The notes under the pieces: model-generated
The model's database searches: none
What the model was told of the DNA's origin: nothing
What the model saw: only the letters and a program-made list of their open reading frames with translations
Translations under genes and position numbers: made by a program
Shown: positions 1 through 64,000 of the stretch, one piece after another
How positions within the stretch are numbered: the first letter of the stretch is position 1
Layout: each line of letters opens with the position of its first letter
Origin: Pseudomonadota bacterium
GTDB taxonomy: Bacteria > Pseudomonadota > Gammaproteobacteria > Burkholderiales > Rhodocyclaceae
Length of the DNA: 64,000 bases
Direction of reading: 5' to 3'
Assembly (NCBI GenBank): GCA_018241665.1
Contig: JAFEDK010000007.1
Span: 124,001-188,000 of the forward strand

Positions 1-1617
1 GGGCAGGCCGTGCTGGGCGGCGAAGCGGGTCAGGAACAGATCCACCAGCAGGGGAATGTCCTCCCGCCGTTCGCGCAGCGGCGGCAGATGCAGCGTCGTG
101 ACGGCGATGCGGTAATACAAGTCCATGCGGAAGCGGCCGGCGGCGACCTCCTCGCGCAGGTTGCGGTGGGTGGCGGCGACCAGGCGGAAGTTCACCTTGC
201 GCGGGGCGTTCTCGCCGAGGCGGTGGATCTCGCCTTCCTCCAGCACCCGCAGCAGGTGGGGCTGCAGGTCGATGGGCATTTCGCCGATCTCGTCTAGGAA
301 CAGAGTGCCGCCGTCGGCCGCCTCGATCTTGCCCATCATGCCGCCCTTGCGTGCGCCGGTGAAAGCACCTTCCGCATAGCCGAACAGTTCGCTGGCCAGC
401 AGCTCCCGCGACAGCCCGCCACAGTTGAGGGCCACATAGGCGCCGCCGGCGCGTTGGCTGGCCTCGTGGATGCCGCGGGCGAACTCCTCCTTGCCGACCC
501 CGGTTTCGCCGAGCAGCAGCACCGGCACCTTCGAGCGGGCCAGCTGGCGCGCCTTGTCGATGGCCGACAGCAGCGTCGGGTTGCGGCTGACCAGGGAGGC
601 GAAGTTGCGCACCTTGGCCGGGCTGTCGGCCGGCGTACAGTTTGGGGCCGCGTGCTGTATTGAAGCCGGGCGGGCGCCGCGGGCAAGGGGCATGATCAGC
701 AGCGTGCCGAGGCGCAGACCGTGGCTCGTCACCGGCACCAGCCAGTCGTTGTTCATCCACTCGGGCAGCGGGCCGACCGGGCCGTCGGCGCCGAGGGCCA
801 TCTCGGGCAGGCGAGCGGGGGCGGACAGATCCATGTCGCCTCCCCGCGCCATGACGGCGCCGGCAGCGTGCTCGTTGATCTTGACCGGCACGCCGCGTCG
901 ATCGAAAAGGATCAGGCCGTCGGCGGCACTCGAGCCCCAGCGGCCCATCGCCCCTTCCAGCAGGCGGCAGCGCAGCTCCATTTCCCGTGCGCCGAGGCGG
1001 CTCTCGATGCTGCTGGCGGTGGTAACGGCGAGGGCTAGGCTCTGGCGGTTATAGGTTTCGGACAGGCCGGAGACGTCGATCACGCCGACGATCTCGCCGC
1101 CCTGGGGATGGCGGATCACCGCCGCCGAACAGGTCCACAGCTTGATGCCGGCGCAGAAGTGCTCGGCCGAGTGGATCTGCACCGGCTGGCCGACGGCCAG
1201 CGCCGTGCCGATGGCGTTGGTACCGCAGATGCGCTCGCTCCAGTTGACGCCAGGAATCAGGCGGATCGACTCGGCGGTGTCCACTGTCGGCGTGTCGCCT
1301 TCCATCGTGAGGATGGTGCACTGGGTGTCGGCGAGCAGCATCATCGTGCCTGTCTCGGCAAGGAAGTCCCGCGCGTAGGCCATCACCGGCGCGCCGGCTT
1401 CCAGCAGTTCGCTGTTGCTCTCCCGCAGCGCGTACAGCGCGTGCTCGGGCAGCGGGTCGGGGGCGTAGCGGCGGTCCGGATCCACGCGGGCGTCCTGGCA
1501 GCGTCGCCAGGAACGGTCCACCAGGGTCCGCAGGGTGTCATTGCGGGCGGCATCGCCGCTCTGGAAGGATTCCCAGGCGGCCATTACGGCGGCGTCGTTA
1601 TACGGATTGGAGAACAC
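1..1617 (-). CDS. acxR: Sigma-54-dependent acetone carboxylase regulator AcxR (C-terminus cut off)
   Basis: AcoR/AcxR-type enhancer-binding activator; 539 codons are visible and the frame runs off the left edge, so the DNA-binding HTH is missing. The N-terminal part reads as a GAF-like sensor ([11 protein letters not shown] and [18 protein letters not shown] are typical of AcoR relatives). The AAA+ domain has Walker A GETGVGKE (about residue 370), the sigma-54 contact loop GAFTGA (about residue 417, bases 352-369) and Walker [10 protein letters not shown] (about residue 435). The start is GTG, placed by a GGAGG five bases upstream and conserved-looking protein from FSNPYND onward. It lies downstream of acxABC on the same strand, behind its own sigma-54 promoter (1811-1826). 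The role as activator of acetone carboxylation is inferred from neighbourhood and family. Confidence 0.9.
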
Positions 1618-1810
1618 TTGTCCCTCCGTGCTGCACTTTTCTCACGTCTTCCTCCTTTGGTTTCGTCCCGCTTGCGGCGGACCGCTATCGATGGATGCGG
1701 CCGTTTTAAGGGTGGGTTCTGCACGCGGACGGGACGGGTGGCATGGGTCTGGGCGAGGCCTCCGATCTGGAAACGCTTATGAAAAAAATGGAACTGCCGA
1801 TCTGGAGATT

Positions 1811-1826
1811 AGCAAACCTGGTGCCA
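1811..1826 (-). promoter_or_regulatory. Sigma-54 (-24/-12) promoter for acxR
   Basis: The minus strand reads TGGCACCAGGTTTGCT, a full match to the -24/-12 consensus (TGGCAC, five bases, TTGC). Transcription would start near 1800 and give a leader of about 180 nt before the acxR GTG. A heptamer dyad (1901-1948) sits 75-122 bp upstream of the -24 element, the usual place for an enhancer-binding site. A sigma-54 activator driven by its own kind of promoter implies positive autoregulation (inference). Confidence 0.75.
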
Positions 1827-1900
1827 TCTGCATCGATCACGTGAAAGCCCCGTGCAGCACAGGGAGGCAGATGGATGTCGTTTGAAGTCCGGATGCTGGC

Positions 1901-1948
1901 CGTCCGATAATCGGCCGTCCGAAACGTCGGACGTCTCGTTTTCGGACG
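1901..1948. promoter_or_regulatory. Nested-dyad operator, candidate AcxR enhancer site
   Basis: Four heptamers are arranged with perfect symmetry: CGTCCGA at 1901-1907 and 1916-1922, TCGGACG at 1927-1933 and 1942-1948. Spacings are 8, 4 and 8 bases and the dyad centre is 1924/1925. The inner pair forms an 18-bp inverted repeat with a 4-base centre. Two more TCGGACG copies lie upstream of the acxA promoter (7452-7477), which links the motif to the same regulator. Assignment to AcxR is inference. Confidence 0.65.
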
Positions 1949-1997
1949 GTTGGCTGTGTATGGGTGAGCTCTTCGTGTTTTGGGGGGCGCTTCTCCC

Positions 1998-2064
1998 GTG
2001 GGGGCGAATTCATTCGCCCACGGAAGCAGTCCCACATGCGACGGGCGAATGAATTCGCCCCCAC
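1998..2064. repeat. 67-bp inverted-repeat element, copy 1
   Basis: Perfect 22-bp arms (1998-2019 and 2043-2064) beginning GTGGGGGCGAATTC, separated by a 23-base loop. The same arms with an equally long but different loop occur at 25265-25331. The form resembles REP/BIME-type intergenic repeats: palindromic, dispersed, outside genes. It lies between acxC and acxR. No associated transposase gene is in the window. Confidence 0.85.
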
Positions 2065-2108
2065 AAAGCCCCCCGCAATCCGCAAGGCGGCGAAGTTCGG
2101 ATGCACGC

Positions 2109-2142
2109 AAAAAAGCGGGGCCGGCCATCGGCCGAGCCCCGC
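2109..2142 (-). terminator. Rho-independent terminator of the acxABC operon
   Basis: On the minus strand a GC-rich hairpin (arms GCGGGGCTCGGCC / GGCCGGCCCCGC, short loop) is followed by six T. It begins about 20 bases after the acxC stop, so it ends the acx transcript before acxR. Confidence 0.85.
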
Positions 2143-2161
2143 AAAGCGCTTGCGACCCAGC

Positions 2162-2665
2162 TTAAGCGCGTTCCGGTACCGGGAGGCCCATCCAGTCCTT
2201 GTAGAAGGCTTCGATATCCGGTTCGAAGTCATGGATCACCGGGTACCACGGGGTCGGTGCTTCCACGTCGTGCATCGCGCCGCAGGTCGGGCAGTAGTAC
2301 TCGCGGTACACCTGCCACTGGGTATCCGGCGCCATCAGCTTCGGATAGACCTCGGTCATCGCCTCTTCGGTATCGCGCACGTAGACGCTGGCGTGCAGCT
2401 TCCAGTTCTCGCGGTAGTCGCAGAAGACGTGGCCGCAGTCGCACTGGGTGACCCACTCCTTGGTCTTGGCGGATTGCACGATGTACAGGTGCGGGCCGAG
2501 GGGCAGCACGATGCGGTCCGGGAAGCTGACCTTGGCCTGAAGGGCCGCCAGGTACTGGCTGAAGCGGCTGTGGTCCTTGGGCATGGACAGCATGCGGAAG
2601 GTGGTTTCCCAGTCGAGCGAGCCTTCGACGAGGTGGGCGACCTGTTCGTTGGTGTAGTTGGACAT
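2162..2665 (-). CDS. acxC: Acetone carboxylase gamma subunit
   Basis: 167 aa, the usual size for the small subunit of the ATP-dependent acetone carboxylase (acetone + bicarbonate to acetoacetate), which acts in the cytoplasm as an alpha2-beta2-gamma2 complex. Cys75, Cys77, His79, Cys82 and His91 (CDCGHVFCDYRENWK) and Cys125/Cys128 with His132 (CPTCGAMHD) look like metal-binding sites. Third gene of the operon, 23 bp after acxB; a strong terminator follows. Confidence 0.95.
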   Translation of the reverse strand: MSNYTNEQVAHLVEGSLDWETTFRMLSMPKDHSRFSQYLAALQAKVSFPDRIVLPLGPHLYIVQSAKTKEWVTQCDCGHVFCDYRENWKLHASVYVRDTEEAMTEVYPKLMAPDTQWQVYREYYCPTCGAMHDVEAPTPWYPVIHDFEPDIEAFYKDWMGLPVPERA

Positions 2666-2688
2666 GTTCAGACTCCTTGATTCCGTGA

Positions 2689-5013
2689 TTACTCTTCGAC
2701 CTGGACGACGGTGGTGACGTCGGGGAGCATGGACAGATCCATGCGGTGCTTGGCGCCGTAGGAGGGCACGCCGAGCTCTTCCTCAAGCAGTTGCCATTCG
2801 GCCGGCAGGCTCCAGAAGTCCTTGAACTGCTTGGTGAACTTCTCGGACAGCGCGAAGCTGGTGGCGAACATGTGCTGGACCTGGGTGGCGGCGTGCTTGT
2901 TGATGATGCGTTCGCGCTCCTCCTTCATCCATTCGCGGGTCGGCAGTGCGCGAGCCAGGCGTTCCTTGCGGATCTCGGCGCGGCGGGCCTGGGTCTTGGC
3001 CGGATCGACCGTGAACACGCCCTTGGCGTCCTGGGTCAGCACCGCGCCATAGACCTTCTCGGCGTACTCGGGCAGCAGGAACTTCTGGTTGAGGTCGGCC
3101 TCGATGGCCTTCGGCTCGCGGTCGATGGGGTCGCCGAAGCCGGGGCCGCCGCGCAGGTAGTTGAGGTAGAGGTCGTGGTTGGAGTAGCAGTCCTCGGTGG
3201 TAATGCACTGCTTGTCACGCTTGACCGTGGCAGTGGCGTCCAGGTGGCGCTCGTAGTCCGGGTTGGACGGATCGAGGTCGCCGCCCAGCGGCAGGCTGTC
3301 GCCGATGGCGATGCGGTTGTCCAGCCCGGTCTTGTGGGCCTCGAAACGGTAGCCGGTGGCGGACGGGTAGCCGCCCATCAGGCCCCAGTCACTGTTCATG
3401 AAGCCGTTGCCCATGAAGAACATGGTCCAGTCCTGGGCGTTCCACACCATGCGCAGGGTCTCGAAGCCGCAGCCGCCACGGTACTTGCCATAGCCGCCGG
3501 AGTTGGCCTTCACGTTGCGGCCGAGGTACAGGAGCGGCTCGGCCATCTCCCAGATCTCGATGTCGCCCATGTCGCCTTCCGGGTTCCAGATCGCGGCGGC
3601 GTGGTTGAGGCCGTCCTTCACCGCGCAGGCGCCGGTGCCGCAGCTCGATGCTTCGAAGCTGTTGACCGCGTGGATCTCGCCGTCCTGGTTGATACCGCCA
3701 CCTTGCAGCCAGTTGGAGGTATTGGCGTTGCCGGCGTTGACCTCTTCCAGGTAGCCACGGCTGAAGTAGGACTGGGACAGGCCGCGCCACAGGGCTGCCC
3801 AGCCGGACACCAGGAAGTGCCAGGCGTAGGCGTGGCCGGTGCGGCGGTCATCCGGGTTGCACCAGGTGCCCTTGGGCAGGCGGAACTCGGTGGCGAAGTA
3901 GGCGCCGTCATTGATGCGCTGGGTCGGCACCAGGGTCTGGCACATCATCACCCAGATGCCCGAGGTGAAGGCCACCTGGTGGGCGTTGAAGGTGTGCCAG
4001 CCCCACCGGCTCGCGCCTTCGAAGTCCAGCCGCCACTTGCCGTCCGGCTTGATGGTCATCTCGCACGGGGAGTGCATGATGGAGTCGAGCTTGGCGAAGG
4101 CGTTGGAGACCTGCACGTCCTCGTGCTTGTAGGGCACATCGACGAAGGACACCTTGCGGTACTTGCCGGGCAGGGTCATCGCCTTGATGCGGCTCATCAG
4201 GCCGCGGCGGCCTTCCTCGATGACCTCGAAGGCGAACTTCTCATAGGCCTCGATGCCGTCGGCCTTGATCACGTCCTCCACCAGCTCGCGGATCATGTGG
4301 CAGCCAGCGATACGGGTCTTCTCGTCGAGAATCCAGTACTTGGGCGTGCGCACCGAGCGCTGGGACTCATGCAGCCAGTCGCGCAGCGGCTCGTCGTTGA
4401 TGCCGGTCTTGCGGCAGGTGATCATGTAGCCATCGCCGAAGCGCTGGGTCTGGCCGGTGGACATGGAGCCCGGCGTCACCGAGCCGGTGTCGATCACGTG
4501 GGTCACGCCGCCGACCCAGCCGATCAGCTTGCCTTCCCAGAAAATCGGCACGATGGTGGCGATGTCGCAGGGGTGCACGTTGCCGATCGAGCAGTCGTTG
4601 GTGGTGAACATGTCGCCGGGGTTGATGCCGGGATTGCCCTCCCAGTTGTTCTCGATCATGTACTTGATCGCCGCGCCCATCGTGCCGACGTGGATGATGA
4701 TGCCGGTGGAGGTCAGCACGCAGTCGCCGGCGGCGTTGTAGAGCGTGAAGCACAGCTCGCCTTCCTGCTCGACGATGGGGCTGGCGGCGATCTTCTTGGC
4801 GGTTTCGCGGGCATGCACCAGGCCGCCGCGCAGCTTGGAGAACAGCTTCTCGTAGCCGATCGGGTCGCTGTCGCGGAACTCCAGCTTCTCGATACCGTTG
4901 TAGTGGCCGCTGGCCTGGGTGCGCGCGATGATGCCGTCGCGGAACTGCTTCAGGGTCTGGCCGTTTTTCAGCAGATCGGCAAAGCCGAGCTCATTCTTGT
5001 TCATCATGTTCAT
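2689..5013 (-). CDS. acxB: Acetone carboxylase alpha subunit (hydantoinase B/oxoprolinase family)
   Basis: 774 aa, matching the known alpha subunit (about 776 aa). HyuB-type protein with family signatures such as GDMFTTNDCSIGNVHPCDIA (about residues 130-150) and glycine-rich GGCGFE. In the family this subunit carries the active-site metal and carries out carboxylation of the activated ketone. The start is an ATG preceded by AAGGAG eight bases upstream. It follows acxA by 91 bp and precedes acxC by 23 bp; all three share one transcript from the sigma-54 promoter at 7336-7351. Confidence 0.95.
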   Translation of the reverse strand: MNMMNKNELGFADLLKNGQTLKQFRDGIIARTQASGHYNGIEKLEFRDSDPIGYEKLFSKLRGGLVHARETAKKIAASPIVEQEGELCFTLYNAAGDCVLTSTGIIIHVGTMGAAIKYMIENNWEGNPGINPGDMFTTNDCSIGNVHPCDIATIVPIFWEGKLIGWVGGVTHVIDTGSVTPGSMSTGQTQRFGDGYMITCRKTGINDEPLRDWLHESQRSVRTPKYWILDEKTRIAGCHMIRELVEDVIKADGIEAYEKFAFEVIEEGRRGLMSRIKAMTLPGKYRKVSFVDVPYKHEDVQVSNAFAKLDSIMHSPCEMTIKPDGKWRLDFEGASRWGWHTFNAHQVAFTSGIWVMMCQTLVPTQRINDGAYFATEFRLPKGTWCNPDDRRTGHAYAWHFLVSGWAALWRGLSQSYFSRGYLEEVNAGNANTSNWLQGGGINQDGEIHAVNSFEASSCGTGACAVKDGLNHAAAIWNPEGDMGDIEIWEMAEPLLYLGRNVKANSGGYGKYRGGCGFETLRMVWNAQDWTMFFMGNGFMNSDWGLMGGYPSATGYRFEAHKTGLDNRIAIGDSLPLGGDLDPSNPDYERHLDATATVKRDKQCITTEDCYSNHDLYLNYLRGGPGFGDPIDREPKAIEADLNQKFLLPEYAEKVYGAVLTQDAKGVFTVDPAKTQARRAEIRKERLARALPTREWMKEERERIINKHAATQVQHMFATSFALSEKFTKQFKDFWSLPAEWQLLEEELGVPSYGAKHRMDLSMLPDVTTVVQVEE

Positions 5014-5104
5014 TGTCTTGTCTCCTTAGTGTGGTTAGCCCCCAAGATGCCGTCGGCGTCGGTCCCCCGAGGGGGCGCCGGCAGCCTTGGGGCGGCCCAG
5101 GCGG

Positions 5105-7264
5105 CTACCGGACTTCCTTCAGATGGAACAGGCGGTGCTTGTCGATCGTGGTCGCGAAGCCGTCGGGCACCACGAAGGTGGTGGCGTCGGATTCGATGAT
5201 GGCGGGGCCCACGATGTGGTTGCCGGCCTTCAGGCTTTCCATCTTCCACAACGCGGCATCGACCCAGCGCTTGTGGCGGTAGAACGGGCGGGTGCCCAGG
5301 TAAGCTTCCTTCGGCGGCGTCGGGCCGGCGTCCGGGTCTTCCGGTAGCACCGGCTTCTGGGTCACCACGGTGCCGCGCAGGATCGCGCCGGTGATCGAGA
5401 AGCCCAGCTCCGGCGAGCGCGCCGAGCTGGCATACACGCGGCCGTAGGTGTTCTCGAAGGCATCGACGATCTGGTTCCAGTCGGCGGCGGTGGCCGCGCT
5501 GGTCACCGGCGAGACGATTTCCAGGTCGTTGAGTTGCCCCATGTACTGCATCTTGTAGCCGGGGATCAGCAGCACGTCCTCGGCCTTGTAGCCATTGAGC
5601 ACGAACTCGTCGATGACCTTCAGTGCCAGTTCGGACCAGGCGTCCTGCAGCGTCCGGCACGCGGCCGCCTTGGTGTCGTCGTCGGCCAGCTGGGCGACGC
5701 CGAGATCCACCGACTTGTCGTAGCGGTACTCGAAGTCGGCGCAGGCGCAGCCGAAGGCCGAGAAGCCCGCCGCCCAAGCCGGCACCACCACATCCTTGAA
5801 GCCGACGCCCTCGGTGTAGCCGTAGGTGTGCACCGGGCCGGCGCCGCCGTAGGAGAAGCAGGTGAACTCGGCCGGGTTGTAGCCCTTGGCGCTGATGTTG
5901 GCGCGCAGGTACTCGGACAGGGTCAGGTCGAGCAGTTCGATGACACCGGCGGCTGCATCTTCCACCGACAGGCCGAGCGGGTCGGCGATCTGCGCCTTGA
6001 TGTGGTCGCGGGCGCGCTGTACGTCGAGCTTGATCGCACCGCCCAGGAAGTTGTCCGGGTTGAGGTAGCCGAGCACCACGTGGCAATCGGACACCGACAC
6101 CGTATCCAGGCCGCTCTCCGGCCAGCAGGTGCCAACCCGGTAGCCGGCGCTGTCCGGGCCGAGCTTGATCGACTTGCTGTAAGGGTCGAGGCGCACGAAG
6201 CTGCCGGCGCCGGCGCCCACCGAGTCCATCGCCACCAGCGGCAGGGACAGCACCAGGCGCGCCATGTCCGGGTCGGACTTGATCGCGAAGCTGCCCTTGG
6301 TGATCAGCGCCACGTCGAAGCTGGTGCCGCCGATGTCCGAGCAGGCGATGTTCTCGTCGCCCAGGTATTCACCCAGCAGCTTGGAGCCGATGACGCCGCC
6401 GATCGGGCCGGAGACGATGGTGCGGGCCAGTTCCTTGGCTTTCCAGCTGATCGTGCCGCCGTGGGTGGCCATCACGCGCAGGTCGAACTTGGCGCCGTGC
6501 TTCTTGAAGCGGTCACTGACCTTCTTCAGGGTCTGGCGTGAAGGTTCGGCACCGTAGGCTTCTAGGATGGTGGTGTTCATCCGGTGGCTTTCCTTGCGTG
6601 ACGGGTAGTAATCCACCGACGCGAAGACCGGGATGTCCACCTTCAGCTTGGCCAGCTCCTCACGCGCAATGTCGCGGGCGCGGGTTTCGCTGGATTCGTT
6701 CTTGTGGGACTGCAGCAGGCAGATCACGATGGCCTGCGCGCCGGCGGCAATCAGCTCGCGGGTGGCCTGGCGGACTTCCTCTTCACGCAGCGGAATGACC
6801 ACCTTGCCCTGCACATCGGTGCGCTCCGTCACGCCGCGGGTGCGGGAGACCGGCACCAGCGGCTCATCGTAGCGGTGGGTGTTGAGGTGGATGCGGTCTT
6901 CCAGCGCATAGCCCAGATAGCTCTGCAGGGCGCGGCCCATGGAATGGATCTGCTCGAAGCCCTTGTTGCAGATCAGGCCCACGTCGAGACCCTTGCGCAT
7001 CAGGATGCGGTTGAGCATCGCGGTGCCGGAATAGACGCAGGTCGCCAGTTCCGGATAGACGTCGTCCACCGTGCGATTCCAGTGGGCGAGGGCGTCCTCC
7101 GACGAGTTGAAGATGGCCAGCGATTCGTCGGCCGGATTGCTCTGCGCCTTGCCGACGACGAAGCGTCCGTCGGCCCGAACGAAGAAGGTATCGGTCATCG
7201 TGCCGCCGGCATCGATGCCCATCACCTGTACTTGTGATTGTTGGACTTCCATTGTTGTCTCCAT
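5105..7264 (-). CDS. acxA: Acetone carboxylase beta subunit (hydantoinase A family)
   Basis: 719 aa (family about 717). The HyuA N-terminus has the actin-like phosphate-binding motif GIDAGGTMTDTFFV (residues 17-30), fitting ATP-dependent phosphorylation of acetone and bicarbonate. Further family motifs are SGTAMLNRILMRKG and SDIGGTSFDVALI. First gene of the operon. Two in-frame ATGs are possible: 7264, very close to AAGGAG, and 7252, with GGAG six bases upstream; the second has better spacing, so the true protein may be four residues shorter. Confidence 0.95.
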   Translation of the reverse strand: METTMEVQQSQVQVMGIDAGGTMTDTFFVRADGRFVVGKAQSNPADESLAIFNSSEDALAHWNRTVDDVYPELATCVYSGTAMLNRILMRKGLDVGLICNKGFEQIHSMGRALQSYLGYALEDRIHLNTHRYDEPLVPVSRTRGVTERTDVQGKVVIPLREEEVRQATRELIAAGAQAIVICLLQSHKNESSETRARDIAREELAKLKVDIPVFASVDYYPSRKESHRMNTTILEAYGAEPSRQTLKKVSDRFKKHGAKFDLRVMATHGGTISWKAKELARTIVSGPIGGVIGSKLLGEYLGDENIACSDIGGTSFDVALITKGSFAIKSDPDMARLVLSLPLVAMDSVGAGAGSFVRLDPYSKSIKLGPDSAGYRVGTCWPESGLDTVSVSDCHVVLGYLNPDNFLGGAIKLDVQRARDHIKAQIADPLGLSVEDAAAGVIELLDLTLSEYLRANISAKGYNPAEFTCFSYGGAGPVHTYGYTEGVGFKDVVVPAWAAGFSAFGCACADFEYRYDKSVDLGVAQLADDDTKAAACRTLQDAWSELALKVIDEFVLNGYKAEDVLLIPGYKMQYMGQLNDLEIVSPVTSAATAADWNQIVDAFENTYGRVYASSARSPELGFSITGAILRGTVVTQKPVLPEDPDAGPTPPKEAYLGTRPFYRHKRWVDAALWKMESLKAGNHIVGPAIIESDATTFVVPDGFATTIDKHRLFHLKEVR

Positions 7265-7335
7265 GTCTCCTTGGTTTGGACTGGTGCCGCATTCCGCCGC
7301 ACCCCGGGGCGAGCCGCTGTCCCCGCAAGAGATAG

Positions 7336-7351
7336 GGCAACGGTTGTGCCA
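7336..7351 (-). promoter_or_regulatory. Sigma-54 (-24/-12) promoter for acxABC
   Basis: The minus strand reads TGGCACAACCGTTGCC, matching TGGCAC-N5-TTGC exactly. Expected transcription start is about 7324, 60-70 bases before acxA. The two TCGGACG heptamers at 7452-7477 lie 101-126 bp upstream of the -24 box. This fits activation by the linked sigma-54 activator AcxR. Confidence 0.85.
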
Positions 7352-7451
7352 GTCCGCACAAAAAGGAGATAGGAGACTGAAAGAAAAGGGGTTTTTGATT
7401 CGATCCGGATCGCAAAGGGGAAAGGCCGGCGGATGAATCGGCGACCGGGAA

Positions 7452-7477
7452 TCGGACGTTCGTGCAGGAGTCGGACG
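7452..7477. promoter_or_regulatory. Candidate AcxR binding sites upstream of acxA
   Basis: TCGGACG occurs at 7452-7458 and 7471-7477, a 19-base repeat step. The second copy continues into a near-palindrome (GTCGGACGTCCGGAC). It is the same heptamer as in the dyad at 1901-1948 and at a comparable distance from a sigma-54 promoter. Geometry is less regular than at acxR, so it may be a weaker or differently occupied site. Confidence 0.5.
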
Positions 7478-7503
7478 TCCGGACCGCGGCCGAGGAAGGG
7501 GGG

Positions 7504-8025
7504 TTAGGGGCTACACCACTCGCTGCGCCTGCCGTTGCCATAGAGCGACTGGCGCTCGGTGAGGCTCATCGTCGAGCGGACCTTGCCCGTGGTGGCGTCG
7601 AACAGAACGTTGAAGCGCGCCGGCTCGCTCCACACATCGCAGTAACGCCATTCCCAAACGCGCTCATTGCGGGCGGGGTACGTCACGGTCCACGGGCGGT
7701 AGGGCGGCCCGATCTCGCGCATCACCGCCTCCTCGTCCATGCCCGGCTGGATGCGCGCGAAGTGCGGCATGTCGAGCACGTTTTCCACGCTGCGCACCCT
7801 GCCATCCGCATCGACGAGGACCATCCACGTCCGCATCCCCATCGGCGCCGTGGTGAAGGCCCGCCGCTCGCCACCGCCGTCCTCCGGCCAGCGCATTGCG
7901 GGCGGACCGAGGCGGTCGACGAGTTCACCGACGGTAGTGACATTCGCCGGAAAGCGCGGACCTACGCAGGCGGAGAGAAGAGCGGCGAGGGTGGCGCTCA
8001 AGAAGATGGAGGGCAGAGGCTTCAT
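7504..8025 (-). CDS. Putative lipoprotein, BamE/SmpA-like
   Basis: 173 aa from ATG 8025. A signal peptide (MKPLPSIFLSATLAALLSACVG) ends in the lipobox LSAC, so it is probably lipidated and exported. Two repeated half-domains follow the BamE/SmpA pattern of short strands with G-x-P turns (VGELVDRLGPPAMRW; ARIQPGMDEEAVMREIGPPYR; then WEWRYCDVWSEPARFNVLFD). Function beyond envelope lipoprotein is not assignable. It points away from acxA and lies next to the 21-bp array. Confidence 0.7.
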   Translation of the reverse strand: MKPLPSIFLSATLAALLSACVGPRFPANVTTVGELVDRLGPPAMRWPEDGGGERRAFTTAPMGMRTWMVLVDADGRVRSVENVLDMPHFARIQPGMDEEAVMREIGPPYRPWTVTYPARNERVWEWRYCDVWSEPARFNVLFDATTGKVRSTMSLTERQSLYGNGRRSEWCSP

Positions 8026-8076
8026 GGTGGATGCCTGCTTGGCTGTGAAAGGAGGACTGCAATGCCTTTGATCCAC

Positions 8077-8412
8077 GCGGCGGGGCATATGTTGCGTCCG
8101 GCTGTTTGATCGGGACAGCCGATGGATGCCATGTGCGCAGCCGCTCAGTCAATATGCCTTGGACAACATACGAGCATGAGTGGTGAACATTCGATGTTGC
8201 TGCCTTCACATGGAGAAATTCGGGCGCAACATGCAATGTTGCTAGTGGCTATCTCAATGTTGCGCGGCCATTATTCGAACGTGCCGCCGCAATATGCCAT
8301 GTCATGCAGAAAGAATGATGTGCGCGCCGCGCAGCATCGTATGAGAGCGGGTCAGTATTCAATGTTTACGCCGCGAGATCGAATGTTGACCGCGCAACAT
8401 GGAATGTGGCTT
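8077..8412. repeat. Degenerate tandem array with exact 21-bp period
   Basis: Units start at 8161, 8182, 8203, 8224, 8245, 8266, 8287, 8308, 8329, 8350, 8371 and 8392 with no slippage; weaker units extend the phase left to 8077 and perhaps right to 8433. The best unit (8224) holds the palindrome CAACATGCAATGTTG. Other units keep parts of CAACAT or ATGTTG. The 21-bp step is two helical turns, so all sites face the same side of the DNA. It could be an iteron-like or transposase/partition-protein binding array, or a decayed repeat; no known family is recognised. Confidence 0.7.
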
Positions 8413-8828
8413 TAGCGGTATGAGATGCGCAGCGGCTCTAGATGCACGCTTATGTGTGGTTCTTTGGTGGAATGGGGGCCAGGGAGGTTGGGGTGGGGCA
8501 TTCATGCGGGGTGGTGGGATGCTGCTTGGGACAGGTCATCGGTGAGGACTAGCCCGTCGGATTAGCGGCTGGATGTCGGTCGGAGCTGCCGTTGGCTCGT
8601 CGCGCGTAGTCAGGCGGCAGTGCTTCAGTTACCTGTCTTTCAGCCTTGCCTGGCCACGAGCAGTAGCTTTCCTATGCTGCGCACGCGAACCAACGTCTTG
8701 CGACTGCAAGTGCGGATGTACCGAAATTGGAGATCTTCTGGGTACAAAATATTTGTCGTAGGATCTACAGTAAAGCTTCAGCTGGCGGCACAAATCGCAG
8801 CTTTTTCGCAGTCGGTAGCAAGCACGTA
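8413..8828. other. Non-coding stretch after the array
   Basis: About 415 bp in which I see no convincing gene, hairpin or promoter. GC content falls progressively toward the accessory genes on the right, so this may be the boundary of an inserted segment. Confidence 0.4.
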
Positions 8829-9278
8829 TTAAGCAAAGGGCTGCGCTCCATTCGCAGGGTCATTGAGAACACCTTCGAGCGCGCTGATCAAATAGGAAGG
8901 AATCTCTGCCATGCCTGGCTGTTTCGAAGAAAGCCATACGCATAAATTTACATCAAAAAGCCTAACTGGAACATTGAAGTATTGGCCTTCAGCTGTGCTC
9001 ATAGGTCGAGCTGAGTTCTTGTATTTGAATTCGCCTTTCCATAGTGCACCACCCGCACATTGGAACGACTCGAAGGCCTTGTATTTATATCCAAGCCAAT
9101 AGCTTCTTCCGCTTTTCTCAGCTCGAACTTCGATCACGTAAATGAAGTTTCCTTTTGAAGCGATAGATGCCTCGCGATATTTTGATGTGTACGAATATGG
9201 TGTTTTCTTGATCTCACTCATAATCGATGACAGAGGTCCTTGGTTTTTCTCAATGTGCTTAACAGCAAAAGCAGGCAA
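8829..9278 (-). CDS. Hypothetical protein in accessory region
   Basis: 149 aa from a TTG start that has a strong AAGGAG six bases upstream. Composition is much more AT-rich and lysine/serine/tyrosine-rich than the surrounding genes (for example KKTPYSYTSKYREASIASK), a sign of recent transfer. No signal peptide or membrane segment. The C-terminal part (FNVPVRLFDVNLCVWLSS) suggests beta structure. Family not recognised. Confidence 0.55.
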   Translation of the reverse strand: MPAFAVKHIEKNQGPLSSIMSEIKKTPYSYTSKYREASIASKGNFIYVIEVRAEKSGRSYWLGYKYKAFESFQCAGGALWKGEFKYKNSARPMSTAEGQYFNVPVRLFDVNLCVWLSSKQPGMAEIPSYLISALEGVLNDPANGAQPFA

Positions 9279-9862
9279 AATTTACTCCTTGTTTTGATAT
9301 CCACCTATTTTAGGGAGAGAGTTATAGAACCTAAAGTCAGATACTTGACATGTGCAATTTAGATATTCGGTTTCCCAGAGGCGAAGAAAAGTTGTTGCCG
9401 TTCGTATTGCGGGAATTATGGTTCATAGAACTCGACGCAGAACGCCTTCGTCATCAAATCGAGAGCATGCGAACAGAGCCCATGAATGTCTATCGGGTAC
9501 AGCAACCAACTTGTCTTTATTACCTAACCCTTCCCCACTCAAGGGGTCTAAGGTAACCATAGTGTTTCACGCAGGAGCGATTGACAACTTCCAGTCCGTG
9601 CTCCGCAATAGTCGTTCCTGACCGATAGGCCAAGAACAGCAGCTCGGCGATGGCCGCTTTGCGGTGTTGTACTCTACTCTTATAAGATCACCATCAAAGC
9701 AGCGTTATCTCCTCCAATGTGCTGCGTACGGCACCATCCTTGAACAGGCGACATGCATGCTACTTACGTGCGGGGGGCGCGCAGACAACGTGCTTTGTAG
9801 CGACTTTTTATTTACTCGATGGACACCGATGCAAGTAAGGTCTACAACCCCTGAGAACAAGC
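9279..9862. other. Intergenic accessory DNA without a supported gene
   Basis: 584 bp of mixed composition. Short open frames are present but none has a ribosome-binding site together with protein-like composition. Probably remnants of earlier insertions. Confidence 0.4.
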
Positions 9863-10693
9863 ATGGCTAGCCCGATGCACATCCTGGTCAATGACTTCGC
9901 AATTAGAAGCTTCCGTGAGACCGCAGATAAGGACTACATCACTGCAAGAATGGCTTATCGAGCGCGGCTTATTCAGCCCTTCCTTTGGTCTGCCCTGCAC
10001 TGTCTGGAGAAGTACGTCAAAGGCATTCTTGTACTCAATCGAATGGATGCCAAAGAACTAGGGCATAGTGTACTTCCGGGCATCGAGAGGATGAAGCTAC
10101 ACGGCAAGTTCGAAATCGAACTCAGTGCAAGTACCGTCAAATTCATCAAGGGACTCGAAGAATATGGAGCGAAGTATCGTTACTACGAAGTTTCATACCA
10201 TATCGAGCCATTCGATATTGCTCGACTCGACCGCGCAGTTTGGGAGCTGAGAAGGTACTGTCAGCCGCTAGACTTCGACATCGTGGACGTGAACGGCAAG
10301 ACGGTGAACTTACTGGCCCATGAGCTTGATCGCGTTCATCGGGCGAAGGCGAAGCGCGAAAAAGGGACGTGTGTTATGGGAGGCATCCTGGAAACGATCG
10401 TCGAAAAGAAGGATCACCCAGCGCGTGAAGCACTGATCTGGAACAACCTTTTTTTCGGTCCATCACGACGCCAGCGCGTGAAGATGCGACCGAACTGGGA
10501 AGCCGGCAACTCACCGTTCTTCCTGCATCCTGAGATCATCGATGAGGTGGTCAAGTACGTGCACATCCCGAAAGACATCGCCGAGGGTGTGCGCCAGTTT
10601 GCGAAGCAGAAAGCGGCCGAGATGGCGAAGGCCGAAGAGGATGCAAAGAAGGGAGCGACGCCTGCCGCCAAACAGTCGGGAAAAGCATGCTAA
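9863..10693 (+). CDS. HEPN-domain-like protein
   Basis: 276 aa. Residues about 20-75 (DKDYITARMAYRARLIQPFLWSALHCLEKYVKGIL, then AKELGHSV) match the all-helical HEPN pattern: an acidic helix, long hydrophobic helix with W/Y-LEKYLK, and a GH motif. HEPN proteins are often nucleotidyltransferase partners or RNases in toxin-antitoxin or defence loci, but the canonical R-x4-6-H RNase motif is not obvious here and no MNT partner is adjacent. The C-terminus is charged and low in complexity (AEMAKAEEDAKKG). It sits in the lower-GC island; role unknown. Confidence 0.65.
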   Translation: MASPMHILVNDFAIRSFRETADKDYITARMAYRARLIQPFLWSALHCLEKYVKGILVLNRMDAKELGHSVLPGIERMKLHGKFEIELSASTVKFIKGLEEYGAKYRYYEVSYHIEPFDIARLDRAVWELRRYCQPLDFDIVDVNGKTVNLLAHELDRVHRAKAKREKGTCVMGGILETIVEKKDHPAREALIWNNLFFGPSRRQRVKMRPNWEAGNSPFFLHPEIIDEVVKYVHIPKDIAEGVRQFAKQKAAEMAKAEEDAKKGATPAAKQSGKAC

Positions 10694-10868
10694 AGGGACG
10701 CTTGAGTGGCTCCTTCAACGACAGCCGTTCGACATTTCGTATGCCCACTCTGTGTCGGAACTTACCATGACGTTAGGCTCTATTCGGCCAGAAGCGGACC
10801 GTCAGGATAGTCCGCTTTCACCGCCTGCCAGTTTGGTAGTTTTGATCGAATAGCAAGAGAGATACGCA

Positions 10869-11123
10869 GTGCCAGCTACTTACATGACGACAGCGGAGGT
10901 GCCCGGTGAACCGGCGCTTCGCGAGTGCAATTGGTGCGAGACATTGTTTACGGTTCTGTATCTCTTGCTTACAGCCATGTGCTTAATAGTTGCTCAACTC
11001 AACGTTTACGTTCGCAGAGCTGAGCCGCTACTTGCTACCAAATTTACAAAGCCGCGTTTGGTCTTGGGGGCTTATGTGATCGTAATGCTCGGGTGCTCAC
11101 TATATCTGCGCCTGTCACCTTGA
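10869..11123 (+). CDS. Small putative membrane protein
   Basis: 84 aa from GTG 10869 with a weak AGAGAG upstream. Two predicted membrane helices (LFTVLYLLLTAMCLIVAQL and LVLGAYVIVMLGCSLYL) and a CNWC motif just before the first. No family recognised. An 8-bp inverted repeat (AAGCGGAC...GTCCGCTT, 10792-10817) lies in front of it. Confidence 0.35.
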   Translation: MPATYMTTAEVPGEPALRECNWCETLFTVLYLLLTAMCLIVAQLNVYVRRAEPLLATKFTKPRLVLGAYVIVMLGCSLYLRLSP

Positions 11124-11564
11124 AGGCTAGCAGGTCGATCGAGCCGAGTTGCGTCTGTAAGCCGCCGCTCGCGCCCCCGCTTCAACGTTGAACGACCGCT
11201 TTCTTTAAAGCTCAAAGGCTGTGTTGGTTCGGTAGCTACCCATCGAAACCATTGCTACCGATGACCGCTCAGGCCGACATCCAGAGCCTGGTTCCCTGCC
11301 CATAGGTCATAGGTAAGCCCAAACGGAACCAAGGTTGCATACACCTAGTTCGTCCCCCGCGCTTCCCCGCGCATTTGGGGGGCTCCATCACTCCATGCTG
11401 CACTGGTTGTATCAACTCGGACGTGCGTACCTTCTTATAACGCGCAAATCTGTCGCGCCTCTCCTCATTGCACGCGCAGGAATATACAAAGCCATTTTTA
11501 TTGGTTTGGTGCATCGCGACTCCTCCCTAGACTCGGGTCCTGACTCGATAAACAGGAGAATTCC
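11124..11564. other. Intergenic region upstream of sbp
   Basis: 441 bp. Contains the palindrome TTCAACGTTGAA (11181-11192) and the presumed promoter of the sulfate operon near its right end (AT-rich 11482-11505), but I could not assign a clear -35/-10 pair or a CysB site. No supported gene. Marks the return from accessory to core DNA. Confidence 0.4.
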
Positions 11565-12578
11565 ATGTCCCCGACTCGTGCTGCGCTGCGTCCCGTGCTG
11601 GCCTTTCTGGCCGGCTTGGCGGTCTTGCCGGCGGCGCCGGCCTTGGCCGATGCCACGCTTCTCAATGTCTCCTACGATGTGTCGCGGGAGCTTTACAAGG
11701 ACATCAATCCGGCCTTCATCGCCCAGTGGCAGCGCACGGCGAAGGAGAAGCTGACGATCAACCAGTCCCACGGCGGTTCGAGCAAGCAGGTCCAGTCGGT
11801 GGCGTCGGGCCTGGAGGCGGACGTGGTGACGATGAACCAGGTGCCGGACATCAATGTGCTGGCCAAGCAGGGCCTGGTTGCGGCTGATTGGCAGAAGGCC
11901 TTCCCGCACGCAGCCGCGCCGTACACGACGAACACCATCTTCCTGGTGCGCAAGGGCAATCCGAAGGGCATCAAGGATTGGTCCGATCTGGTTCGTCCGG
12001 GCCTGCAGGTGATCGTGCCGAACCCCAAGACATCCGGCAACGGCCGCTACACCTATCTGGCGGCGTGGGGCTATGCGCTGCAGAAGACCGGCAGCGACGC
12101 CGGTGCGCGGGACTTCGTGACCAAGCTGTTCGCCAACGTGCCGGTGCTCGACGGTGGCGGCCGCGGGGCGACGACGACCTTCACGCAGCGTGACATTGGC
12201 GACGTGCTGATCACCTTCGAGAACGAAGCGGTGCTGATCGATCAGGAAGTGGGCGGCGACAAGTTCGATGTGGTCTATCCGTCGCTGTCCATCGAGGCGG
12301 CCGCGCCGGTGGCGGTGGTGAGCAAGGTGGTGGACAAGCGCGGCACGCGCAAGCAGGCCACGGCCTACCTGAACTTCCTGTTCTCGCCGGAAGGCCAGGA
12401 GATCATTGCCAAGCACCATTTCCGTCCGGTCGATCCGGCGGTGCTGAAGAAGTATTCCAGCCGCTTCCCGGCCGTGAAGACCTTTACGGTGGAAGGCAAG
12501 CTGGGCGGTTGGGATGCGGTGCAGAAGACCCATTTCGCCGACGGCGGCGTGTATGACCAGATCGTGGTGAAACGCTGA
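11565..12578 (+). CDS. sbp: Periplasmic sulfate-binding protein
   Basis: 337 aa with a signal peptide (cleavage after about residue 28, ALA-DATLLNVSYDV). Family motifs include LNVSYDVSRELYKDINPAF, SHGGSSKQ and TYLAAWGYAL. It captures sulfate (or thiosulfate) for the CysTWA transporter. RBS AGGAG precedes the ATG. First gene of the sbp-cysTWA-cysB operon; its stop overlaps the cysT start (TGATG). Confidence 0.95.
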   Translation: MSPTRAALRPVLAFLAGLAVLPAAPALADATLLNVSYDVSRELYKDINPAFIAQWQRTAKEKLTINQSHGGSSKQVQSVASGLEADVVTMNQVPDINVLAKQGLVAADWQKAFPHAAAPYTTNTIFLVRKGNPKGIKDWSDLVRPGLQVIVPNPKTSGNGRYTYLAAWGYALQKTGSDAGARDFVTKLFANVPVLDGGGRGATTTFTQRDIGDVLITFENEAVLIDQEVGGDKFDVVYPSLSIEAAAPVAVVSKVVDKRGTRKQATAYLNFLFSPEGQEIIAKHHFRPVDPAVLKKYSSRFPAVKTFTVEGKLGGWDAVQKTHFADGGVYDQIVVKR

Positions 12579-13414
12579 TGGCTGCGTCGAATTCGACCCG
12601 GGTGCTGCCGGGCTTCGGCCTCAGCCTCGGCTATACGCTGACCTGGCTGTCGCTGATCGTGCTGATCCCGCTGGTGGCGGTCTTCCTGAAGGCCGGCTCC
12701 CTCGGCGCCGATCACTTCATCGCTGCGGTGTCGTCGCCGCGGGTGCTGGCGTCCTACCGCCTGACCTTCGGCGCGTCGCTGATCGCCGCGCTGATCAACA
12801 CCGTCTTCGGCCTGATGTTGGCGTGGGCGCTGGTGCGTTATTCCTTCCCCGGCAAGCGCCTGGTGGATGCGCTGGTGGATCTGCCGTTCGCGCTGCCGAC
12901 GGCGGTGGCCGGCATTGCGCTGACCGCGCTGTACGCCAAGAACGGCTGGGTCGGCAAGCTGCTGGAGCCGCTGGGCATCCAGGTGGCCTTCACGCCGCTG
13001 GGCGTGCTGGTGGCGCTGATCTTCATCGGCCTGCCCTTCGTGGTGCGCACGGTGCAGCCGATCCTCGAGGATCTGGATACCGAGTACGAGGAAGCGGCGG
13101 TGAGCCTTGGCGCCAACCGTTGGCAGGCTTTCCGCCACGTGGTCTTCCCGACCGTGCTGCCGGCGCTGATGACCGGCTTCGCGATGGCCTTTGCCCGCGC
13201 GGTGGGGGAATACGGTTCGGTGATCTTCATCGCCGGCAACATTCCGCTGGTGTCCGAGATCACGCCGCTGATGATCATTACCAAGCTTGAGCAATACGAC
13301 TACGCCGGCGCGACTGCCATCGCCGTGGTCATGCTGCTGATTTCGTTCGTGCTGCTGCTGATCATCAATGGTCTGCAGGCATGGACTGCCAAACGTACCG
13401 GGAGGGAACGCTGA
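12578..13414 (+). CDS. cysT: Sulfate ABC transporter permease CysT
   Basis: 278 aa integral membrane permease with about six helices and the binding-protein-dependent transport EAA loop ([21 protein letters not shown], about residues 170-190) that docks the CysA ATPase. Forms the sulfate channel with CysW. The start overlaps the sbp stop, and its stop overlaps the cysW start, indicating translational coupling. Confidence 0.95.
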
Positions 13415-14307
13415 TGTCCGGCGCTGCTGCTGCATTGCATGGGTCGGCGGATCACGCCGCCCGATTCGAATCGAAGGCCGCCACGCGTGAGCCGGCGCTG
13501 GTGAAGTGGGGCATCCTGGCGCTGTCGCTGACCTTCTTCAGCATCTTTCTGTTGTTGCCGCTGATCACGGTGTTTGTGGAGGCGCTGCGCAAGGGCTGGG
13601 ATGTGTACTTCGCCGCGCTGATCGAGCCCGATGCGTGGGCGGCGATCAAGCTGACGCTGACCGCCGCGGCGATCTCGGTGCCGCTCAACCTGGTGTTCGG
13701 CGTGGCCGCAGCTTGGGCCATCACCAAGTTCGAGTTCCGCGGCAAGCACCTGCTGATCACTCTGATCGACCTGCCGTTCTCGGTGTCGCCGGTGGTGTCG
13801 GGCCTGATCTACGTGCTGGTCTTCGGCGCCCAGGGCTGGTTCGGGCCGTGGCTGTCGGAGCACGACCTGAAGGTGGTCTTCGCGGTGCCGGGCATCGTGC
13901 TGGCGACGGTCTTCGTGACCTTCCCCTTCGTGGCCCGCGAACTGATCCCGCTGATGGAAGCCCAGGGGCGCGACGAGGAAGAAGCCGCCGTGGTGCTGGG
14001 TGCGCGGGGCTGGCAGACCTTCTGGTATGTGACCCTGCCCAACGTGAAGTGGGGCCTGCTGTACGGCGTGATCCTGTGTAACGCCCGTGCGATGGGCGAG
14101 TTCGGCGCAGTGAGCGTGGTGTCCGGCCATATCCGCGGCCAGACCAACACGATGCCGCTGCACGTGGAAATTCTTTACAACGAATACCAGTTTGCCGCCG
14201 CCTTTGCGGTGGCCTCCCTGCTGGCGCTGCTGGCGCTCGTGACCCTGGTCATCAAGACCTGGGTGGAGCATCAGGCCGGCAAGTCGAGCCAGCAATCCGA
14301 GGAATGA
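13414..14307 (+). CDS. cysW: Sulfate ABC transporter permease CysW
   Basis: 297 aa; second permease, with the EAA loop [22 protein letters not shown] and the family motif [24 protein letters not shown]. The start is the ATG overlapping the cysT stop; an upstream in-frame ATG at 13381 lies inside cysT and is less likely. The N-terminal 30 residues are extra, polar and alanine-rich. Confidence 0.95.
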
Positions 14308-14311
14308 GATC

Positions 14312-15421
14312 ATGAGCATCCAGGTTCACAACATCCGCAAGGAATTCGGCAGCTTTACCGCCCTCAACGACGTGTCGCTGGATTTTCCCACCGGCGAACT
14401 GGTGGCACTGCTCGGCCCGTCCGGCTGCGGCAAGACCACGCTGCTGCGCATCATCGCCGGCCTGGAGTCGGCGGACAGCGGCAAAGTGCTGCTGGATGGC
14501 GCCGATGCTTCCGACACCCATGTGCGCGAGCGCCAGGTGGGTTTCGTGTTCCAGCATTACGCGCTGTTCCGCCACATGACCGTGTTCGACAACGTGGCGT
14601 TCGGCATGCGCATGAAGCCGCGCAGCCAGCGCCCGTCGGAAAGCGCCATCAAGGCCAAGGTGACCGAGCTGTTGAAGCTGGTCCAGCTCGACTGGGTGGC
14701 GGACCGCTTCCCGTCCCAGCTGTCCGGCGGCCAGCGTCAGCGCATCGCGCTGGCCCGCGCGCTGGCGGTGGAGCCCCGCGTGCTGCTGCTCGACGAGCCT
14801 TTCGGGGCGCTGGACGCCAAGGTGCGCAAGGAGCTGCGCCGCTGGTTGCGCCGCCTGCACGACGAACTGCACATCACCTCGATCTTCGTGACCCACGACC
14901 AGGAAGAAGCCCTGGAGGTGGCCGACCGGGTGGTGCTGATGGACCACGGCAAGGTGGAGCAGGTGGGTACGCCGGAAGAGGTGTACCGCCATCCGGCGTC
15001 GCCGTTCGTGTATGGCTTCCTCGGTTCGGTGAACCTCTTCCACGGTCGCGTGGATGGCCAGAAGGTGCATGTGGGCGACGACGTGCTGGCGCCGGGCAAG
15101 GTGGATCTGGCCCATGGCTCCGAGGTGTTCGCCTTTGCCCGCCCGCACGAGCTGAACATCGTCGTCAATCCGCAGGAGGCGGGCGGCGTGTCGGCCAAGA
15201 TCAGCCGCATCCTGGCCTTCGGCGTGACGGCCCGGGTGGAGCTCGACGGGCTCAATGGCTCGACCGGCCAGCTGTTCGAAGTCGAAGTGACCCGCGACGA
15301 GGTGGAACGCCTCGGCCTGGAGGAAGGGCAGACGGTTCGTCTGGTACCCTCGCGCCTGCGGGTTTTTGAACGCAATGCAGATAAAAATGGCGCCGACCAG
15401 GCGCCCAACTGGGTGATCTGA
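14312..15421 (+). CDS. cysA: Sulfate ABC transporter ATP-binding protein CysA
   Basis: 369 aa. Nucleotide-binding domain with Walker [10 protein letters not shown], signature LSGGQRQR, Walker [12 protein letters not shown] and H-loop VTHDQEEA, then the TOBE-like regulatory tail of the CysA/PotA group. Energises sulfate uptake through CysT and CysW. Four bases after cysW, and its stop overlaps cysB. Confidence 0.95.
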
Positions 15422-16368
15422 TGAATTTCCAGCAACTGCGCATCATTCATGAAACGGTGCGCCGCAATTTCAACCTGACGGAGGTGGCCAATGCGCTGTT
15501 CACCTCCCAGTCGGGGGTATCCAAGCACATCAAGGACCTGGAAGACGAGCTGGGCCTCGAGCTGTTCATCCGCAAGGGCAAGCGCCTGCTCGGGCTGACC
15601 GAGCCGGGGCAGGAGCTGGTCCATATCGTGGACCGCATGCTGATGGATGCGCGCAACATCAAGAGCATCGCCGACCAGTTCAGCAACAAGGACCACGGCC
15701 AGCTGACCATCGTCACCACCCACACCCAGGCGCGCTACGCGTTGCCGCGGGTGGTGACCCAGTTCAAGCAGGCTTTCCCGAAGGTGCACCTGGTGCTGCA
15801 CCAGGCCAGCCCGACGGAGATCGTCACGATGCTGCAGGACGGCCGTGCCGACATCGGCATCGCCACCGAATCGCTGGCCGGCGTGGCGGACTTCGTGTCC
15901 TTCCCGTACTACGGCTGGCATCACTCGGTGATCGTGCCGGCCGGCCATCCGCTCGAATCCGTCGAGCCGCTGACGCTGGAAGCGGTGGCCGAATACCCGG
16001 TGATCACCTATCACGAAGGCTTCACCGGCCGCGCGAAGATCGACGAGACCTTTGCCAAGGCCGGGCTGACGCCGGACGTGGTGATGTCGGCCCTCGACGC
16101 GGACGTGATCAAGGCCTACGTGGAATTGGGGCTGGGCGTCGGCATCGTGGCGTCGATGGCCTATGACGGCCACCGGGACCAGGGCCTCAGGATGCTGCCG
16201 AGCAGCCATCTGTTCGAGGAAAACGTGACGCGCATCGCGGTGCGTCGCGGTCACTTCCTGCGCGGCTTCGCCTATCGCTTCATCGAGCTGTGCTCGGAGG
16301 AGTTGACCGAGAGCGTGGTGCGTTCGGCGCTGCGTCCGGAGAAGGAAGGTTACGCCGGGGAGTTCTGA
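15421..16368 (+). CDS. cysB: LysR-type regulator CysB
   Basis: 315 aa. N-terminal winged HTH (NLTEVANALFTSQSGVSKHIKDLE) and the inducer domain containing TTHTQARYALP, characteristic of CysB/Cbl, which sense acetylserine or sulfate. Expected to activate sulfate uptake and cysteine biosynthesis. Its place as last, translationally coupled gene of the transporter operon is common in betaproteobacteria and makes it part of the system it controls. Confidence 0.93.
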   Translation: MNFQQLRIIHETVRRNFNLTEVANALFTSQSGVSKHIKDLEDELGLELFIRKGKRLLGLTEPGQELVHIVDRMLMDARNIKSIADQFSNKDHGQLTIVTTHTQARYALPRVVTQFKQAFPKVHLVLHQASPTEIVTMLQDGRADIGIATESLAGVADFVSFPYYGWHHSVIVPAGHPLESVEPLTLEAVAEYPVITYHEGFTGRAKIDETFAKAGLTPDVVMSALDADVIKAYVELGLGVGIVASMAYDGHRDQGLRMLPSSHLFEENVTRIAVRRGHFLRGFAYRFIELCSEELTESVVRSALRPEKEGYAGEF

Positions 16369-16403
16369 TCGGTTCGTCTTTTCTGTTCTGCTGGTTCATG
16401 TTG

Positions 16404-16430
16404 CAGCCCCGCTTGACGCGGGGCTGTTTC
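16404..16430 (+). terminator. Terminator after cysB
   Basis: Nine-pair hairpin CAGCCCCGC / GCGGGGCTG with a 5-base loop, followed by TTTCATTTC. It separates cysB from the convergent hydrolase gene and may act on both strands. Confidence 0.8.
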
Positions 16431-16433
16431 ATT

Positions 16434-17096
16434 TCAGGGACGGCCGCGGGTGCCGTGGCGCAGACGGGCAAGGGCGCCCTGGCGGCCACGGCGCACCAGG
16501 CTGATATCGTCGATGCTGCCGAGGGGTAGATCCTCGGCGGAGGCCTGCAGTGCATGCAGCAATTCGAGGCCGCGTGGCCACGGACCATGGCCCGAATCCA
16601 CGTTGATGTGGCCGGCTGCGCCGATCTCGACCAGGTGGCTGCCCCAGTTGTCGGCCCAGTACGCGGCGGAGGACAGGCGTACCCACGGATCGTTGGTGCT
16701 GGCCACGACGATGCTCGGTGCGCCGAGGGCATCGCGGGGAATCCAGCGGCCCAGGCTCTCGTCCTCGGGGTGGGCGTCTTCGTCCCGCAGGCCGAAGGGG
16801 GTGAAGCGCTCGGGATCGGCCGGCGCGACGAGCAGCAGGCCGGCGACGCGATTGAGGCGGTCACTGGCGGCGACGACGGAGGCGAGGCAGCCGAAGCTGT
16901 GGGCGACGAGCCAGACCGGGCCCGGCGATGTGTCGATCTCGTCGCGGACGGTTTGTGCCCAGCGGGCCAGGACCGGGCTTTCCCAGTCGATGCCGCGGAC
17001 CCGGCGTGCGTCGGGAAGCTGGGTTTCCAGCCAGGTCTGCCAGTGGGTGGGCCCGCTGCCGTGGAAGCCGGGGACGATGAGCGTGGTGTGGTGCAT
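16434..17096 (-). CDS. RBBP9/YdeN-family alpha/beta hydrolase
   Basis: 220 aa. N-terminal PGFHGSGPTHWQTW is the family hallmark, the nucleophile motif is AHSFG (Ser about residue 68), the acid lies in STNDPW and the histidine in GHINVDSGHG. Serine hydrolase of unknown substrate, cytoplasmic. The ATG at 17096 gives the family's standard length. Convergent with cysB. Confidence 0.85.
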   Translation of the reverse strand: MHHTTLIVPGFHGSGPTHWQTWLETQLPDARRVRGIDWESPVLARWAQTVRDEIDTSPGPVWLVAHSFGCLASVVAASDRLNRVAGLLLVAPADPERFTPFGLRDEDAHPEDESLGRWIPRDALGAPSIVVASTNDPWVRLSSAAYWADNWGSHLVEIGAAGHINVDSGHGPWPRGLELLHALQASAEDLPLGSIDDISLVRRGRQGALARLRHGTRGRP

Positions 17097-17267
17097 GGGG
17101 CGCTTTCCGGCGAACAGAACGGCGCGGGCGGAACGGCCAGATGACCGCTTCGCCCGCATCCTGCTGCCTGTGTCACGTTTTATGGGATGAGGGCAGTCTA
17201 GGCAGCGGTGGCAGCGGACTGAACCAAGAAAAACGTGGAAGCTTATTCGCGCCCGGGGATTGCGCCG

Positions 17268-18527
17268 TCAGAGCAGCATGAAGGCACTGCCGGCCACCAG
17301 GGTCGGCAGCAGCGCGGCGAGGAACAGGCCGCCGGCGTTGATCGACTCATCCTCGAAGCTGCCGCGCAGGATGGCGCTGCCGGCGGGGTTCGGGGCATTG
17401 GCGATGATGGTGAGGCCGCCACCGGTCACGGCGCCGGCGACCAGCGCGTACTTGAAGGTGTCGCTGAGTCCCTCGACGAGGGAGCCGAGGTAGGTCAGTG
17501 CGGCATTGTCGGTAAAGGCCGTCAGCACGGTTGCGCCGGCGAATACCGCGTCGCTGCTCATGCTCATCAGCAGTGGCTGCAACCACCATTGCTGCTGTCC
17601 GCCGAGTACCACCAGGCCGGCCAGGAAGAAGGCCACCAGCAGGCCTTCGCGGAGGATCAGGCGGTCCTGGTGGCGAGCGTAGGCGTCGGCGATGCCGAGG
17701 AAGAACAGGAACAGGCCAAGGAACACCGCCGGATGATGGGCCGACACCACGACGCCGCACAGGAACAACAGGTGTACCAGCGTCAGCGCCAGCGGCACGG
17801 ATTGCGTAGCGGCATCGCTGTCCGCGGGACGGAGGGCAGCCAGCTCCCGGCGGAAGGCCAGGGTGACACCGAGGGCATTGATGCCGACGGCGATGGCTGC
17901 CTTCCAGCCGAACTGACTCAGCATGAAGTGGGTATCCCAGCCCCACTTGCCGGCGACCATCAGCACCGGCGGCGCTGCAAAAGGCGTCAGCGTGCCGCCG
18001 ATGGAGATGTTGACGAACAGCACGCCAAGCGTCGCGTACTTGAGGCGCGTCGACAGGCCGCGGCCGAAGAACCCGTCGCGCAGCATCAGTGCCGCCAGCG
18101 TCATGGCAGCCGGTTCGGTGATGAAGGAGCCGAGCAGCGGTACCAGTGCGAGCACCGTGAAGTAGCCAGCGGCCGGGCCGGGCAGCGGCACGGCGCGTGC
18201 GGTGAGGCGGACGAGTCCGCTGGCGGCGTGGAGGATGGGGCGCGTGCCGGCGATGACCATGATCGCGAAGACGAACATCGGCTCGGTGAAATTGCGCGAT
18301 TCGATGTAGGCGATGGCCGGGTGGGCGCCGTCGATGAAGAACATCGCCACGATCAGGACCATCGCCCAGAAGCCGAACACCACCTCCACCTCGCCGAGCA
18401 GGTGCCAGATGCCGGCGTGGGCGGGGCGGGTATGGGCCAGGTGCTCGAAGAAGCGGGTGGCGAAGGTGTGCAGGATGGCGACCGCGAAGAGGGTCGCGCC
18501 AATGAGCTGGATGGCGCTGGGCGTCAT
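17268..18527 (-). CDS. Putative Na+/H+ antiporter
   Basis: 419 aa, about eleven hydrophobic helices. Sequence matches the putative Na+/H+ antiporter family (Pfam Na_H_antiport_2): N-terminal FFEHLAHTRPAHAGIWHLLGEVEVVFGFWA and internal PLLGSFITEPAAMTL and TAFTDNAALTYLGSLVEG. The acidic and asparagine residues in the last motif resemble ion-binding sites of the IT superfamily. Substrate not proven. Confidence 0.8.
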   Translation of the reverse strand: MTPSAIQLIGATLFAVAILHTFATRFFEHLAHTRPAHAGIWHLLGEVEVVFGFWAMVLIVAMFFIDGAHPAIAYIESRNFTEPMFVFAIMVIAGTRPILHAASGLVRLTARAVPLPGPAAGYFTVLALVPLLGSFITEPAAMTLAALMLRDGFFGRGLSTRLKYATLGVLFVNISIGGTLTPFAAPPVLMVAGKWGWDTHFMLSQFGWKAAIAVGINALGVTLAFRRELAALRPADSDAATQSVPLALTLVHLLFLCGVVVSAHHPAVFLGLFLFFLGIADAYARHQDRLILREGLLVAFFLAGLVVLGGQQQWWLQPLLMSMSSDAVFAGATVLTAFTDNAALTYLGSLVEGLSDTFKYALVAGAVTGGGLTIIANAPNPAGSAILRGSFEDESINAGGLFLAALLPTLVAGSAFMLL

Positions 18528-18595
18528 GGGGTCAGACGTGGTTGGATGTCGTTCTCATGCAGAGCAGATGCCCGCGCACTTGGTTCCCGCTTCCG

Positions 18596-18844
18596 TCAGC
18601 GGCGCGTGCGGCCGTGGGGAGGCGCGGCGGGTTTGCTGGCGGCCGGTTTGCCATATTCCTTGAAAACGCGCTTGGCATCCTGCTCGGCGCGCAGCTGGGT
18701 GCAGATGGACGGATCGTCGTCGTGCTCGCTGAAGTAGCCGGCGGCCTGGGCCTTCATGACCAGCTGGATGGCGGCCTGTTCGCTGAGCTTGTAGCGCTCG
18801 AAGAGGAGGGTGGCGACTTCGTCCAGGTGTTCTTCGTAGGTCAT
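18596..18844 (-). CDS. Small conserved hypothetical protein
   Basis: 82 aa from ATG 18844. Mostly helical acidic body (MTYEEHLDEVATLLFERYKLSEQAAIQLVMKAQAAGYF) and a basic, proline/alanine-rich tail ending RTRR. No catalytic motif. Soluble and probably cytoplasmic; function unknown. Confidence 0.6.
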   Translation of the reverse strand: MTYEEHLDEVATLLFERYKLSEQAAIQLVMKAQAAGYFSEHDDDPSICTQLRAEQDAKRVFKEYGKPAASKPAAPPHGRTRR

Positions 18845-19032
18845 GGGGGTAGGGCCGCCGGGCGGCAATCGGTTACGGGCTGCCATTTTAAAGTAAAGCG
18901 CGCAGGCGATTCGTGCCCGATTGCTGCTACCGGAGTGCTGCCGGGATAATCGGGCGCACTGCCACCGGCAGGTGGCTGCAACGGCCTGCCATTTCAATTT
19001 CGCGATCCCAAGCCAACAGAGAGAAGAACACC

Positions 19033-19833
19033 ATGTCCGACAGCCAGCTCGTCCTGTCCGCCCTTTATCGTTACCCGGTCAAGTCCATGCGTGGCGAATG
19101 CCTCGAGGCCAGCCCGGTGAGCCCGATCGGCCTGCCTTTCGATCGCAACTGGATGGTCGGCGACCCCCATGGGCGCCTGATGACCGGCCGGGAATATCCA
19201 GAGCTGGTGCTGATCGACGCCGCCCCGACGGCAGATGGCATCCGTCTGTCGGCGCCAGGGCATAAGTCCCTGTTCGTGCCCAACACGGCCTTCACCCAGC
19301 CGCATCCGGCAACGGTGTGGAGCGATACGTTTTCCGCGTGGCACGGCGCAGACGAGGCCGACGACTGGATCTCGTCCTATGTCGGGGCACGTTTGAAGTT
19401 CCTGTGGATCGGCGCCGAGACGTCCCGGCGTTTAAGGGATGAGGCCACCGTGCCGCTTTCCTTTGCGGACGGCTTCCCGTTGCTGCTGGCGACGCAGGCA
19501 TCGCTGGACGATCTGTCCGCGCGGGTCGGGCGTCCGCTCGAGATGGAGCGCTTCCGGCCGAACCTGGTGGTGACGGGGTGCGATGCCTTCGCCGAGGATG
19601 GCTGGAAGCGGCTTCGCAGCGGTACTGCGGTGTTCCGCGTGGCCAAGCCCTGCGAGCGTTGTGTCTTTACTACAGTCGATCCGGCAACCGGTCGCAAGGG
19701 GCTGGATCAGGAGCCACTGCGCACCCTGGCCCAATATCGGCGGACGCCGGCCGGGGTGATCTTCGGGCAAAACGTGATCGTTGAAGGATGTGCCGAGCTG
19801 CGGGTCGGCATGCCGATCGAGATTCTCGAGTGA
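19033..19833 (+). CDS. MOSC-domain protein (YcbX-like)
   Basis: 266 aa. N-terminal MOSC_N beta-barrel (LYRYPVKSMRGE...GLPFDRNWMV) and C-terminal MOSC domain with the conserved cysteine motif PCERCVFTTVDPATG (about residues 211-226). Family members bind the molybdenum cofactor and reduce N-hydroxylated compounds; YcbX-type proteins often carry a C-terminal ferredoxin domain, which is absent here. The start is the ATG after AGAGAGAAGAACACC. Confidence 0.85.
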   Translation: MSDSQLVLSALYRYPVKSMRGECLEASPVSPIGLPFDRNWMVGDPHGRLMTGREYPELVLIDAAPTADGIRLSAPGHKSLFVPNTAFTQPHPATVWSDTFSAWHGADEADDWISSYVGARLKFLWIGAETSRRLRDEATVPLSFADGFPLLLATQASLDDLSARVGRPLEMERFRPNLVVTGCDAFAEDGWKRLRSGTAVFRVAKPCERCVFTTVDPATGRKGLDQEPLRTLAQYRRTPAGVIFGQNVIVEGCAELRVGMPIEILE

Positions 19834-19930
19834 CGGATGTCATGGAGAATTCTTGACAAGAGGGTGGGGAAACACCTATTCCGGTAGAGGTTCCGGTGTC
19901 GCATAAATGCCGACAGAGCCGCACCAGCCC

Positions 19931-19944
19931 TTGATCTGCGTCAA
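19931..19944. promoter_or_regulatory. FNR/ANR-type box upstream of the multiheme operon
   Basis: TTGATCTGCGTCAA matches TTGAT-N4-RTCAA with one transition from the ideal. It lies about 90 bp upstream of the GTG of the heptaheme cytochrome. A class II arrangement would put the start near 19979, but no strong -10 is visible there. Suggests oxygen-dependent (anaerobic) control of the cluster. Confidence 0.6.
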
Positions 19945-20029
19945 GGGCATTGCGATTATGTGTATCGAAATGTTCTACCTAAAAAGGGAGACGTCGATAA
20001 TTCGACAGTCGGAATTCAGAGGAAATCAC

Positions 20030-20998
20030 GTGTTTGCCAATTTTAAGAACAAGCTGTGCAGCGCCCTGGCCTTGCTGGTCATGCTGACTGCCACAGCGTT
20101 TGCCGACGACCCCCCCCCAACGCCGGAAGATCTCACCAAGATCAAGACCGCCAATGCCGAGTGCCTGAGCTGCCATTCGGAGGCGGGGCTCAAGAAGCTT
20201 CCCAAGGAAGGGCTGGACGTCAAAAAGCTGCGTAACTACCTTGTCGATCTGGATACCTACACGGGGTCCGACCACGGGCAGATGGCCTGCAGCAAATGTC
20301 ATGGCGATGGCTACGACAAGCATCCCCATGCCGCCAAGGCCAAGGAAGGTCTGAGCGAATGCCAGGACTGCCACGCCCGCAAGGCGATGCGCATCGAGCG
20401 CCAGTTCGACAAGTCGGTCCATGCGGAGAACCTCAGCGACAGCTTTACCTGCGCGACCTGTCACGATGCGCACGTGATGACGCTGGCCTCCAAGCTGCGC
20501 GACCCGCACAAGATCGTGGCCCAGGACAACAAGATCTGCCTGGACTGCCACGACTCAGACCTGGCCTTCGCCAAGATCGCGCCCGAGAAGAAAAAGCGTC
20601 CGCCCATCGACGAGATCCACAGCTGGCTGCCGAACACCCGCCTGCACTGGCAGGCCGTGCGCTGCATCGAATGCCACACGCCGACGGAAGACAAGCTGTC
20701 CCTGTCCCACGAGATCCAGAACAAGGACAAGGCCGAGAAGAAGTGCGCCACCTGCCACAGCGCCAACACCTCGCTGAATGCGCGTCTTTACCGCCACCTG
20801 GCCAAGGAGGAGCAGAACAAGTATGGCTTCCTCAACAGCGTGATCCTCAGCAACTCCTATGTGGTGGGCGCGACCCGCAACCCGTCGATCGACTGGATCG
20901 TGATCGGCCTGTTCGTCGCCACCGTACTGGGCGTGATCGGCCACGGCCTGGTCCGCATCATCACAACCCGCATGCGCCGGAGCAAGAACCATGACTAA
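20030..20998 (+). CDS. Heptaheme c-type cytochrome with C-terminal membrane anchor
   Basis: 322 aa from GTG 20030 (AGAGGA upstream; signal peptide LCSALALLVMLTATAFA starts here). Seven CXXCH sites: CLSCH, CSKCH, CQDCH, CATCH, CLDCH, CIECH, CATCH. Ten further histidines before the anchor are enough for bis-His ligation of all hemes. One C-terminal helix (IDWIVIGLFVATVLGVIGHGLV) with a basic cytoplasmic tail anchors it. It is neither NapC/CymA (tetraheme, N-terminal anchor) nor MtrA. It overlaps the cytochrome b gene by 8 bp, so the two probably form a membrane quinol-cytochrome oxidoreductase. Confidence 0.88.
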   Translation: MFANFKNKLCSALALLVMLTATAFADDPPPTPEDLTKIKTANAECLSCHSEAGLKKLPKEGLDVKKLRNYLVDLDTYTGSDHGQMACSKCHGDGYDKHPHAAKAKEGLSECQDCHARKAMRIERQFDKSVHAENLSDSFTCATCHDAHVMTLASKLRDPHKIVAQDNKICLDCHDSDLAFAKIAPEKKKRPPIDEIHSWLPNTRLHWQAVRCIECHTPTEDKLSLSHEIQNKDKAEKKCATCHSANTSLNARLYRHLAKEEQNKYGFLNSVILSNSYVVGATRNPSIDWIVIGLFVATVLGVIGHGLVRIITTRMRRSKNHD

Positions 20999-21605
20999 TC
21001 GCGTTTTCATGCTGCCCCTGTGGATCCGCCTGTGGCACTGGAGCAATGCACTGGCGATCATCGTGCTGGCGGTGACCGGCGTCAGCCTGCACTTCTCCAA
21101 CCCCGAGCTGCCGCTGGTGGAGTTCTCGCTGGCGGCCCGCATCCACAACGTGGCTGGCGTATGCCTGGCCGGCCTGTATGTGGTGTTCGTGGTCGGCAAT
21201 ATCGTCACCGGCAACTGGTGGCAGTACGTACCGAAGCCGCCCGGCATCATCGGCCGCTGCCTGACCCAGATGCAGTACTACGGCTCGGGCATCTTCAAAG
21301 GTGAGAAGGAGCCCTTCCCGCCGACCCCCGAGGTCAATTTCAACGCGCTGCAGGCAGTCACCTACTGGTCGATCATGTACCTGGTGCTGCCGGTGGTCAT
21401 CGCCACCGGCCTGATCTTCCTGTACCCGCAGTTCGCGCCCGACCGCCTGTTCGGCCTCGATGGCCTGCTGCCGATCGCGATGCTCCATTACCTGGGCGCC
21501 GCGGTGATCGTGCTGTTCGCGGTCAGCCACATCTACCTGGGCACCATGGGCCCCAAGGTTTCCAGCCTGTTCAAGATGATGATCACCGGCTGGTACGAGC
21601 ACTGA
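20991..21605 (+). CDS. Cytochrome b561 / HydC-FdnI-type quinone-interacting subunit
   Basis: 204 aa with four membrane helices. Histidines placed as in FdnI/HydC two-heme cytochromes b: WIRLWHWSN (helix 1), AARIHNVAG (helix 2) and MLHYLG...VSHIYLG (helix 4). Expected to exchange electrons between the quinone pool and the heptaheme subunit at the periplasmic face. The ATGACTAA overlap with the preceding stop indicates coupled translation. Confidence 0.88.
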   Translation: MTNRVFMLPLWIRLWHWSNALAIIVLAVTGVSLHFSNPELPLVEFSLAARIHNVAGVCLAGLYVVFVVGNIVTGNWWQYVPKPPGIIGRCLTQMQYYGSGIFKGEKEPFPPTPEVNFNALQAVTYWSIMYLVLPVVIATGLIFLYPQFAPDRLFGLDGLLPIAMLHYLGAAVIVLFAVSHIYLGTMGPKVSSLFKMMITGWYEH

Positions 21606-21652
21606 TTTCCCGTTCCAACTCAAGCAATAAATATCCTCGAGGAGAGTCGCAG

Positions 21653-22003
21653 ATGAAATTCAAACTGACCGCCGTGCTGATGTCCGGCCTTTGCGCGTCC
21701 GGCCTGATGCTGTCCGCCCAAGCCTTCGCCTTCGATGCCGACGCCGCCCAGGCCCTGGCCAAGAAGGAAGGCTGTACCAAGTGCCACGCGGTGGACAAGA
21801 AGAAGGAAGCCAAGTCCCTGACCGAGATTTCCAAGTCGCTGAAGGGCAAGTCGGATGCCGAGGCCAAGCTGCTGCACCACCTGACGTCTGGCGACAAGGT
21901 CAAGTTCGAGGATGGCAAGGAGGAGGAACACAAGATCCTCAAGACCAAGGACAAGGCCGAGATCAAGAATCTGACCGACTGGATTCTGTCCCTCGGCAAG
22001 TAA
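21653..22003 (+). CDS. Small monoheme periplasmic cytochrome c
   Basis: 116 aa with a signal peptide ending AQAFA and a single heme site CTKCH near residue 41. Lysine-rich mature protein with C-terminal helix ending LTDWILSLGK, as in class I cytochromes. The mature part has no methionine, so the distal ligand cannot be Met; LLHHL or EEHKIL are the candidate histidines. Likely soluble shuttle between the inner-membrane module and MtrA, comparable in position to MtoD of Fe(II) oxidisers. Confidence 0.85.
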   Translation: MKFKLTAVLMSGLCASGLMLSAQAFAFDADAAQALAKKEGCTKCHAVDKKKEAKSLTEISKSLKGKSDAEAKLLHHLTSGDKVKFEDGKEEEHKILKTKDKAEIKNLTDWILSLGK

Positions 22004-22072
22004 ACCGTTCGGGTGGGATGCCCGACTTGCAGGGCATCCCGGACAACGAAAGCAGTACCAGGGAGAAACAAC

Positions 22073-23056
22073 ATGAAATTTCTGCGAAAGCTGATCGCCT
22101 CATGCATGGTGCTTGGGGCACTGGCGGGCAGCACCGCCGTGCTGGCGGCCGATGCCCCGATGAGCGGTGGCAAGCCGCCGGCCAAGGATCTCGTGCTGAA
22201 GGGCGACGCCAAGTGCACATCCTGTCACGACGAGAGCGACGAGCCCAAGCTGCTCCACATCGGCAAGACCAAGCACGGCAGCCTGGCTGACGGCCGCACG
22301 CCGAGCTGTACCAGCTGCCACGGCGACAGCGACAAGCACGTCAACAACCCCGAAAAACTCAAGGAACGCCCGGTCACCGACCGTAGCTTCGGCAAGTCCT
22401 CGAAGCTTAGCGCCGACGAAAAGAGTGCAGCCTGTACGACCTGCCACCAGGGCGGCAAGCACATCAACTGGAACACCAGCGCCCACGCCAACCGTGACGT
22501 CTCGTGCTCATCCTGCCACCAGGTCCACGCCGGTAAGGACAAGGTCCGTGACAAGCGCACCCAGGCGGAAGTCTGCTACACCTGCCACAAGCAGCAGCGA
22601 GCCGAGGCGAACAAGCCGTCGCACCACCCGATCCCAGAAGGCAAGATGACCTGCTCGGACTGCCACAATGCGCACGGTTCCGCCGGTCCGAAGATGCTGG
22701 TGAAGGACACCACCAACGCCACCTGCTACACCTGCCATGCCGAAAAGCGCGGCCCCTTCGTGCATAACCACCAGCCGGTCGTCGAGGATTGCGGCAACTG
22801 CCACAACCCGCACGGCACGACGGCGGAAGGCATGCTCAAGGCACGTCAGCCCTTCCTGTGCCAGCAGTGTCACGGCGAGTCCTCGCACCCGGGCAACATC
22901 CCGGGCGTGCGCAGCAACCTGCCCAATGCGGTGAGCACCAACATCGGCCCGGGCATGGCCCAGGCACGCGGCTGCATGAACTGCCATACCAACATCCACG
23001 GCAGCAACAGCCCCAGCAACGCGACGTCCAGCGGCCCGTTCCGCTTCTTCCGCTGA
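22073..23056 (+). CDS. mtrA: Decaheme cytochrome MtrA/DmsE family
   Basis: 327 aa with signal peptide (cleavage near VLAADAP). Ten CXXCH motifs in order: CTSCH, CTSCH, CTTCH, CSSCH, CYTCH, CSDCH, CYTCH, CGNCH, CQQCH, CMNCH, the exact count of MtrA/MtoA/PioA/DmsE. Expected to thread through the MtrB-type barrel and carry electrons across the outer membrane. The start is ATG 22073 behind GGGAGA. Directly upstream of the porin gene. The direction of electron flow (metal reduction or Fe(II) oxidation) cannot be read from sequence. Confidence 0.93.
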   Translation: MKFLRKLIASCMVLGALAGSTAVLAADAPMSGGKPPAKDLVLKGDAKCTSCHDESDEPKLLHIGKTKHGSLADGRTPSCTSCHGDSDKHVNNPEKLKERPVTDRSFGKSSKLSADEKSAACTTCHQGGKHINWNTSAHANRDVSCSSCHQVHAGKDKVRDKRTQAEVCYTCHKQQRAEANKPSHHPIPEGKMTCSDCHNAHGSAGPKMLVKDTTNATCYTCHAEKRGPFVHNHQPVVEDCGNCHNPHGTTAEGMLKARQPFLCQQCHGESSHPGNIPGVRSNLPNAVSTNIGPGMAQARGCMNCHTNIHGSNSPSNATSSGPFRFFR

Positions 23057-23071
23057 GCGAGGAGGATGATC

Positions 23072-25201
23072 ATGAGCAAGCATCTGAATTTCCGGCAGAC
23101 TGCCATCGTCATGGCCTTGTCGGCGGTGTTTCCGGTCGCCAGCGTGTGGGCGGATGAGGTCGAGGAGCTGACCAGCCCCAACAAGACCGAGGCGGCGCTG
23201 AACCTGCCGTACTACAGCGCGGTGAATCCGCTCTATCGCCAGTACAGCGGCGTGAACAACGAAGGCTTCAACGGCAACGTGGACATCGACGTGGTGCGCC
23301 GCGACGAGGAAGCCAAGTGGTTCAAGCTGAATGCCCGCAATCTCGGCCTGCGTACCCAGGAAGTGGACATTCGCTATGAGAAGCAGGGCGACTGGGCTCT
23401 GGGCCTCAGCTACGACCAGATCCCGCGCTACGCCCCGTATGATGTGACGACGGCAGTCCAGGGCGTCGGCCGTAACACCATCGTGCAGCCCAACATCGCC
23501 AGCACGGCGGTATCCGCCAATAACCCGAATGCCTACGACGTCACCCTCAAAACCGAGAGGGCAATCACCACGCTGACGGCCAGCAAGTTCGTCGCTGAAG
23601 GCCTCAAGCTGGGTTTCTCGTTCAAGAACGAGGACAAGACCGGCACGCGCATGGACGGCGTGCGCGGTGTGGCGGGGACGGGCGCGGCTAATCTGTACAG
23701 CGGCTTCCTGTTTGCACCGGAGCCCATCGACCAGAACCACAAACAGTTCGAGGCCACGGTCGATTACGTCAACAGCAAGTTCCAGCTCACCGGCGGTTAC
23801 TACGGCAGCTTCCTGAGCACCAAGTACAACTCGTTGACCGTGCTGCCCGGCACCAACACGGCGCTGGTCGTCCCCGGCCTGTCGCCAATCGCGCTGGCGC
23901 CGGACAACTCGGTGCAGCAGTTCTACGTGAATGGCGCCTACAACATCACGAAGGACACCCGGGCCAGCCTGAAGGTTTCGTATTCCGAGGGCCGCCAGGA
24001 CGACGGCTTCCTGACCGGGCAGGCCACTCTGGCCGGTATTGGTGCGAACCTGATGGGCGTGGTGCGGACCACCGAAGTCTTCTCGTCGATCACCTCGCGG
24101 ATCAACAAGGACCTCAAGCTGCTGGCGTCCTGGCGTTACGAGGACCGGCAGGACAAGACTCCGATCCGCCTGTTCGCCACCTCGACGACCGCCGGCGTGA
24201 CAACCAATTACTACAACAACCCCGAGTCCCACGTGGCCAACTGGGGCAAGCTCGAAGCGGATTACCGGATCGGTGGTGGCTACAGCGTGACCGCCGGCTT
24301 CGATTATTACGACAAGAGCAGCCTCGAGTGGGAGCGTCACCGGGTTTCCGAAACCACCTCACGCCTGGCCTTGCGCAAGACCATGAGCGAGACGGTGAAC
24401 GGGACCCTGTCGCTGGCCCACTCCGAACGTACGGGTTCGGACTGGTTTGGCGCCACGGCGCTGCCGATCTACCCGGTGTATCTGGCCGACCGCAATCGCG
24501 ACAAGGTACGCGGCATGCTGGACTGGAGTGCGACCGAGAGCCTGAACCTGCAGGTCGCGTATGAAGCCTACTTCGACGACTACCGCAAGAGCACCTACGG
24601 TCTCGACAAGGGCAAGGGCCAGGTGCTGTCCCTGGACGGCAGCTACACCCTCAGCGATATCTGGAAGCTGAATGCCTGGTACTCGAAGCAGACGGGCGAG
24701 TCGTCCCAGAACATGCAGGGCGCGGCATGTACCACCGGCAACAACAGCAACTGCACGGTCAATACCTTCCGCACCGGTACGCTCATCCAGTGGGATGCGA
24801 CGCTCAAGCAGAACTCCGACCAGTTTGGTTTGGGTGTGAACGGCAAGGTCAAGATGGTGGATGTGGGTGCCCAGTTCCTGTATTCCCAGGACACCAACAA
24901 GCAGCTGATCAGCGACATGCCCGCCACCACCTGCACCAACGCGACCTGCACCACCACCGGTACGGTGGCGTCCGGGATGGGCGTGCTGCCGGATACCAAG
25001 TACACGCAGAACACCCTCAAGCTGAACGCGACCTATCCGGTCAGCAAGGCAACCCGCGTGCGCCTGGACTACATCTACGACCTGCGCAAGATGGACGACT
25101 ACACCTGGTCGCAGTGGGTGTATGCGGACGGTACCAAGGTTTTCGTGAAGCCGGATCAGGTCACGCAGATCATTGGCCTGTCGTTGCTGCACGCGTTCTG
25201 A
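23072..25201 (+). CDS. mtrB: MtrB/PioB-family outer-membrane beta-barrel
   Basis: 709 aa with signal peptide (AVFPVASVWADE) and alternating hydrophobic strands throughout, ending in an aromatic-terminated strand (LSLLHAF), the outer-membrane porin signal. N-terminal domain NLPYYSAVNPLYRQYSGVN...GFNGNVDIDVVRRDE is typical of the decaheme-associated porin family. No CXXC near the N-terminus, unlike Shewanella MtrB; the few cysteines are in two loops around residues 550-635. ATG 23072 is chosen over 23066 because GGAGG is correctly spaced to it. Sheath for the decaheme MtrA. Confidence 0.92.
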   Translation: MSKHLNFRQTAIVMALSAVFPVASVWADEVEELTSPNKTEAALNLPYYSAVNPLYRQYSGVNNEGFNGNVDIDVVRRDEEAKWFKLNARNLGLRTQEVDIRYEKQGDWALGLSYDQIPRYAPYDVTTAVQGVGRNTIVQPNIASTAVSANNPNAYDVTLKTERAITTLTASKFVAEGLKLGFSFKNEDKTGTRMDGVRGVAGTGAANLYSGFLFAPEPIDQNHKQFEATVDYVNSKFQLTGGYYGSFLSTKYNSLTVLPGTNTALVVPGLSPIALAPDNSVQQFYVNGAYNITKDTRASLKVSYSEGRQDDGFLTGQATLAGIGANLMGVVRTTEVFSSITSRINKDLKLLASWRYEDRQDKTPIRLFATSTTAGVTTNYYNNPESHVANWGKLEADYRIGGGYSVTAGFDYYDKSSLEWERHRVSETTSRLALRKTMSETVNGTLSLAHSERTGSDWFGATALPIYPVYLADRNRDKVRGMLDWSATESLNLQVAYEAYFDDYRKSTYGLDKGKGQVLSLDGSYTLSDIWKLNAWYSKQTGESSQNMQGAACTTGNNSNCTVNTFRTGTLIQWDATLKQNSDQFGLGVNGKVKMVDVGAQFLYSQDTNKQLISDMPATTCTNATCTTTGTVASGMGVLPDTKYTQNTLKLNATYPVSKATRVRLDYIYDLRKMDDYTWSQWVYADGTKVFVKPDQVTQIIGLSLLHAF

Positions 25202-25220
25202 TCGTTTCCTGAAGTAACAA

Positions 25221-25260
25221 GCAAAGAGCCCCTGGCGCAATGCCAGGGGCTCTTTGCTTT
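25221..25260 (+). terminator. Terminator of the multiheme/mtrAB operon
   Basis: Sixteen-pair hairpin (25221-25236 with 25242-25257, 5-base loop) around CCCCTGGC/GCCAGGGG, followed by a short T-run. It ends the operon just before the second inverted-repeat element. Confidence 0.9.
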
Positions 25261-25264
25261 TCCT

Positions 25265-25331
25265 GTGGGGGCGAATTCATTCGCCCTCGGAGCTTGTTCA
25301 GCGGACTGAGGGCGAATGAATTCGCCCCCAC
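25265..25331. repeat. 67-bp inverted-repeat element, copy 2
   Basis: Same perfect 22-bp arms as the element at 1998-2064 (here 25265-25286 and 25310-25331) and the same 23-base loop length, with a different loop sequence. It lies between the mtrB terminator and the convergent ettA gene, a typical REP-like position. Confidence 0.85.
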
Positions 25332-25344
25332 GGTTCGTCCCGCC

Positions 25345-27009
25345 TCAGCGGCTGATCGGCTTGTAGCGGATCCGCTTGGGCTTGGCGCCTTCCTCACCCA
25401 GGCGCTTGCGCTTGTCTTCCTCGTACTCCTGATAGTTGCCGGCGAAGAAGGTCCATTGGGAGTCGCCTTCGGCGGCCAGGATGTGGGTACAGATCCGGTC
25501 GAGGAACCAGCGGTCGTGGGAGATGATCAGCGCACAGCCGGCGAATTCCAGCAGCGCGTCTTCCAGCGCCCGCAGGGTTTCCACGTCAAGGTCGTTGGAC
25601 GGTTCGTCGAGGAGCAGCACGTTGCCGCCGCTCATCAGCGTCTTGGCCAGGTGCAGACGGCCGCGCTCACCGCCGGACAGGTTGCCGACGAGCTTCTGCT
25701 GGTCGCCGCCCTTGAAGTTGAAGCGGCCGATGTAGGCCCGGCTGGGCATCTCGAACTTGCCGATGGTCAGGATGTCGGCACCGCCGGCGAGCTCGTCGAA
25801 GACCGTCTTGCTGCCGTCGAGGCAGTCGCGGGACTGGTCCACGTAGGCAATCTTGACCGTAGGTCCGATCACCACGTCGCCGGAATCCGGCTTGTCCTGG
25901 CCGGTGATCATCTTGAACAGCGTGGACTTACCGGCACCGTTGGGGCCGATGATGCCGACGATGGCACCCGCGGGAATGCTGAAGTTCACCTTGTCCATCA
26001 GCAGCTTGTCGCCGAAGCCCTTGGACACGTCGGTGAATTCGATGACCTTGTCGCCGAGGCGCTCGCCCACCGGAATGAAGATTTCCTGGGTCTCGTTGCG
26101 CTTCTGGTATTCAACCGAGGACATCTCCTCGTAGCGGGCGATACGGGCCTTGCTCTTGGCCTGGCGCGCCTTGGGGTTGGAGCGCACCCACTCCAGTTCC
26201 TGCTTCATGGCCTTCATGCGGGCGCCTTCCTGCTTGGCCTCCTGCTCCAGGCGGGCTTCCTTCTGTTCCAGCCAGCTGGAGTAGTTGCCCTTCCAGGGGA
26301 TGCCCTGGCCGCGGTCGAGTTCAAGGATCCACTCGGCGGCGTTGTCGAGGAAGTAGCGGTCGTGGGTGACGGCCACCACGGTGCCCGGGAAGCGCACCAG
26401 GAACTGTTCCAGCCACTCGACGGATTCCGCATCCAGGTGGTTGGTCGGTTCGTCGAGCAGCAGCATGTCGGGGCGCGACAGCAGCAGCTTGCACAGGGCC
26501 ACGCGGCGCTTTTCGCCGCCGGACAGGGGGCCGACCTTGGCATCCCAGGGCGGCAGGCGCAGGGCGTCGGCGGCGATCTCGAGCTGGGTTTCCACGTCGG
26601 CACCGCTGGTGGCGATGATGTTTTCGTACTTGGCCTGCAGCTCGGCCAGCTTGTCGAAGTCGGCGTCGGGCTCGGCGTAGGCAGCGTACACCTCCTCGAG
26701 CTTCTGCTTGGCTTCCATGACTTCACCGAGGCCCGACTCCACTTCCTCGCGGACGGTCTTGTCGGGGTCGAGCTGCGGCTCCTGGGGCAGGTAGCCGATG
26801 GACATGTTGGGCTGCCACTGGACCTCGCCGTCGTATTCCTTCTCGACGCCGGCCATGATCTTCAGCACGGTGGACTTGCCGGCGCCGTTGAGGCCGAGCA
26901 GGCCGATCTTGGCGCCGGGGAAGAAGGACAGGGAGATGTCCTTGATGATCTGACGCTTGGGCGGGACGATCTTGCTCACGCGGAGCATGGACATGACGTA
27001 TTGGGCCAT
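25345..27009 (-). CDS. ettA: Energy-dependent translational throttle protein EttA (ABC-F)
   Basis: 554 aa with two ABC domains in one chain and no membrane part: Walker A GLNGAGKST and GPNGAGKST, signatures LSGGEKRR and LSGGERGR, and the linker and arm of ABC-F proteins (KEYDGEVQWQPNMSIGYLPQEPQLD). EttA binds the ribosomal E site and gates translation by ADP/ATP ratio. The start ATG 27009 (MAQYVMSMLRVSK) matches the family. Confidence 0.95.
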   Translation of the reverse strand: MAQYVMSMLRVSKIVPPKRQIIKDISLSFFPGAKIGLLGLNGAGKSTVLKIMAGVEKEYDGEVQWQPNMSIGYLPQEPQLDPDKTVREEVESGLGEVMEAKQKLEEVYAAYAEPDADFDKLAELQAKYENIIATSGADVETQLEIAADALRLPPWDAKVGPLSGGEKRRVALCKLLLSRPDMLLLDEPTNHLDAESVEWLEQFLVRFPGTVVAVTHDRYFLDNAAEWILELDRGQGIPWKGNYSSWLEQKEARLEQEAKQEGARMKAMKQELEWVRSNPKARQAKSKARIARYEEMSSVEYQKRNETQEIFIPVGERLGDKVIEFTDVSKGFGDKLLMDKVNFSIPAGAIVGIIGPNGAGKSTLFKMITGQDKPDSGDVVIGPTVKIAYVDQSRDCLDGSKTVFDELAGGADILTIGKFEMPSRAYIGRFNFKGGDQQKLVGNLSGGERGRLHLAKTLMSGGNVLLLDEPSNDLDVETLRALEDALLEFAGCALIISHDRWFLDRICTHILAAEGDSQWTFFAGNYQEYEEDKRKRLGEEGAKPKRIRYKPISR

Positions 27010-27079
27010 CGGGGTACTTTCCGGAGATGCAAAAAATCGAAGGCGAGACTTTACCCGATGCAGGCGCGGGGCGCTGCCC

Positions 27080-28834
27080 TCAGGCGACGAATTGCAGCTT
27101 GGCGAGGTGGGCGTAGAGGCCGTCCTGGGCAATGAGCTCGGCGTGGCTGCCTTGCTGCACGATGCGGCCTTCCTCCATCACGACGATGCGGTCGGCCTTC
27201 TGCACGGTGGCGAGGCGGTGGGCGATGACGAGGGTCGTGCGCTGGCGCATCAGGCCGTCCAGCGCCGACTGGACCATGCGCTCGCTCTCCGCATCCAGCG
27301 CCGAGGTGGCTTCGTCGAGGAGCAGGATGGGGCGGTCGGCCAGGATCGCGCGGGCAATGGCGATGCGCTGGCGCTGTCCGCCGGACAGGCGCACGCCGCG
27401 CTCGCCGAGATAGGTGTCGTAGCCCTCGGGCAATTCGGCGATGAAGTCGTGGGCGAAGGCTGCCACGCAGGCGGCTTTCACGTCGTCGAGGCTTGCATCG
27501 GGGCGGGCGTAGCGTACGTTGTCGGCCACGCTGGCGGCGAAGATCACGGCTTCCTGGGAAACCAGCGCGATGCGCTGACGCAGGGCCAGCGGGTCGGCGG
27601 CCGTAAGGTCGATGCCGTCGATGCTGACGTGACCACGCTCCGGATCATAGAAGCGCAACAGGAGCTGGAAAACGGTGCTCTTGCCGGAGCCGGACGGGCC
27701 GACCAGCGCGAGCGTTTCGCCTGGCCGCACCTGCAGGTCGAAATCGTCCAGGGCGGGGGCGTCCGGCCGGGTCGGGTAATGGAAGCGCACGCCATCCAGC
27801 GCGATGCGTCCTTCCGCCGGGCTGGGCAGCGCCAGCGGCGCCTTGGGCGCCTGGATGGCCGGCGTGGAGGAGAGGATTTCCATCAGCCTCTCGGTGGCGC
27901 CGGCGGCCCGTTGCAGGTCGCCCCATACTTCGGACAGCGCGCCAACGCTGCCGGCGACGATGGCGGCGTAGAACACGAAGGCCGACAGCTCGCCGGCGCT
28001 GAGGCGGCCGGCCAGCACGTCATGCCCGCCGACCCACAGGATGAAGGCGATGGCGCCGAAGACCAGCACCAGCACCGCCGCCACCAGGCGGGCCCGGTTG
28101 GCGATGCGCTGGCGGGCGGTGCCGAAGCTGGCTTCCACCAGCCGGCCGAAGTCGCCCCGGTCGGCATCCTCGTGGCTGTAGGCCTGCACGATGCGGATCT
28201 CGTGGATGGTCTCGTCGATGCGGTTGCCGATTTCGGCCACACGGTCCTGGCTTTCCCGTGCCAGGCGGCGCACGCGGCGGCCGAACAGGATGATCGGCGT
28301 GACCACCAGCGGCACGCCGGCGAGGGTCAGTAGCGTGAGCTTGAGGCTGGTGGTGAACAGCATGGCCAGCCCGCCTATCAGCAGCAGCGCGTTGCGCAGT
28401 GCGATGGACAGGCTGGAGCCGACGACGTTTTCGATCTGGGTGGTGTCGGACGTGAGGCGGGAGATCACCTCGCCGGTGCGGCCGGCCTCGAACCAGGATG
28501 GCGGCAGGCTAAGCAAATGGTCGAAGACGCGCCGGCGTAGATCGGCAGTGACCCGTTCGCCGAGCCACGAGACGTTGTAGAAGCGCAGGTAGGTGGCGGC
28601 GGCGAGCAGCGCGATGACGCCGAACATCGTCGCCAGCGTGCGGTCCAGCCAGGCCGGGTCGCCGGCTGAGAAGCCCTTGTCGATGACTGCCCGCAAGCCC
28701 TGGCCGACGGCCAGCATGGCGCCGGCAGCAACCACCAGCGCGATGGCGGCGATGAACACCCGGCGGCGGTAGGGAGCGAGGAGTTGCAGCAGGGCGCGGG
28801 CGGGATGGAGCAGCATGGGCTTGGGAGCGGGCAT
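27080..28834 (-). CDS. ABC exporter, MsbA-like half-transporter
   Basis: 584 aa. Six-helix exporter domain (residues about 15-320) followed by an ABC domain: Walker [10 protein letters not shown], signature LSGGQRQR, Walker [14 protein letters not shown]-loop IAHRLAT. Family includes MsbA and multidrug/lipid exporters; it lacks the neighbouring lipid A kinase gene lpxK, so the lipid A flippase role is not assured. Inner membrane homodimer expected. Confidence 0.85.
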
Positions 28835-28919
28835 GGCGAAGAGGGGGCGACAGGATTGTAGGTGGTGGCGTGATTGCCCGGTAAGCTAGGGCACCTCATT
28901 TACGGTAAATGTTCCTGCC

Positions 28920-29321
28920 ATGTTGTCTGCCTCGCCTCTGACCGCCGGTGTCACGCTGTTGATCGTATTGTTGATGTTCGGGACGGGCTTTGCCGTCGGC
29001 AAGGGGCGCCACAAGTACGGCATCCAGGCGCCGGCGGTAACCGGCCATCCGGTTTTCGAGCGGCTCTACCGCGTGCAGATGAACACGCTCGAGTGGGCAG
29101 TGATGACGCTGCCGTGCCTGTGGATCTGCGCCGTCTATGTGGGTGATGGCCTCGCCGCGCTGCTGGGCGGTGTATGGCTCGTCGGGCGTATCTGGTACGC
29201 AGTGGGTTATGCGCAGGCACCTGAGAAGCGGGCCGGCGGTTTCACCATCGGGGCGCTGGCCTTCGGGGCGCTGGGACTGGCGGCCGGTGGCGGTGTGCTA
29301 TGGCGCCTGCTGGGAGCCTGA
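28920..29321 (+). CDS. MAPEG-family membrane protein
   Basis: 133 aa, four predicted membrane helices, with the MAPEG motif VFERLYRVQMNTLEW (F-R-Q-N-E, about residues 46-60). In eukaryotes the family has glutathione S-transferase/peroxidase activity; bacterial substrates are mostly unknown. The next gene starts one base after its stop, so the two are probably co-transcribed. Confidence 0.8.
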   Translation: MLSASPLTAGVTLLIVLLMFGTGFAVGKGRHKYGIQAPAVTGHPVFERLYRVQMNTLEWAVMTLPCLWICAVYVGDGLAALLGGVWLVGRIWYAVGYAQAPEKRAGGFTIGALAFGALGLAAGGGVLWRLLGA

Positions 29322-29322
29322 G

Positions 29323-30366
29323 TTGAAAGTCGCGACCTCTGTTTTCTGGTTTGGGCTGACACTCTCCGCCTCGGCGCTGGCGGCTCCGCCCCTGCCCGCG
29401 GTGGGTGCAAAGGCGGATGCAGTCACGGTGTCGGGCATCTCGTCCGGCGGCTACATGGCGGTGCAGTTCCAGGTCGCCTGGTCGCGCCTCGTCAAGGGGG
29501 CCGGCATCCTGGCGGCGGGGCCGTATGACTGCGCGGAGGGCAGCGTCTGGCGCGCCCTGGTCAACTGTATGTCGTCGTCGGCCTGGGCACCGCCACCCGC
29601 GCCGGCCGAGATTCGTGCCCGCGTCGAGGCCCGCGCACGTAACGGACTGATCGACCCGCCGACAGGACTGGCCGACGACAAGGTGTGGGTGTTCAGCGGC
29701 GGCGCGGATCAGACCGTCGCCCGGCCGGTGGTGGATGCGCTGGTGGCTTTCTATCGCCAGTGGGTGCCGGCGTCGGCGCTGCAGATGGTGAGCCTGCCGA
29801 ACGCGGGGCACGCCATGATTTCCGTCGCCGACGCCCATCCGAATGCCTGTGCGACGTCGGAGCCGCCCTACATCAACCGTTGCGGCTATTTCGATGCGCC
29901 GGGCGAACTGCTGCGAAGCCTGCTGGGGCCGTTGCAGCAGCGTGTCCGGGCGGATGCGGCGGCGCTGCAGGCCTTCGACCAGCGTCCCTTCATCGACGGT
30001 CCGGCGATTGATGCGGGGCTGGCCGAGCAGGGCTATGCCTATGTTCCCCGTAGCTGCCGTGCCGGCGGTTGTGCGGTGCACGTCGCTTTCCACGGCTGTC
30101 GGCAGGGCGAAGACCAGATTGGCCGGCGTTTCGTCGATGGGGCAGGCTACAACGAGTGGGCCGAGGCGAACCGGCTCATCGTGCTCTATCCGCAGGTGGC
30201 GGCGCGCAGCGGCCTCGCCTCGGCTTCCTGGCGCTGGCTCTACAACCCGAAGGGCTGCTGGGACTGGTGGGGCTATGGGTCGCCGGACTACGCCACGCAG
30301 AAGGGGCCGCAGATGAATGCGGTGCGGCGCATGCTCACCCGCCTGGCGGAGCCGGCGGGGCGGTAA
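29323..30366 (+). CDS. Secreted PHB-depolymerase-like esterase
   Basis: 347 aa from a TTG start immediately behind the MAPEG stop; translation from it gives a clean signal peptide (LKVATSVFWFGLTLSASALAAPP). Serine nucleophile in GISSGGYMA (about residue 47), as in poly(3-hydroxybutyrate) depolymerase/feruloyl-esterase-like proteins; HGCRQGEDQIG and YNEWAEANRLIVLYPQV are shared with that group. Eight or more cysteines suggest disulfides. Substrate (polyester or other ester) not proven. Longer upstream starts lie inside the MAPEG gene and are rejected. Confidence 0.75.
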   Translation: MKVATSVFWFGLTLSASALAAPPLPAVGAKADAVTVSGISSGGYMAVQFQVAWSRLVKGAGILAAGPYDCAEGSVWRALVNCMSSSAWAPPPAPAEIRARVEARARNGLIDPPTGLADDKVWVFSGGADQTVARPVVDALVAFYRQWVPASALQMVSLPNAGHAMISVADAHPNACATSEPPYINRCGYFDAPGELLRSLLGPLQQRVRADAAALQAFDQRPFIDGPAIDAGLAEQGYAYVPRSCRAGGCAVHVAFHGCRQGEDQIGRRFVDGAGYNEWAEANRLIVLYPQVAARSGLASASWRWLYNPKGCWDWWGYGSPDYATQKGPQMNAVRRMLTRLAEPAGR

Positions 30367-30372
30367 ACGACA

Positions 30373-30394
30373 AAGTCCGGCCGGGGCCGGACTT
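30373..30394. terminator. Hairpin between convergent genes
   Basis: Ten-pair stem AAGTCCGGCC/GGCCGGACTT with a 2-base loop between the esterase and fpr. There is no long T-run on either side, so termination strength is uncertain. Confidence 0.5.
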
Positions 30395-30418
30395 CGCTGG
30401 GGCTGGAGGCGCTTTGTA

Positions 30419-31195
30419 TTATTTTTCGACGAAAGCGCGCTCGATCACGTAGTCGCCGGGGGCGCCGATGTGCTCGGAGATCTTGAAGCCAAGGCCGTCG
30501 AGCATCTTGCAGCAGTCGTCGAGCATGGCCGGGCTGCCGCAGATCATGGCGCGGTCCTGGGCCGGATCGATGGTCGGCAGGCCAGTGTCTTCGAAGAGCT
30601 TGCCGGTGGTGATCACTTCGGTCACACGGCCCTGATTGCGGAACTCTTCGCGGGTCACGGTGGGGTAGTACACCAGCTTGCTGCGCACTTCCTCGCCGAA
30701 GAATTCATTCTGCGGCAGTTCCTGCTCGATGAACTCGCTGTAGGCCAGCTCGGACACGTAACGCACGCCGTGCAGCAGGATGACCTTTTCGAAGCGCTCG
30801 TAGGTTTCCGGATCCTGGATCACGCTCATGAACGGGGCGAGGCCGGTGCCGGTGGAGAACAGGTACAGGTTGCGGCCGGGCAGCAGGTCGGACAGCACCA
30901 GGGTGCCGGTGGGCTTCTTGCTGATCACGATCGGGTCGCCCGGCTGGAGGTGCTGCAGGCGGGAGGTCAGCGGGCCGTTGGGGACCTTGATGCTGAAGAA
31001 CTCCAGGTGCTCCTCGTAGTTGGGGCTGGCGATGCTGTAGGCGCGGGTGAGCGGACGACCTTCCACTTCCAGGCCGATCATCACGAACTGGCCGTTGTCG
31101 AAGCGCAGGCCGGCGTCGCGGGTGACCTTGAAGCTGAACAGGGATTCGTTCCAGTGATGGACGGAGAGGACGGTCTGGGTGCTCAGTTTGCTCAT
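30419..31195 (-). CDS. fpr: Ferredoxin/flavodoxin-NADP+ reductase
   Basis: 258 aa, bacterial subclass I FNR. FAD-binding RAYSIASPNYEEHLEFFSIKV, NADP-binding STGTGLAPFMSVI and MICGSPAML, and C-terminal ERAFVEK with the subclass-typical ending. Moves electrons between NADPH and ferredoxin or flavodoxin, important in oxidative stress and Fe-S supply. Divergent from a LysR-type gene with a dyad between them. Confidence 0.93.
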   Translation of the reverse strand: MSKLSTQTVLSVHHWNESLFSFKVTRDAGLRFDNGQFVMIGLEVEGRPLTRAYSIASPNYEEHLEFFSIKVPNGPLTSRLQHLQPGDPIVISKKPTGTLVLSDLLPGRNLYLFSTGTGLAPFMSVIQDPETYERFEKVILLHGVRYVSELAYSEFIEQELPQNEFFGEEVRSKLVYYPTVTREEFRNQGRVTEVITTGKLFEDTGLPTIDPAQDRAMICGSPAMLDDCCKMLDGLGFKISEHIGAPGDYVIERAFVEK

Positions 31196-31262
31196 GGCGG
31201 CGAAGGAGTGGATTGCGGTAGTGCAGCAATTTTAACCTGCCGGTAAGATCAGTAAAATGGAT

Positions 31263-31276
31263 TGTATCTATATACA
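31263..31276. promoter_or_regulatory. LysR-type operator between fpr and its regulator
   Basis: TGTATCTATATACA is a perfect TGTAT-N4-ATACA dyad, with the T-N11-A layout of LysR-type sites. It lies 18 bp before the regulator start and 68 bp before the fpr start. It probably controls both divergent genes; binding is inferred. Confidence 0.55.
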
Positions 31277-31293
31277 TATTCTGTTTTGCAGAT

Positions 31294-32220
31294 ATGAAAT
31301 ACACCTTACGCCAGCTGGAAATCTTCGTCGCGGTAGCCCGTCAGGAAAGCGTCTCGCGGGCGGCGGATGAGCTGGCCCTGTCCCAGTCAGCAACCAGTAC
31401 CGCGCTCGGTGAGTTCGAGCGCCAGTTCAGTACCCAGCTGTTCGACCGCATCGGCAAGTCCCTGCGCCTCAACGAGCTGGGGCAGGTGCTGCTGCCTCAT
31501 GCGGTGCAACTGCTCGAACACGCAGCGGAGATTGAATCCCTGCTGGCCCGGCAGACCGATTTCGGGCCCCTGCAGATCGGCGCGACGCTGACCGTCGGCA
31601 ACTACCTGGCAACGCTGATCGCCGCCGATTTCCTGCGCCGCCACCCCAGTGCGCAGGTAAAGCTGAAGGTGCATAACTCGACGACCATCGTCGATCAGCT
31701 GCTTCACTACGAGCTCGACCTGGGGTTGATCGAAGGCACGTGCCGGCACGCCGATCTGTTGGTGGAGCCGTGGGTGGAGGACGAGCTGGTGGTCTTCTGC
31801 GCGCCTTCGCACCCGCTGGCGAAGGCCGGGCGGATCAGTCTTGATGAGCTGGCCGATCAGGACTGGATCCTGCGCGAAAGTGGTTCGGGGACACGGGAGA
31901 CCTTCGACCAGGCACTGCGCCATTTCACCGGAGAGCTCAAGGTGCGCCTGGAACTGGAGCACACCGAGGCGATCAAGCGGGCGGTGGAGAGCGGTGTGGG
32001 CATCGGCTGCATCTCGCGCCTGGCGCTGCGCGAGGCCTTCCGGCGCGGCAGCCTGGTGCCGGTGGAGACGCCGGAGCTGGACCTGCGCCGCCAGTTCCAG
32101 TTCGTGACCCACAAGCGCAAGTACGTGACCGCCGGCATGCGCGAGTTCATCGCCCTGTGCCGGCAGATGACGGCCGGGGCGGCGCGCAGCGACCTGATCG
32201 ATCTGCCCTTCATTCCCTGA
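31294..32220 (+). CDS. LysR-type regulator, FinR-like
   Basis: 308 aa. N-terminal HTH (SVSRAADELALSQSATSTALGEFERQF) and a LysR substrate-binding domain (GPLQIGATLTVGNYL). Divergent from fpr, as finR is in Pseudomonas where it activates fpr under superoxide stress, so the same job is likely. No cysteine pair typical of OxyR. Ortholog identity is inferred mainly from context. Confidence 0.8.
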   Translation: MKYTLRQLEIFVAVARQESVSRAADELALSQSATSTALGEFERQFSTQLFDRIGKSLRLNELGQVLLPHAVQLLEHAAEIESLLARQTDFGPLQIGATLTVGNYLATLIAADFLRRHPSAQVKLKVHNSTTIVDQLLHYELDLGLIEGTCRHADLLVEPWVEDELVVFCAPSHPLAKAGRISLDELADQDWILRESGSGTRETFDQALRHFTGELKVRLELEHTEAIKRAVESGVGIGCISRLALREAFRRGSLVPVETPELDLRRQFQFVTHKRKYVTAGMREFIALCRQMTAGAARSDLIDLPFIP

Positions 32221-32302
32221 TGCCAAGTGCGTTGGAGGCGCGCCCGGCACCGCGTGGCGAGTAGAATCACGGCTCCGTCACAATTCCGCCCCGATCGATT
32301 CC

Positions 32303-34090
32303 ATGCCTTGCTCCGTCCGGTTCACCATCCAGGCCGCACAGCCGGCCGCCCATCTGTTCGACATCACCCTGCGCATCGAGCGTCCCGACCCGGCAGGGCA
32401 GGTTCTCAGCCTGCCGGCCTGGATTCCCGGCAGCTACATGATCCGCGAGTTCGCCAGGAATATCGTGAGCCTGAGTGCCAAGGCCGGCACCCGCCATCTG
32501 GAGGTGGTCAAGCAGGACAAGCACACCTGGGTGTTGCCGGCAGGGCTGGATGAGCCGGTGACGGTGAACTACACGGTGTATGCGTGGGATCTGTCGGTGC
32601 GCACGGCGCACCTGGACCAGACTCACGGCTTCTTCAACGGCACCAGCGTTTTCCTGAAGGTCCATGGCTGCGAGGCACAGCCTCATTTCGTGGACATCCG
32701 CCCCCCGCGCGGCCTGAAGGATGCGGGCTGGCGCGTCGCCACCAGCCTGCCGGAGGCTGCTGGGGAGGCCGGCGCCGCGGAGCGCTACGGCTTCGGCCTG
32801 TACCGGGCGGAGGATTACGACGAGTTGATCGACCATCCGGTCGAGATGGGCACCTTCGCCCTCGCCGAGTTCGATGCCTGCGGCGTGCCCCACGCGGTGG
32901 CCATCACCGGCCGCCACGATTGCGACATGACGCGCCTGGTCAGCGACCTCAAGCCGATCTGCGAAGCGCAGATACGCCTGTTTGGCGAGCCGGCGCCGAT
33001 GGACCGCTATGTGTTCCTGACCATGGCCGTGGGCGACGGCTACGGTGGCCTCGAGCACCGGGCATCGACGGCCTTGCTGTGCAGCCGCAACGATCTCCCG
33101 TACGCCGGCATGGACGAGGCGACCGAGGGCTACCGGCAGTTCCTCGGCCTGTGCAGTCACGAGTACTTCCATACCTGGAACGTCAAGCGCATCAAGCCGG
33201 CGGCCTTCGTGCCCTACGACCTGACGCAGGAAGGCTATACGCGCCTGCTGTGGGCCTTCGAGGGTTTCACGTCCTACTACGACGACCTGATGCTGGTGCG
33301 CAGCGGGCGGATCTCCGAGAAGGACTACCTGGCGCTGCTGGCCAAGACCATCACCCAGGTGCACAAGGGCAGCGGCCGCCACAAGCAGAGCGTGGCGGAG
33401 TCGTCCTTCGAGGCGTGGACCAAGTATTACCGCCAGGACGAGAACAGTCCCAACGCCATCGTCAGCTACTACACTAAGGGTTCGCTGGTGGCCTTGCTGC
33501 TCGACCTGCGCTTGCGTGCGGACAGCAAGGGCGCCCGCAGCCTGGATGACCTGATGCGCGCGCTGTGGCAACGCCACGGGCTCACCGGCGTCGGCGTGGA
33601 CGAGGATGGCATCTTCGCGCTGGCAGCAGAGCTCGGCGGGCCGGCGCTGGGGCGCTGGCTGCGGGAAGTGGTCGAGGGCACCGATGAACTCCCGCTGGAG
33701 GCCGTGCTCAAGCGCCTCGGGCTGACCCTGGCGTGGGAGGCGCCGAACAGTAGCCCGGGCCTTGGCGTGCGTACCACGGCAGACGGCGATGCGGCCAAGC
33801 TGGCCAATGTTTATGACGGCGGCGCGGCCCGGGCGGCCGGGCTGTCGGCGGGCGATGTGCTGGTCGCGCTGGATGGTATCCGCATCACCAGTACCAATCT
33901 GGACAAGCTGCTGGCCCGCCGGCTGGCCGGCGAGACCGTTCGCGTGCATGCCTTCCGGCGTGATGAATTGATGGAATTCGAGGTGGAGCTCCAGGCCGCG
34001 CCGGCGGATACCGCGAAGCTGGCCTTCGCGGAGCGCAGCTCGGGACAGGTGAAGGCACTGCGCGGAGCCTGGCTGGCGACCGTGGCCTGA
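32303..34090 (+). CDS. M61-family glycyl aminopeptidase with PDZ domain
   Basis: 595 aa. Zinc site HEYFHTWNVKRIKP (His about residue 286) and downstream EGFTSYYDDL identify the M61 family; a C-terminal PDZ domain (LGVRTTADGDAAKLANVYDGGAARAAGLSAGDVLVALDG, about residues 490-530) follows. No signal peptide, so probably cytoplasmic. Removes N-terminal residues, glycine or alanine preferred in characterised relatives. Confidence 0.9.
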   Translation: MPCSVRFTIQAAQPAAHLFDITLRIERPDPAGQVLSLPAWIPGSYMIREFARNIVSLSAKAGTRHLEVVKQDKHTWVLPAGLDEPVTVNYTVYAWDLSVRTAHLDQTHGFFNGTSVFLKVHGCEAQPHFVDIRPPRGLKDAGWRVATSLPEAAGEAGAAERYGFGLYRAEDYDELIDHPVEMGTFALAEFDACGVPHAVAITGRHDCDMTRLVSDLKPICEAQIRLFGEPAPMDRYVFLTMAVGDGYGGLEHRASTALLCSRNDLPYAGMDEATEGYRQFLGLCSHEYFHTWNVKRIKPAAFVPYDLTQEGYTRLLWAFEGFTSYYDDLMLVRSGRISEKDYLALLAKTITQVHKGSGRHKQSVAESSFEAWTKYYRQDENSPNAIVSYYTKGSLVALLLDLRLRADSKGARSLDDLMRALWQRHGLTGVGVDEDGIFALAAELGGPALGRWLREVVEGTDELPLEAVLKRLGLTLAWEAPNSSPGLGVRTTADGDAAKLANVYDGGAARAAGLSAGDVLVALDGIRITSTNLDKLLARRLAGETVRVHAFRRDELMEFEVELQAAPADTAKLAFAERSSGQVKALRGAWLATVA

Positions 34091-34112
34091 GCCGGCGGCG
34101 CGGCGGCTCAGC

Positions 34113-35459
34113 TCAGAGGCGCCGCGCCACGCGGTACAGGTAGGCGCCGAACAGCGCGGCCGCTGCAACGTTGCTGAATACCGTGGCCTGCCAGAAACCC
34201 GCCACGCCCTGGGGCGGCAGCAGGCCGCCGATGCCGTAGAACGCCAGGCCGTAGCCGCCGGCCAGGCCGATGCCCCAGAAACACAGGGTATGCACGAGCA
34301 TCGGCCCGAAGGTGATCTTGTAGCCGCGCAGCGCATGGGCGGCCACCGTCTGGATGGCGTCGAAGAGCTGGTAGAGCCAGATGTAGAGCAGCAGGGACAT
34401 GCCGAGCTGCTGGACCTGCGGATCGGAAGTGTAGGCGGCGAAGATCGGCTCGCGGGCCAGCCAGATGAGCGTCGCAACGGCGGTTGACAGGCCGGCGCCC
34501 AGGATCACGCCGACCTTGGCCGCGTGACGGGCGGCCTTGCCATCCCGGGCGCCGACGGCCTGCCCAACCAGAACGAGGGTAGCGATGGCGAGGGCCAGGG
34601 GGAGCATGTAGATCAGCGCCCCCAGGTTGCCGACGATGCGGTGGCCGGCGACCACCGAGGCGCCCAGCTTGGCAACGAGCAGGGCGATCAGCGTGAAGGC
34701 GGTGATCTCCACGAAACTCGAGAAGCCCATCGGCAGCCCCAGCCGCAGCAGCTCGCCGAGCACGCGCGGATGCGGCGCCTGCCAGTGGGCAAAAAGCCGG
34801 TAGCGGGAGTAGGCCGGCGACCTGGCCATGTGGAACAGCGCGCTGATCAGCGCCAGCCAGCCGACCACCGCGCTGGAAACCGCGCAGCCGGTGCCGCCGA
34901 GGGGCGCCATTCCGAGGTGGCCGTTGACCAGTGCCCACGACAGCGGAATGTGCACCGTGGTGGTGGCCAGGCTGATCACCATCAGCACCCGGCTGTGTCC
35001 CAGCGCATTGGTGAAGGCGTAGAAGGTGCGGTAGAGCAGTACCGCCGGCAGGCCCCAGGCGATGGTGCCCAGGTAGTCGCGGGCGCGGCTTTCGATCTCG
35101 GGGCTCATCTCGCTGAGCTGCATCAGCCAGTCCGGCCGGGTCAGCAGCAATACGCCGGGAGCGGCCAGCAGCAGTGCCAGCCAGAAGCCCTGCTGGAGAG
35201 TCGGGGCGATGTCCTGGTGGCGCTCGGCCCCGACATGATGGGCGACGGTGGGGGAAACAGCCTGCAGGATGCCCACCAGCAGCATCACGATGGAAATATA
35301 GATGCCGCTGCCGACTGCGACGGCGGCCAGATCGGTGGTGCCATAGTGGCCGCTCAGGACGGTGTCGCTGACCATCTGCGTCATGGACGACAGCTGCGCG
35401 ACGAGGACCGGCCAGGCGAGCTCGAGGATGCGCCGGGTGAGGGAGGGTGAGGATTTCAT
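34113..35459 (-). CDS. MATE-family multidrug efflux pump (NorM-like)
   Basis: 448 aa, twelve predicted helices in two repeats. N-terminal LAWPVLVAQLSSMTQMVSDTVLSGHYGTTDLAAVAVGSG is the MATE signature. Inner-membrane drug/cation antiporter, Na+ or H+ driven. Convergent with the M61 gene (22-bp gap) and downstream of imuB on the same strand. Confidence 0.9.
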   Translation of the reverse strand: MKSSPSLTRRILELAWPVLVAQLSSMTQMVSDTVLSGHYGTTDLAAVAVGSGIYISIVMLLVGILQAVSPTVAHHVGAERHQDIAPTLQQGFWLALLLAAPGVLLLTRPDWLMQLSEMSPEIESRARDYLGTIAWGLPAVLLYRTFYAFTNALGHSRVLMVISLATTTVHIPLSWALVNGHLGMAPLGGTGCAVSSAVVGWLALISALFHMARSPAYSRYRLFAHWQAPHPRVLGELLRLGLPMGFSSFVEITAFTLIALLVAKLGASVVAGHRIVGNLGALIYMLPLALAIATLVLVGQAVGARDGKAARHAAKVGVILGAGLSTAVATLIWLAREPIFAAYTSDPQVQQLGMSLLLYIWLYQLFDAIQTVAAHALRGYKITFGPMLVHTLCFWGIGLAGGYGLAFYGIGGLLPPQGVAGFWQATVFSNVAAAALFGAYLYRVARRL

Positions 35460-35495
35460 GAGGCGCGTAGTCTAGCCCAGCCGGGTACACCTCCT

Positions 35496-36947
35496 TCAGG
35501 CGAAATGACCGTGGAGATACCAGCCGTGGGGCTCAGCCCTGTCCCGGAAGACCCAGGCCAGGCCGCCGTCCTGGCTGCGGGCAACAAAATAGTCCCGGCG
35601 CACCGTGGCTTCCGGCCCGTCCCACCAGCCGGATTCGATGCGCTCCGGGCCGGTGAGGAGAGTCCATGGCGGTGGTGCCGGAATCGGCCGGGGTTCCGGC
35701 AGCAACCACAGGGGGCGTGGTGAAGACGGCAAGGACGACGGCAGGGGCCGGCCGCGCTCGGGGGGCTGGGGTTCAGCCCAGCGCCAGGCCTTTTCGGGAC
35801 GGTGGTCGGGGTGGGGCGCGAGGCAGCGCACGGCCCGGTCGCCGAGGCGGGCGCGGAGGGTCGCCAACAGCAGGCCCCCGTCGCCCTGCTGGCCGTCATC
35901 CCCGTGGAAGAGATCGCCGTCGGGCGGAGCAAGCGGCCGGGGTTCGTCCGCCGTGAGGCGCAGGGCATCGACGGGGGCCGGCAGGTGGCTTTGGTTCAGG
36001 TGTTCGCGGGCCAGCAGCTGGCAGCGCTGCATGTCCCGGGAGAGGGTGCCCAGCACGATCTCGAGCGGCGCTTCCGGCGTCCGGCTGTTGCGCTCGAACT
36101 CCAGGACCAGCGTGAAGCGCTCGATGCCGGCCTGGCGGGCATCGAGCCAGCCGGCCAGGCCGGCGAGCAGGCGGCGGGCGCCGAACAGCAAGGTGTCTAC
36201 CTGATCGGACGGTGTCGGCAGTGGCAGGCGGGACAGATAGCGTTCGGGTGGCTGGAACCAGGGGCATGGGTCGGGAATGTGTCCGTAAGCCCGGTCGATG
36301 GCATTGGTGACGGCCTGGGCATGGCGTCGTGCCAGGCCGTGGCGGGGCAGGCGGCGTACTTCTCCCAGGGTGGCGTGGCCGGTACCGGTGAGCAGGTCCA
36401 GGCTGTCGGGGCCGACCGGCGTGCCCTCGGCAAGAGCGATCAGCGGCAGCGCGTCGAGCCTGCCGGCCAGGGGCGCACTGGCGTCATCGCCGCAGCCGAA
36501 ACGGGCCAGCCAGCGGGCTGCCAGTGGTGTCTGGGCGATGGCCAGGCGGGCACGGAAACCCAGCTCCTCGATTTCCTGGATGATCTGCTGGCCCAGGGGG
36601 GCGAGCCCGCCGAACAGGCGCAGGCATGCCTCCACCTCAAGGAGAACCGCGTTGGGCGGGGCGAGGCTGATGGCGGGGGTGAAGCGTCCTGCCCAGGTGG
36701 CGATGTCGACCAGGGCGGCGTGTTCGAGGGCGGGCTGCCGGTCGATCAGGCACAGCTCCGGCGCTATGGCCAGTGCGCTGGCCCGGCCAAGCCCTGGCTC
36801 CACGCCGCGCGCCATTGCTGCCGGATCCGCGGCCACCACCCGGCGGCGCGGATGGCCATCGAGGATCGCCAGCGGGGCGGCATCACTGCGCCCCCGCGTG
36901 AAGACCTGGAGGGGCAGATCGGGCAGGTAAAGGGCGCACCAGAGCAT
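35496..36947 (-). CDS. imuB: Y-family polymerase-like mutasome protein ImuB
   Basis: 483 aa from ATG 36947 (MLWCALYLPDLPLQ). Y-family polymerase fold without the catalytic acidic motif expected near the N-terminus (YLPDLPLQ instead of D-x-D), the known state of ImuB, which acts as clamp-binding adaptor for DnaE2 in SOS mutagenesis. It overlaps imuA by 65 bases. Downstream comes a MATE gene instead of dnaE2. Confidence 0.9.
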   Translation of the reverse strand: MLWCALYLPDLPLQVFTRGRSDAAPLAILDGHPRRRVVAADPAAMARGVEPGLGRASALAIAPELCLIDRQPALEHAALVDIATWAGRFTPAISLAPPNAVLLEVEACLRLFGGLAPLGQQIIQEIEELGFRARLAIAQTPLAARWLARFGCGDDASAPLAGRLDALPLIALAEGTPVGPDSLDLLTGTGHATLGEVRRLPRHGLARRHAQAVTNAIDRAYGHIPDPCPWFQPPERYLSRLPLPTPSDQVDTLLFGARRLLAGLAGWLDARQAGIERFTLVLEFERNSRTPEAPLEIVLGTLSRDMQRCQLLAREHLNQSHLPAPVDALRLTADEPRPLAPPDGDLFHGDDGQQGDGGLLLATLRARLGDRAVRCLAPHPDHRPEKAWRWAEPQPPERGRPLPSSLPSSPRPLWLLPEPRPIPAPPPWTLLTGPERIESGWWDGPEATVRRDYFVARSQDGGLAWVFRDRAEPHGWYLHGHFA

Positions 36948-37647
36948 GCTTGCCAACGGGGGGGGGCTGGGCGGCGGGGGACGCCGCCGAGGGGGGCTCG
37001 AGGCCGTTATCGGGCCGTGGCCCGCCACCCGGCCATGGGAGTGCGAGCGCCAGGGGGGCGGCCAGTTGTGGCCCGCGGCGTTTCAGGATGTGGATCCCGA
37101 TGCCGCCCCGGCAGGGGCGGAGCGCCAGCCGCAGCACAGCCGGTGAGGGCTGGCGGGCGGCACTTTCGGGACGGAGCAGGATCAGTGGCGTGCCGCTTTC
37201 CTCGGCGGCCAGTTGCAGGCGGCGCAGGGCGCCCATGTCGGCGTCGGCCAGCCACAGCAGGACCACCTCGCAGCTGCGGGAGTCGAGGGCCTGGCGGGCT
37301 GCCCAGCGGGCATGGGCCGGGCTCTCGGCCTGGACGATGAGCAGGCGTTCGAGGGGCACGCCGGCCGCCGCCAGGGCCGGCGCATAGGGCAGGCCGGGTG
37401 GGGCGATGCAGATCGCCCAGCGTCCGGCCGGCACGTTGGCGAGAAGGGGCAGCAGCAGCCCCAGTTCGCCGACGCCATTGCGGGGCAGCAGCAGTTCGCT
37501 CAGCGCGGCGAGGGGCCATCCTCCCCCGGGCAGGACCGCGTCCAGGGCCGCATGGCCGGTCGGTCGCCCCGGCAGGGCTGGCGTGGCCAGCCGGTCGCCG
37601 CGCCAGACCAGGTGCTCCAGAGACTGTGCGGATGTGGCGGCGGCCAT
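36883..37647 (-). CDS. imuA: SOS mutasome protein ImuA
   Basis: 254 aa, RecA/SulA-like in fold: GGGWPLAALSELLLPRNGVGELGLLLPLL (residues about 41-69), then PAGRWAICIAPPGLPYAPALAAAGV. The Walker-type loop is degenerate, as in other ImuA. The C-terminus (after about residue 205) is proline/alanine-rich and lies in the overlap with imuB. 25 bp after lexA, so it is co-transcribed from the SOS promoter. Confidence 0.88.
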   Translation of the reverse strand: MAAATSAQSLEHLVWRGDRLATPALPGRPTGHAALDAVLPGGGWPLAALSELLLPRNGVGELGLLLPLLANVPAGRWAICIAPPGLPYAPALAAAGVPLERLLIVQAESPAHARWAARQALDSRSCEVVLLWLADADMGALRRLQLAAEESGTPLILLRPESAARQPSPAVLRLALRPCRGGIGIHILKRRGPQLAAPLALALPWPGGGPRPDNGLEPPSAASPAAQPPPVGKHALVRPLPARSAPPGLHAGAQ

Positions 37648-37672
37648 GGGGCGGCTCGAGCTGGCTGTGGGG

Positions 37673-38275
37673 TCAGAAGCTGTCGTTGCGGATCAGGCCG
37701 ACGGCAAGGCCTTCGATTTCCAGCTGGTCGTTGCGGGTGTCCACGACGATGGGCTCGAAGTCCGGGTTGGCCGGCAGCAGCTCGACGATGGGGCCCTTGC
37801 GGGCGAGGCGCTTGACCGTGACTTCGTCCGCCACGCGGGCGACGACGATCTGGCCGTCGCGGACCTCGGTGGTGCGATGGACGGCCAGCAGGTCGCCATC
37901 GAGGATGCCGGCATCGCGCATGCTGAGGCCACGCACCATCAGCAGGTAATCGGCGCGCGGCGAGAACAGGCTCGGATCCACCTGGTAGCGGCCCTGCACA
38001 TGCTCGGCGGCGAGGATGGGGCTGCCGGCGGCGACCCGCCCGATCAGCGGCAGGCCGAGGGCCTCCTTCAGGCGGATGCCGCGGGCGCGGCCTTCTTCCA
38101 GGGAGATGACGCCCTTGGCGGCGAGGGCGCGCAGATGGGTTTCCGCCGCATTGGGCGAACGGAAGCCGAAGGCGCTGCAGATCTCGGCCCGGGTCGGCGG
38201 ACGCCCTTCCTGTTCCACGGTGTCGCGGATCAGCTGGAGGATTTCCTGTTGGCGGGCGGTGAGATTGTCGGACAT
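37673..38275 (-). CDS. lexA: LexA repressor
   Basis: 200 aa. Winged HTH ([30 protein letters not shown]), Ala-Gly self-cleavage site in [13 protein letters not shown], nucleophile serine in VRGLSMRD and the lysine in DEVTVKRL. Represses SOS genes until RecA-stimulated autocleavage. ATG 38275 lies 20 bp inside an SOS box. First gene of lexA-imuA-imuB. Confidence 0.95.
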
Positions 38276-38295
38276 GGAGGGCTCCTGTGAGTCTT

Positions 38296-38311
38296 GTGTA
38301 ATTTTATACAG
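38296..38311 (-). promoter_or_regulatory. SOS box (LexA operator)
   Basis: The minus strand reads CTGTATAAAATTACAC, one mismatch from CTGT-N8-ACAG, with the AT-rich core expected. Located 20 bp upstream of the lexA ATG, so it autoregulates lexA and controls imuAB. It may also influence the divergent peroxiredoxin. Confidence 0.8.
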
Positions 38312-38584
38312 GTTGCGGCGAATGGCAAGCCGCGCGTGCCTTTGCCGGCCGGTGCCGGCCCCGGGAAGCGTGACAAACTGCAGGCCGCGACCATAAAGGC
38401 CTTGAGCCTCGGCGGGCGGTGGACTATCCATTCAAGAGCATGCCTTCTCCTGACCGATGCAGGTGTGGCAAGCTGGCATCCGGAACAGCAGCCGACATAT
38501 TTCGCAGACAAGACAGGCCACACGGATAGATTTCACCCCAACCCCACGGGCTCCCTAGAGCCCTCATTCGCCCCCGGAGGAGAG

Positions 38585-39178
38585 ATGCCCATGTTCGTCA
38601 GCCCGCAAGAAGCTTCGGGTAGAGTTCTCAGCGCTGCTCGGTTAGAATCCTCCGACTCGCCGGCGACGCCTTGCGAAGGCTCGTCCGCTCCGCTCTTTTC
38701 CCTGCCCGATGCCGACATGGAAATGTTCGATCTGGCCTCGGTGCTGGGGTCCAAGCATGTGGTCCTGTACTTCTATCCCCGTGACAACACCCCCGGCTGC
38801 ACGCGCCAGGCCATTGATTTCAGCGACCATGACGCCGACTTCGAGCAGCAGAACTGCATGGTGATCGGCGTGAGTCCCGATGACTGCCTGACCCATGCCG
38901 ATTTCCGCGATCAGCATGGCCTGTCGGTGGAATTGCTGTCCGACGAGGATGGCGAGGTATGCCGCCTGTACGGCGTGTGGTTGTCGGGTGTGGTCGATGG
39001 GGTCGCCAAGCGCAGCGTGCGTCGCTCGACCTTCATCATCTCCAGCGACGGGGTGGTGCAGCATGTGCTGCACGATGTGAATCCGCGCGGCCATGCCGCC
39101 GAAGTCTTCCAGCTGATAAAGCAACTCAACTCAAGGAATGTAAATGGAAATCGCCAAGAACACGGTCGTCACGCTTGA
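38585..39178 (+). CDS. bcp: Thioredoxin-dependent peroxiredoxin Bcp
   Basis: 197 aa. Peroxidatic cysteine in YFYPRDNTPGCTRQA (about residue 70) and a second cysteine in QQNCMVIGVSPDDC. Reduces peroxides and organic hydroperoxides with thioredoxin. The start is ATG 38585 or 38591 behind GGAGGAG; about 40 residues precede the usual Bcp domain, longer than the family norm, so an internal start is possible. The 3' end overlaps slyD by 35 bases in another frame. Confidence 0.9.
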   Translation: MPMFVSPQEASGRVLSAARLESSDSPATPCEGSSAPLFSLPDADMEMFDLASVLGSKHVVLYFYPRDNTPGCTRQAIDFSDHDADFEQQNCMVIGVSPDDCLTHADFRDQHGLSVELLSDEDGEVCRLYGVWLSGVVDGVAKRSVRRSTFIISSDGVVQHVLHDVNPRGHAAEVFQLIKQLNSRNVNGNRQEHGRHA

Positions 39179-39623
39179 CTACAAGGTTACCGACCCGGAT
39201 GGCAACGTGATCGACGACGGCCAGCACCCGCTGGTGTACATACACGGCGGTTACGACGGCATCTTCACCGTGATCGAGGAAGCCCTGCACGGCAAGAACA
39301 GCGGTGACAGCCTGAAGGTCAAGCTGCAGCCGGAAGATGCTTTTGGCGAGTACGACGAGGAGCTGGTGCTGGTGGAAGACGCCACCCTGTTCCCCGACAA
39401 CATCGAAGTCGGCATGTCCTTCGAGCGCGTGGGCGAGGATGGCGAGGACGAAATGGTCTACCGCATCACCGACATCGCCGACGGCAAGGTCGTGGTCGAT
39501 GGCAACCATCCCCTCGCCGGTACCGCGCTGGTCTTCGACATCACCGTCAAGAGCGTGCGTGCCGCCAGTGCCGAGGAAATCGGCCACGGCCATGTGCACG
39601 GTGAAGGCGGTCATCACCACTGA
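39144..39623 (+). CDS. slyD: FKBP-type peptidyl-prolyl isomerase SlyD
   Basis: 159 aa. FKBP domain with inserted flap (MEIAKNTVVTLDYKVTDPDGNVIDD...LEDAFGEYDEELV-type region) and a histidine-rich tail (GHGHVHGEGGHHH) for nickel binding. Prolyl isomerase/chaperone, also a metal store for hydrogenase or urease assembly. Its first codons overlap the end of bcp. Confidence 0.92.
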   Translation: MEIAKNTVVTLDYKVTDPDGNVIDDGQHPLVYIHGGYDGIFTVIEEALHGKNSGDSLKVKLQPEDAFGEYDEELVLVEDATLFPDNIEVGMSFERVGEDGEDEMVYRITDIADGKVVVDGNHPLAGTALVFDITVKSVRAASAEEIGHGHVHGEGGHHH

Positions 39624-39679
39624 TGCCAGGTGGTCGGCGCTCCGGCTTCGTCCGGCGTCGGCCAACCCGAATTCGCAGA

Positions 39680-39707
39680 ACGGATCGCCTTGCGGTCCGT
39701 TTTTTTT
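39680..39707 (+). terminator. Terminator after slyD
   Basis: Eight-pair stem ACGGATCG/CGGTCCGT (one G-U) with a 5-base loop, followed by eight T. The T-run ends three bases before the ATG of the next gene. Confidence 0.8.
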
Positions 39708-39710
39708 GGA

Positions 39711-41732
39711 ATGAATAGATTGGACTCGGACAATCAGGCGCTGTTGCAGGTGAGTGAGCTGCAGGTGGAGCTGGGCGCTGCGGGCCGGCGCGTGCATCCT
39801 GTGGATGGCATCAGTTTCGCCGTTCCTGCCGGGCAGACGCTTGCGCTGGTGGGCGAATCCGGCTGCGGCAAATCGATGACCGCGCTGGCCTGCATGCGCC
39901 TGCTGCCGGCCAGCGGCCGGATCTCGGGCGGCAGCGTCAGGCTGGGCGGAGAGGCCCTGCAGAGCTTGCCCGAGCTGCGCATGCGCGACATCCGCGGCAG
40001 CCGGCTGGCGATGATTTTCCAGGAGCCGGCGACCAGCCTCAATCCTGTGATGACGGTTGGCGACCAGATCGGCGAGGTGCTGGTCCGCCACCGGGGCATC
40101 CACGGCAAGCCCGCCTGGGACGAGGCGGAGCGCCTGCTCGACGCGGTCGGCATTCCCGACGCGCGGCGGCGCCTCGCGGACTATCCTTTCCAGCTGTCTG
40201 GCGGCATGAAGCAGCGGGTCATGATCGCCATTGCGCTGGCCGGCGACCCGCAGCTACTGATCGCCGACGAACCCACCACGGCGCTGGACGTGACGATCCA
40301 GGCCCAGGTGCTGGACCTGCTCGCCGACCTGCAGGCCCGGCGCGGCATGGGCATGCTGCTGATCACCCACGATCTGGGGGTGGTGGCGCGCATGGCCCAC
40401 CGGGTTGGCGTGATGTACGCCGGCGAGCTGGTCGAGACCGGCGAGCGGGAAGACTTCTTCCGTGCACCGCTGCATCCCTATTCCCGCAAGCTCTTTGCGG
40501 CGCTGCCTACCGAGGCCCAGCGGGGCCGTGTACTGGAGACCATCGAAGGCCAGGTGCCCCGCCTCGGGGCCCATCGGCAGGGCTGCCGCTTTGCCGATCG
40601 CTGCCCGCAGGCGCAGGGCTTGTGCCGCCAGATGGCGTCGGCCATGCATGTCGTCGGTCGCCAGGCCGTGCGTTGCCATCTGTACGACCCGGCCGCGCCG
40701 ATAGGCTGGCTGAAGGAGGCGTCGACCGCTGACGAGGCGGTCTCCGGCGGCGTCGCCAGCGGCGCCGCGCTGGAGGTGGAGGGCTTGCAGGTCCATTTCC
40801 CGGTTCGCAAGGGCCTGTTCCGTCGGGTCGTCGGCCATGTGAAGGCGGTGGATGGCGTGTCGCTGACCGTGCCGGCAGGCCAGACCCTGGCGCTTGTCGG
40901 CGAATCCGGTTGCGGCAAGACCACTGCCGGCAAGGCCCTGCTCAGCCTGCTGCCGGCCACCGGCGGCAAGGCGCACTACGGCAGCCGCGAACTGCTCGGT
41001 CTCAGCCCACGGGAATGGCAGCCGCTGCGGCGGGATCTGCAGATGATCTTCCAGGACCCGTTCAGCTCCCTCAACCCGCGCATGCGGGTCGGCGAGATCC
41101 TGGAGGAGGGGATGGCGGCGCTCAAGGTCGAGAAGAGCGCCGAGGCGCGTGCGCTCAAGGTCGAGGCCTTGCTCAAGCGGGTCGGGCTGGATCCGGCGAT
41201 GCGCCATCGATTCCCCCATGAATTCTCGGGTGGCCAGCGCCAGCGCATAGCCATCGCCCGCGCGCTGGCCGTATCGCCGAAGCTGATCGTCTGCGACGAG
41301 CCGACCAGTGCCCTCGACGTGTCGGTGCAGGCACAGATCCTCAATCTGCTGCGGGAGCTGCAGGCGGAATATGGCCTGTCCTACCTGTTCATCACCCATA
41401 ACCTGGCGGTGGTGGATTACCTGGCCCACCATGTGGCGGTGATGTACCTCGGGCGGATCGTGGAGCAGGGCAGCGTGGAGGAGGTGCTGAGAGCACCCAG
41501 CCACCCCTACACGCGCATGCTGCTGGCGGCGGTGCCGCGGGTGGATGGGCGCGAAGCGGATGTCCCCGCCGGAAATGGCGCGAATCACGGCGATCTGCCG
41601 TCGCCCTTGGCGCCCCCGGCCGGCTGCCATTTCCACCCCCGCTGCAGCCAGGCCATGGACGTGTGCCGGCAGGCCTATCCGGAAGAAACCCGGCTGTCGG
41701 CGAGCCGGGTCGTGCGCTGCCATTTGTATTGA
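39711..41732 (+). CDS. Fused dipeptide/oligopeptide-type ABC ATPase (YejF-like)
   Basis: 673 aa with two ABC domains: GESGCGKSM / LSGGMKQR / [10 protein letters not shown] and GESGCGKTT / FSGGQRQR / [10 protein letters not shown], each followed by the oligopeptide-transport C-terminal zinc-like motif ([28 protein letters not shown]). Energises import of peptides, nickel or microcin-like substrates. No permease or binding-protein genes are adjacent. ATG 39711 has only a weak GGA upstream because it follows a terminator directly. Confidence 0.85.
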
Positions 41733-42265
41733 GTGAGCAGGCGCCCGAGGGGGCGCACGCCTGTGGGGGAGCAAGTCCCACTCCCTGCCGAGCCGCTCCG
41801 CACGCACGATCTGCTCCGCCAGATACTCCCGGAAGCCGTCCCGCCCCTCCCAAAGCCCCTCGTGAGGAGCCCGGCGAATGTCCTGCCCTGGCCTCGAATC
41901 CCTCGCGGGTAGCTCCGGGGCAGGTCCCGACCATCCCGCCGATACTGCCGCACTTTCTGAAAGCACCTCGCGAGGCGCTCCGGGATAGAGACCGCCTGTC
42001 CGGGAGAAGGGTCCGAGCAGCCCGGCGACACACCCGTCCTGTCCCCCATGCCCAATCGAGGGCTTCTGAGACAGGACGGATGACCCCAGCGGGGGGCGCG
42101 AGTACCTCCGGGATGATCGCGAGCCCATGGAGCAGCGAGGCGGGTGAAAGCACGTATTGGTTTAATGAAACCCAGTTTTTCGCATCTACTTTCCTTGTGC
42201 TATGTTTATACAAATGTCTTGTATTTTTTGCAATGGCGGCTATAAATTTCTAATTGGAGGTAAAA
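41733..42265. other. Intergenic region with inverted repeat and no assigned gene
   Basis: About 530 bp. The high-GC left part is open in several minus-strand frames; one (about 41733-41990) reads protein-like (HEGLWEGRDGFREYLAEQIV) but has no start or RBS I can support. A 10-bp inverted repeat CCGTCCTGTC/GACAGGACGG sits at 42034-42043 and 42070-42079. After about 42140 the sequence becomes AT-rich, marking the start of an accessory patch. Confidence 0.4.
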
Positions 42266-42844
42266 ATGAGAATGTATTTTTATCTATACCTTTTTCTGTT
42301 AACGATCCTTTCTGGGTGTGCAGTTTTTACTCGTCCATTGGAGAAGCCCGTGCAGGAAGATAATCTTGGTCCGGAGCTTTTTGGGTCTCCAAGAGTTGGA
42401 TTGTTATCTCTTACGCCAGAGCGGAGAATTGTTCTAAGCAATTTTCAAAATAATCGATTTTGTGCAGAGGCGCCAACAGAGATTGGGATTGATATGAATA
42501 GCGCGCTAACACTCACAGGCATAGTCAATACGCTACAAAAAAGTTCAACTGAGATGGGGGCTGCACTCACGGCTTTCAGCAAGAATTCCGCATTAAACAA
42601 GAGATCTCAAGGTATTCAGTTGTACTTGTCTGCATCATATACATTTTGTCAAATTTATTTAAACGGCGCCATTTCTGATCAGGATTATGTGAATGCCCAG
42701 CTAAAAGTACTTCAGAGTGTAATTCCGATTATTAAAAGCGAGATTCCATATATTCATGGTCAAAATTTAGGTGCAGCAGAAAGTCGAGAGCATGAGTCCT
42801 CGGGTGCTGTGGATAAGGCGGATGAGCTTCTTAAGAAGCCATAA
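42266..42844 (+). CDS. Hypothetical lipoprotein in AT-rich patch
   Basis: 192 aa from ATG 42266 with a strong GGAGG five bases upstream. Signal peptide MRMYFYLYLFLLTILSGC with lipobox LSGC. The mature protein is helical with two further cysteines (NRFCAEAP, YTFCQIY). AT-rich codon use contrasts with flanking genes, so it is probably acquired. No family recognised. Confidence 0.65.
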   Translation: MRMYFYLYLFLLTILSGCAVFTRPLEKPVQEDNLGPELFGSPRVGLLSLTPERRIVLSNFQNNRFCAEAPTEIGIDMNSALTLTGIVNTLQKSSTEMGAALTAFSKNSALNKRSQGIQLYLSASYTFCQIYLNGAISDQDYVNAQLKVLQSVIPIIKSEIPYIHGQNLGAAESREHESSGAVDKADELLKKP

Positions 42845-43135
42845 TTGAGCCGCCCTGCTTTTCAGAACTGTTGAGCCTGCATGATATGGCGCCTCCCTAA
42901 ATTCCATTGCATTCATGGGTTTGCGATGCGGATACTCATGGTTCTGAGAGTTATGTAATTTTTCGTCTTTTACCGCGCCTATGGTAGGGTAAGGTACCGC
43001 TGCCCTTTTGCTCGCCGAGCACTCACTCCACCACGGCCCCGCCCAAGTATGGCGCTCGCGACGTCGACCCGATAGCTTGGTCCTGTATTGATCCAGTCAA
43101 TATCTGCACGGTGTTAACCTTTAGAGGAATACCAT

Positions 43136-44050
43136 ATGAGTACGGCGATGGAAGACGAAATAAAGCGTTGGACGGCCGGGCGCAAGAGCGCGTTGGTGAT
43201 GGAAGTCCTGCAGGGTAAGACGACGGTGGCGTAAGTTAATCGCTCCTACGATCTGCCGCCAGCCGGAATCGAAACCTGGATCGATGAAGCCAGGCGGGGT
43301 ATGAAGGACACGTTTCGCGCCAACCCGTTGAGCATTCGGGAGCTGTACGAAAGTAGATCAGGCAGTTGCAGGAAGTCTACGGGGAAGCGCAGCTGAAGAT
43401 GTGTGCCAGAAAAAATTGCAATCCTTGCTGGGCGAGGACGAGAAATGATCGAGACGATCTCCGTCAGGGACTGCAGGAAGAAGGTGTCGTCGTCTCGATC
43501 AGTCAGCTGTGTCGGTGGTTTGAAGTCCCCCGTCGGACGCTCTACTACCAGTCGGTGAAGGCCCTGCCGAAAGTGCCGCCCCACTTTGCCGAACCGATCA
43601 AGGCGATGATCGAGGACAACTCGTCCTTTGGTTGCCAGACTGTGACCCATCTGCTCGGTTTCAACAAGAACACCGTGCAGCGGGCGTCTCAGATCCGGGA
43701 TTGGCAGGTCAGGAAGCGCCCGGCGGGGGTTCCGGCAGCGGATCGAAGCACGGCGCGGGCTTCGCAGCCCAACGAGCGCTGGGTACGGATCTATTCCACG
43801 CGGGGCTGGCACGTCTCATGCGGTGGAAAGTTGCGTACCGTGAGGCAGCACTGGAGCAAGCCCCTGGTTGCTCGCTTCGGCTCGCCGGGACGTGTGTATT
43901 GGCCATTCTCGCTGGGCTCGGACAACGCCTTGGTTTCGTCAGCCGCAGCCACATAGTGCTGGTCAAAAGCCATGGCCTGAAGAAGTTCGTCACGTCCCAC
44001 AACATCCCAAGGCTCTGTTCGACAAGATTTCTCCTTGAGGTATGCTAATG
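43136..44050 (+). pseudogene. Decayed IS3-family transposase (orfA and orfB remnants)
   Basis: orfA begins MSTAMEDEIKRWTAGRKSAL, a common IS3-group OrfA start, but has an in-frame TAA after KTTVA (43232-43234). The frame then shifts near YES (about 43353), again after GEAQLKMCARK (about 43412), and at the orfB start (MIETI). orfB pieces remain readable: GLQEEGVVVSISQLCRWF, FGCQTVTHLLGFNKNTVQR, RPAGVPAADRS and VARFGSPGRV...GSDNALV. The DDE core is largely missing between about 43800 and 43830, so the element is dead. Confidence 0.8.
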
Positions 44051-44175
44051 GCCTCTACAGGGCGTCGCTTCACGTCATCTTTCTTCGTCTATGGCGACAA
44101 TATTGCGAGGGTTCTATATACGCCAAGAGCTGAGCGGAGATGCTTTCTTTGTTCGATATGTTCGAAAGGAAAAAA

Positions 44176-45036
44176 ATGGCCGACGGAATGTTTGATAAAC
44201 TCAATGTCATCGAAAAGGTAGTGGCGGTGGTCAGTGCTGCCGCGTTAGGGTTTACTACATTTTCCGCTAATAACATCGAGAACAAGGTAAGCGTCCAGAA
44301 GATGCAGCTGGACGAAGTTTCAAGAAGACAAGAGCTTGATTTGCAGGCCAGAAAAGAATCGCGCGATAGCGTGAGACAGGGGAACGAGTTAACGAAAACT
44401 ATTTTCGACGAATTTGTAAAGGCGATAACCGATCAAGCAACTCCAATTCCACAGCGTATCGACCGCCTTGAAGGAGTATTGGTGCTGACTTATGCCATCC
44501 CAGATCCGCGCCAGCAAGAAGGTATGGGGCGCGCGGTGATGAGCGCTATGGACCGAATTCGCTTGCCCGAAAGTAGTTTCGAAGGTCCCCGCCTTGCTGC
44601 TGCAAAATTTGACGCAGAGGAGCTCGTCACGCGGGCAAGAAACGAACAAAGAAAAGAGGATGCTCCAGCTCCTGCCGTCGAAGGCAAACAGGTTACTTGG
44701 AGTAATTATGACTTTGACGTTTTCTACTGCGATGGTATTGATAATAGCGAGAAGCTCAAGGCAGAAGCAGCGTCGGTCATAAACCTTAAGGCTCTAGACG
44801 CTAAGGCAAGCGGTCGTTGGCGCGTTCGCCCCTTGCCTATGGAGGTGAATGCTCGCCCGGGATACCGGGTAAGCGGAAACGAAATACGCTACTCCTCGAG
44901 TGATGAAAAGCCATTGGCAGATCTACTTCAAAAGAATATGACTGACAAAAAACTAAATATTCCTGGTGTGCAAGTAAGAGCGACGTCTCAGCAAACTCGT
45001 TGGTACATTAGTGTATTTCTCTGCTCCGCTGGATAG
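44176..45036 (+). CDS. Hypothetical protein with N-terminal membrane segment
   Basis: 286 aa from ATG 44176 (AAGGA seven bases upstream; upstream in-frame ATGs at 44140 and 44158 have poorer sites). Helix at residues about 10-30 (VIEKVVAVVSAAALGFTTFSA), then a charged coiled-coil-like stretch (KMQLDEVSRRQELDLQARKESRDSVRQ) and a C-terminal alpha/beta domain (WSNYDFDVFYCDGIDNSEKLKAEAASVI ... RWYISVFLC) resembling small peptidoglycan- or signal-binding folds. Function unknown; it follows a dead IS element. Confidence 0.6.
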   Translation: MADGMFDKLNVIEKVVAVVSAAALGFTTFSANNIENKVSVQKMQLDEVSRRQELDLQARKESRDSVRQGNELTKTIFDEFVKAITDQATPIPQRIDRLEGVLVLTYAIPDPRQQEGMGRAVMSAMDRIRLPESSFEGPRLAAAKFDAEELVTRARNEQRKEDAPAPAVEGKQVTWSNYDFDVFYCDGIDNSEKLKAEAASVINLKALDAKASGRWRVRPLPMEVNARPGYRVSGNEIRYSSSDEKPLADLLQKNMTDKKLNIPGVQVRATSQQTRWYISVFLCSAG

Positions 45037-45492
45037 CATTATCTAGCAGGTGGATGCAGAGTCCAGTGAACGAAATCCGGCCACCCGTCTATCCTGGCCG
45101 TATTTTCTAAACTCCAGACACAGCACCGATGCGCGACGAAGTCGATCCCTAGTCCTCGATGTTCCACTATTTCTCGGCCGGCTCCCGGACTTCAGCCGAT
45201 CTTTGTTCGCAGGCCTATGCTGCCTTACTGATATATTTCACCAATGCATAGGTTTTCTTTCATGCATTGCTCTGGAGCGGCATGAGGAAACCGGTGACAA
45301 ACCACGGTCTCTATCTTTGGAGCAGCAGGGGATGACGAGGGCTTCTTGTTATTCTGCCTTCTGGCACAGCCAGTCTTAATGGCAATGAACGCCATACTGC
45401 AGAACAAATTGTGATTTCGTTCTCGTTTGCGCATATCCACAGGCTAAATTTGAGGACAGGCTGGGGCGCCCTGGCAGGCGCCGGGCCTATCC
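45037..45492. other. Intergenic region without recognised features
   Basis: About 455 bp. I see no supported gene. A short GGCGCC-N6-GGCGCC inverted repeat near 45470 lies after the mltD stop on the minus strand but lacks a T-run. Confidence 0.4.
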
Positions 45493-47163
45493 TCAGTGAT
45501 GCTTCTTGTCTTTGCCGGCGCTGTCCTTGGCGTCTTTGGACTTGCTGCCGTTGTCCTTCTTGTCAGCGGCCTTGTGGTTGCTCTCGGCCTTGCTGTCCGC
45601 GGCCTTGTCTTTTCCGGCCGCTTTTTCCTTGCCTTGGGATTTCTCGTGGGCGGCGGGTTTCTCCTTGGCGGAGGACTTGTCCTTGCCGGAATCCTTTTCC
45701 TTTGACGAGGAGGCGGACTTGTCTTTCGCGGAGGGCTTTTCGGAGGCGGGCTTCTCGTCCTGCTTGTCGGAGCCCTTGCTCTTGCCGTGCTTGCCGCGCG
45801 GAGTGTCCTTCTCCTGGTCCTTGGCGGAGGCGAAGGGCTTGATCGGCGCGCCGCCGACCGGCACCTTGCGCTCGATCACCGTCGGTTTGCCGTTGCGGCC
45901 GCGTACGACGGTCCGCTGGACGATGAAGCTGGGCGGCTCGATAGCGCCGGCCTGGGGCTTGGTCGGCAGCATGTTGGCGAGGGTGATGCGCTCGCCCTGG
46001 CTTTCCGACGGAACGATCAGGGTGTAGCCGGTGCCGATGCGTGCCCGCGGCGACAGGCCGTTGACCTGGCGCAGGCGACTGGCCGAGATGCCGAGCCGGT
46101 CGGCCACGCCTTCGAGGCCTTCGCCTTCCTGCAGTTCGTAGGTCTTCCAGGCAGCGCTGGCCGGGTCATGCTTCTCGAGGTTGCTGAGGAAGGTATCCAC
46201 CCTGTTGGCGGGAATGATCAGCGACTGGGTGCCGTTGGTCGGCAGTACCGGGCGCTTGTAGCCGGGGTTGAGGGCGAGGATTTCCTCCACCGGCGTCTCG
46301 GCCAGGCGGGCTGCCGTTGCCAGGTCGAGGGGCACGCGGCTCTCGACGGTGGCGAAATAGGGCCGGTTGGGGATGGACGGCAGGGTGATGCCGAACAGCT
46401 CGGGCTGGGCCACGATGTTCTTCAGCGCCTGCAGCTTGGGCACGTAGTAGCGCGTTTCGCCCGGCATGTTCAGGAACTGGTATTCGGTGGGCTGGCCGGC
46501 CGCCCGGTTCTTGGCGACGGCACGGCCGACCGCACCTTCGCCCCAGTTGTAGGAGGCGAGGGCCAGATGCCAGTCGCCGTGCATCTCGTAGATGTACTGC
46601 AGGTAGTCCAGCGCGGCGTTGGTGGAGGCGATCACGTCCCGCCGCTCGTCCACCCACCAGTTCTGCTCCAGCCGGTAGCTCTTGCCGGTGGAGGGCACGA
46701 ACTGCCACAGGCCGGAGGCCTGGGCCGAGGACAGGGCCATCGGGTTGAAGGCGCTTTCCACCATCGGCAGCAGGGCCAGTTCGGTGGGCATGCCACGGCG
46801 CTCCAGTTCCTCGACGATGTAGTAGAGGTAGCGCTGGCCACGGCTGAAGATCTGGCGCAGGGCGCCGGGGCGATTGATATAGTAGATCTGCCGGTCGGTC
46901 ACCAGATCGGTGTTGAGGTCCGGCATGGAGAAGCCGCGGCGCATGCGTTCCCACAGGTCGTCGGGCTCCACCGTCAGGTCGATGGTGGGTACCTTGACGT
47001 GCTGATCCCGGATCTCGAAGGTCTGCGTCGTGGGGGATGCGCCGTTCGCATCGAGCAGCGACGGGGCCTGGGCCATTTGTTGCGGAACCTGGCTGCCTTC
47101 GGCGGCAAGCGCGGGCGCAACCCAGGATAGAGAAAGGAGCAGCGCGATAACTCTTGGGAACAT
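45493..47163 (-). CDS. mltD: Membrane-bound lytic transglycosylase D
   Basis: 556 aa from ATG 47163. Signal peptide (MFPRVIALLLSLSWVAPALA), SLT domain with catalytic glutamate in MVESAFNPMALSSAQASGLWQFVPSTG, and LysM-type modules (TYELQEGEGLEGVADRLGISASRLRQVNGLS...). Cleaves peptidoglycan glycan strands. Unusual feature: the last about 110 residues are almost only K, D, S, A, E and H (KDKSASSSKEKDSGKDK), ending KKHH. No lipobox at the signal peptide, unlike E. coli MltD. Confidence 0.9.
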   Translation of the reverse strand: MFPRVIALLLSLSWVAPALAAEGSQVPQQMAQAPSLLDANGASPTTQTFEIRDQHVKVPTIDLTVEPDDLWERMRRGFSMPDLNTDLVTDRQIYYINRPGALRQIFSRGQRYLYYIVEELERRGMPTELALLPMVESAFNPMALSSAQASGLWQFVPSTGKSYRLEQNWWVDERRDVIASTNAALDYLQYIYEMHGDWHLALASYNWGEGAVGRAVAKNRAAGQPTEYQFLNMPGETRYYVPKLQALKNIVAQPELFGITLPSIPNRPYFATVESRVPLDLATAARLAETPVEEILALNPGYKRPVLPTNGTQSLIIPANRVDTFLSNLEKHDPASAAWKTYELQEGEGLEGVADRLGISASRLRQVNGLSPRARIGTGYTLIVPSESQGERITLANMLPTKPQAGAIEPPSFIVQRTVVRGRNGKPTVIERKVPVGGAPIKPFASAKDQEKDTPRGKHGKSKGSDKQDEKPASEKPSAKDKSASSSKEKDSGKDKSSAKEKPAAHEKSQGKEKAAGKDKAADSKAESNHKAADKKDNGSKSKDAKDSAGKDKKHH

Positions 47164-47373
47164 CAGGATTCGTCGCGCAAAAAGCAAAGGCGGGATTCTA
47201 GCCGTCGGTGTATAGGGGGTCAAACCGCGCCCAGCGCCATTCCGCAACAAATCCTTGCGCTCCGAAAGGTCTTCGGGGCGCCATTGTCAGCCCATTTAGG
47301 GCACAATCCCCCGCAGGGCATTCATGGCCCGGCCCCCTTCATTTTCCACCTACCGACCGTTCGAGAGCCTTCA

Positions 47374-48336
47374 GTGAAAGCGTTGTTGATTGAGGATACG
47401 CTGACCAGCGCGACGCTGGTCTCCCATCAACTCCGCAAGATCGGCATAGACCCCATTGTCGCGCGCAACGGAGAGAAGGGAATCGAGCTGTTCCAGCAGG
47501 AGCGCCCGGACCTCGTTCTGCTCGACATCATCATGCCGGGCATGGATGGTTTCGAGGTTGCGCGGCGTATTCGGCAACTGGAGCAGGCCGGGGAATGGAC
47601 GCCGATCCTGTTTCTCACCGCGCGCACCAGCGACGAAGACCTGGAAAAGGGGATCGCCGTCGGTGGCGACGACTACCTGATCAAGCCGGTTTCGGAAACC
47701 GTGCTGGCCGCCAAGGTGCGGGCCATGCAGCGCATCGCCCAGATGCGTTATTCGCTGCTGGTGCTGACCCGCAAGCTGGACGAGGCCAACCAGGAGCTGA
47801 CCCGCCTTTCCTCCCTGGATGGCCTGACGTCCATCCCGAATCGCCGCCAGTTCGACGACACGCTGCAGTCCGAGTGGCGCCGGGCCGTCCGCCAGGCACG
47901 TCCGCTGGCCCTGTTGTTCTGCGACGTGGATTTCTTCAAGCAGTTCAACGATGGCTACGGCCATCAGGTCGGTGATGAATGCCTGAAGGCTGTGGCCCGG
48001 ATCCTCAAGGGCAGCCTGCGTCGCCCGGCCGACCTGGTGGCCCGCTACGGCGGCGAGGAATTCGCGGTGATCCTGCCGGACACCGACATCGCCGGTGCCC
48101 TGCAGGTTGCCGAAGCCATGCGCTCATCGGTGGAAAGCCTGGCCATCACCCACCGTTATTCCCGCGCGAACACGGTGGTGACCATCAGCATTGGCGCCGC
48201 TTCGGTGGTGCCGGGGCGTGGTGACATCAACTCGGCGATGCTGATCAAGGCCGCCGACGATGCGCTTTACCAAGCCAAGCAGGGCGGGCGTAACCGCATT
48301 GCCGCGGCTGCGGCGGTCATCTCGCCCGAGGCTTGA
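47374..48336 (+). CDS. Response regulator with GGDEF (diguanylate cyclase) domain
   Basis: 320 aa from GTG 47374. Receiver domain with phospho-acceptor aspartate in LVLLDIIMPGMDGF and lysine in YLIKPVS, then a GGDEF domain (DGLTSIPNRRQFDD ... RYGGEEFAV) with an intact active motif. Makes cyclic-di-GMP on phosphorylation, PleD/WspR-like in layout. Partner kinase not in the window. Confidence 0.9.
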   Translation: MKALLIEDTLTSATLVSHQLRKIGIDPIVARNGEKGIELFQQERPDLVLLDIIMPGMDGFEVARRIRQLEQAGEWTPILFLTARTSDEDLEKGIAVGGDDYLIKPVSETVLAAKVRAMQRIAQMRYSLLVLTRKLDEANQELTRLSSLDGLTSIPNRRQFDDTLQSEWRRAVRQARPLALLFCDVDFFKQFNDGYGHQVGDECLKAVARILKGSLRRPADLVARYGGEEFAVILPDTDIAGALQVAEAMRSSVESLAITHRYSRANTVVTISIGAASVVPGRGDINSAMLIKAADDALYQAKQGGRNRIAAAAAVISPEA

Positions 48337-48346
48337 TTCCTCGACC

Positions 48347-49108
48347 CTAGAAGCGGTTTTTCCACTCCCGGATGGCGGCGAACACGTCCACCGGGTTTGC
48401 CAGGGCATGTCCGGCCTGGGTTTCGGCCTGACGGATCACTGCCGGCTCGCTGCTGCGCAGGAAGGGGTTGGTGGCAAATTCGCCGGCGAGCGGGAAGGGC
48501 ACGGTCGGCTGGTCTGCTGCACGCAGTGCCTGGCAGGCGGCAATGCGTTCGGCGACGGCCGTGTTGCCTGGCTCGACGGCTGCGGCGAAGGCCAGGTTCG
48601 ACAAGGTATATTCGTGCGTGCAATAGACCCGCGTGTCGCCCGGCAGGGCTGCCAGCTTGGCGAGGGATGCATGCATCTGGGCAGGCGTGCCTTCAAACAG
48701 GCGGCCGCAGCCGGCGGCAAACAGCGTGTCGCCGCAGAACAGCGCGCCTTCACCGTAATAGCCCACGTGGCCGGCGGTGTGGCCGGGGATGTCGAGCACC
48801 CGGAAGCTGGCGCCGATGCTCGGCAGGCGGACTTCTTCGCCTTGTGCGACGGGATGGCTGATGCCGGCGATGTCCTCCCGCGCCGGCCCGTAAACGGGCA
48901 CGGACGCCGTGGCCAGCAAGGCAGGCAGCCCGCCGACGTGGTCGGAGTGGTGATGGGTGACGAGGATCGCCTCCAGGCTCAAGCCTTCGTCGGACAGGTA
49001 GCGGAGCACCGGCTCGGCATCGCCCGGGTCCACGACGACGGCGCGGCTTTCGTGGCGAAGGACCCAGATATAGTTATCGCGGAACGCGGGAAGAGGGATA
49101 ATCTGCAT
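48347..49108 (-). CDS. gloB: Hydroxyacylglutathione hydrolase (glyoxalase II)
   Basis: 253 aa. Metallo-beta-lactamase fold with dinuclear metal motif THHHSDHVGG, C-terminal helical domain with ANPVDVFAAIREWKNRF. Hydrolyses S-lactoylglutathione to lactate and glutathione in methylglyoxal detoxification. Convergent with the GGDEF gene (10-bp gap), divergent from the methyltransferase. Confidence 0.95.
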   Translation of the reverse strand: MQIIPLPAFRDNYIWVLRHESRAVVVDPGDAEPVLRYLSDEGLSLEAILVTHHHSDHVGGLPALLATASVPVYGPAREDIAGISHPVAQGEEVRLPSIGASFRVLDIPGHTAGHVGYYGEGALFCGDTLFAAGCGRLFEGTPAQMHASLAKLAALPGDTRVYCTHEYTLSNLAFAAAVEPGNTAVAERIAACQALRAADQPTVPFPLAGEFATNPFLRSSEPAVIRQAETQAGHALANPVDVFAAIREWKNRF

Positions 49109-49144
49109 CTGGTGATTGTAGCCGCTTCAAGTCCGCATCCGACA

Positions 49145-49915
49145 ATGTCCTCCCCCGAATCCTTTCCCGGTCTGCACGCGTGGCTCGAAACCCCGCTGGG
49201 GCGCTATGTGATGGAATGGGAGAAGGCGCGGTTCGATACCTTGGTGGCGGACATTTTTGGCTACCACGCGGTACAGCTGGGGCTGCCGGAGTTCGACCTG
49301 CTGCAGGCCAACCGGATGCCCTTCCGTTTTCGGGCCGGGGCTGGCGGCGTGCAGGTGGAGCTCGACTACGCAGCCTTGCCCTTTGCCGCTGCCAGCCTGG
49401 ACCTGGTCGTTCTCCCCCACGTACTGGAGTTCGCCGTCAACCCGCACCAGGTGTTGCGGGAGGTGGAGCGGGTGCTGGTGCCGGAGGGGCATGTGGTGAT
49501 CGCCGGCTTCAATCCGCTCAGCCTGTTCGGGATGAAGCGCCTGCTGGCGCGGGAGGCCTGCGCCTACCCCTGGCACGGGCAGTACCTGTCCCTGCGGCGC
49601 ATCAAGGACTGGCTGGCCCTGCTCAGTTTCGAGGCCAACTGCCAGGTTTCCGGCTGTTACGTGCCGGCGCTGGAGCAGGAAAAATGGATCGAGCGCCTGG
49701 CCTTCATGGATGGCGCGGGTAGCCGCTGGTGGCCGATCGGCGGCGGGGTGTATCTCATCCACGCGGTCAAGCGGGTGCAGGGCATGCGGCTGATCATGCC
49801 GAAATGGGAACGCAAGGCGGCGGCGCGTGCGCTGGCGCCTCTTATTCAGAAGACGGGCCCTCGTCGTGAGGGCTCGCAGAAAACCCTGGTCGAGAGAGAT
49901 TTTGGACGAGATTGA
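49145..49915 (+). CDS. SAM-dependent methyltransferase
   Basis: 256 aa. Class I-like fold: [72 protein letters not shown]. The glycine-rich motif I is weak. Located between gloB and rnhA, a common order in betaproteobacteria. Substrate unknown. Its 3' end overlaps the rnhA start by 14 bases. Confidence 0.8.
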
Positions 49916-50372
49916 CATTTATACGGATGGCGCCTGCTCGGGCAATCCGGGCCCGGGCGGCTGGGGCGCGATCCTGCGCGCCGGCCCCCACGAGAAGGAA
50001 CTGTGGGGCGGCGAGCCCGCCACCACCAACAACCGGATGGAACTGCTGGCGGTGATTCGTGCCTTGCAGGCGCTCAAGCGTCCGGTTGCGGCGCGGGTGT
50101 ATACCGACTCCCAGTACGTGCAGAAAGGCATCTCCGAGTGGATCCACGGCTGGAAGGCGCGGGGCTGGAAGACCGCCTCCAAGGAACCGGTGAAAAATGA
50201 AGACCTGTGGCGCGCCCTCGACAGCGAGGCGGCCCGCCACCAGTTGCGCTGGCTGTGGGTCAAGGGCCACGCCGGCCACCCCGAGAACGAGCGGGCCGAT
50301 GCGCTGGCCCGGCGCGGTGTCGAGGCCGTGCGCAAGACTGGAAAGATCGTGGATACAGGAGCAGCGGCATGA
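49902..50372 (+). CDS. rnhA: Ribonuclease HI
   Basis: 156 aa from a TTG start (GAGAG five to six bases upstream; earlier frame lies in the methyltransferase). Catalytic residues in [16 protein letters not shown] (D), NNRMEL (E), YTDSQYV (D) and [14 protein letters not shown] (H, D). Degrades RNA in RNA-DNA hybrids. The stop overlaps dnaQ (ATGA). Confidence 0.95.
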
Positions 50373-51094
50373 GGCAGATCGTCCTCGATACGGAAACCAC
50401 CGGCCTGGACTGGAAGAACGGCGACCGGGTCATCGAAATCGGTTGCGTTGAGCTGATCGACCGCAAGCTGACCGGCCGCCACTACCATGTGTTCATCAAC
50501 CCGCAGCGGGATATCGATGCGGGCGCGATCGCGGTGCACGGCATCACCAACGAGTTCCTTGTGGACAAGCCGCTGTTCAAGGATATCGTCGCCGAGTTCG
50601 AGGAATTCGTCGCCGATGGCGAGCTGGTCATCCACAACGCGCCCTTCGACGTGGGCTTCCTGAACCACGAGCTGAGCCTGCTGCGCCGGCCGCTGCTTAC
50701 CGCCATCTGCCCGAGCGTGATCGACACCCTCAAGCTGGCGAAGGAACAGAACCCCGGCAAGAAGGCATCGCTGAACGCCCTGTGCAGCCTCTACGAGATC
50801 GACAACACGCACCGGACGCTGCACGGCGCCTTGCTCGATGCGGAGTTGCTCGCCGACGTGTACCTGGCCATGACCCGTGGCCAGGAGAGCCTGATCATGA
50901 TGATCGACGAGCCGGCCGCCCAGCTGGACGACGGTGAGGCCGGCGGGCCCATCGAGCGTCCGCCGCTGCGGGTGCTGCGGGCAACGCCGGAAGAGCTGGA
51001 AGGCCACGACAAGGTGCTCGGCGAGATCGCCAAGGCCAACAAGGGCAACTGCCTGTGGCTGCCGCCCGCGCCGGCCGAGGCGCCCGCGGCCTGA
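50369..51094 (+). CDS. dnaQ: DNA polymerase III epsilon subunit (proofreading exonuclease)
   Basis: 241 aa. DEDDh exonuclease motifs: [20 protein letters not shown] (Exo I), [14 protein letters not shown] (Exo II) and [14 protein letters not shown] (Exo III). The clamp-binding motif is probably in the MMIDEP linker region. The C-terminus ([11 protein letters not shown]) ends the region that binds the alpha subunit. Classic rnhA-dnaQ pairing, translationally coupled. Confidence 0.95.
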
Positions 51095-51097
51095 CGT

Positions 51098-52204
51098 TCA
51101 GTGCTGGCCCAGTGTGGCCAGCACGGCATCCGCCAGCGCCAGGCAGCTCGTGAGGCCTGGTGATTCGATGCCGAACAGCTCGACGAGGCCGGGCGCGCCG
51201 TGGTCCCGCGGGCCGAGCAGCATGAAATCGGCGGCGGCCTCCTCGGGGCCGTGGATCTTCGGCCGCACGCCTGCATAAGCGGGTCGCAGCGCGCCATCCG
51301 GCAGGCCGGGCCAGTAGCGGCGCACGGCGGGGTAAAAAGATTCCGCGCGCGTTGGTGTCACGCCGTAGTCCGGGGCATCGATCCACTCCACGTCGGGGCC
51401 GAAGCGGGCCTGGCCGCCCAGGTCCAGCGTGAGGTGTACGCCCAACCCGGCGGCCTCCGGGATCGGGTAGATCAGGTGGCGGAAAGGCGCCTTGCCCTGC
51501 AGCATGAAGTAATTGCCCTTGGCGAAATGGGCCCTGGGCAGGCGTGTCGCCGCCAGGCCACCAAAACGGCGGGCCAGCGGCACCGCGCCCAGGCCGGCGG
51601 CGTTGACCACGCTGCGGGCGTGCAGCTTGACCCCCGCATCACCATCCACCTCAAGCGCAAAGCCATCTCCGGCGCGCTCGCCGCGCAGCACCGGGCTGTG
51701 CGTCACCAGCGTGGCGCCGGCTGCTTCGGCGTCGCCAAGCAGGGATAGCATCAGCGCGTGGCTGTCGATGATGCCGGTGTCCGGCGACAGCAGGGCGCCG
51801 ACGCAGTGCAGTTGTGGCTCCAGCGCGATGGCTTCATCGGCATGCAGGCGGCGCAAACCCGTTACACCGTTGGCCGCGGCACGGGCGGCGATGGCGCCCA
51901 GCTGCGGCAACTGGGCCGTGTCCGTCGCCACCAGCAGCTTGCCGGTGCGGCGGTGGGGAATGGGGCGCTCGGCGCAATAGTCGTACAGGGCCTGGCGGCC
52001 GGCGACGCATAGGCGGGCGCGCCAGGAGTTCGTCGGGTAGTAGAGCCCGGCGTGGATCACCTCGCTGGAGCGGCTGGAAATGCCGCTGCCGAAGCGTTCC
52101 GTCGCTTCGAGGATCAGCACTTCACGGCCCGCCTGGGCGAGGGCGCGGGCGCAGGCCAGGCCGACGACGCCGGCACCGATCACCACGCAGTCCACGTGCT
52201 CCAT
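51098..52204 (-). CDS. FAD-dependent oxidoreductase, L-2-hydroxyglutarate oxidase-like
   Basis: 368 aa. N-terminal FAD motif [27 protein letters not shown], then [19 protein letters not shown], typical of the LhgO/YgaF group; [17 protein letters not shown]-type C-terminus ([20 protein letters not shown]). Likely oxidises a 2-hydroxy acid to a 2-oxo acid and passes electrons to quinone. Its start overlaps the preceding gene's stop. Confidence 0.85.
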
Positions 52205-52956
52205 CAGAAGGCGATCCGGCCGTCCGGCAGTTGCCCCGATTTGTCCAGTCGCTTGAGGCTCGGCTTGAGGTCGAGACCGGTCGAGGTCTTGAGTTCGGCC
52301 GCTCGCTCGCCGAGCGCGGCCAGCGTGGCGTCCACCGGATTGCCGCCGTGGGCGAAGGCCACCACGTTGCCGCTGGGGCAGGGCGGCAGCGCGAACACTT
52401 GCCCGTCGAAGGCTTCGCCCAGGCGCTTGAGCTGCGTCTTGAAACCGCGGATCTGCCCGAACAGGTTGACGCTCAACAGGCCGTTGGGCGACAGCCGCGC
52501 CTTGCAGGCCTCGTAGAAGGCCTGGCTGGCGAGTTCGCCGGCGCGGGCATTGCGATCGAAGCCGTCCACGACGATCAGATCCCACTGGCTGTCGTCGTTG
52601 GCGACGAAATGCGCGCCGTCGCCGATCATCACCTGCAGGCGTTCGTCCTCGGGTGGCAGGCGGAAATACTGGCTGGCCACCGCATGGACTTCCGGTGCGA
52701 TCTCGACGACGGTCGTGGTGGCCTGAGGCAGGTAGCGATGGATGAATTTGGCGATGGAGCCGGCGCCGAGACCGATCAGCAGCACCCGCTCCGGCCAGGG
52801 CGCGGCCCGCAGCAGCAGGCCGGCCATCATCTCCCGGGTGTATTCGAGTTCCAGCGCATCCGGCTTGCGAATGCGCATTGCGCCCTGCACCCACACCGAG
52901 CCGAAATGCAGGTAGCGGACGCCGGATTCTTCGCTGATATCGATGGGTACGGTCAT
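52204..52956 (-). CDS. Spermidine synthase-like protein
   Basis: 250 aa. Aminopropyltransferase-type Rossmann domain: [37 protein letters not shown] and DLIVVDGFD. Shorter than true SpeE and missing the clear substrate gate, like many orphan SpeE-like proteins, so polyamine synthesis is not certain. Co-directional and overlapping with the FAD oxidase. Confidence 0.75.
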
Positions 52957-53017
52957 GACGTTTTGTTTGTTGCGCTGCGGTAATATGAGCTGGAAATCAT
53001 TGCGGAGCCTTAAAAGC

Positions 53018-53320
53018 ATGGCCACCTTCGAAAACCACGACGCGGAACTCCTGTCCATCGACCTGGAAATCGCCCGCCTGGCCCAGTTGTGCGACATCAG
53101 CCTGCTGGACCCCGGCGTGGCCGAGGCCGTGCTGCGCGGTGACCAGAGCCTGTGTCCGTCGGACAATCCGCTCGCCTGGGACAAGCTCCGGGGCCTGCTG
53201 GTGCTGCATTATCACGTGGTCAGCGAGGTCGCGGCGACCGATGGTGTCGACGCGGCGGCAGACAGTGTGCGGCGTGCGCTGGAGCTGGTCATGGGGCGCA
53301 TGAACCCGCAGCAGCGCTGA
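53018..53320 (+). CDS. Conserved hypothetical protein
   Basis: 100 aa, all-helical, acidic, no motif recognised. It may start ten codons earlier (52988, MSWKSL); ATG 53018 is used because the protein-like part begins MATFENHDAELL. Divergent from the SpeE-like gene and convergent with the phosphoesterase. Confidence 0.55.
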   Translation: MATFENHDAELLSIDLEIARLAQLCDISLLDPGVAEAVLRGDQSLCPSDNPLAWDKLRGLLVLHYHVVSEVAATDGVDAAADSVRRALELVMGRMNPQQR

Positions 53321-53323
53321 GCC

Positions 53324-54292
53324 TTATTTAGCGTTATCGGCCCGGGCCGGGTTGTAAGGGAGCACGGTGTAGCGGAACAGGGGCAGCCTCCCGGGCTCCA
53401 CGTCCACCTTTACCCAACCCATGAACGGCGAGCCGAAGGTTTCCAGGCGAGTGAAGTTCTTGACCACTTCCCCGTTGGCTGGATCGCGAAGGGGCTTGTC
53501 GATGCGCTGAAAGTGCGTGTCGCCATGTACCAGCAGGACTTCCCCTGAAAAGCGTTTCGTCTCGGCGAGGATTTGTTCCAGCAGGGCCCGGTAACCTTTG
53601 TTGGCTTTGCCCTGGCTGAAATCCTCGATATCCGGATTGGCCTGCATGGCCAGCATCACGCCTTCCAGGCCGCGGCTGCGGGCCAGCGCAAAACCATCGG
53701 CAATCCACGCTTTCAGCGCGGCGCTGCGTTGCACGAACTCGTCACTGGGCTGGCTGCCGCGGCCGTAGTTGTTGTCGCTGCCGGGGATGTTGAGGGACAG
53801 GAACAGCACGGGCCCGACCTGCCAGCGTCGGTTTTCACGGTAGGCGGAATGAAGGGGGTCGCCGGCTTGGGATTCCACCGCCATCGGGTTCAGCCCAAGG
53901 GTCTTTCCGGGCTCGGGCATGAACATCCGGCGCAGGGTAGCGAGCCGCTCCAGCGGGTCATAGCCGCCATTGTTGCCGCGGTGGCAATCGGTCCATTCGT
54001 TGTCGCCAAAGGCAAACACCAGCGGATGGATACTGGTCTGGAACAGTGCCAGCCGGTCTTCGAACAGAGCATCGTCGCAGCGCTCGCCGCCGTTCTTGAT
54101 GTCCCCGTCGTGGAGCACGAACCTGAGCGGCTCGGCGTTCATCTCGGCGATCAGGCCGGGCAGGTTGATGCGCTCGAAGCGGTTGTAGGGCGTATCGCCG
54201 AACAGGCCGAAGCTGAACGGTTCGGTGGCGGACGCTGATAGCGCGAGCAGCGCTCCAGAACAGGCGAGGGCGAGGCGGGCGAGGGTCTTCAT
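53324..54292 (-). CDS. Secreted metallophosphoesterase-like protein
   Basis: 322 aa with a signal peptide ([22 protein letters not shown]). Calcineurin-like metal motifs: FGLFGDTPY (D), HDGDIKNGG (D), FGDNEWTDC (GDNE) and VHGDTHFQ (H). Periplasmic or extracellular phosphoesterase, substrate unknown. Its ATG overlaps the mutS stop (ATGA), indicating translational coupling to the repair gene. Confidence 0.8.
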
Positions 54293-56898
54293 GCGGTCAG
54301 GCGCTTGAGTTCGTAGAGGGCTTCCAGGGCTTCCCGAGGTGACAGGGCGTCTGGGTCGATCGTGGCCAGCGCGCCGAGCACCGGGTGGCCGCTGGTCTCT
54401 GGCTCTTCCGGCGGCAGGCTGGCGAACAGGTCGGCCTGCGGGCCGGCGCTGATCTCGCGGTTCTCCAGCGCGCGCAGGCGGCGCTTGGCGTCGCGCACCA
54501 CGGCCGATGGAATACCCGCCAGCGCGGCCACCTCGATCCCGTAGCTCTGGCTGGCAGGCCCTTCCTCCAGCGCATGCAGGAAGACGATGCCGTGGTTGTG
54601 CTCGACGGCGTCGAGGTGCACGTTGGCGCACTCCGGGTAGTCTTGGGCCAGGCGGGTCAGCTCGAAGTAGTGGGTGGCGAACAGCGTCCAGCAACGGTTC
54701 TTGTCGAGCAGATGGCGGGCGATGGCGACCGCCAGCGCAACGCCGTCGAAGGTGGAGGTGCCGCGGCCGATCTCGTCCATCAGCACCAGGCTCTGGTCGG
54801 TGGCGCCGTGCAGGATGGCGGCCGCCTCGGTCATCTCGACCATGAAGGTGGAGCGCCCGGAGGCCAGGTCGTCCGATGCGCCGATGCGCGTGAAGATCGC
54901 ATCGACGGGCCCGATGCGCGCCGCGCTGGCCGGCACGAAGCAGCCCACGTGGGCGAGCAGCACGATCAGTGCGACTTGACGCATGGTGGTCGATTTACCG
55001 CCCATGTTGGGGCCGGTGATCAGCAGCATGCGGCGGGTCGGGTCGAGGCGCGTGTCGTTGGCGATGAAGTTCTCCACCTGCCGTTCAACCACCGGATGGC
55101 GCCCTCCGACGATCTCGATGCCCGGCTGCTCGCTGAATTCGGGCATCGCGTAGTTGTAGCGCGCTGCCGCTTCGGCGAAGGCCGACAGGCCGTCGAGCAG
55201 CGCGCAGGCGCGGGCGATGCGCTGGAAGCGCGGGATGTCGCCAGCGAGCTGGTCCAGCACACCCTCGTACAGCAGCTTTTCACGGGCGAGGGCGCGCTCC
55301 TGCGCCGACAAGGCCTTGTCCTCGAAGGCCTTCAGCTCCGGCGTGATGAAGCGCTCGGCGTTCTTCAGGGTCTGGCGGCGGCGGTAGTCTTCCGGCAGCT
55401 CGCCCTTGGCTGCGTTGGCCGCGGAGATCTCGATGTAGAAACCGTGAACCCGGTTGAACTCGACCTTCAGGTTGGCAATCCCAGTGCGCTCGCGCTCACG
55501 GGCTTCGAGTTCCAGCAGGAAGGCGCCGCAGTTGGTCTGGATGTCGCGCAGTTCGTCCAGGTCGGCATCGAATCCGGTAGCGATCACGCCGCCGTCGCGC
55601 AGCACGGTGGAAGGTTCCGGCGCGATCGCGCGGCTCAGCAGATCGAGCGCTTCGTCCGGCGTGGCCAGCTTGTCGAGCATGTGCACCAGCAACGGCGCCT
55701 GAGGTGCGCCGAGGGCCGCGCGTAGTTCTGCGAGGCGCCCGAGGCTGTCGCGCAAGGCCGACAGATCCCGCGGACGGGCGCTGCGCAGCGCGACGCGGGC
55801 GGTGATCCGCTCCACGTCCGACACGCCGCGCAGGATGCGGCGCACCGGCTCCACCGGGCCTTCGCCCAACTCGCCCACCGCCACGTGGCGATGGGCCGCC
55901 GCGGCGCGATCCCGCAGCGGGTGGTGCAGCGCGTGGCGCAGCCAGCGCGAGCCCATGCTGGTCGCGCAAGTGTCGAGCAGCGACAGCAGGGTCGGTGCCG
56001 CCTCGCCGCGCAGGGTTTCGGTGAGCTCCAGGTTGCGCCGCGTGGCGGCGTCCAGGCGCAGGTAGGCGCTGTCCCGCTCGGCGGTGAGGGCGGTTATGTG
56101 GGCCAGGGCCTGGCGCTGGGTGGCACGGGCGTAGTCGAACAGTGCGGCGGCGGCGGCCAGGGCCACCGGCATCTCGTCGGCGCCGAAGCCGGCCAGGTCG
56201 CGGGTGCCGAAATGGGCGGTAAGCAGGCGGTGCGCGGTTTCCGCGTCGAACTGCCAGTCGGCCAGGCGGCGCAGGCTGGGAGCCAGGTGCTCCAGCAGCG
56301 GCAGGCGCAGGCCGTCGGGGATCAGCACCTCGGCCGGGCGCAGGCGCTCGAACTGGGCGGCCAGCTGCGGCGCGTCGCATTCGAGCACGCGAAAATCCCC
56401 GTTGGCGAGGTTGAGCCAGGCCAGACCCAGCACGCCCCGGTGCAGGTTGACGGCCAGCAGCGGCGCGTCGGCTTTGTCGTCGAGGAGGGCCGCGTCGGTG
56501 AGCGTGCCCGGCGTGACGATGCGCGACACCGCGCGCTCCATCGGCCCCTTGGTGGCGCCCGGGTCGCCGACCTGCTCAGCGATGACCACCGACTCGCCCA
56601 TCTTCACCAGTCGTGCCAGGTATTGCTCGACCGCATGGTGCGGCACGCCGGCCATCTTGATCGGCTGGCCGGCGGAGCTGCCGCGGGTGGTCAGCGTGAT
56701 GTCCATCAGCCGCGCGGCTTTCTCGGCGTCTTCAAAGAAGAGCTCGTAGAAATCGCCCATCCGGTAGAAGAGGAGGGTGTTGGGGTGCTCGTACTTGATG
56801 CGGATGTATTGCTGCATCATTGGCGTATGGCCGTGCAGCAGCTCGTCGAGCGACTTCTGGCTGCCCGTTTGTTCTTTTGTAGTCAATCTGTTACCCAA
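54289..56898 (-). CDS. mutS: DNA mismatch repair protein MutS
   Basis: 869 aa. Mismatch-binding [15 protein letters not shown] (Phe-X-Glu) at about residues 44-58, ATPase Walker [15 protein letters not shown], Walker [17 protein letters not shown] and ATHYFELT. Starts at an unusual TTG (56898); HTPMMQQY, the usual N-terminal motif, begins at about residue 24, so the length is normal. Recognises mismatches and recruits MutL. Confidence 0.95.
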
Positions 56899-57056
56899 CT
56901 CTTCGTAAAACGCGCCCGGCCTGCGGGCGACGGAAAATCATGCCGGTTGCGCCGTTCGGCGTAACTTTTGGCGTAACCCGACAGTCTACCGGGGCAGGCG
57001 GTGCTGATCCACGGCGGCATTGCATCTTTTCCAGATACGGGCGGAAGGAGCGGCGG

Positions 57057-57746
57057 ATGCCCAGGTTTCCTGATGACTACGACAAGGGCGGTCAGGCCCT
57101 GATGCTGGACGACATCGCCGACGAGCTGGCTGCGACCCGCTGGGAGACGGGGCTGGATGCGCTGGCCCCGTGCGTTCTGGCCGCCATGGCGACGGTGCCA
57201 CGGGAAGCCTTCGTGCCGGAGGACGTGCGTTACCTGGCTTTTCGCAACGGGCCGGTGGGGATCGGCCACAGCCAGACGATCTCGCAGCCCTTCATCGTGG
57301 CGCTGATGACCCAGCTGCTCGTGCCGCGTGCGGGGCAGACGATCCTGGAGGTCGGCACCGGCTCGGGTTATCAGGCTGCCGTGCTGGCCGAATTGGTGGC
57401 TCAGGTGTTCAGCGTGGAGATCATCGCAGCGCTGGCGCAGGAGGCGGGGCCGCGCCTCGCCAGGCTCGGCTACGCCAACGTGGAGGTTCGCCATGGCGAC
57501 GGTTATGAAGGGTGGCCGGAGCATGCGCCCTACGACGGGATCATTGTCACCGCGGCGGCGCCCGCCGTGCCGCCGCCCTTGGTCGAGCAATTGAAGCCCG
57601 GCGCCCGGCTGGTCATTCCGGTGGGCCTCAACCATGCCTTCCAGAGCCTGAAGCTGATCGAAAAGCATGCGGACGGCGGCATTTCCAGCCGTAACGTGCT
57701 GACCGTGGCGTTCGTGCCGCTGACCCGCGATCTGCGGGATGGCTGA
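57057..57746 (+). CDS. pcm: Protein-L-isoaspartate O-methyltransferase
   Basis: 229 aa from ATG 57057 with AAGGAG seven bases upstream. SAM site ILEVGTGSGYQAAVLAEL and substrate region GIGHSQTISQPFIVALMT match PIMT. Repairs isoaspartyl damage. Six bases before the Mut7-C gene, divergent from mutS. Confidence 0.93.
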   Translation: MPRFPDDYDKGGQALMLDDIADELAATRWETGLDALAPCVLAAMATVPREAFVPEDVRYLAFRNGPVGIGHSQTISQPFIVALMTQLLVPRAGQTILEVGTGSGYQAAVLAELVAQVFSVEIIAALAQEAGPRLARLGYANVEVRHGDGYEGWPEHAPYDGIIVTAAAPAVPPPLVEQLKPGARLVIPVGLNHAFQSLKLIEKHADGGISSRNVLTVAFVPLTRDLRDG

Positions 57747-57752
57747 TCCACC

Positions 57753-58541
57753 GTGCGCGTCCGCTTCCATTTCCTCGGTGTGCTGGGCGATTTCCTGCCG
57801 CGACTGCAGCGAGGGCGCCCGCTGGATGTCGAGCTGGTTGCGGCGGCGACGCTCAAGCACGCTATCGAGTTGCTTGGGGTACCACACACGGAAATCGGTG
57901 CCGTGCTGGTCGACGGCAGACCGGCGGCCTTTGGGGCCAGGCTGGAAGATGGCGCGGAAGTCCGGGTGCATCCGGCCGATGCTGCGACGATGTCGCCGGG
58001 TGATCTGCACTTCATCGCCGACGCCCATCTAGGCGGGTTGGCCCACCGCCTGCGCATGGCAGGTTTCGACACGCTGTTCCGCAATGATTACGCGGATCCG
58101 GAAATCGCCGCGATCGCCGAGCGCGAGCAGCGCATCGTGCTGACCCGGGATCGGGCCTTGCTGATGCGCAAGGCGATCGTCCGCGGCTGCTACGTGCATG
58201 CGCTCAAGCCGGATGCACAGTTTCGCGAACTGGCCGCACGGCTGTCACTGACACCAGCTTACCGGCCGTTCTCCCGCTGCCTGGAATGCAATGGGCCACT
58301 GCATCCGGTGTCGAAGGCCGACGTGCTGGAACGCCTGCCCGAATCGGTTCGCCGCTGCCACGTACGCTTCACCCGTTGTGAAGGCTGCGGGCGCGTGTTC
58401 TGGGAAGGTTCCCACTGGCGGCGCATGCGCGGCTTGCTGGAGGATGGACTCGATTACGCGCGCGGGGATGTTCAAGCAGGGCGTCCTGGCGCCTCAGACG
58501 CTATAATTCGCGATTACTCGTTTTCATCCAACGGAACCGCT
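57753..58541 (+). CDS. Mut7-C RNase-domain protein with ubiquitin-like N-terminus (no own stop codon)
   Basis: 263 codons from GTG 57753. N-terminal MoaD/ThiS-like ubiquitin fold (residues 1-80), then the PIN-like Mut7-C domain ([51 protein letters not shown]) and a zinc ribbon ([29 protein letters not shown]). Such proteins normally stop near here. Reading codon by codon from 58425, no stop occurs before the guaA GTG at 58542, so the frame continues into guaA and would give a 783-aa fusion. End given is arbitrary. Confidence 0.8.
58502..58507 (+). promoter_or_regulatory. -10 element for guaA
   Basis: Perfect TATAAT in the context GCTATAATTCGC, common at betaproteobacterial promoters, 35 bp before the guaA GTG. 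No good -35 at 17 bp. It lies inside the open frame of the Mut7-C gene, supporting independent guaA transcription. Confidence 0.55.
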
Positions 58542-60104
<1,563 letters not shown>

Positions 60105-60148
60105 TCCAGACTGTCACTGCCTTTCGGTAGTGATCCAAGATCAGCGGG

Positions 60149-60172
60149 AACCCCGGCATTGCCGGGGTTTTT
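60149..60172 (+). terminator. Terminator after guaA
   Basis: Nine-pair stem AACCCCGGC/GCCGGGGTT, loop ATT, followed by five T. Confidence 0.9.
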
Positions 60173-60413
60173 GCTTTCTGGGCGCGCAGTAATAGAGCCG
60201 CAACTCCGACGAGTGTAGGTGGTCTCGTCCATCACGGATGTGCGTCTGCCTGATGGCAAGCCGCTCGCTGAAGGTTGGCGGGGGGACTTCGTGCCCACGC
60301 GTCGTTGCGGGGATGCTTGGCTAGCGGACAGGTCGTTTCCTTTGATCCATCCCAAATCGGGTTGCAATACGACAGTGGTAGACTGCCCGCCTCGGGCTTG
60401 AAACTGGAATACC

Positions 60414-60626
60414 ATGAGTTCATATCCGATCGAAGTGATCAATCAGGCGTTGCACGCCCACGACCCCGATTGCGCCTACTGGCTGGAGCGGGTCAATGCA
60501 TTGCTCCGGGATCCTGCCAACTGCCTGCACCGCAAGGCGCTGGAGCACACGCGAAAATATCTCGAAGAGGCGCCCGGTCGGGTGGATGCTCCCCGCGGCC
60601 ATCCACCTGGCGACGACTGCCAATAG
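60414..60626 (+). CDS. Small hypothetical protein
   Basis: 70 aa. Helical N-terminal half (MSSYPIEVINQALHAHDPDCAYWLERVNALLRDPANCLHRKALEHTRKYL) and a polar tail. Weak GGA before the ATG. It sits 27 bp before the VIT-type gene and may be co-transcribed. The 310 bp before it (60105-60413) hold only the guaA terminator and no other recognised feature. Confidence 0.45.
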   Translation: MSSYPIEVINQALHAHDPDCAYWLERVNALLRDPANCLHRKALEHTRKYLEEAPGRVDAPRGHPPGDDCQ

Positions 60627-60653
60627 CCTTTTCGGCTGGAGGGGACGCTGGCC

Positions 60654-61763
60654 ATGGACAAGGATGTCGAGCGTTACTACCGGAACTGGCGTGACGAGCA
60701 GGACGGCGCCGCCTTGTATGCCGGACTGGCCCGGGCCGAGACCGACCCGGTGCGCCAGGACCTTTTCCACCAGCTCTCCCAGGCCGAGCTGAGTCACGCC
60801 GCCCACTGGCGAGGCAAGCTCGATGAGGCCGGCGTCGGCGTCGAAGCCCATGCGCCGGGGCTGCGCACGCGGATGCTTGTGTGGCTGGCCCGGCGTTTCG
60901 GGCCGCACTTCGTGTTGCCGGCCTTGGCCACGGCCGAGTTCGCCGACCGCGACAAGTATGCCGGCCAGCCCGGCGCAGAAGCCTTGTCCGGGGAGGAGCG
61001 TTCCCACGCGGCGATCATCGAGGCCGTCAATCGGCAGGGCGGGCACGTCGGCGCCGATATCGCGCGGGCCGAGCGTTGGCACGGGCGTGGCTCGGGTAAC
61101 GAGTTGCGGGCGGCGGTCCTCGGCGCCAACGACGGACTGGTGTCCGGCCTGTGCCTGGTGATGGGCGTGGCGGGAGCCGGGGCGTCGCCCAACACGATCC
61201 TGCTCACCGGCCTGGCCGGCCTCATCGCAGGGGCCGTCTCGATGGCGCTGGGAGAATGGCTGTCGGTGACGAATGCCCGTGAGTTTGCCTCCACCCGCGT
61301 CGCGCAGGAACGCCAGGAACTGGAAGAAAACCCGGAGGCCGAGCGCAAGGAGCTGGCCCTGATCTTCCAGGCCAAGGGGCTGGCCCGGGAGGACGCCCAG
61401 CGGGTCGCCCGCGACATGATGCGTGACCGGGACACCGCGCTTGATACGTTGGTACGGGAGGAGCTCGGCATCGATCCTGCCGAGATGGGTGGCAACCCGT
61501 GGAGCGCAGCGGCGGTGTCGTTTGCCTTGTTCGCGGCGGGTGCGATCTTTCCGGTGCTGCCGTATTTCCTGACCGGCGGCCCGTCGGGCATGGCCTGGAG
61601 CCTGTCCCTCAGCGCTGTGGGGCTCGGCGGGATAGGGCTGGCAACCTCCTTGTTCAGCGGTAGGAGTCCGGTGTATTCGGCGGTGCGTCAGATCCTGATC
61701 GGCGCCGCAGCGGCCGGGGTGACCTACGGCAGCGGCGCGCTGATTGGCGTGTCCATCGGCTGA
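60654..61763 (+). CDS. Ferritin-like/VIT1 fusion iron transporter (MbfA-like)
   Basis: 369 aa. N-terminal ferritin-like domain (residues about 1-140) with erythrin-type metal ligands (YAGLARAETDPVRQDLFHQLSQAELSHAAHW ... LATAEFADRDKY), then a CCC1/VIT1 membrane domain (LRAAVLGANDGLVSGLCLVMGVAGAGA ... GEWLSVTNAREF) with about five helices and a charged cytoplasmic metal-binding loop. Relatives such as MbfA of Bradyrhizobium export iron. Likely detoxifies iron or manganese; no Fur or Irr box recognised. Confidence 0.87.
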   Translation: MDKDVERYYRNWRDEQDGAALYAGLARAETDPVRQDLFHQLSQAELSHAAHWRGKLDEAGVGVEAHAPGLRTRMLVWLARRFGPHFVLPALATAEFADRDKYAGQPGAEALSGEERSHAAIIEAVNRQGGHVGADIARAERWHGRGSGNELRAAVLGANDGLVSGLCLVMGVAGAGASPNTILLTGLAGLIAGAVSMALGEWLSVTNAREFASTRVAQERQELEENPEAERKELALIFQAKGLAREDAQRVARDMMRDRDTALDTLVREELGIDPAEMGGNPWSAAAVSFALFAAGAIFPVLPYFLTGGPSGMAWSLSLSAVGLGGIGLATSLFSGRSPVYSAVRQILIGAAAAGVTYGSGALIGVSIG

Positions 61764-61831
61764 AAGGCGCGTCCTGCCTTGCGTTCGGGCGAATGGAGGT
61801 TCATTCTGGACGCAAGAGGGAGGTGGTCAAA

Positions 61832-63244
61832 ATGCGTATCAGCTTCTTTGGCGCGGCCGGTGAAGTCACAGGCTCGTGCACCTTGGTGGAAACCGGCGAT
61901 CTGCGTTTCCTTGTCGATTGCGGCATGTTCCAGGGCGGCGGCGAGGCCCGCCTGAAGAACCAGCGCGCGCTGGATTTCGGGTTCGATGTGCGCGAGATCG
62001 ATTTCGTGCTGCTCACCCATGCCCATATCGACCACTCCGGGCTCTTGCCGCGCCTGGCCGTGCTGGGCTTCCGCGGCCCGATCTACGCGACGCCGGCGAC
62101 GATAGACCTGCTGGAAGTGCTGCTGCTCGACAGCGCCCACATCCAGGAAAAGGAATCTGAGTGGCAGTTACGCCATCAGCGGCGTAGCGGCAAGAACGGG
62201 CGCAGCGTGCATCCGCCGCTGTACACCGTGGCCCAGGCCCAGGCCACATTGCCGCTGTTGCGGCCGGCGTCCTACGGCAAGCCCATCCAGCCGGCCGAGA
62301 GCATTCAGGTGTGTTTCCACGATGCGGGCCACATCCTTGGTTCGGCCTGGCTGGAAGTGACGCTCAGCGGCGAAGGCAAGCCGCGCAAGCTGGTGTTCTC
62401 CGGCGATCTGGGGATGCGCGACCGGCCGGTTCTGAACGACCCGGAACCCGCTGTGCCGACCGCCGACGTGCTGCTCATCGAGTCGACCTATGGGGATCGT
62501 CTGCACCGGCCGCTGCAGGAAACGGAAGACGAGATCGTTGCCGCCTTCGGGCGGACGCAGGCCTGCCACGGCAACCTGATCATTCCGTCCTTCGCGGTGG
62601 GGCGCACCCAGGAAATCATCTACATCCTGGCCGATCTCGTCCGGCGGGAAAGGCTGGCGCCGCTGAAGGTCTACGTGGACTCGCCGATGGCCAACGAGGC
62701 CACCCGCATCACGCTGGCCCATCCGGCACTGCTCGACGACGAGACCCACGAACTGACGGCCTGGCTGCGGGAGCATCCGAACCGGATGAAGGTGGAGTTC
62801 GTCGCCGATGTGGAGGCTTCCCGGGCTCTCAACGAAGTCCGCAGCGGCGCGGTGATCATCTCCGCCAGCGGCATGTGCGAGGCGGGGCGCATCAAGTACC
62901 ACCTGCGCGAGAACCTGCCGCGCAGCGAGTGCAGCGTGCTGATCGCCGGCTTCCAGGCTGCTGGCACGCTCGGCCGCCGGCTGGTAGACGGTGCCCGGCT
63001 CGTGCATATCTTCGGCGAGGCGGTGCCGGTGCGTGCGCGCATCTACACGGTGGGTGGGCTGTCGGCCCATGCCGATCAGGCCGGGCTCCTCGCTTGGTTG
63101 AAAGGGTTCCACGCGCCGCCGCGCCACACCTTCGTAGTCCATGGGGAAGCGGCCGCGGCGGCCCATTTTGCCGAAGCTGTCGGCGCGGAGTTGGGCTGGC
63201 ACGAGGTGAGCGTGCCGCAGCAGGGCGATAGCGTGAACCTGTGA
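61832..63244 (+). CDS. MBL-fold beta-CASP hydrolase (RNA-processing type)
   Basis: 470 aa from ATG 61832, which has a strong GGGAGG upstream. Metallo-beta-lactamase HAHIDHSG motif, beta-CASP insertion and the C-terminal RMMBL motif (YTVGGLSAHADQAGLLAWL, FVVHGEAAAA). CPSF-100/YSH1-like ribonuclease group; bacterial substrates poorly known. Cytoplasmic. Confidence 0.9.
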   Translation: MRISFFGAAGEVTGSCTLVETGDLRFLVDCGMFQGGGEARLKNQRALDFGFDVREIDFVLLTHAHIDHSGLLPRLAVLGFRGPIYATPATIDLLEVLLLDSAHIQEKESEWQLRHQRRSGKNGRSVHPPLYTVAQAQATLPLLRPASYGKPIQPAESIQVCFHDAGHILGSAWLEVTLSGEGKPRKLVFSGDLGMRDRPVLNDPEPAVPTADVLLIESTYGDRLHRPLQETEDEIVAAFGRTQACHGNLIIPSFAVGRTQEIIYILADLVRRERLAPLKVYVDSPMANEATRITLAHPALLDDETHELTAWLREHPNRMKVEFVADVEASRALNEVRSGAVIISASGMCEAGRIKYHLRENLPRSECSVLIAGFQAAGTLGRRLVDGARLVHIFGEAVPVRARIYTVGGLSAHADQAGLLAWLKGFHAPPRHTFVVHGEAAAAAHFAEAVGAELGWHEVSVPQQGDSVNL

Positions 63245-63354
63245 GCGAAGCATCCTGGTTGCCGCCGCCTTGCCATCCGGCCTTCTTGCCCCAAATCAAA
63301 GCCTCAGGAAAATAGCCGAGTAAACTGCTCAACATTATTGGCCGAGGAGCAGTG

Positions 63355-63573
63355 ATGGCGAAGAAGTTCCCCTTGCATCCAGCCCATCCTGAGCGGATCT
63401 GCTGGGGCTGCGACAAGTATTGCCCGGCAGACTCCCTGGCCTGCGGCAATGGCTCGGGCCGGACCTTGCATCCGGCGGAAATGCTGGGCGACGACTGGTA
63501 CTGTCATGGCGACTGGGGGCTCGACGACGCAGAGAGCCCTGTCGTGCCGGCGCCCGCAGATCGGTCGCGCTGA
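63355..63573 (+). CDS. DUF3079-domain small protein
   Basis: 72 aa. Cysteine-rich core HPERICWGCDKYCPADSLACGNGSGRTLHPAEMLGDDW with the five cysteines typical of DUF3079, probably a small metal-binding protein. GAGGAG precedes; GTG 63352 is an alternative start. Function unknown. Confidence 0.85.
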   Translation: MAKKFPLHPAHPERICWGCDKYCPADSLACGNGSGRTLHPAEMLGDDWYCHGDWGLDDAESPVVPAPADRSR

Positions 63574-63615
63574 GTGCCCCGGGCCGTCTGGCCGATTGCT
63601 GTGGTAGCCCCGCGT

Positions 63616-63999
63616 TCACGACCGGGTCGTGAGCTCCCGAAGCAGATCGAAGGCGAGCTTGAAACCCAGGTTTTCGACGGCGGCTGCCACCGGGACGATC
63701 GGGGTGGCGCCGAAGCGTGCTTCCAGCGCCGGCCTTTGTGTTTCAAACGCGTCCAGGGTTGCGAAGTCATTGTTTTGCAGGCCTGTCAGCAGCTCGGCCA
63801 AGGCCTCGTCGCCGATCGGCGCAGCGTCGTCCTGCCTTGTGGCGGCAGGCGAGGGCTTCAGCCAGGTTTCGGCAGAAGCGAACAGGCCTTGCAGCGCGGC
63901 CTCGAGCTGGGCCAGATCTCTTTCACCTGCGGCCCAGTCGTCCCCTTCGTAAGTGGCTTCGAGCCTGGCGGCGAGCTCGGCGACCTCGACCGCCGACAA
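63616..63999 (-). CDS. C-terminal end of a larger protein (possible hybrid sensor kinase tail)
   Basis: 128 codons read to the window edge; the frame is open at the right and its true start lies outside. The tail (LLTGLQNNDFATLDAFETQRPALEARFGATPIVPVAAAVENLGFKLAFDLLREL) has the pattern seen at the C-terminus of hybrid histidine kinases, two short helices around a conserved W/F-ALEARFG. Identity is tentative. Confidence 0.45.
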   Translation of the reverse strand: MSAVEVAELAARLEATYEGDDWAAGERDLAQLEAALQGLFASAETWLKPSPAATRQDDAAPIGDEALAELLTGLQNNDFATLDAFETQRPALEARFGATPIVPVAAAVENLGFKLAFDLLRELTTRS

Positions 64000-64000
64000 G

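Follow-up and report, generated by a model that had tools for sequence, protein, structure and literature searches.

A likely CbcBA-type quinone module joined to an MtrAB conduit without MtrC in a Zoogloea-like bacterium

The window, a stretch of 64,000 nucleotides, encodes five adjacent genes (Table 1) in the order heptaheme cytochrome c, cytochrome b, monoheme cytochrome c, decaheme MtrA and MtrB. This set, proposed in the initial annotation, was confirmed by the open reading frames (ORFs), heme motifs and family matches. The intergenic spacings were -8, 47, 69 and 9 nt, genes 1 and 2 sharing an 8-nt overlap. The hairpin found after mtrB had a folding energy of -37 kcal/mol (z -8.1) and was not among the elements listed by the consensus scan, and the promoter scan found 0 promoters.

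Table 1. Features of the locus, with positions in the window
Feature	Positions	Strand	Basis
Gene 1, heptaheme c, CbcA-like	20030..20998	+	signal segment, 7 CXXCH, C-terminal membrane helix; PF14522/PF09699
Gene 2, four-helix diheme-type cytochrome b, CbcB/FdnI/PhsC-like	20991..21605	+	PF01292, 1kqf_C, Foldseek
Gene 3, periplasmic monoheme c, MtoD-like	21653..22003	+	PF00034, PDB 4xxl
Gene 4, decaheme c, MtrA/MtoA/DmsE family	22073..23056	+	TIGR03508, 6r2q_A
Gene 5, outer-membrane beta-barrel MtrB/PioB	23066..25201	+	PF11854, TIGR03509, 6r2q_B
Terminator-like hairpin between convergent mtrB and downstream ABC-F (EttA-like) gene	25219..25259	.	folding energy

Gene 1, for which the GTG at 20030 is a possible start, encodes seven CXXCH motifs, a signal-like N-terminal segment and one hydrophobic C-terminal helix, in agreement with the heptaheme cytochrome with a C-terminal anchor that had been described. 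Fifteen of its histidines were invariant in all 36 aligned sequences, and seven invariant histidines beyond the CXXCH motifs are candidate distal heme ligands; invariant H305 sits within the single C-terminal membrane helix. The protein scored under the cut-off of the NapC/NirT family PF03264 (21.8 vs 24.1) and was thus not assigned to CymA/NapC. Its best match in the PDB was 28pb_A, 'Cytochrome c' (E 1e-7), its structure model was poor (pLDDT 53.6), and the search of plasmid records with gene 1 gave no match.

Gene 2 matched PF01292 (80 bits), and the profile of 35 relatives matched Escherichia coli FdnI (PDB 1kqf_C, E 2.5e-10), whereas the PDB sequence search with an 8-row alignment returned nothing up to E 0.1. 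The top Foldseek match of its model was also 1kqf_C. Its H16, H52, H166 and H180 aligned on FdnI H18, H57, H155 and H169, which we take to be the b-heme ligands, and these four histidines together with Asn110 were retained in 35/35 relatives. With its four-helix fold, gene 2 therefore belongs with the HydC/FdnI-type diheme cytochromes b, as had been suggested, and is the predicted quinone-reactive subunit. The likeness lies in the fold (FdnI, HyaC) and in the positions of the ligands and Asn110 (FdnI), whereas FdnI, HyaC and PhsC exchange electrons with an Fe-S subunit, hydrogenase or molybdoenzyme, and gene 2 would do so with a heptaheme cytochrome. In plasmid records gene 2 matched 60 entries, all at <60% identity, and 7/8 among those listed were annotated as thiosulfate reductase cytochrome b.

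The remaining genes encode the periplasmic and outer membrane parts. Gene 3, with one CXXCH and a PF00034 domain, matched PDB 4xxl (E 3e-30), deposited as MtoD, and is homologous to MtoD of Sideroxydans; its role is doubtful because the Sideroxydans protein does not bind MtoA or ImoA (PMC13390432). Gene 4 carries 10 CXXCH motifs and matched TIGR03508 above cut-off (280 bits) and PDB 6r2q_A (E 8.5e-70), and gene 5, the one MtrB of the genome, matched PF11854 (417 bits), TIGR03509 above cut-off (326 bits) and 6r2q_B (E 9.6e-26). This decaheme cytochrome adjoining a barrel constitutes a porin-cytochrome conduit of the MtrAB/MtoAB/PioAB kind. It is not of the MtrCAB kind, as the OmcA/MtrC family model, whose cut-off is 209.3, gave at best 15.8 bits genome-wide, and the reported absence of an MtrC/OmcA-like surface cytochrome holds for this family. 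No fused MtoC/CbcL was found in the genome, where the only match to the fused alignment was the heptaheme gene of the locus itself (35.6 bits), and the only NapC encoded there belongs to a nap-type operon outside the conduit cluster.

Berger et al. reported this five-gene cluster in 2021 from the metagenome-assembled genome (MAG) of an anode-enriched Zoogloea sp. as candidate genes for extracellular electron transfer, three of the five without characterised homologues (PMC8258643, available in part). In the available part of that report the genes stand as candidates without a functional test. Its available text likewise contains no link to CbcBA, distribution or module exchange. What is new here is the FdnI match of the b subunit, the ligand conservation, the other partners of the pair and the exchange of conduits, and a candidate assignment is offered for the genes left unassigned in that part of the report (PMC8258643).

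We consider it likely that the locus is a trans-envelope electron route in which a CbcBA-type quinone module is combined with an MtrAB conduit without MtrC, and that the five genes probably move electrons between the inner membrane and the exterior of the Zoogloea-like host. Judged from sequence, genes 1 and 2 most likely encode a reversible CbcBA-type quinone:cytochrome oxidoreductase feeding the conduit, the two products presumably forming a complex, and would occupy the place of CymA or fused MtoC in other MtrAB clusters. The cytochrome b would exchange electrons with the quinone pool at an FdnI-like site, and through its two b hemes the electrons would cross the inner membrane and reach the anchored heptaheme protein. 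The periplasm may be bridged by the MtoD-like protein and/or by direct contact with MtrA within MtrB, and MtrA would expose electrons at the cell surface without MtrC. As no menaquinone genes were recognised in the genome, the cell probably uses ubiquinone and electrons could pass either way, with outward flow to high-potential acceptors such as anodes or quinones (e.g. AQDS) and inward flow from Fe(II)-like donors.

It is possible, though we doubt it, that the same parts run inward as an Mto-like uptake system, in which ubiquinone is reduced by Fe(II) or another extracellular donor. The Mto system of Sideroxydans (MtoABD and ImoA) likewise pairs an MtrC-less conduit of the MtrAB type with an MtoD protein and a pool that would, as here, be ubiquinone, and inward flow through an FdnI-like site would also build membrane potential. 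Its quinone partner is the tetraheme NapC/CymA-type ImoA. Against inward operation, MtoD of strain ES-1 does not bind MtoA (PMC13390432), and the field link found in the accessible part of the published report is anode enrichment (PMC8258643).

The module had earlier been regarded as a split CbcL-like one joined to an MtrAB conduit. The separate heptaheme cytochrome and HydC/FdnI-type cytochrome b beside a conduit without MtrC are supported by the two ORFs, which set the locus apart from the single polypeptides CbcL, MtoC and MtrH; two premises of the contrast were incomplete. Known MtrAB systems do not all use CymA/NapC, as the fused CbcL homologues MtoC/MtrH are published beside mtrAB (PMC6295460, PMC5566968), and a fused gene was present in 8/39 MtrB stretches taken from the family, these being part of the MtrB places listed for it. 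Geobacter has, besides CbcL, the two-gene CbcBA, composed of heptaheme CbcA and the PF01292 protein CbcB (PMC7726332, PMC11434368). This Cbc5-type architecture, a membrane-bound heptaheme cytochrome c with an adjacent, separate PF01292 cytochrome b at the quinone pool, is also that of genes 1 and 2, which are likened to it by architecture and not by sequence; Geobacter differs in its cbcEDCBA set, its Pcc-type outer conduits instead of MtrAB and its menaquinone pool.

That genes 1 and 2 arose by fission of a CbcL/MtoC-type protein is unlikely. MtoC/MtrH do combine a multiheme c with a b membrane domain and lie next to mtrAB/mtoAB, in many cases together with mtoD, and in profile comparison the two genes aligned, in the same order, with the c domain (gene 1, E 5e-18) and the b domain (gene 2, E 2.4e-6) of MtoC-type proteins, but CXXCH-rich alignments give inflated scores. 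The b domain is only distantly like gene 2, which is nearer PhsC (158 bits; 37% over 99%), and the PF01292 cut-off was passed by 1/8 fused proteins tested. The heme counts are also unequal (7 vs 8-9 in the copies of the family), and two-gene relatives, counted by their gene 1 relative, occur in 37/398 genomes of the phylum, source genome included. CbcBA is the closer architectural match. Although MtrA passes TIGR03508, which is named DmsE family, a conduit serving a DmsEF-like extracellular reductase or soluble oxidant instead of solids or electrodes is improbable, the five-gene set encoding no molybdoenzyme.

The CbcBA-type module was traced further through its relatives. The five-gene order was found in 14/14 loci of the Zoogloea group (12 titled Zoogloea and two titled 'Proteobacteria bacterium'), one having gene 1 and another mtrA in two ORFs; with this recurrence, the order cannot be due to chance. 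MtrAB lay near gene 1 in 22/28 close loci, in several gene orders, and a b gene adjoined the gene 1 relative in 15/15 phylum loci examined; at L116, L118 and L119 the cytochrome neighbours alone were covered. The order-level search returned only the source genome (1/399 at E <= 1e-30), which does not contradict the presence of the pair in family genomes because scoring covered <=5 candidates in each genome and few members of the family were in the sample. As the pair also occurs away from MtrAB, including three family genomes without any MtrB (G025, G041 and G065), its use by MtrAB is deduced from neighbourhood only. Nevertheless, that genes 1 and 2 serve a periplasmic enzyme elsewhere and stand beside MtrAB incidentally is very improbable, since relatives that belong to a molybdoenzyme operon (L120) or adjoin genes with an ethylbenzene-dehydrogenase domain (L117, L155) or octaheme proteins (13/15 phylum loci) are set against the 8-nt overlap, single strand and order kept in all Zoogloea-group loci and the fact that several MtrAB lineages were joined separately.

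Within Zoogloea the inner module hardly varies, yet the MtrAB that follows it at one and the same chromosomal site is of two distantly related types (AU p about 1e-13). The inner-membrane half looks like a Geobacter-type two-gene module re-paired with several outer-membrane conduits. The trees held 35 cytochrome b and 36 heptaheme rows, 42 MtrA and 43 MtrB rows, and 29 MtrB and 21 heptaheme rows. Partial or broken loci were excluded (L156, L161-L163; L158 for the heptaheme; L149, heptaheme in two ORFs), L143 (mtrA in two ORFs) was absent from the MtrA tree and L127 (b gene in a longer ORF) from the cytochrome b tree, and near-copy loci and some others were omitted from single trees. The two locus sets overlap, L136, L150, L151, L152 and L157 being the same contigs as L053, L060, L042, L064 and L051. 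As a candidate empty site, G036 of the same genus, without MtrB, was rejected: the upstream MOSC gene was present, but the contig ends about 6 kb further on and this remainder contains no EttA homologue.

We tentatively propose that the heptaheme/b/monoheme cassette may be a portable inner-membrane unit coupled repeatedly to different MtrAB lineages, the Zoogloea conduit having been exchanged in place while the quinone unit was kept, so that the parts of the two membranes would be exchangeable modules in evolution. With its FdnI-like quinone site, such a unit would allow energy to be conserved during electron uptake, unlike a CymA-type partner. It is suggested that the same MtrAB conduit can be served alternatively by CymA, by fused MtoC or by the two-gene CbcBA-type unit. 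An inner-membrane quinone module of defined type is thereby linked to a genus common in activated sludge, whose exchanged conduits offer a natural experiment on whether acceptor range and energy yield are set by the inner or the outer module. Next to related MtrAB, fused modules take the place of split ones and vice versa, which is also a point in favour of fission; a strict rule of either one or the other is contradicted by L130, a phylum locus without MtrAB that has the heptaheme/b pair ~5 kb from a fused 9-heme protein, and by G031, whose fused gene adjoins MtrAB and whose pair is on a different contig.

Five consecutive genes on the + strand were identified at 20030-25201, in the order and at the positions read by the initial annotation. 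The convergent ABC-F gene downstream of mtrB is EttA-like. Gene 3 matches the structure of MtoD of Sideroxydans (PMC4412085). The five-gene module is real and has been published before, the same cluster being in print for Zoogloea (PMC8258643); what is added here is the assignment of the quinone module and the apparent in-place exchange of the conduit.

Features of the five-gene locus and its downstream border
Feature	Position	Strand	Characteristics
Five consecutive genes	20030-25201	+	spacings -8, 47, 69, 9 nt
Gene 1, heptaheme c	20030-20998	+	signal segment, single C-terminal membrane helix
Gene 2, cytochrome b	20991-21605	+	PF01292
Gene 3, monoheme c	21653-22003	+	PDB 4xxl match, E 3e-30
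Gene 4, decaheme c	22073-23056	+	MtrA family
Gene 5, outer-membrane barrel	23066-25201	+	MtrB/PioB
Strong hairpin	25219-25259		z -8.1, between mtrB and convergent ABC-F gene

Fused CbcL homologues adjoining mtrAB are known as MtoC and MtrH from Zhong and Shi (PMC6295460) and He et al. (PMC5566968), and modular evolution of MtrCAB and accessory cytochromes has been proposed by Baker et al. (PMC8805035). In Geobacter, cbcB encodes a PF01292 protein and cbcA a membrane-bound heptaheme cytochrome (PMC7726332), both within Cbc5 (cbcEDCBA; PMC11434368). By these published gene descriptions, genes 1 and 2 resemble CbcBA in being a separate heptaheme membrane cytochrome c and a PF01292 cytochrome b. 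The initial designation 'split CbcL' should be changed to a putative CbcBA-type two-gene quinone module joined to an MtrAB conduit. A search of one open-access library returned no paper on CbcBA in Betaproteobacteria.

The family profile of gene 2 matches FdnI, a subunit of E. coli formate dehydrogenase N (E 2.5e-10), and FdnI is also the best fold match of the predicted structure (model pLDDT 80.7). Counted along the alignment, H16, H52, H166 and H180 correspond to FdnI H18, H57, H155 and H169, and N118 to Asn110, each of the five being conserved in 35/35 relatives; in FdnI these residues serve as heme ligands and at the quinone site on the cytoplasmic side. In gene 1, 15 histidines are invariant in 36/36 relatives, namely seven in CXXCH motifs, seven others compatible with a distal ligand role, and H305. 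The lone C-terminal helix of gene 1 resembles the membrane anchors of FdnH and HyaA. H305 lies inside this anchor, is likewise invariant (36/36), and is surplus to the 14 histidines that seven bis-His hemes need; it could contact a b heme or the quinone.

Electrons would pass between the quinone pool and two predicted b hemes of gene 2 that span the membrane, between these and the heptaheme cytochrome, from there to or from MtrA via the monoheme cytochrome or by direct contact, and between MtrA within MtrB and the cell exterior. Gene 3 may not be the periplasmic bridge, since Sideroxydans MtoD (+155 mV) binds neither MtoA nor ImoA (PMC13390432). If the quinone site is like that of FdnI, inward electron flow would be energy-conserving and outward flow energy-consuming. 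The locus resembles the Mto uptake pathway in the probable ubiquinone pool and the absence of MtrC from the window's own genome. Outward flow is favoured by the published 720-fold enrichment of Zoogloea on a +400 mV anode (PMC8258643).

Among relatives of gene 1 that carry a genus name, the one from Zoogloea sp. LCSB751 is nearest (92% identity); those from two MAGs titled 'Proteobacteria bacterium' are closer still (94-95%), and further Zoogloea relatives share 80-88%. Among 121 Rhodocyclaceae genomes, MtrB was found in 35 (34 above cut-off) and the heptaheme gene in 13, ten of which also carry MtrB (Fisher p 2e-4, kinship ignored) and three of which do not; the two genes lie within ~4 kb in 8/13. 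One of three same-genus genomes in this sample has neither gene. From the 39 MtrB neighbourhoods fetched in the family, window excluded, seven hold the split cassette and eight a fused 8-9-heme protein of MtoC type, in which a crude scan shows 4-6 hydrophobic helices; small 3-4-heme proteins occur in a few, both tested ones being of NapC/CymA type. The two cassettes were never found together in these 39 stretches; both are present in L130, a stretch lacking MtrAB.

Scanning named genomes yielded 41 loci with a gene 1 relative. In 28 of these (L136-L163) the match reaches at least 54%; five of them lie on contigs already counted among the family loci, so that the sets overlap. MtrAB is on the same stretch in 22 of the 28, and contig ends truncate four of the other six. 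Of the 22, 20 include an MtoD-like gene and the remaining two stretches end too early; the cassette stands before, after or facing MtrAB. An additional large decaheme protein is encoded in L037, L039 and L154, that of L037 belonging to the OmcA/MtrC family. In two draft assemblies a gene is in two ORFs, the heptaheme gene of L149 (5318-6281) and mtrA of L143 (11930-12966), through frameshift or assembly error.

On quick trees, the split-partner state needs six changes for MtrA and seven for MtrB, with at least four and at least six, respectively, forced by well-supported branches; in both, L062 (fused) is sister to L064 (split). In Zoogloea the outer conduit appears to have been exchanged in place, with the inner-membrane cassette nearly unchanged. 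Ten Zoogloea heptaheme sequences form a single clade (100/100) in a further heptaheme tree, and eleven Zoogloea MtrB sequences fall into two distant types; constraining the latter to monophyly was rejected (lnL 592 worse, AU p 1.4e-13) on a quick tree, for a group picked after a tree had been seen. The second MtrAB type occurs in 5/14 Zoogloea-group loci (L139, L140, L141, L143 and L148). Against the window (22073-25201) it shares 30-33% identity in MtrB and 60-64% in MtrA, plus a 112-aa fragment at 76%, and the same five loci share 81-88% in gene 1 and 85-90% in the b gene. Both types are flanked by the same pair of genes, MOSC and EttA, the two flanks being seen in 12/14 loci and one flank in the other two. 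The nearest non-Zoogloea sequences by path to the two types, L060 and L042, each have a split module, placed after MtrAB.

Across 398 Pseudomonadota genomes, 37 hold gene 1 relatives, the window's genome counted. All 15 phylum loci examined have an adjoining b gene, and MtrAB and the monoheme gene were absent from these 15 stretches. An octaheme protein of 713-887 aa follows the pair in 13 (L121-L131, L133, L135), and in one phylum locus b gene and octaheme share a single 1057-aa open frame. Trees of the heptaheme and b proteins set the family copies apart from the octaheme-linked ones, and are compatible with a single origin of the MtrAB-linked copies as well as with several. The heptaheme/b/octaheme set is possibly an uncharacterised respiratory complex. 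Two octaheme proteins tested bear a distant likeness to tetrathionate-reductase-family octaheme cytochromes, with TIGR04315 scores of 67 and 76 bits, under the cut-off of 375. Within the family, the pair of L120 lies without nearby MtrAB inside a molybdoenzyme operon (nearest model PhsA, below cut-off), and in L117 and L155, also without nearby MtrAB, it stands beside ethylbenzene-dehydrogenase (EB_dh) domain genes. As the pair also occurs with octaheme, molybdoenzyme and EB_dh-domain genes, the reading we favour is a general unit on the quinone side that has several partners.

The window's own genome (5.4 Mb, completeness 99.95%) has a single MtrB by genome-wide search. The initial claim that no MtrC/OmcA-like surface cytochrome is encoded holds genome-wide for the OmcA/MtrC family, the best score being 15.8 bits against a cut-off of 209.3. 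The sole match to a fused MtoC-type alignment in this genome was the window's heptaheme gene, and it was weak. The one NapC adjoins two iron-sulfur proteins and a molybdoenzyme and is part of a nap-type operon. The quinone pool is probably ubiquinone, as the best candidates in this genome for MenD (77 bits) and an MqnA-type gene (19.9 bits) fall under their cut-offs of 244 and 26. Outside the five-gene locus, contig C21 of this genome (~18.6-21.8 kb; locus L001) carries an open reading frame of 766 aa that has several CXXCH motifs, a stretch resembling c554 and a C-terminal part rich in repeats.
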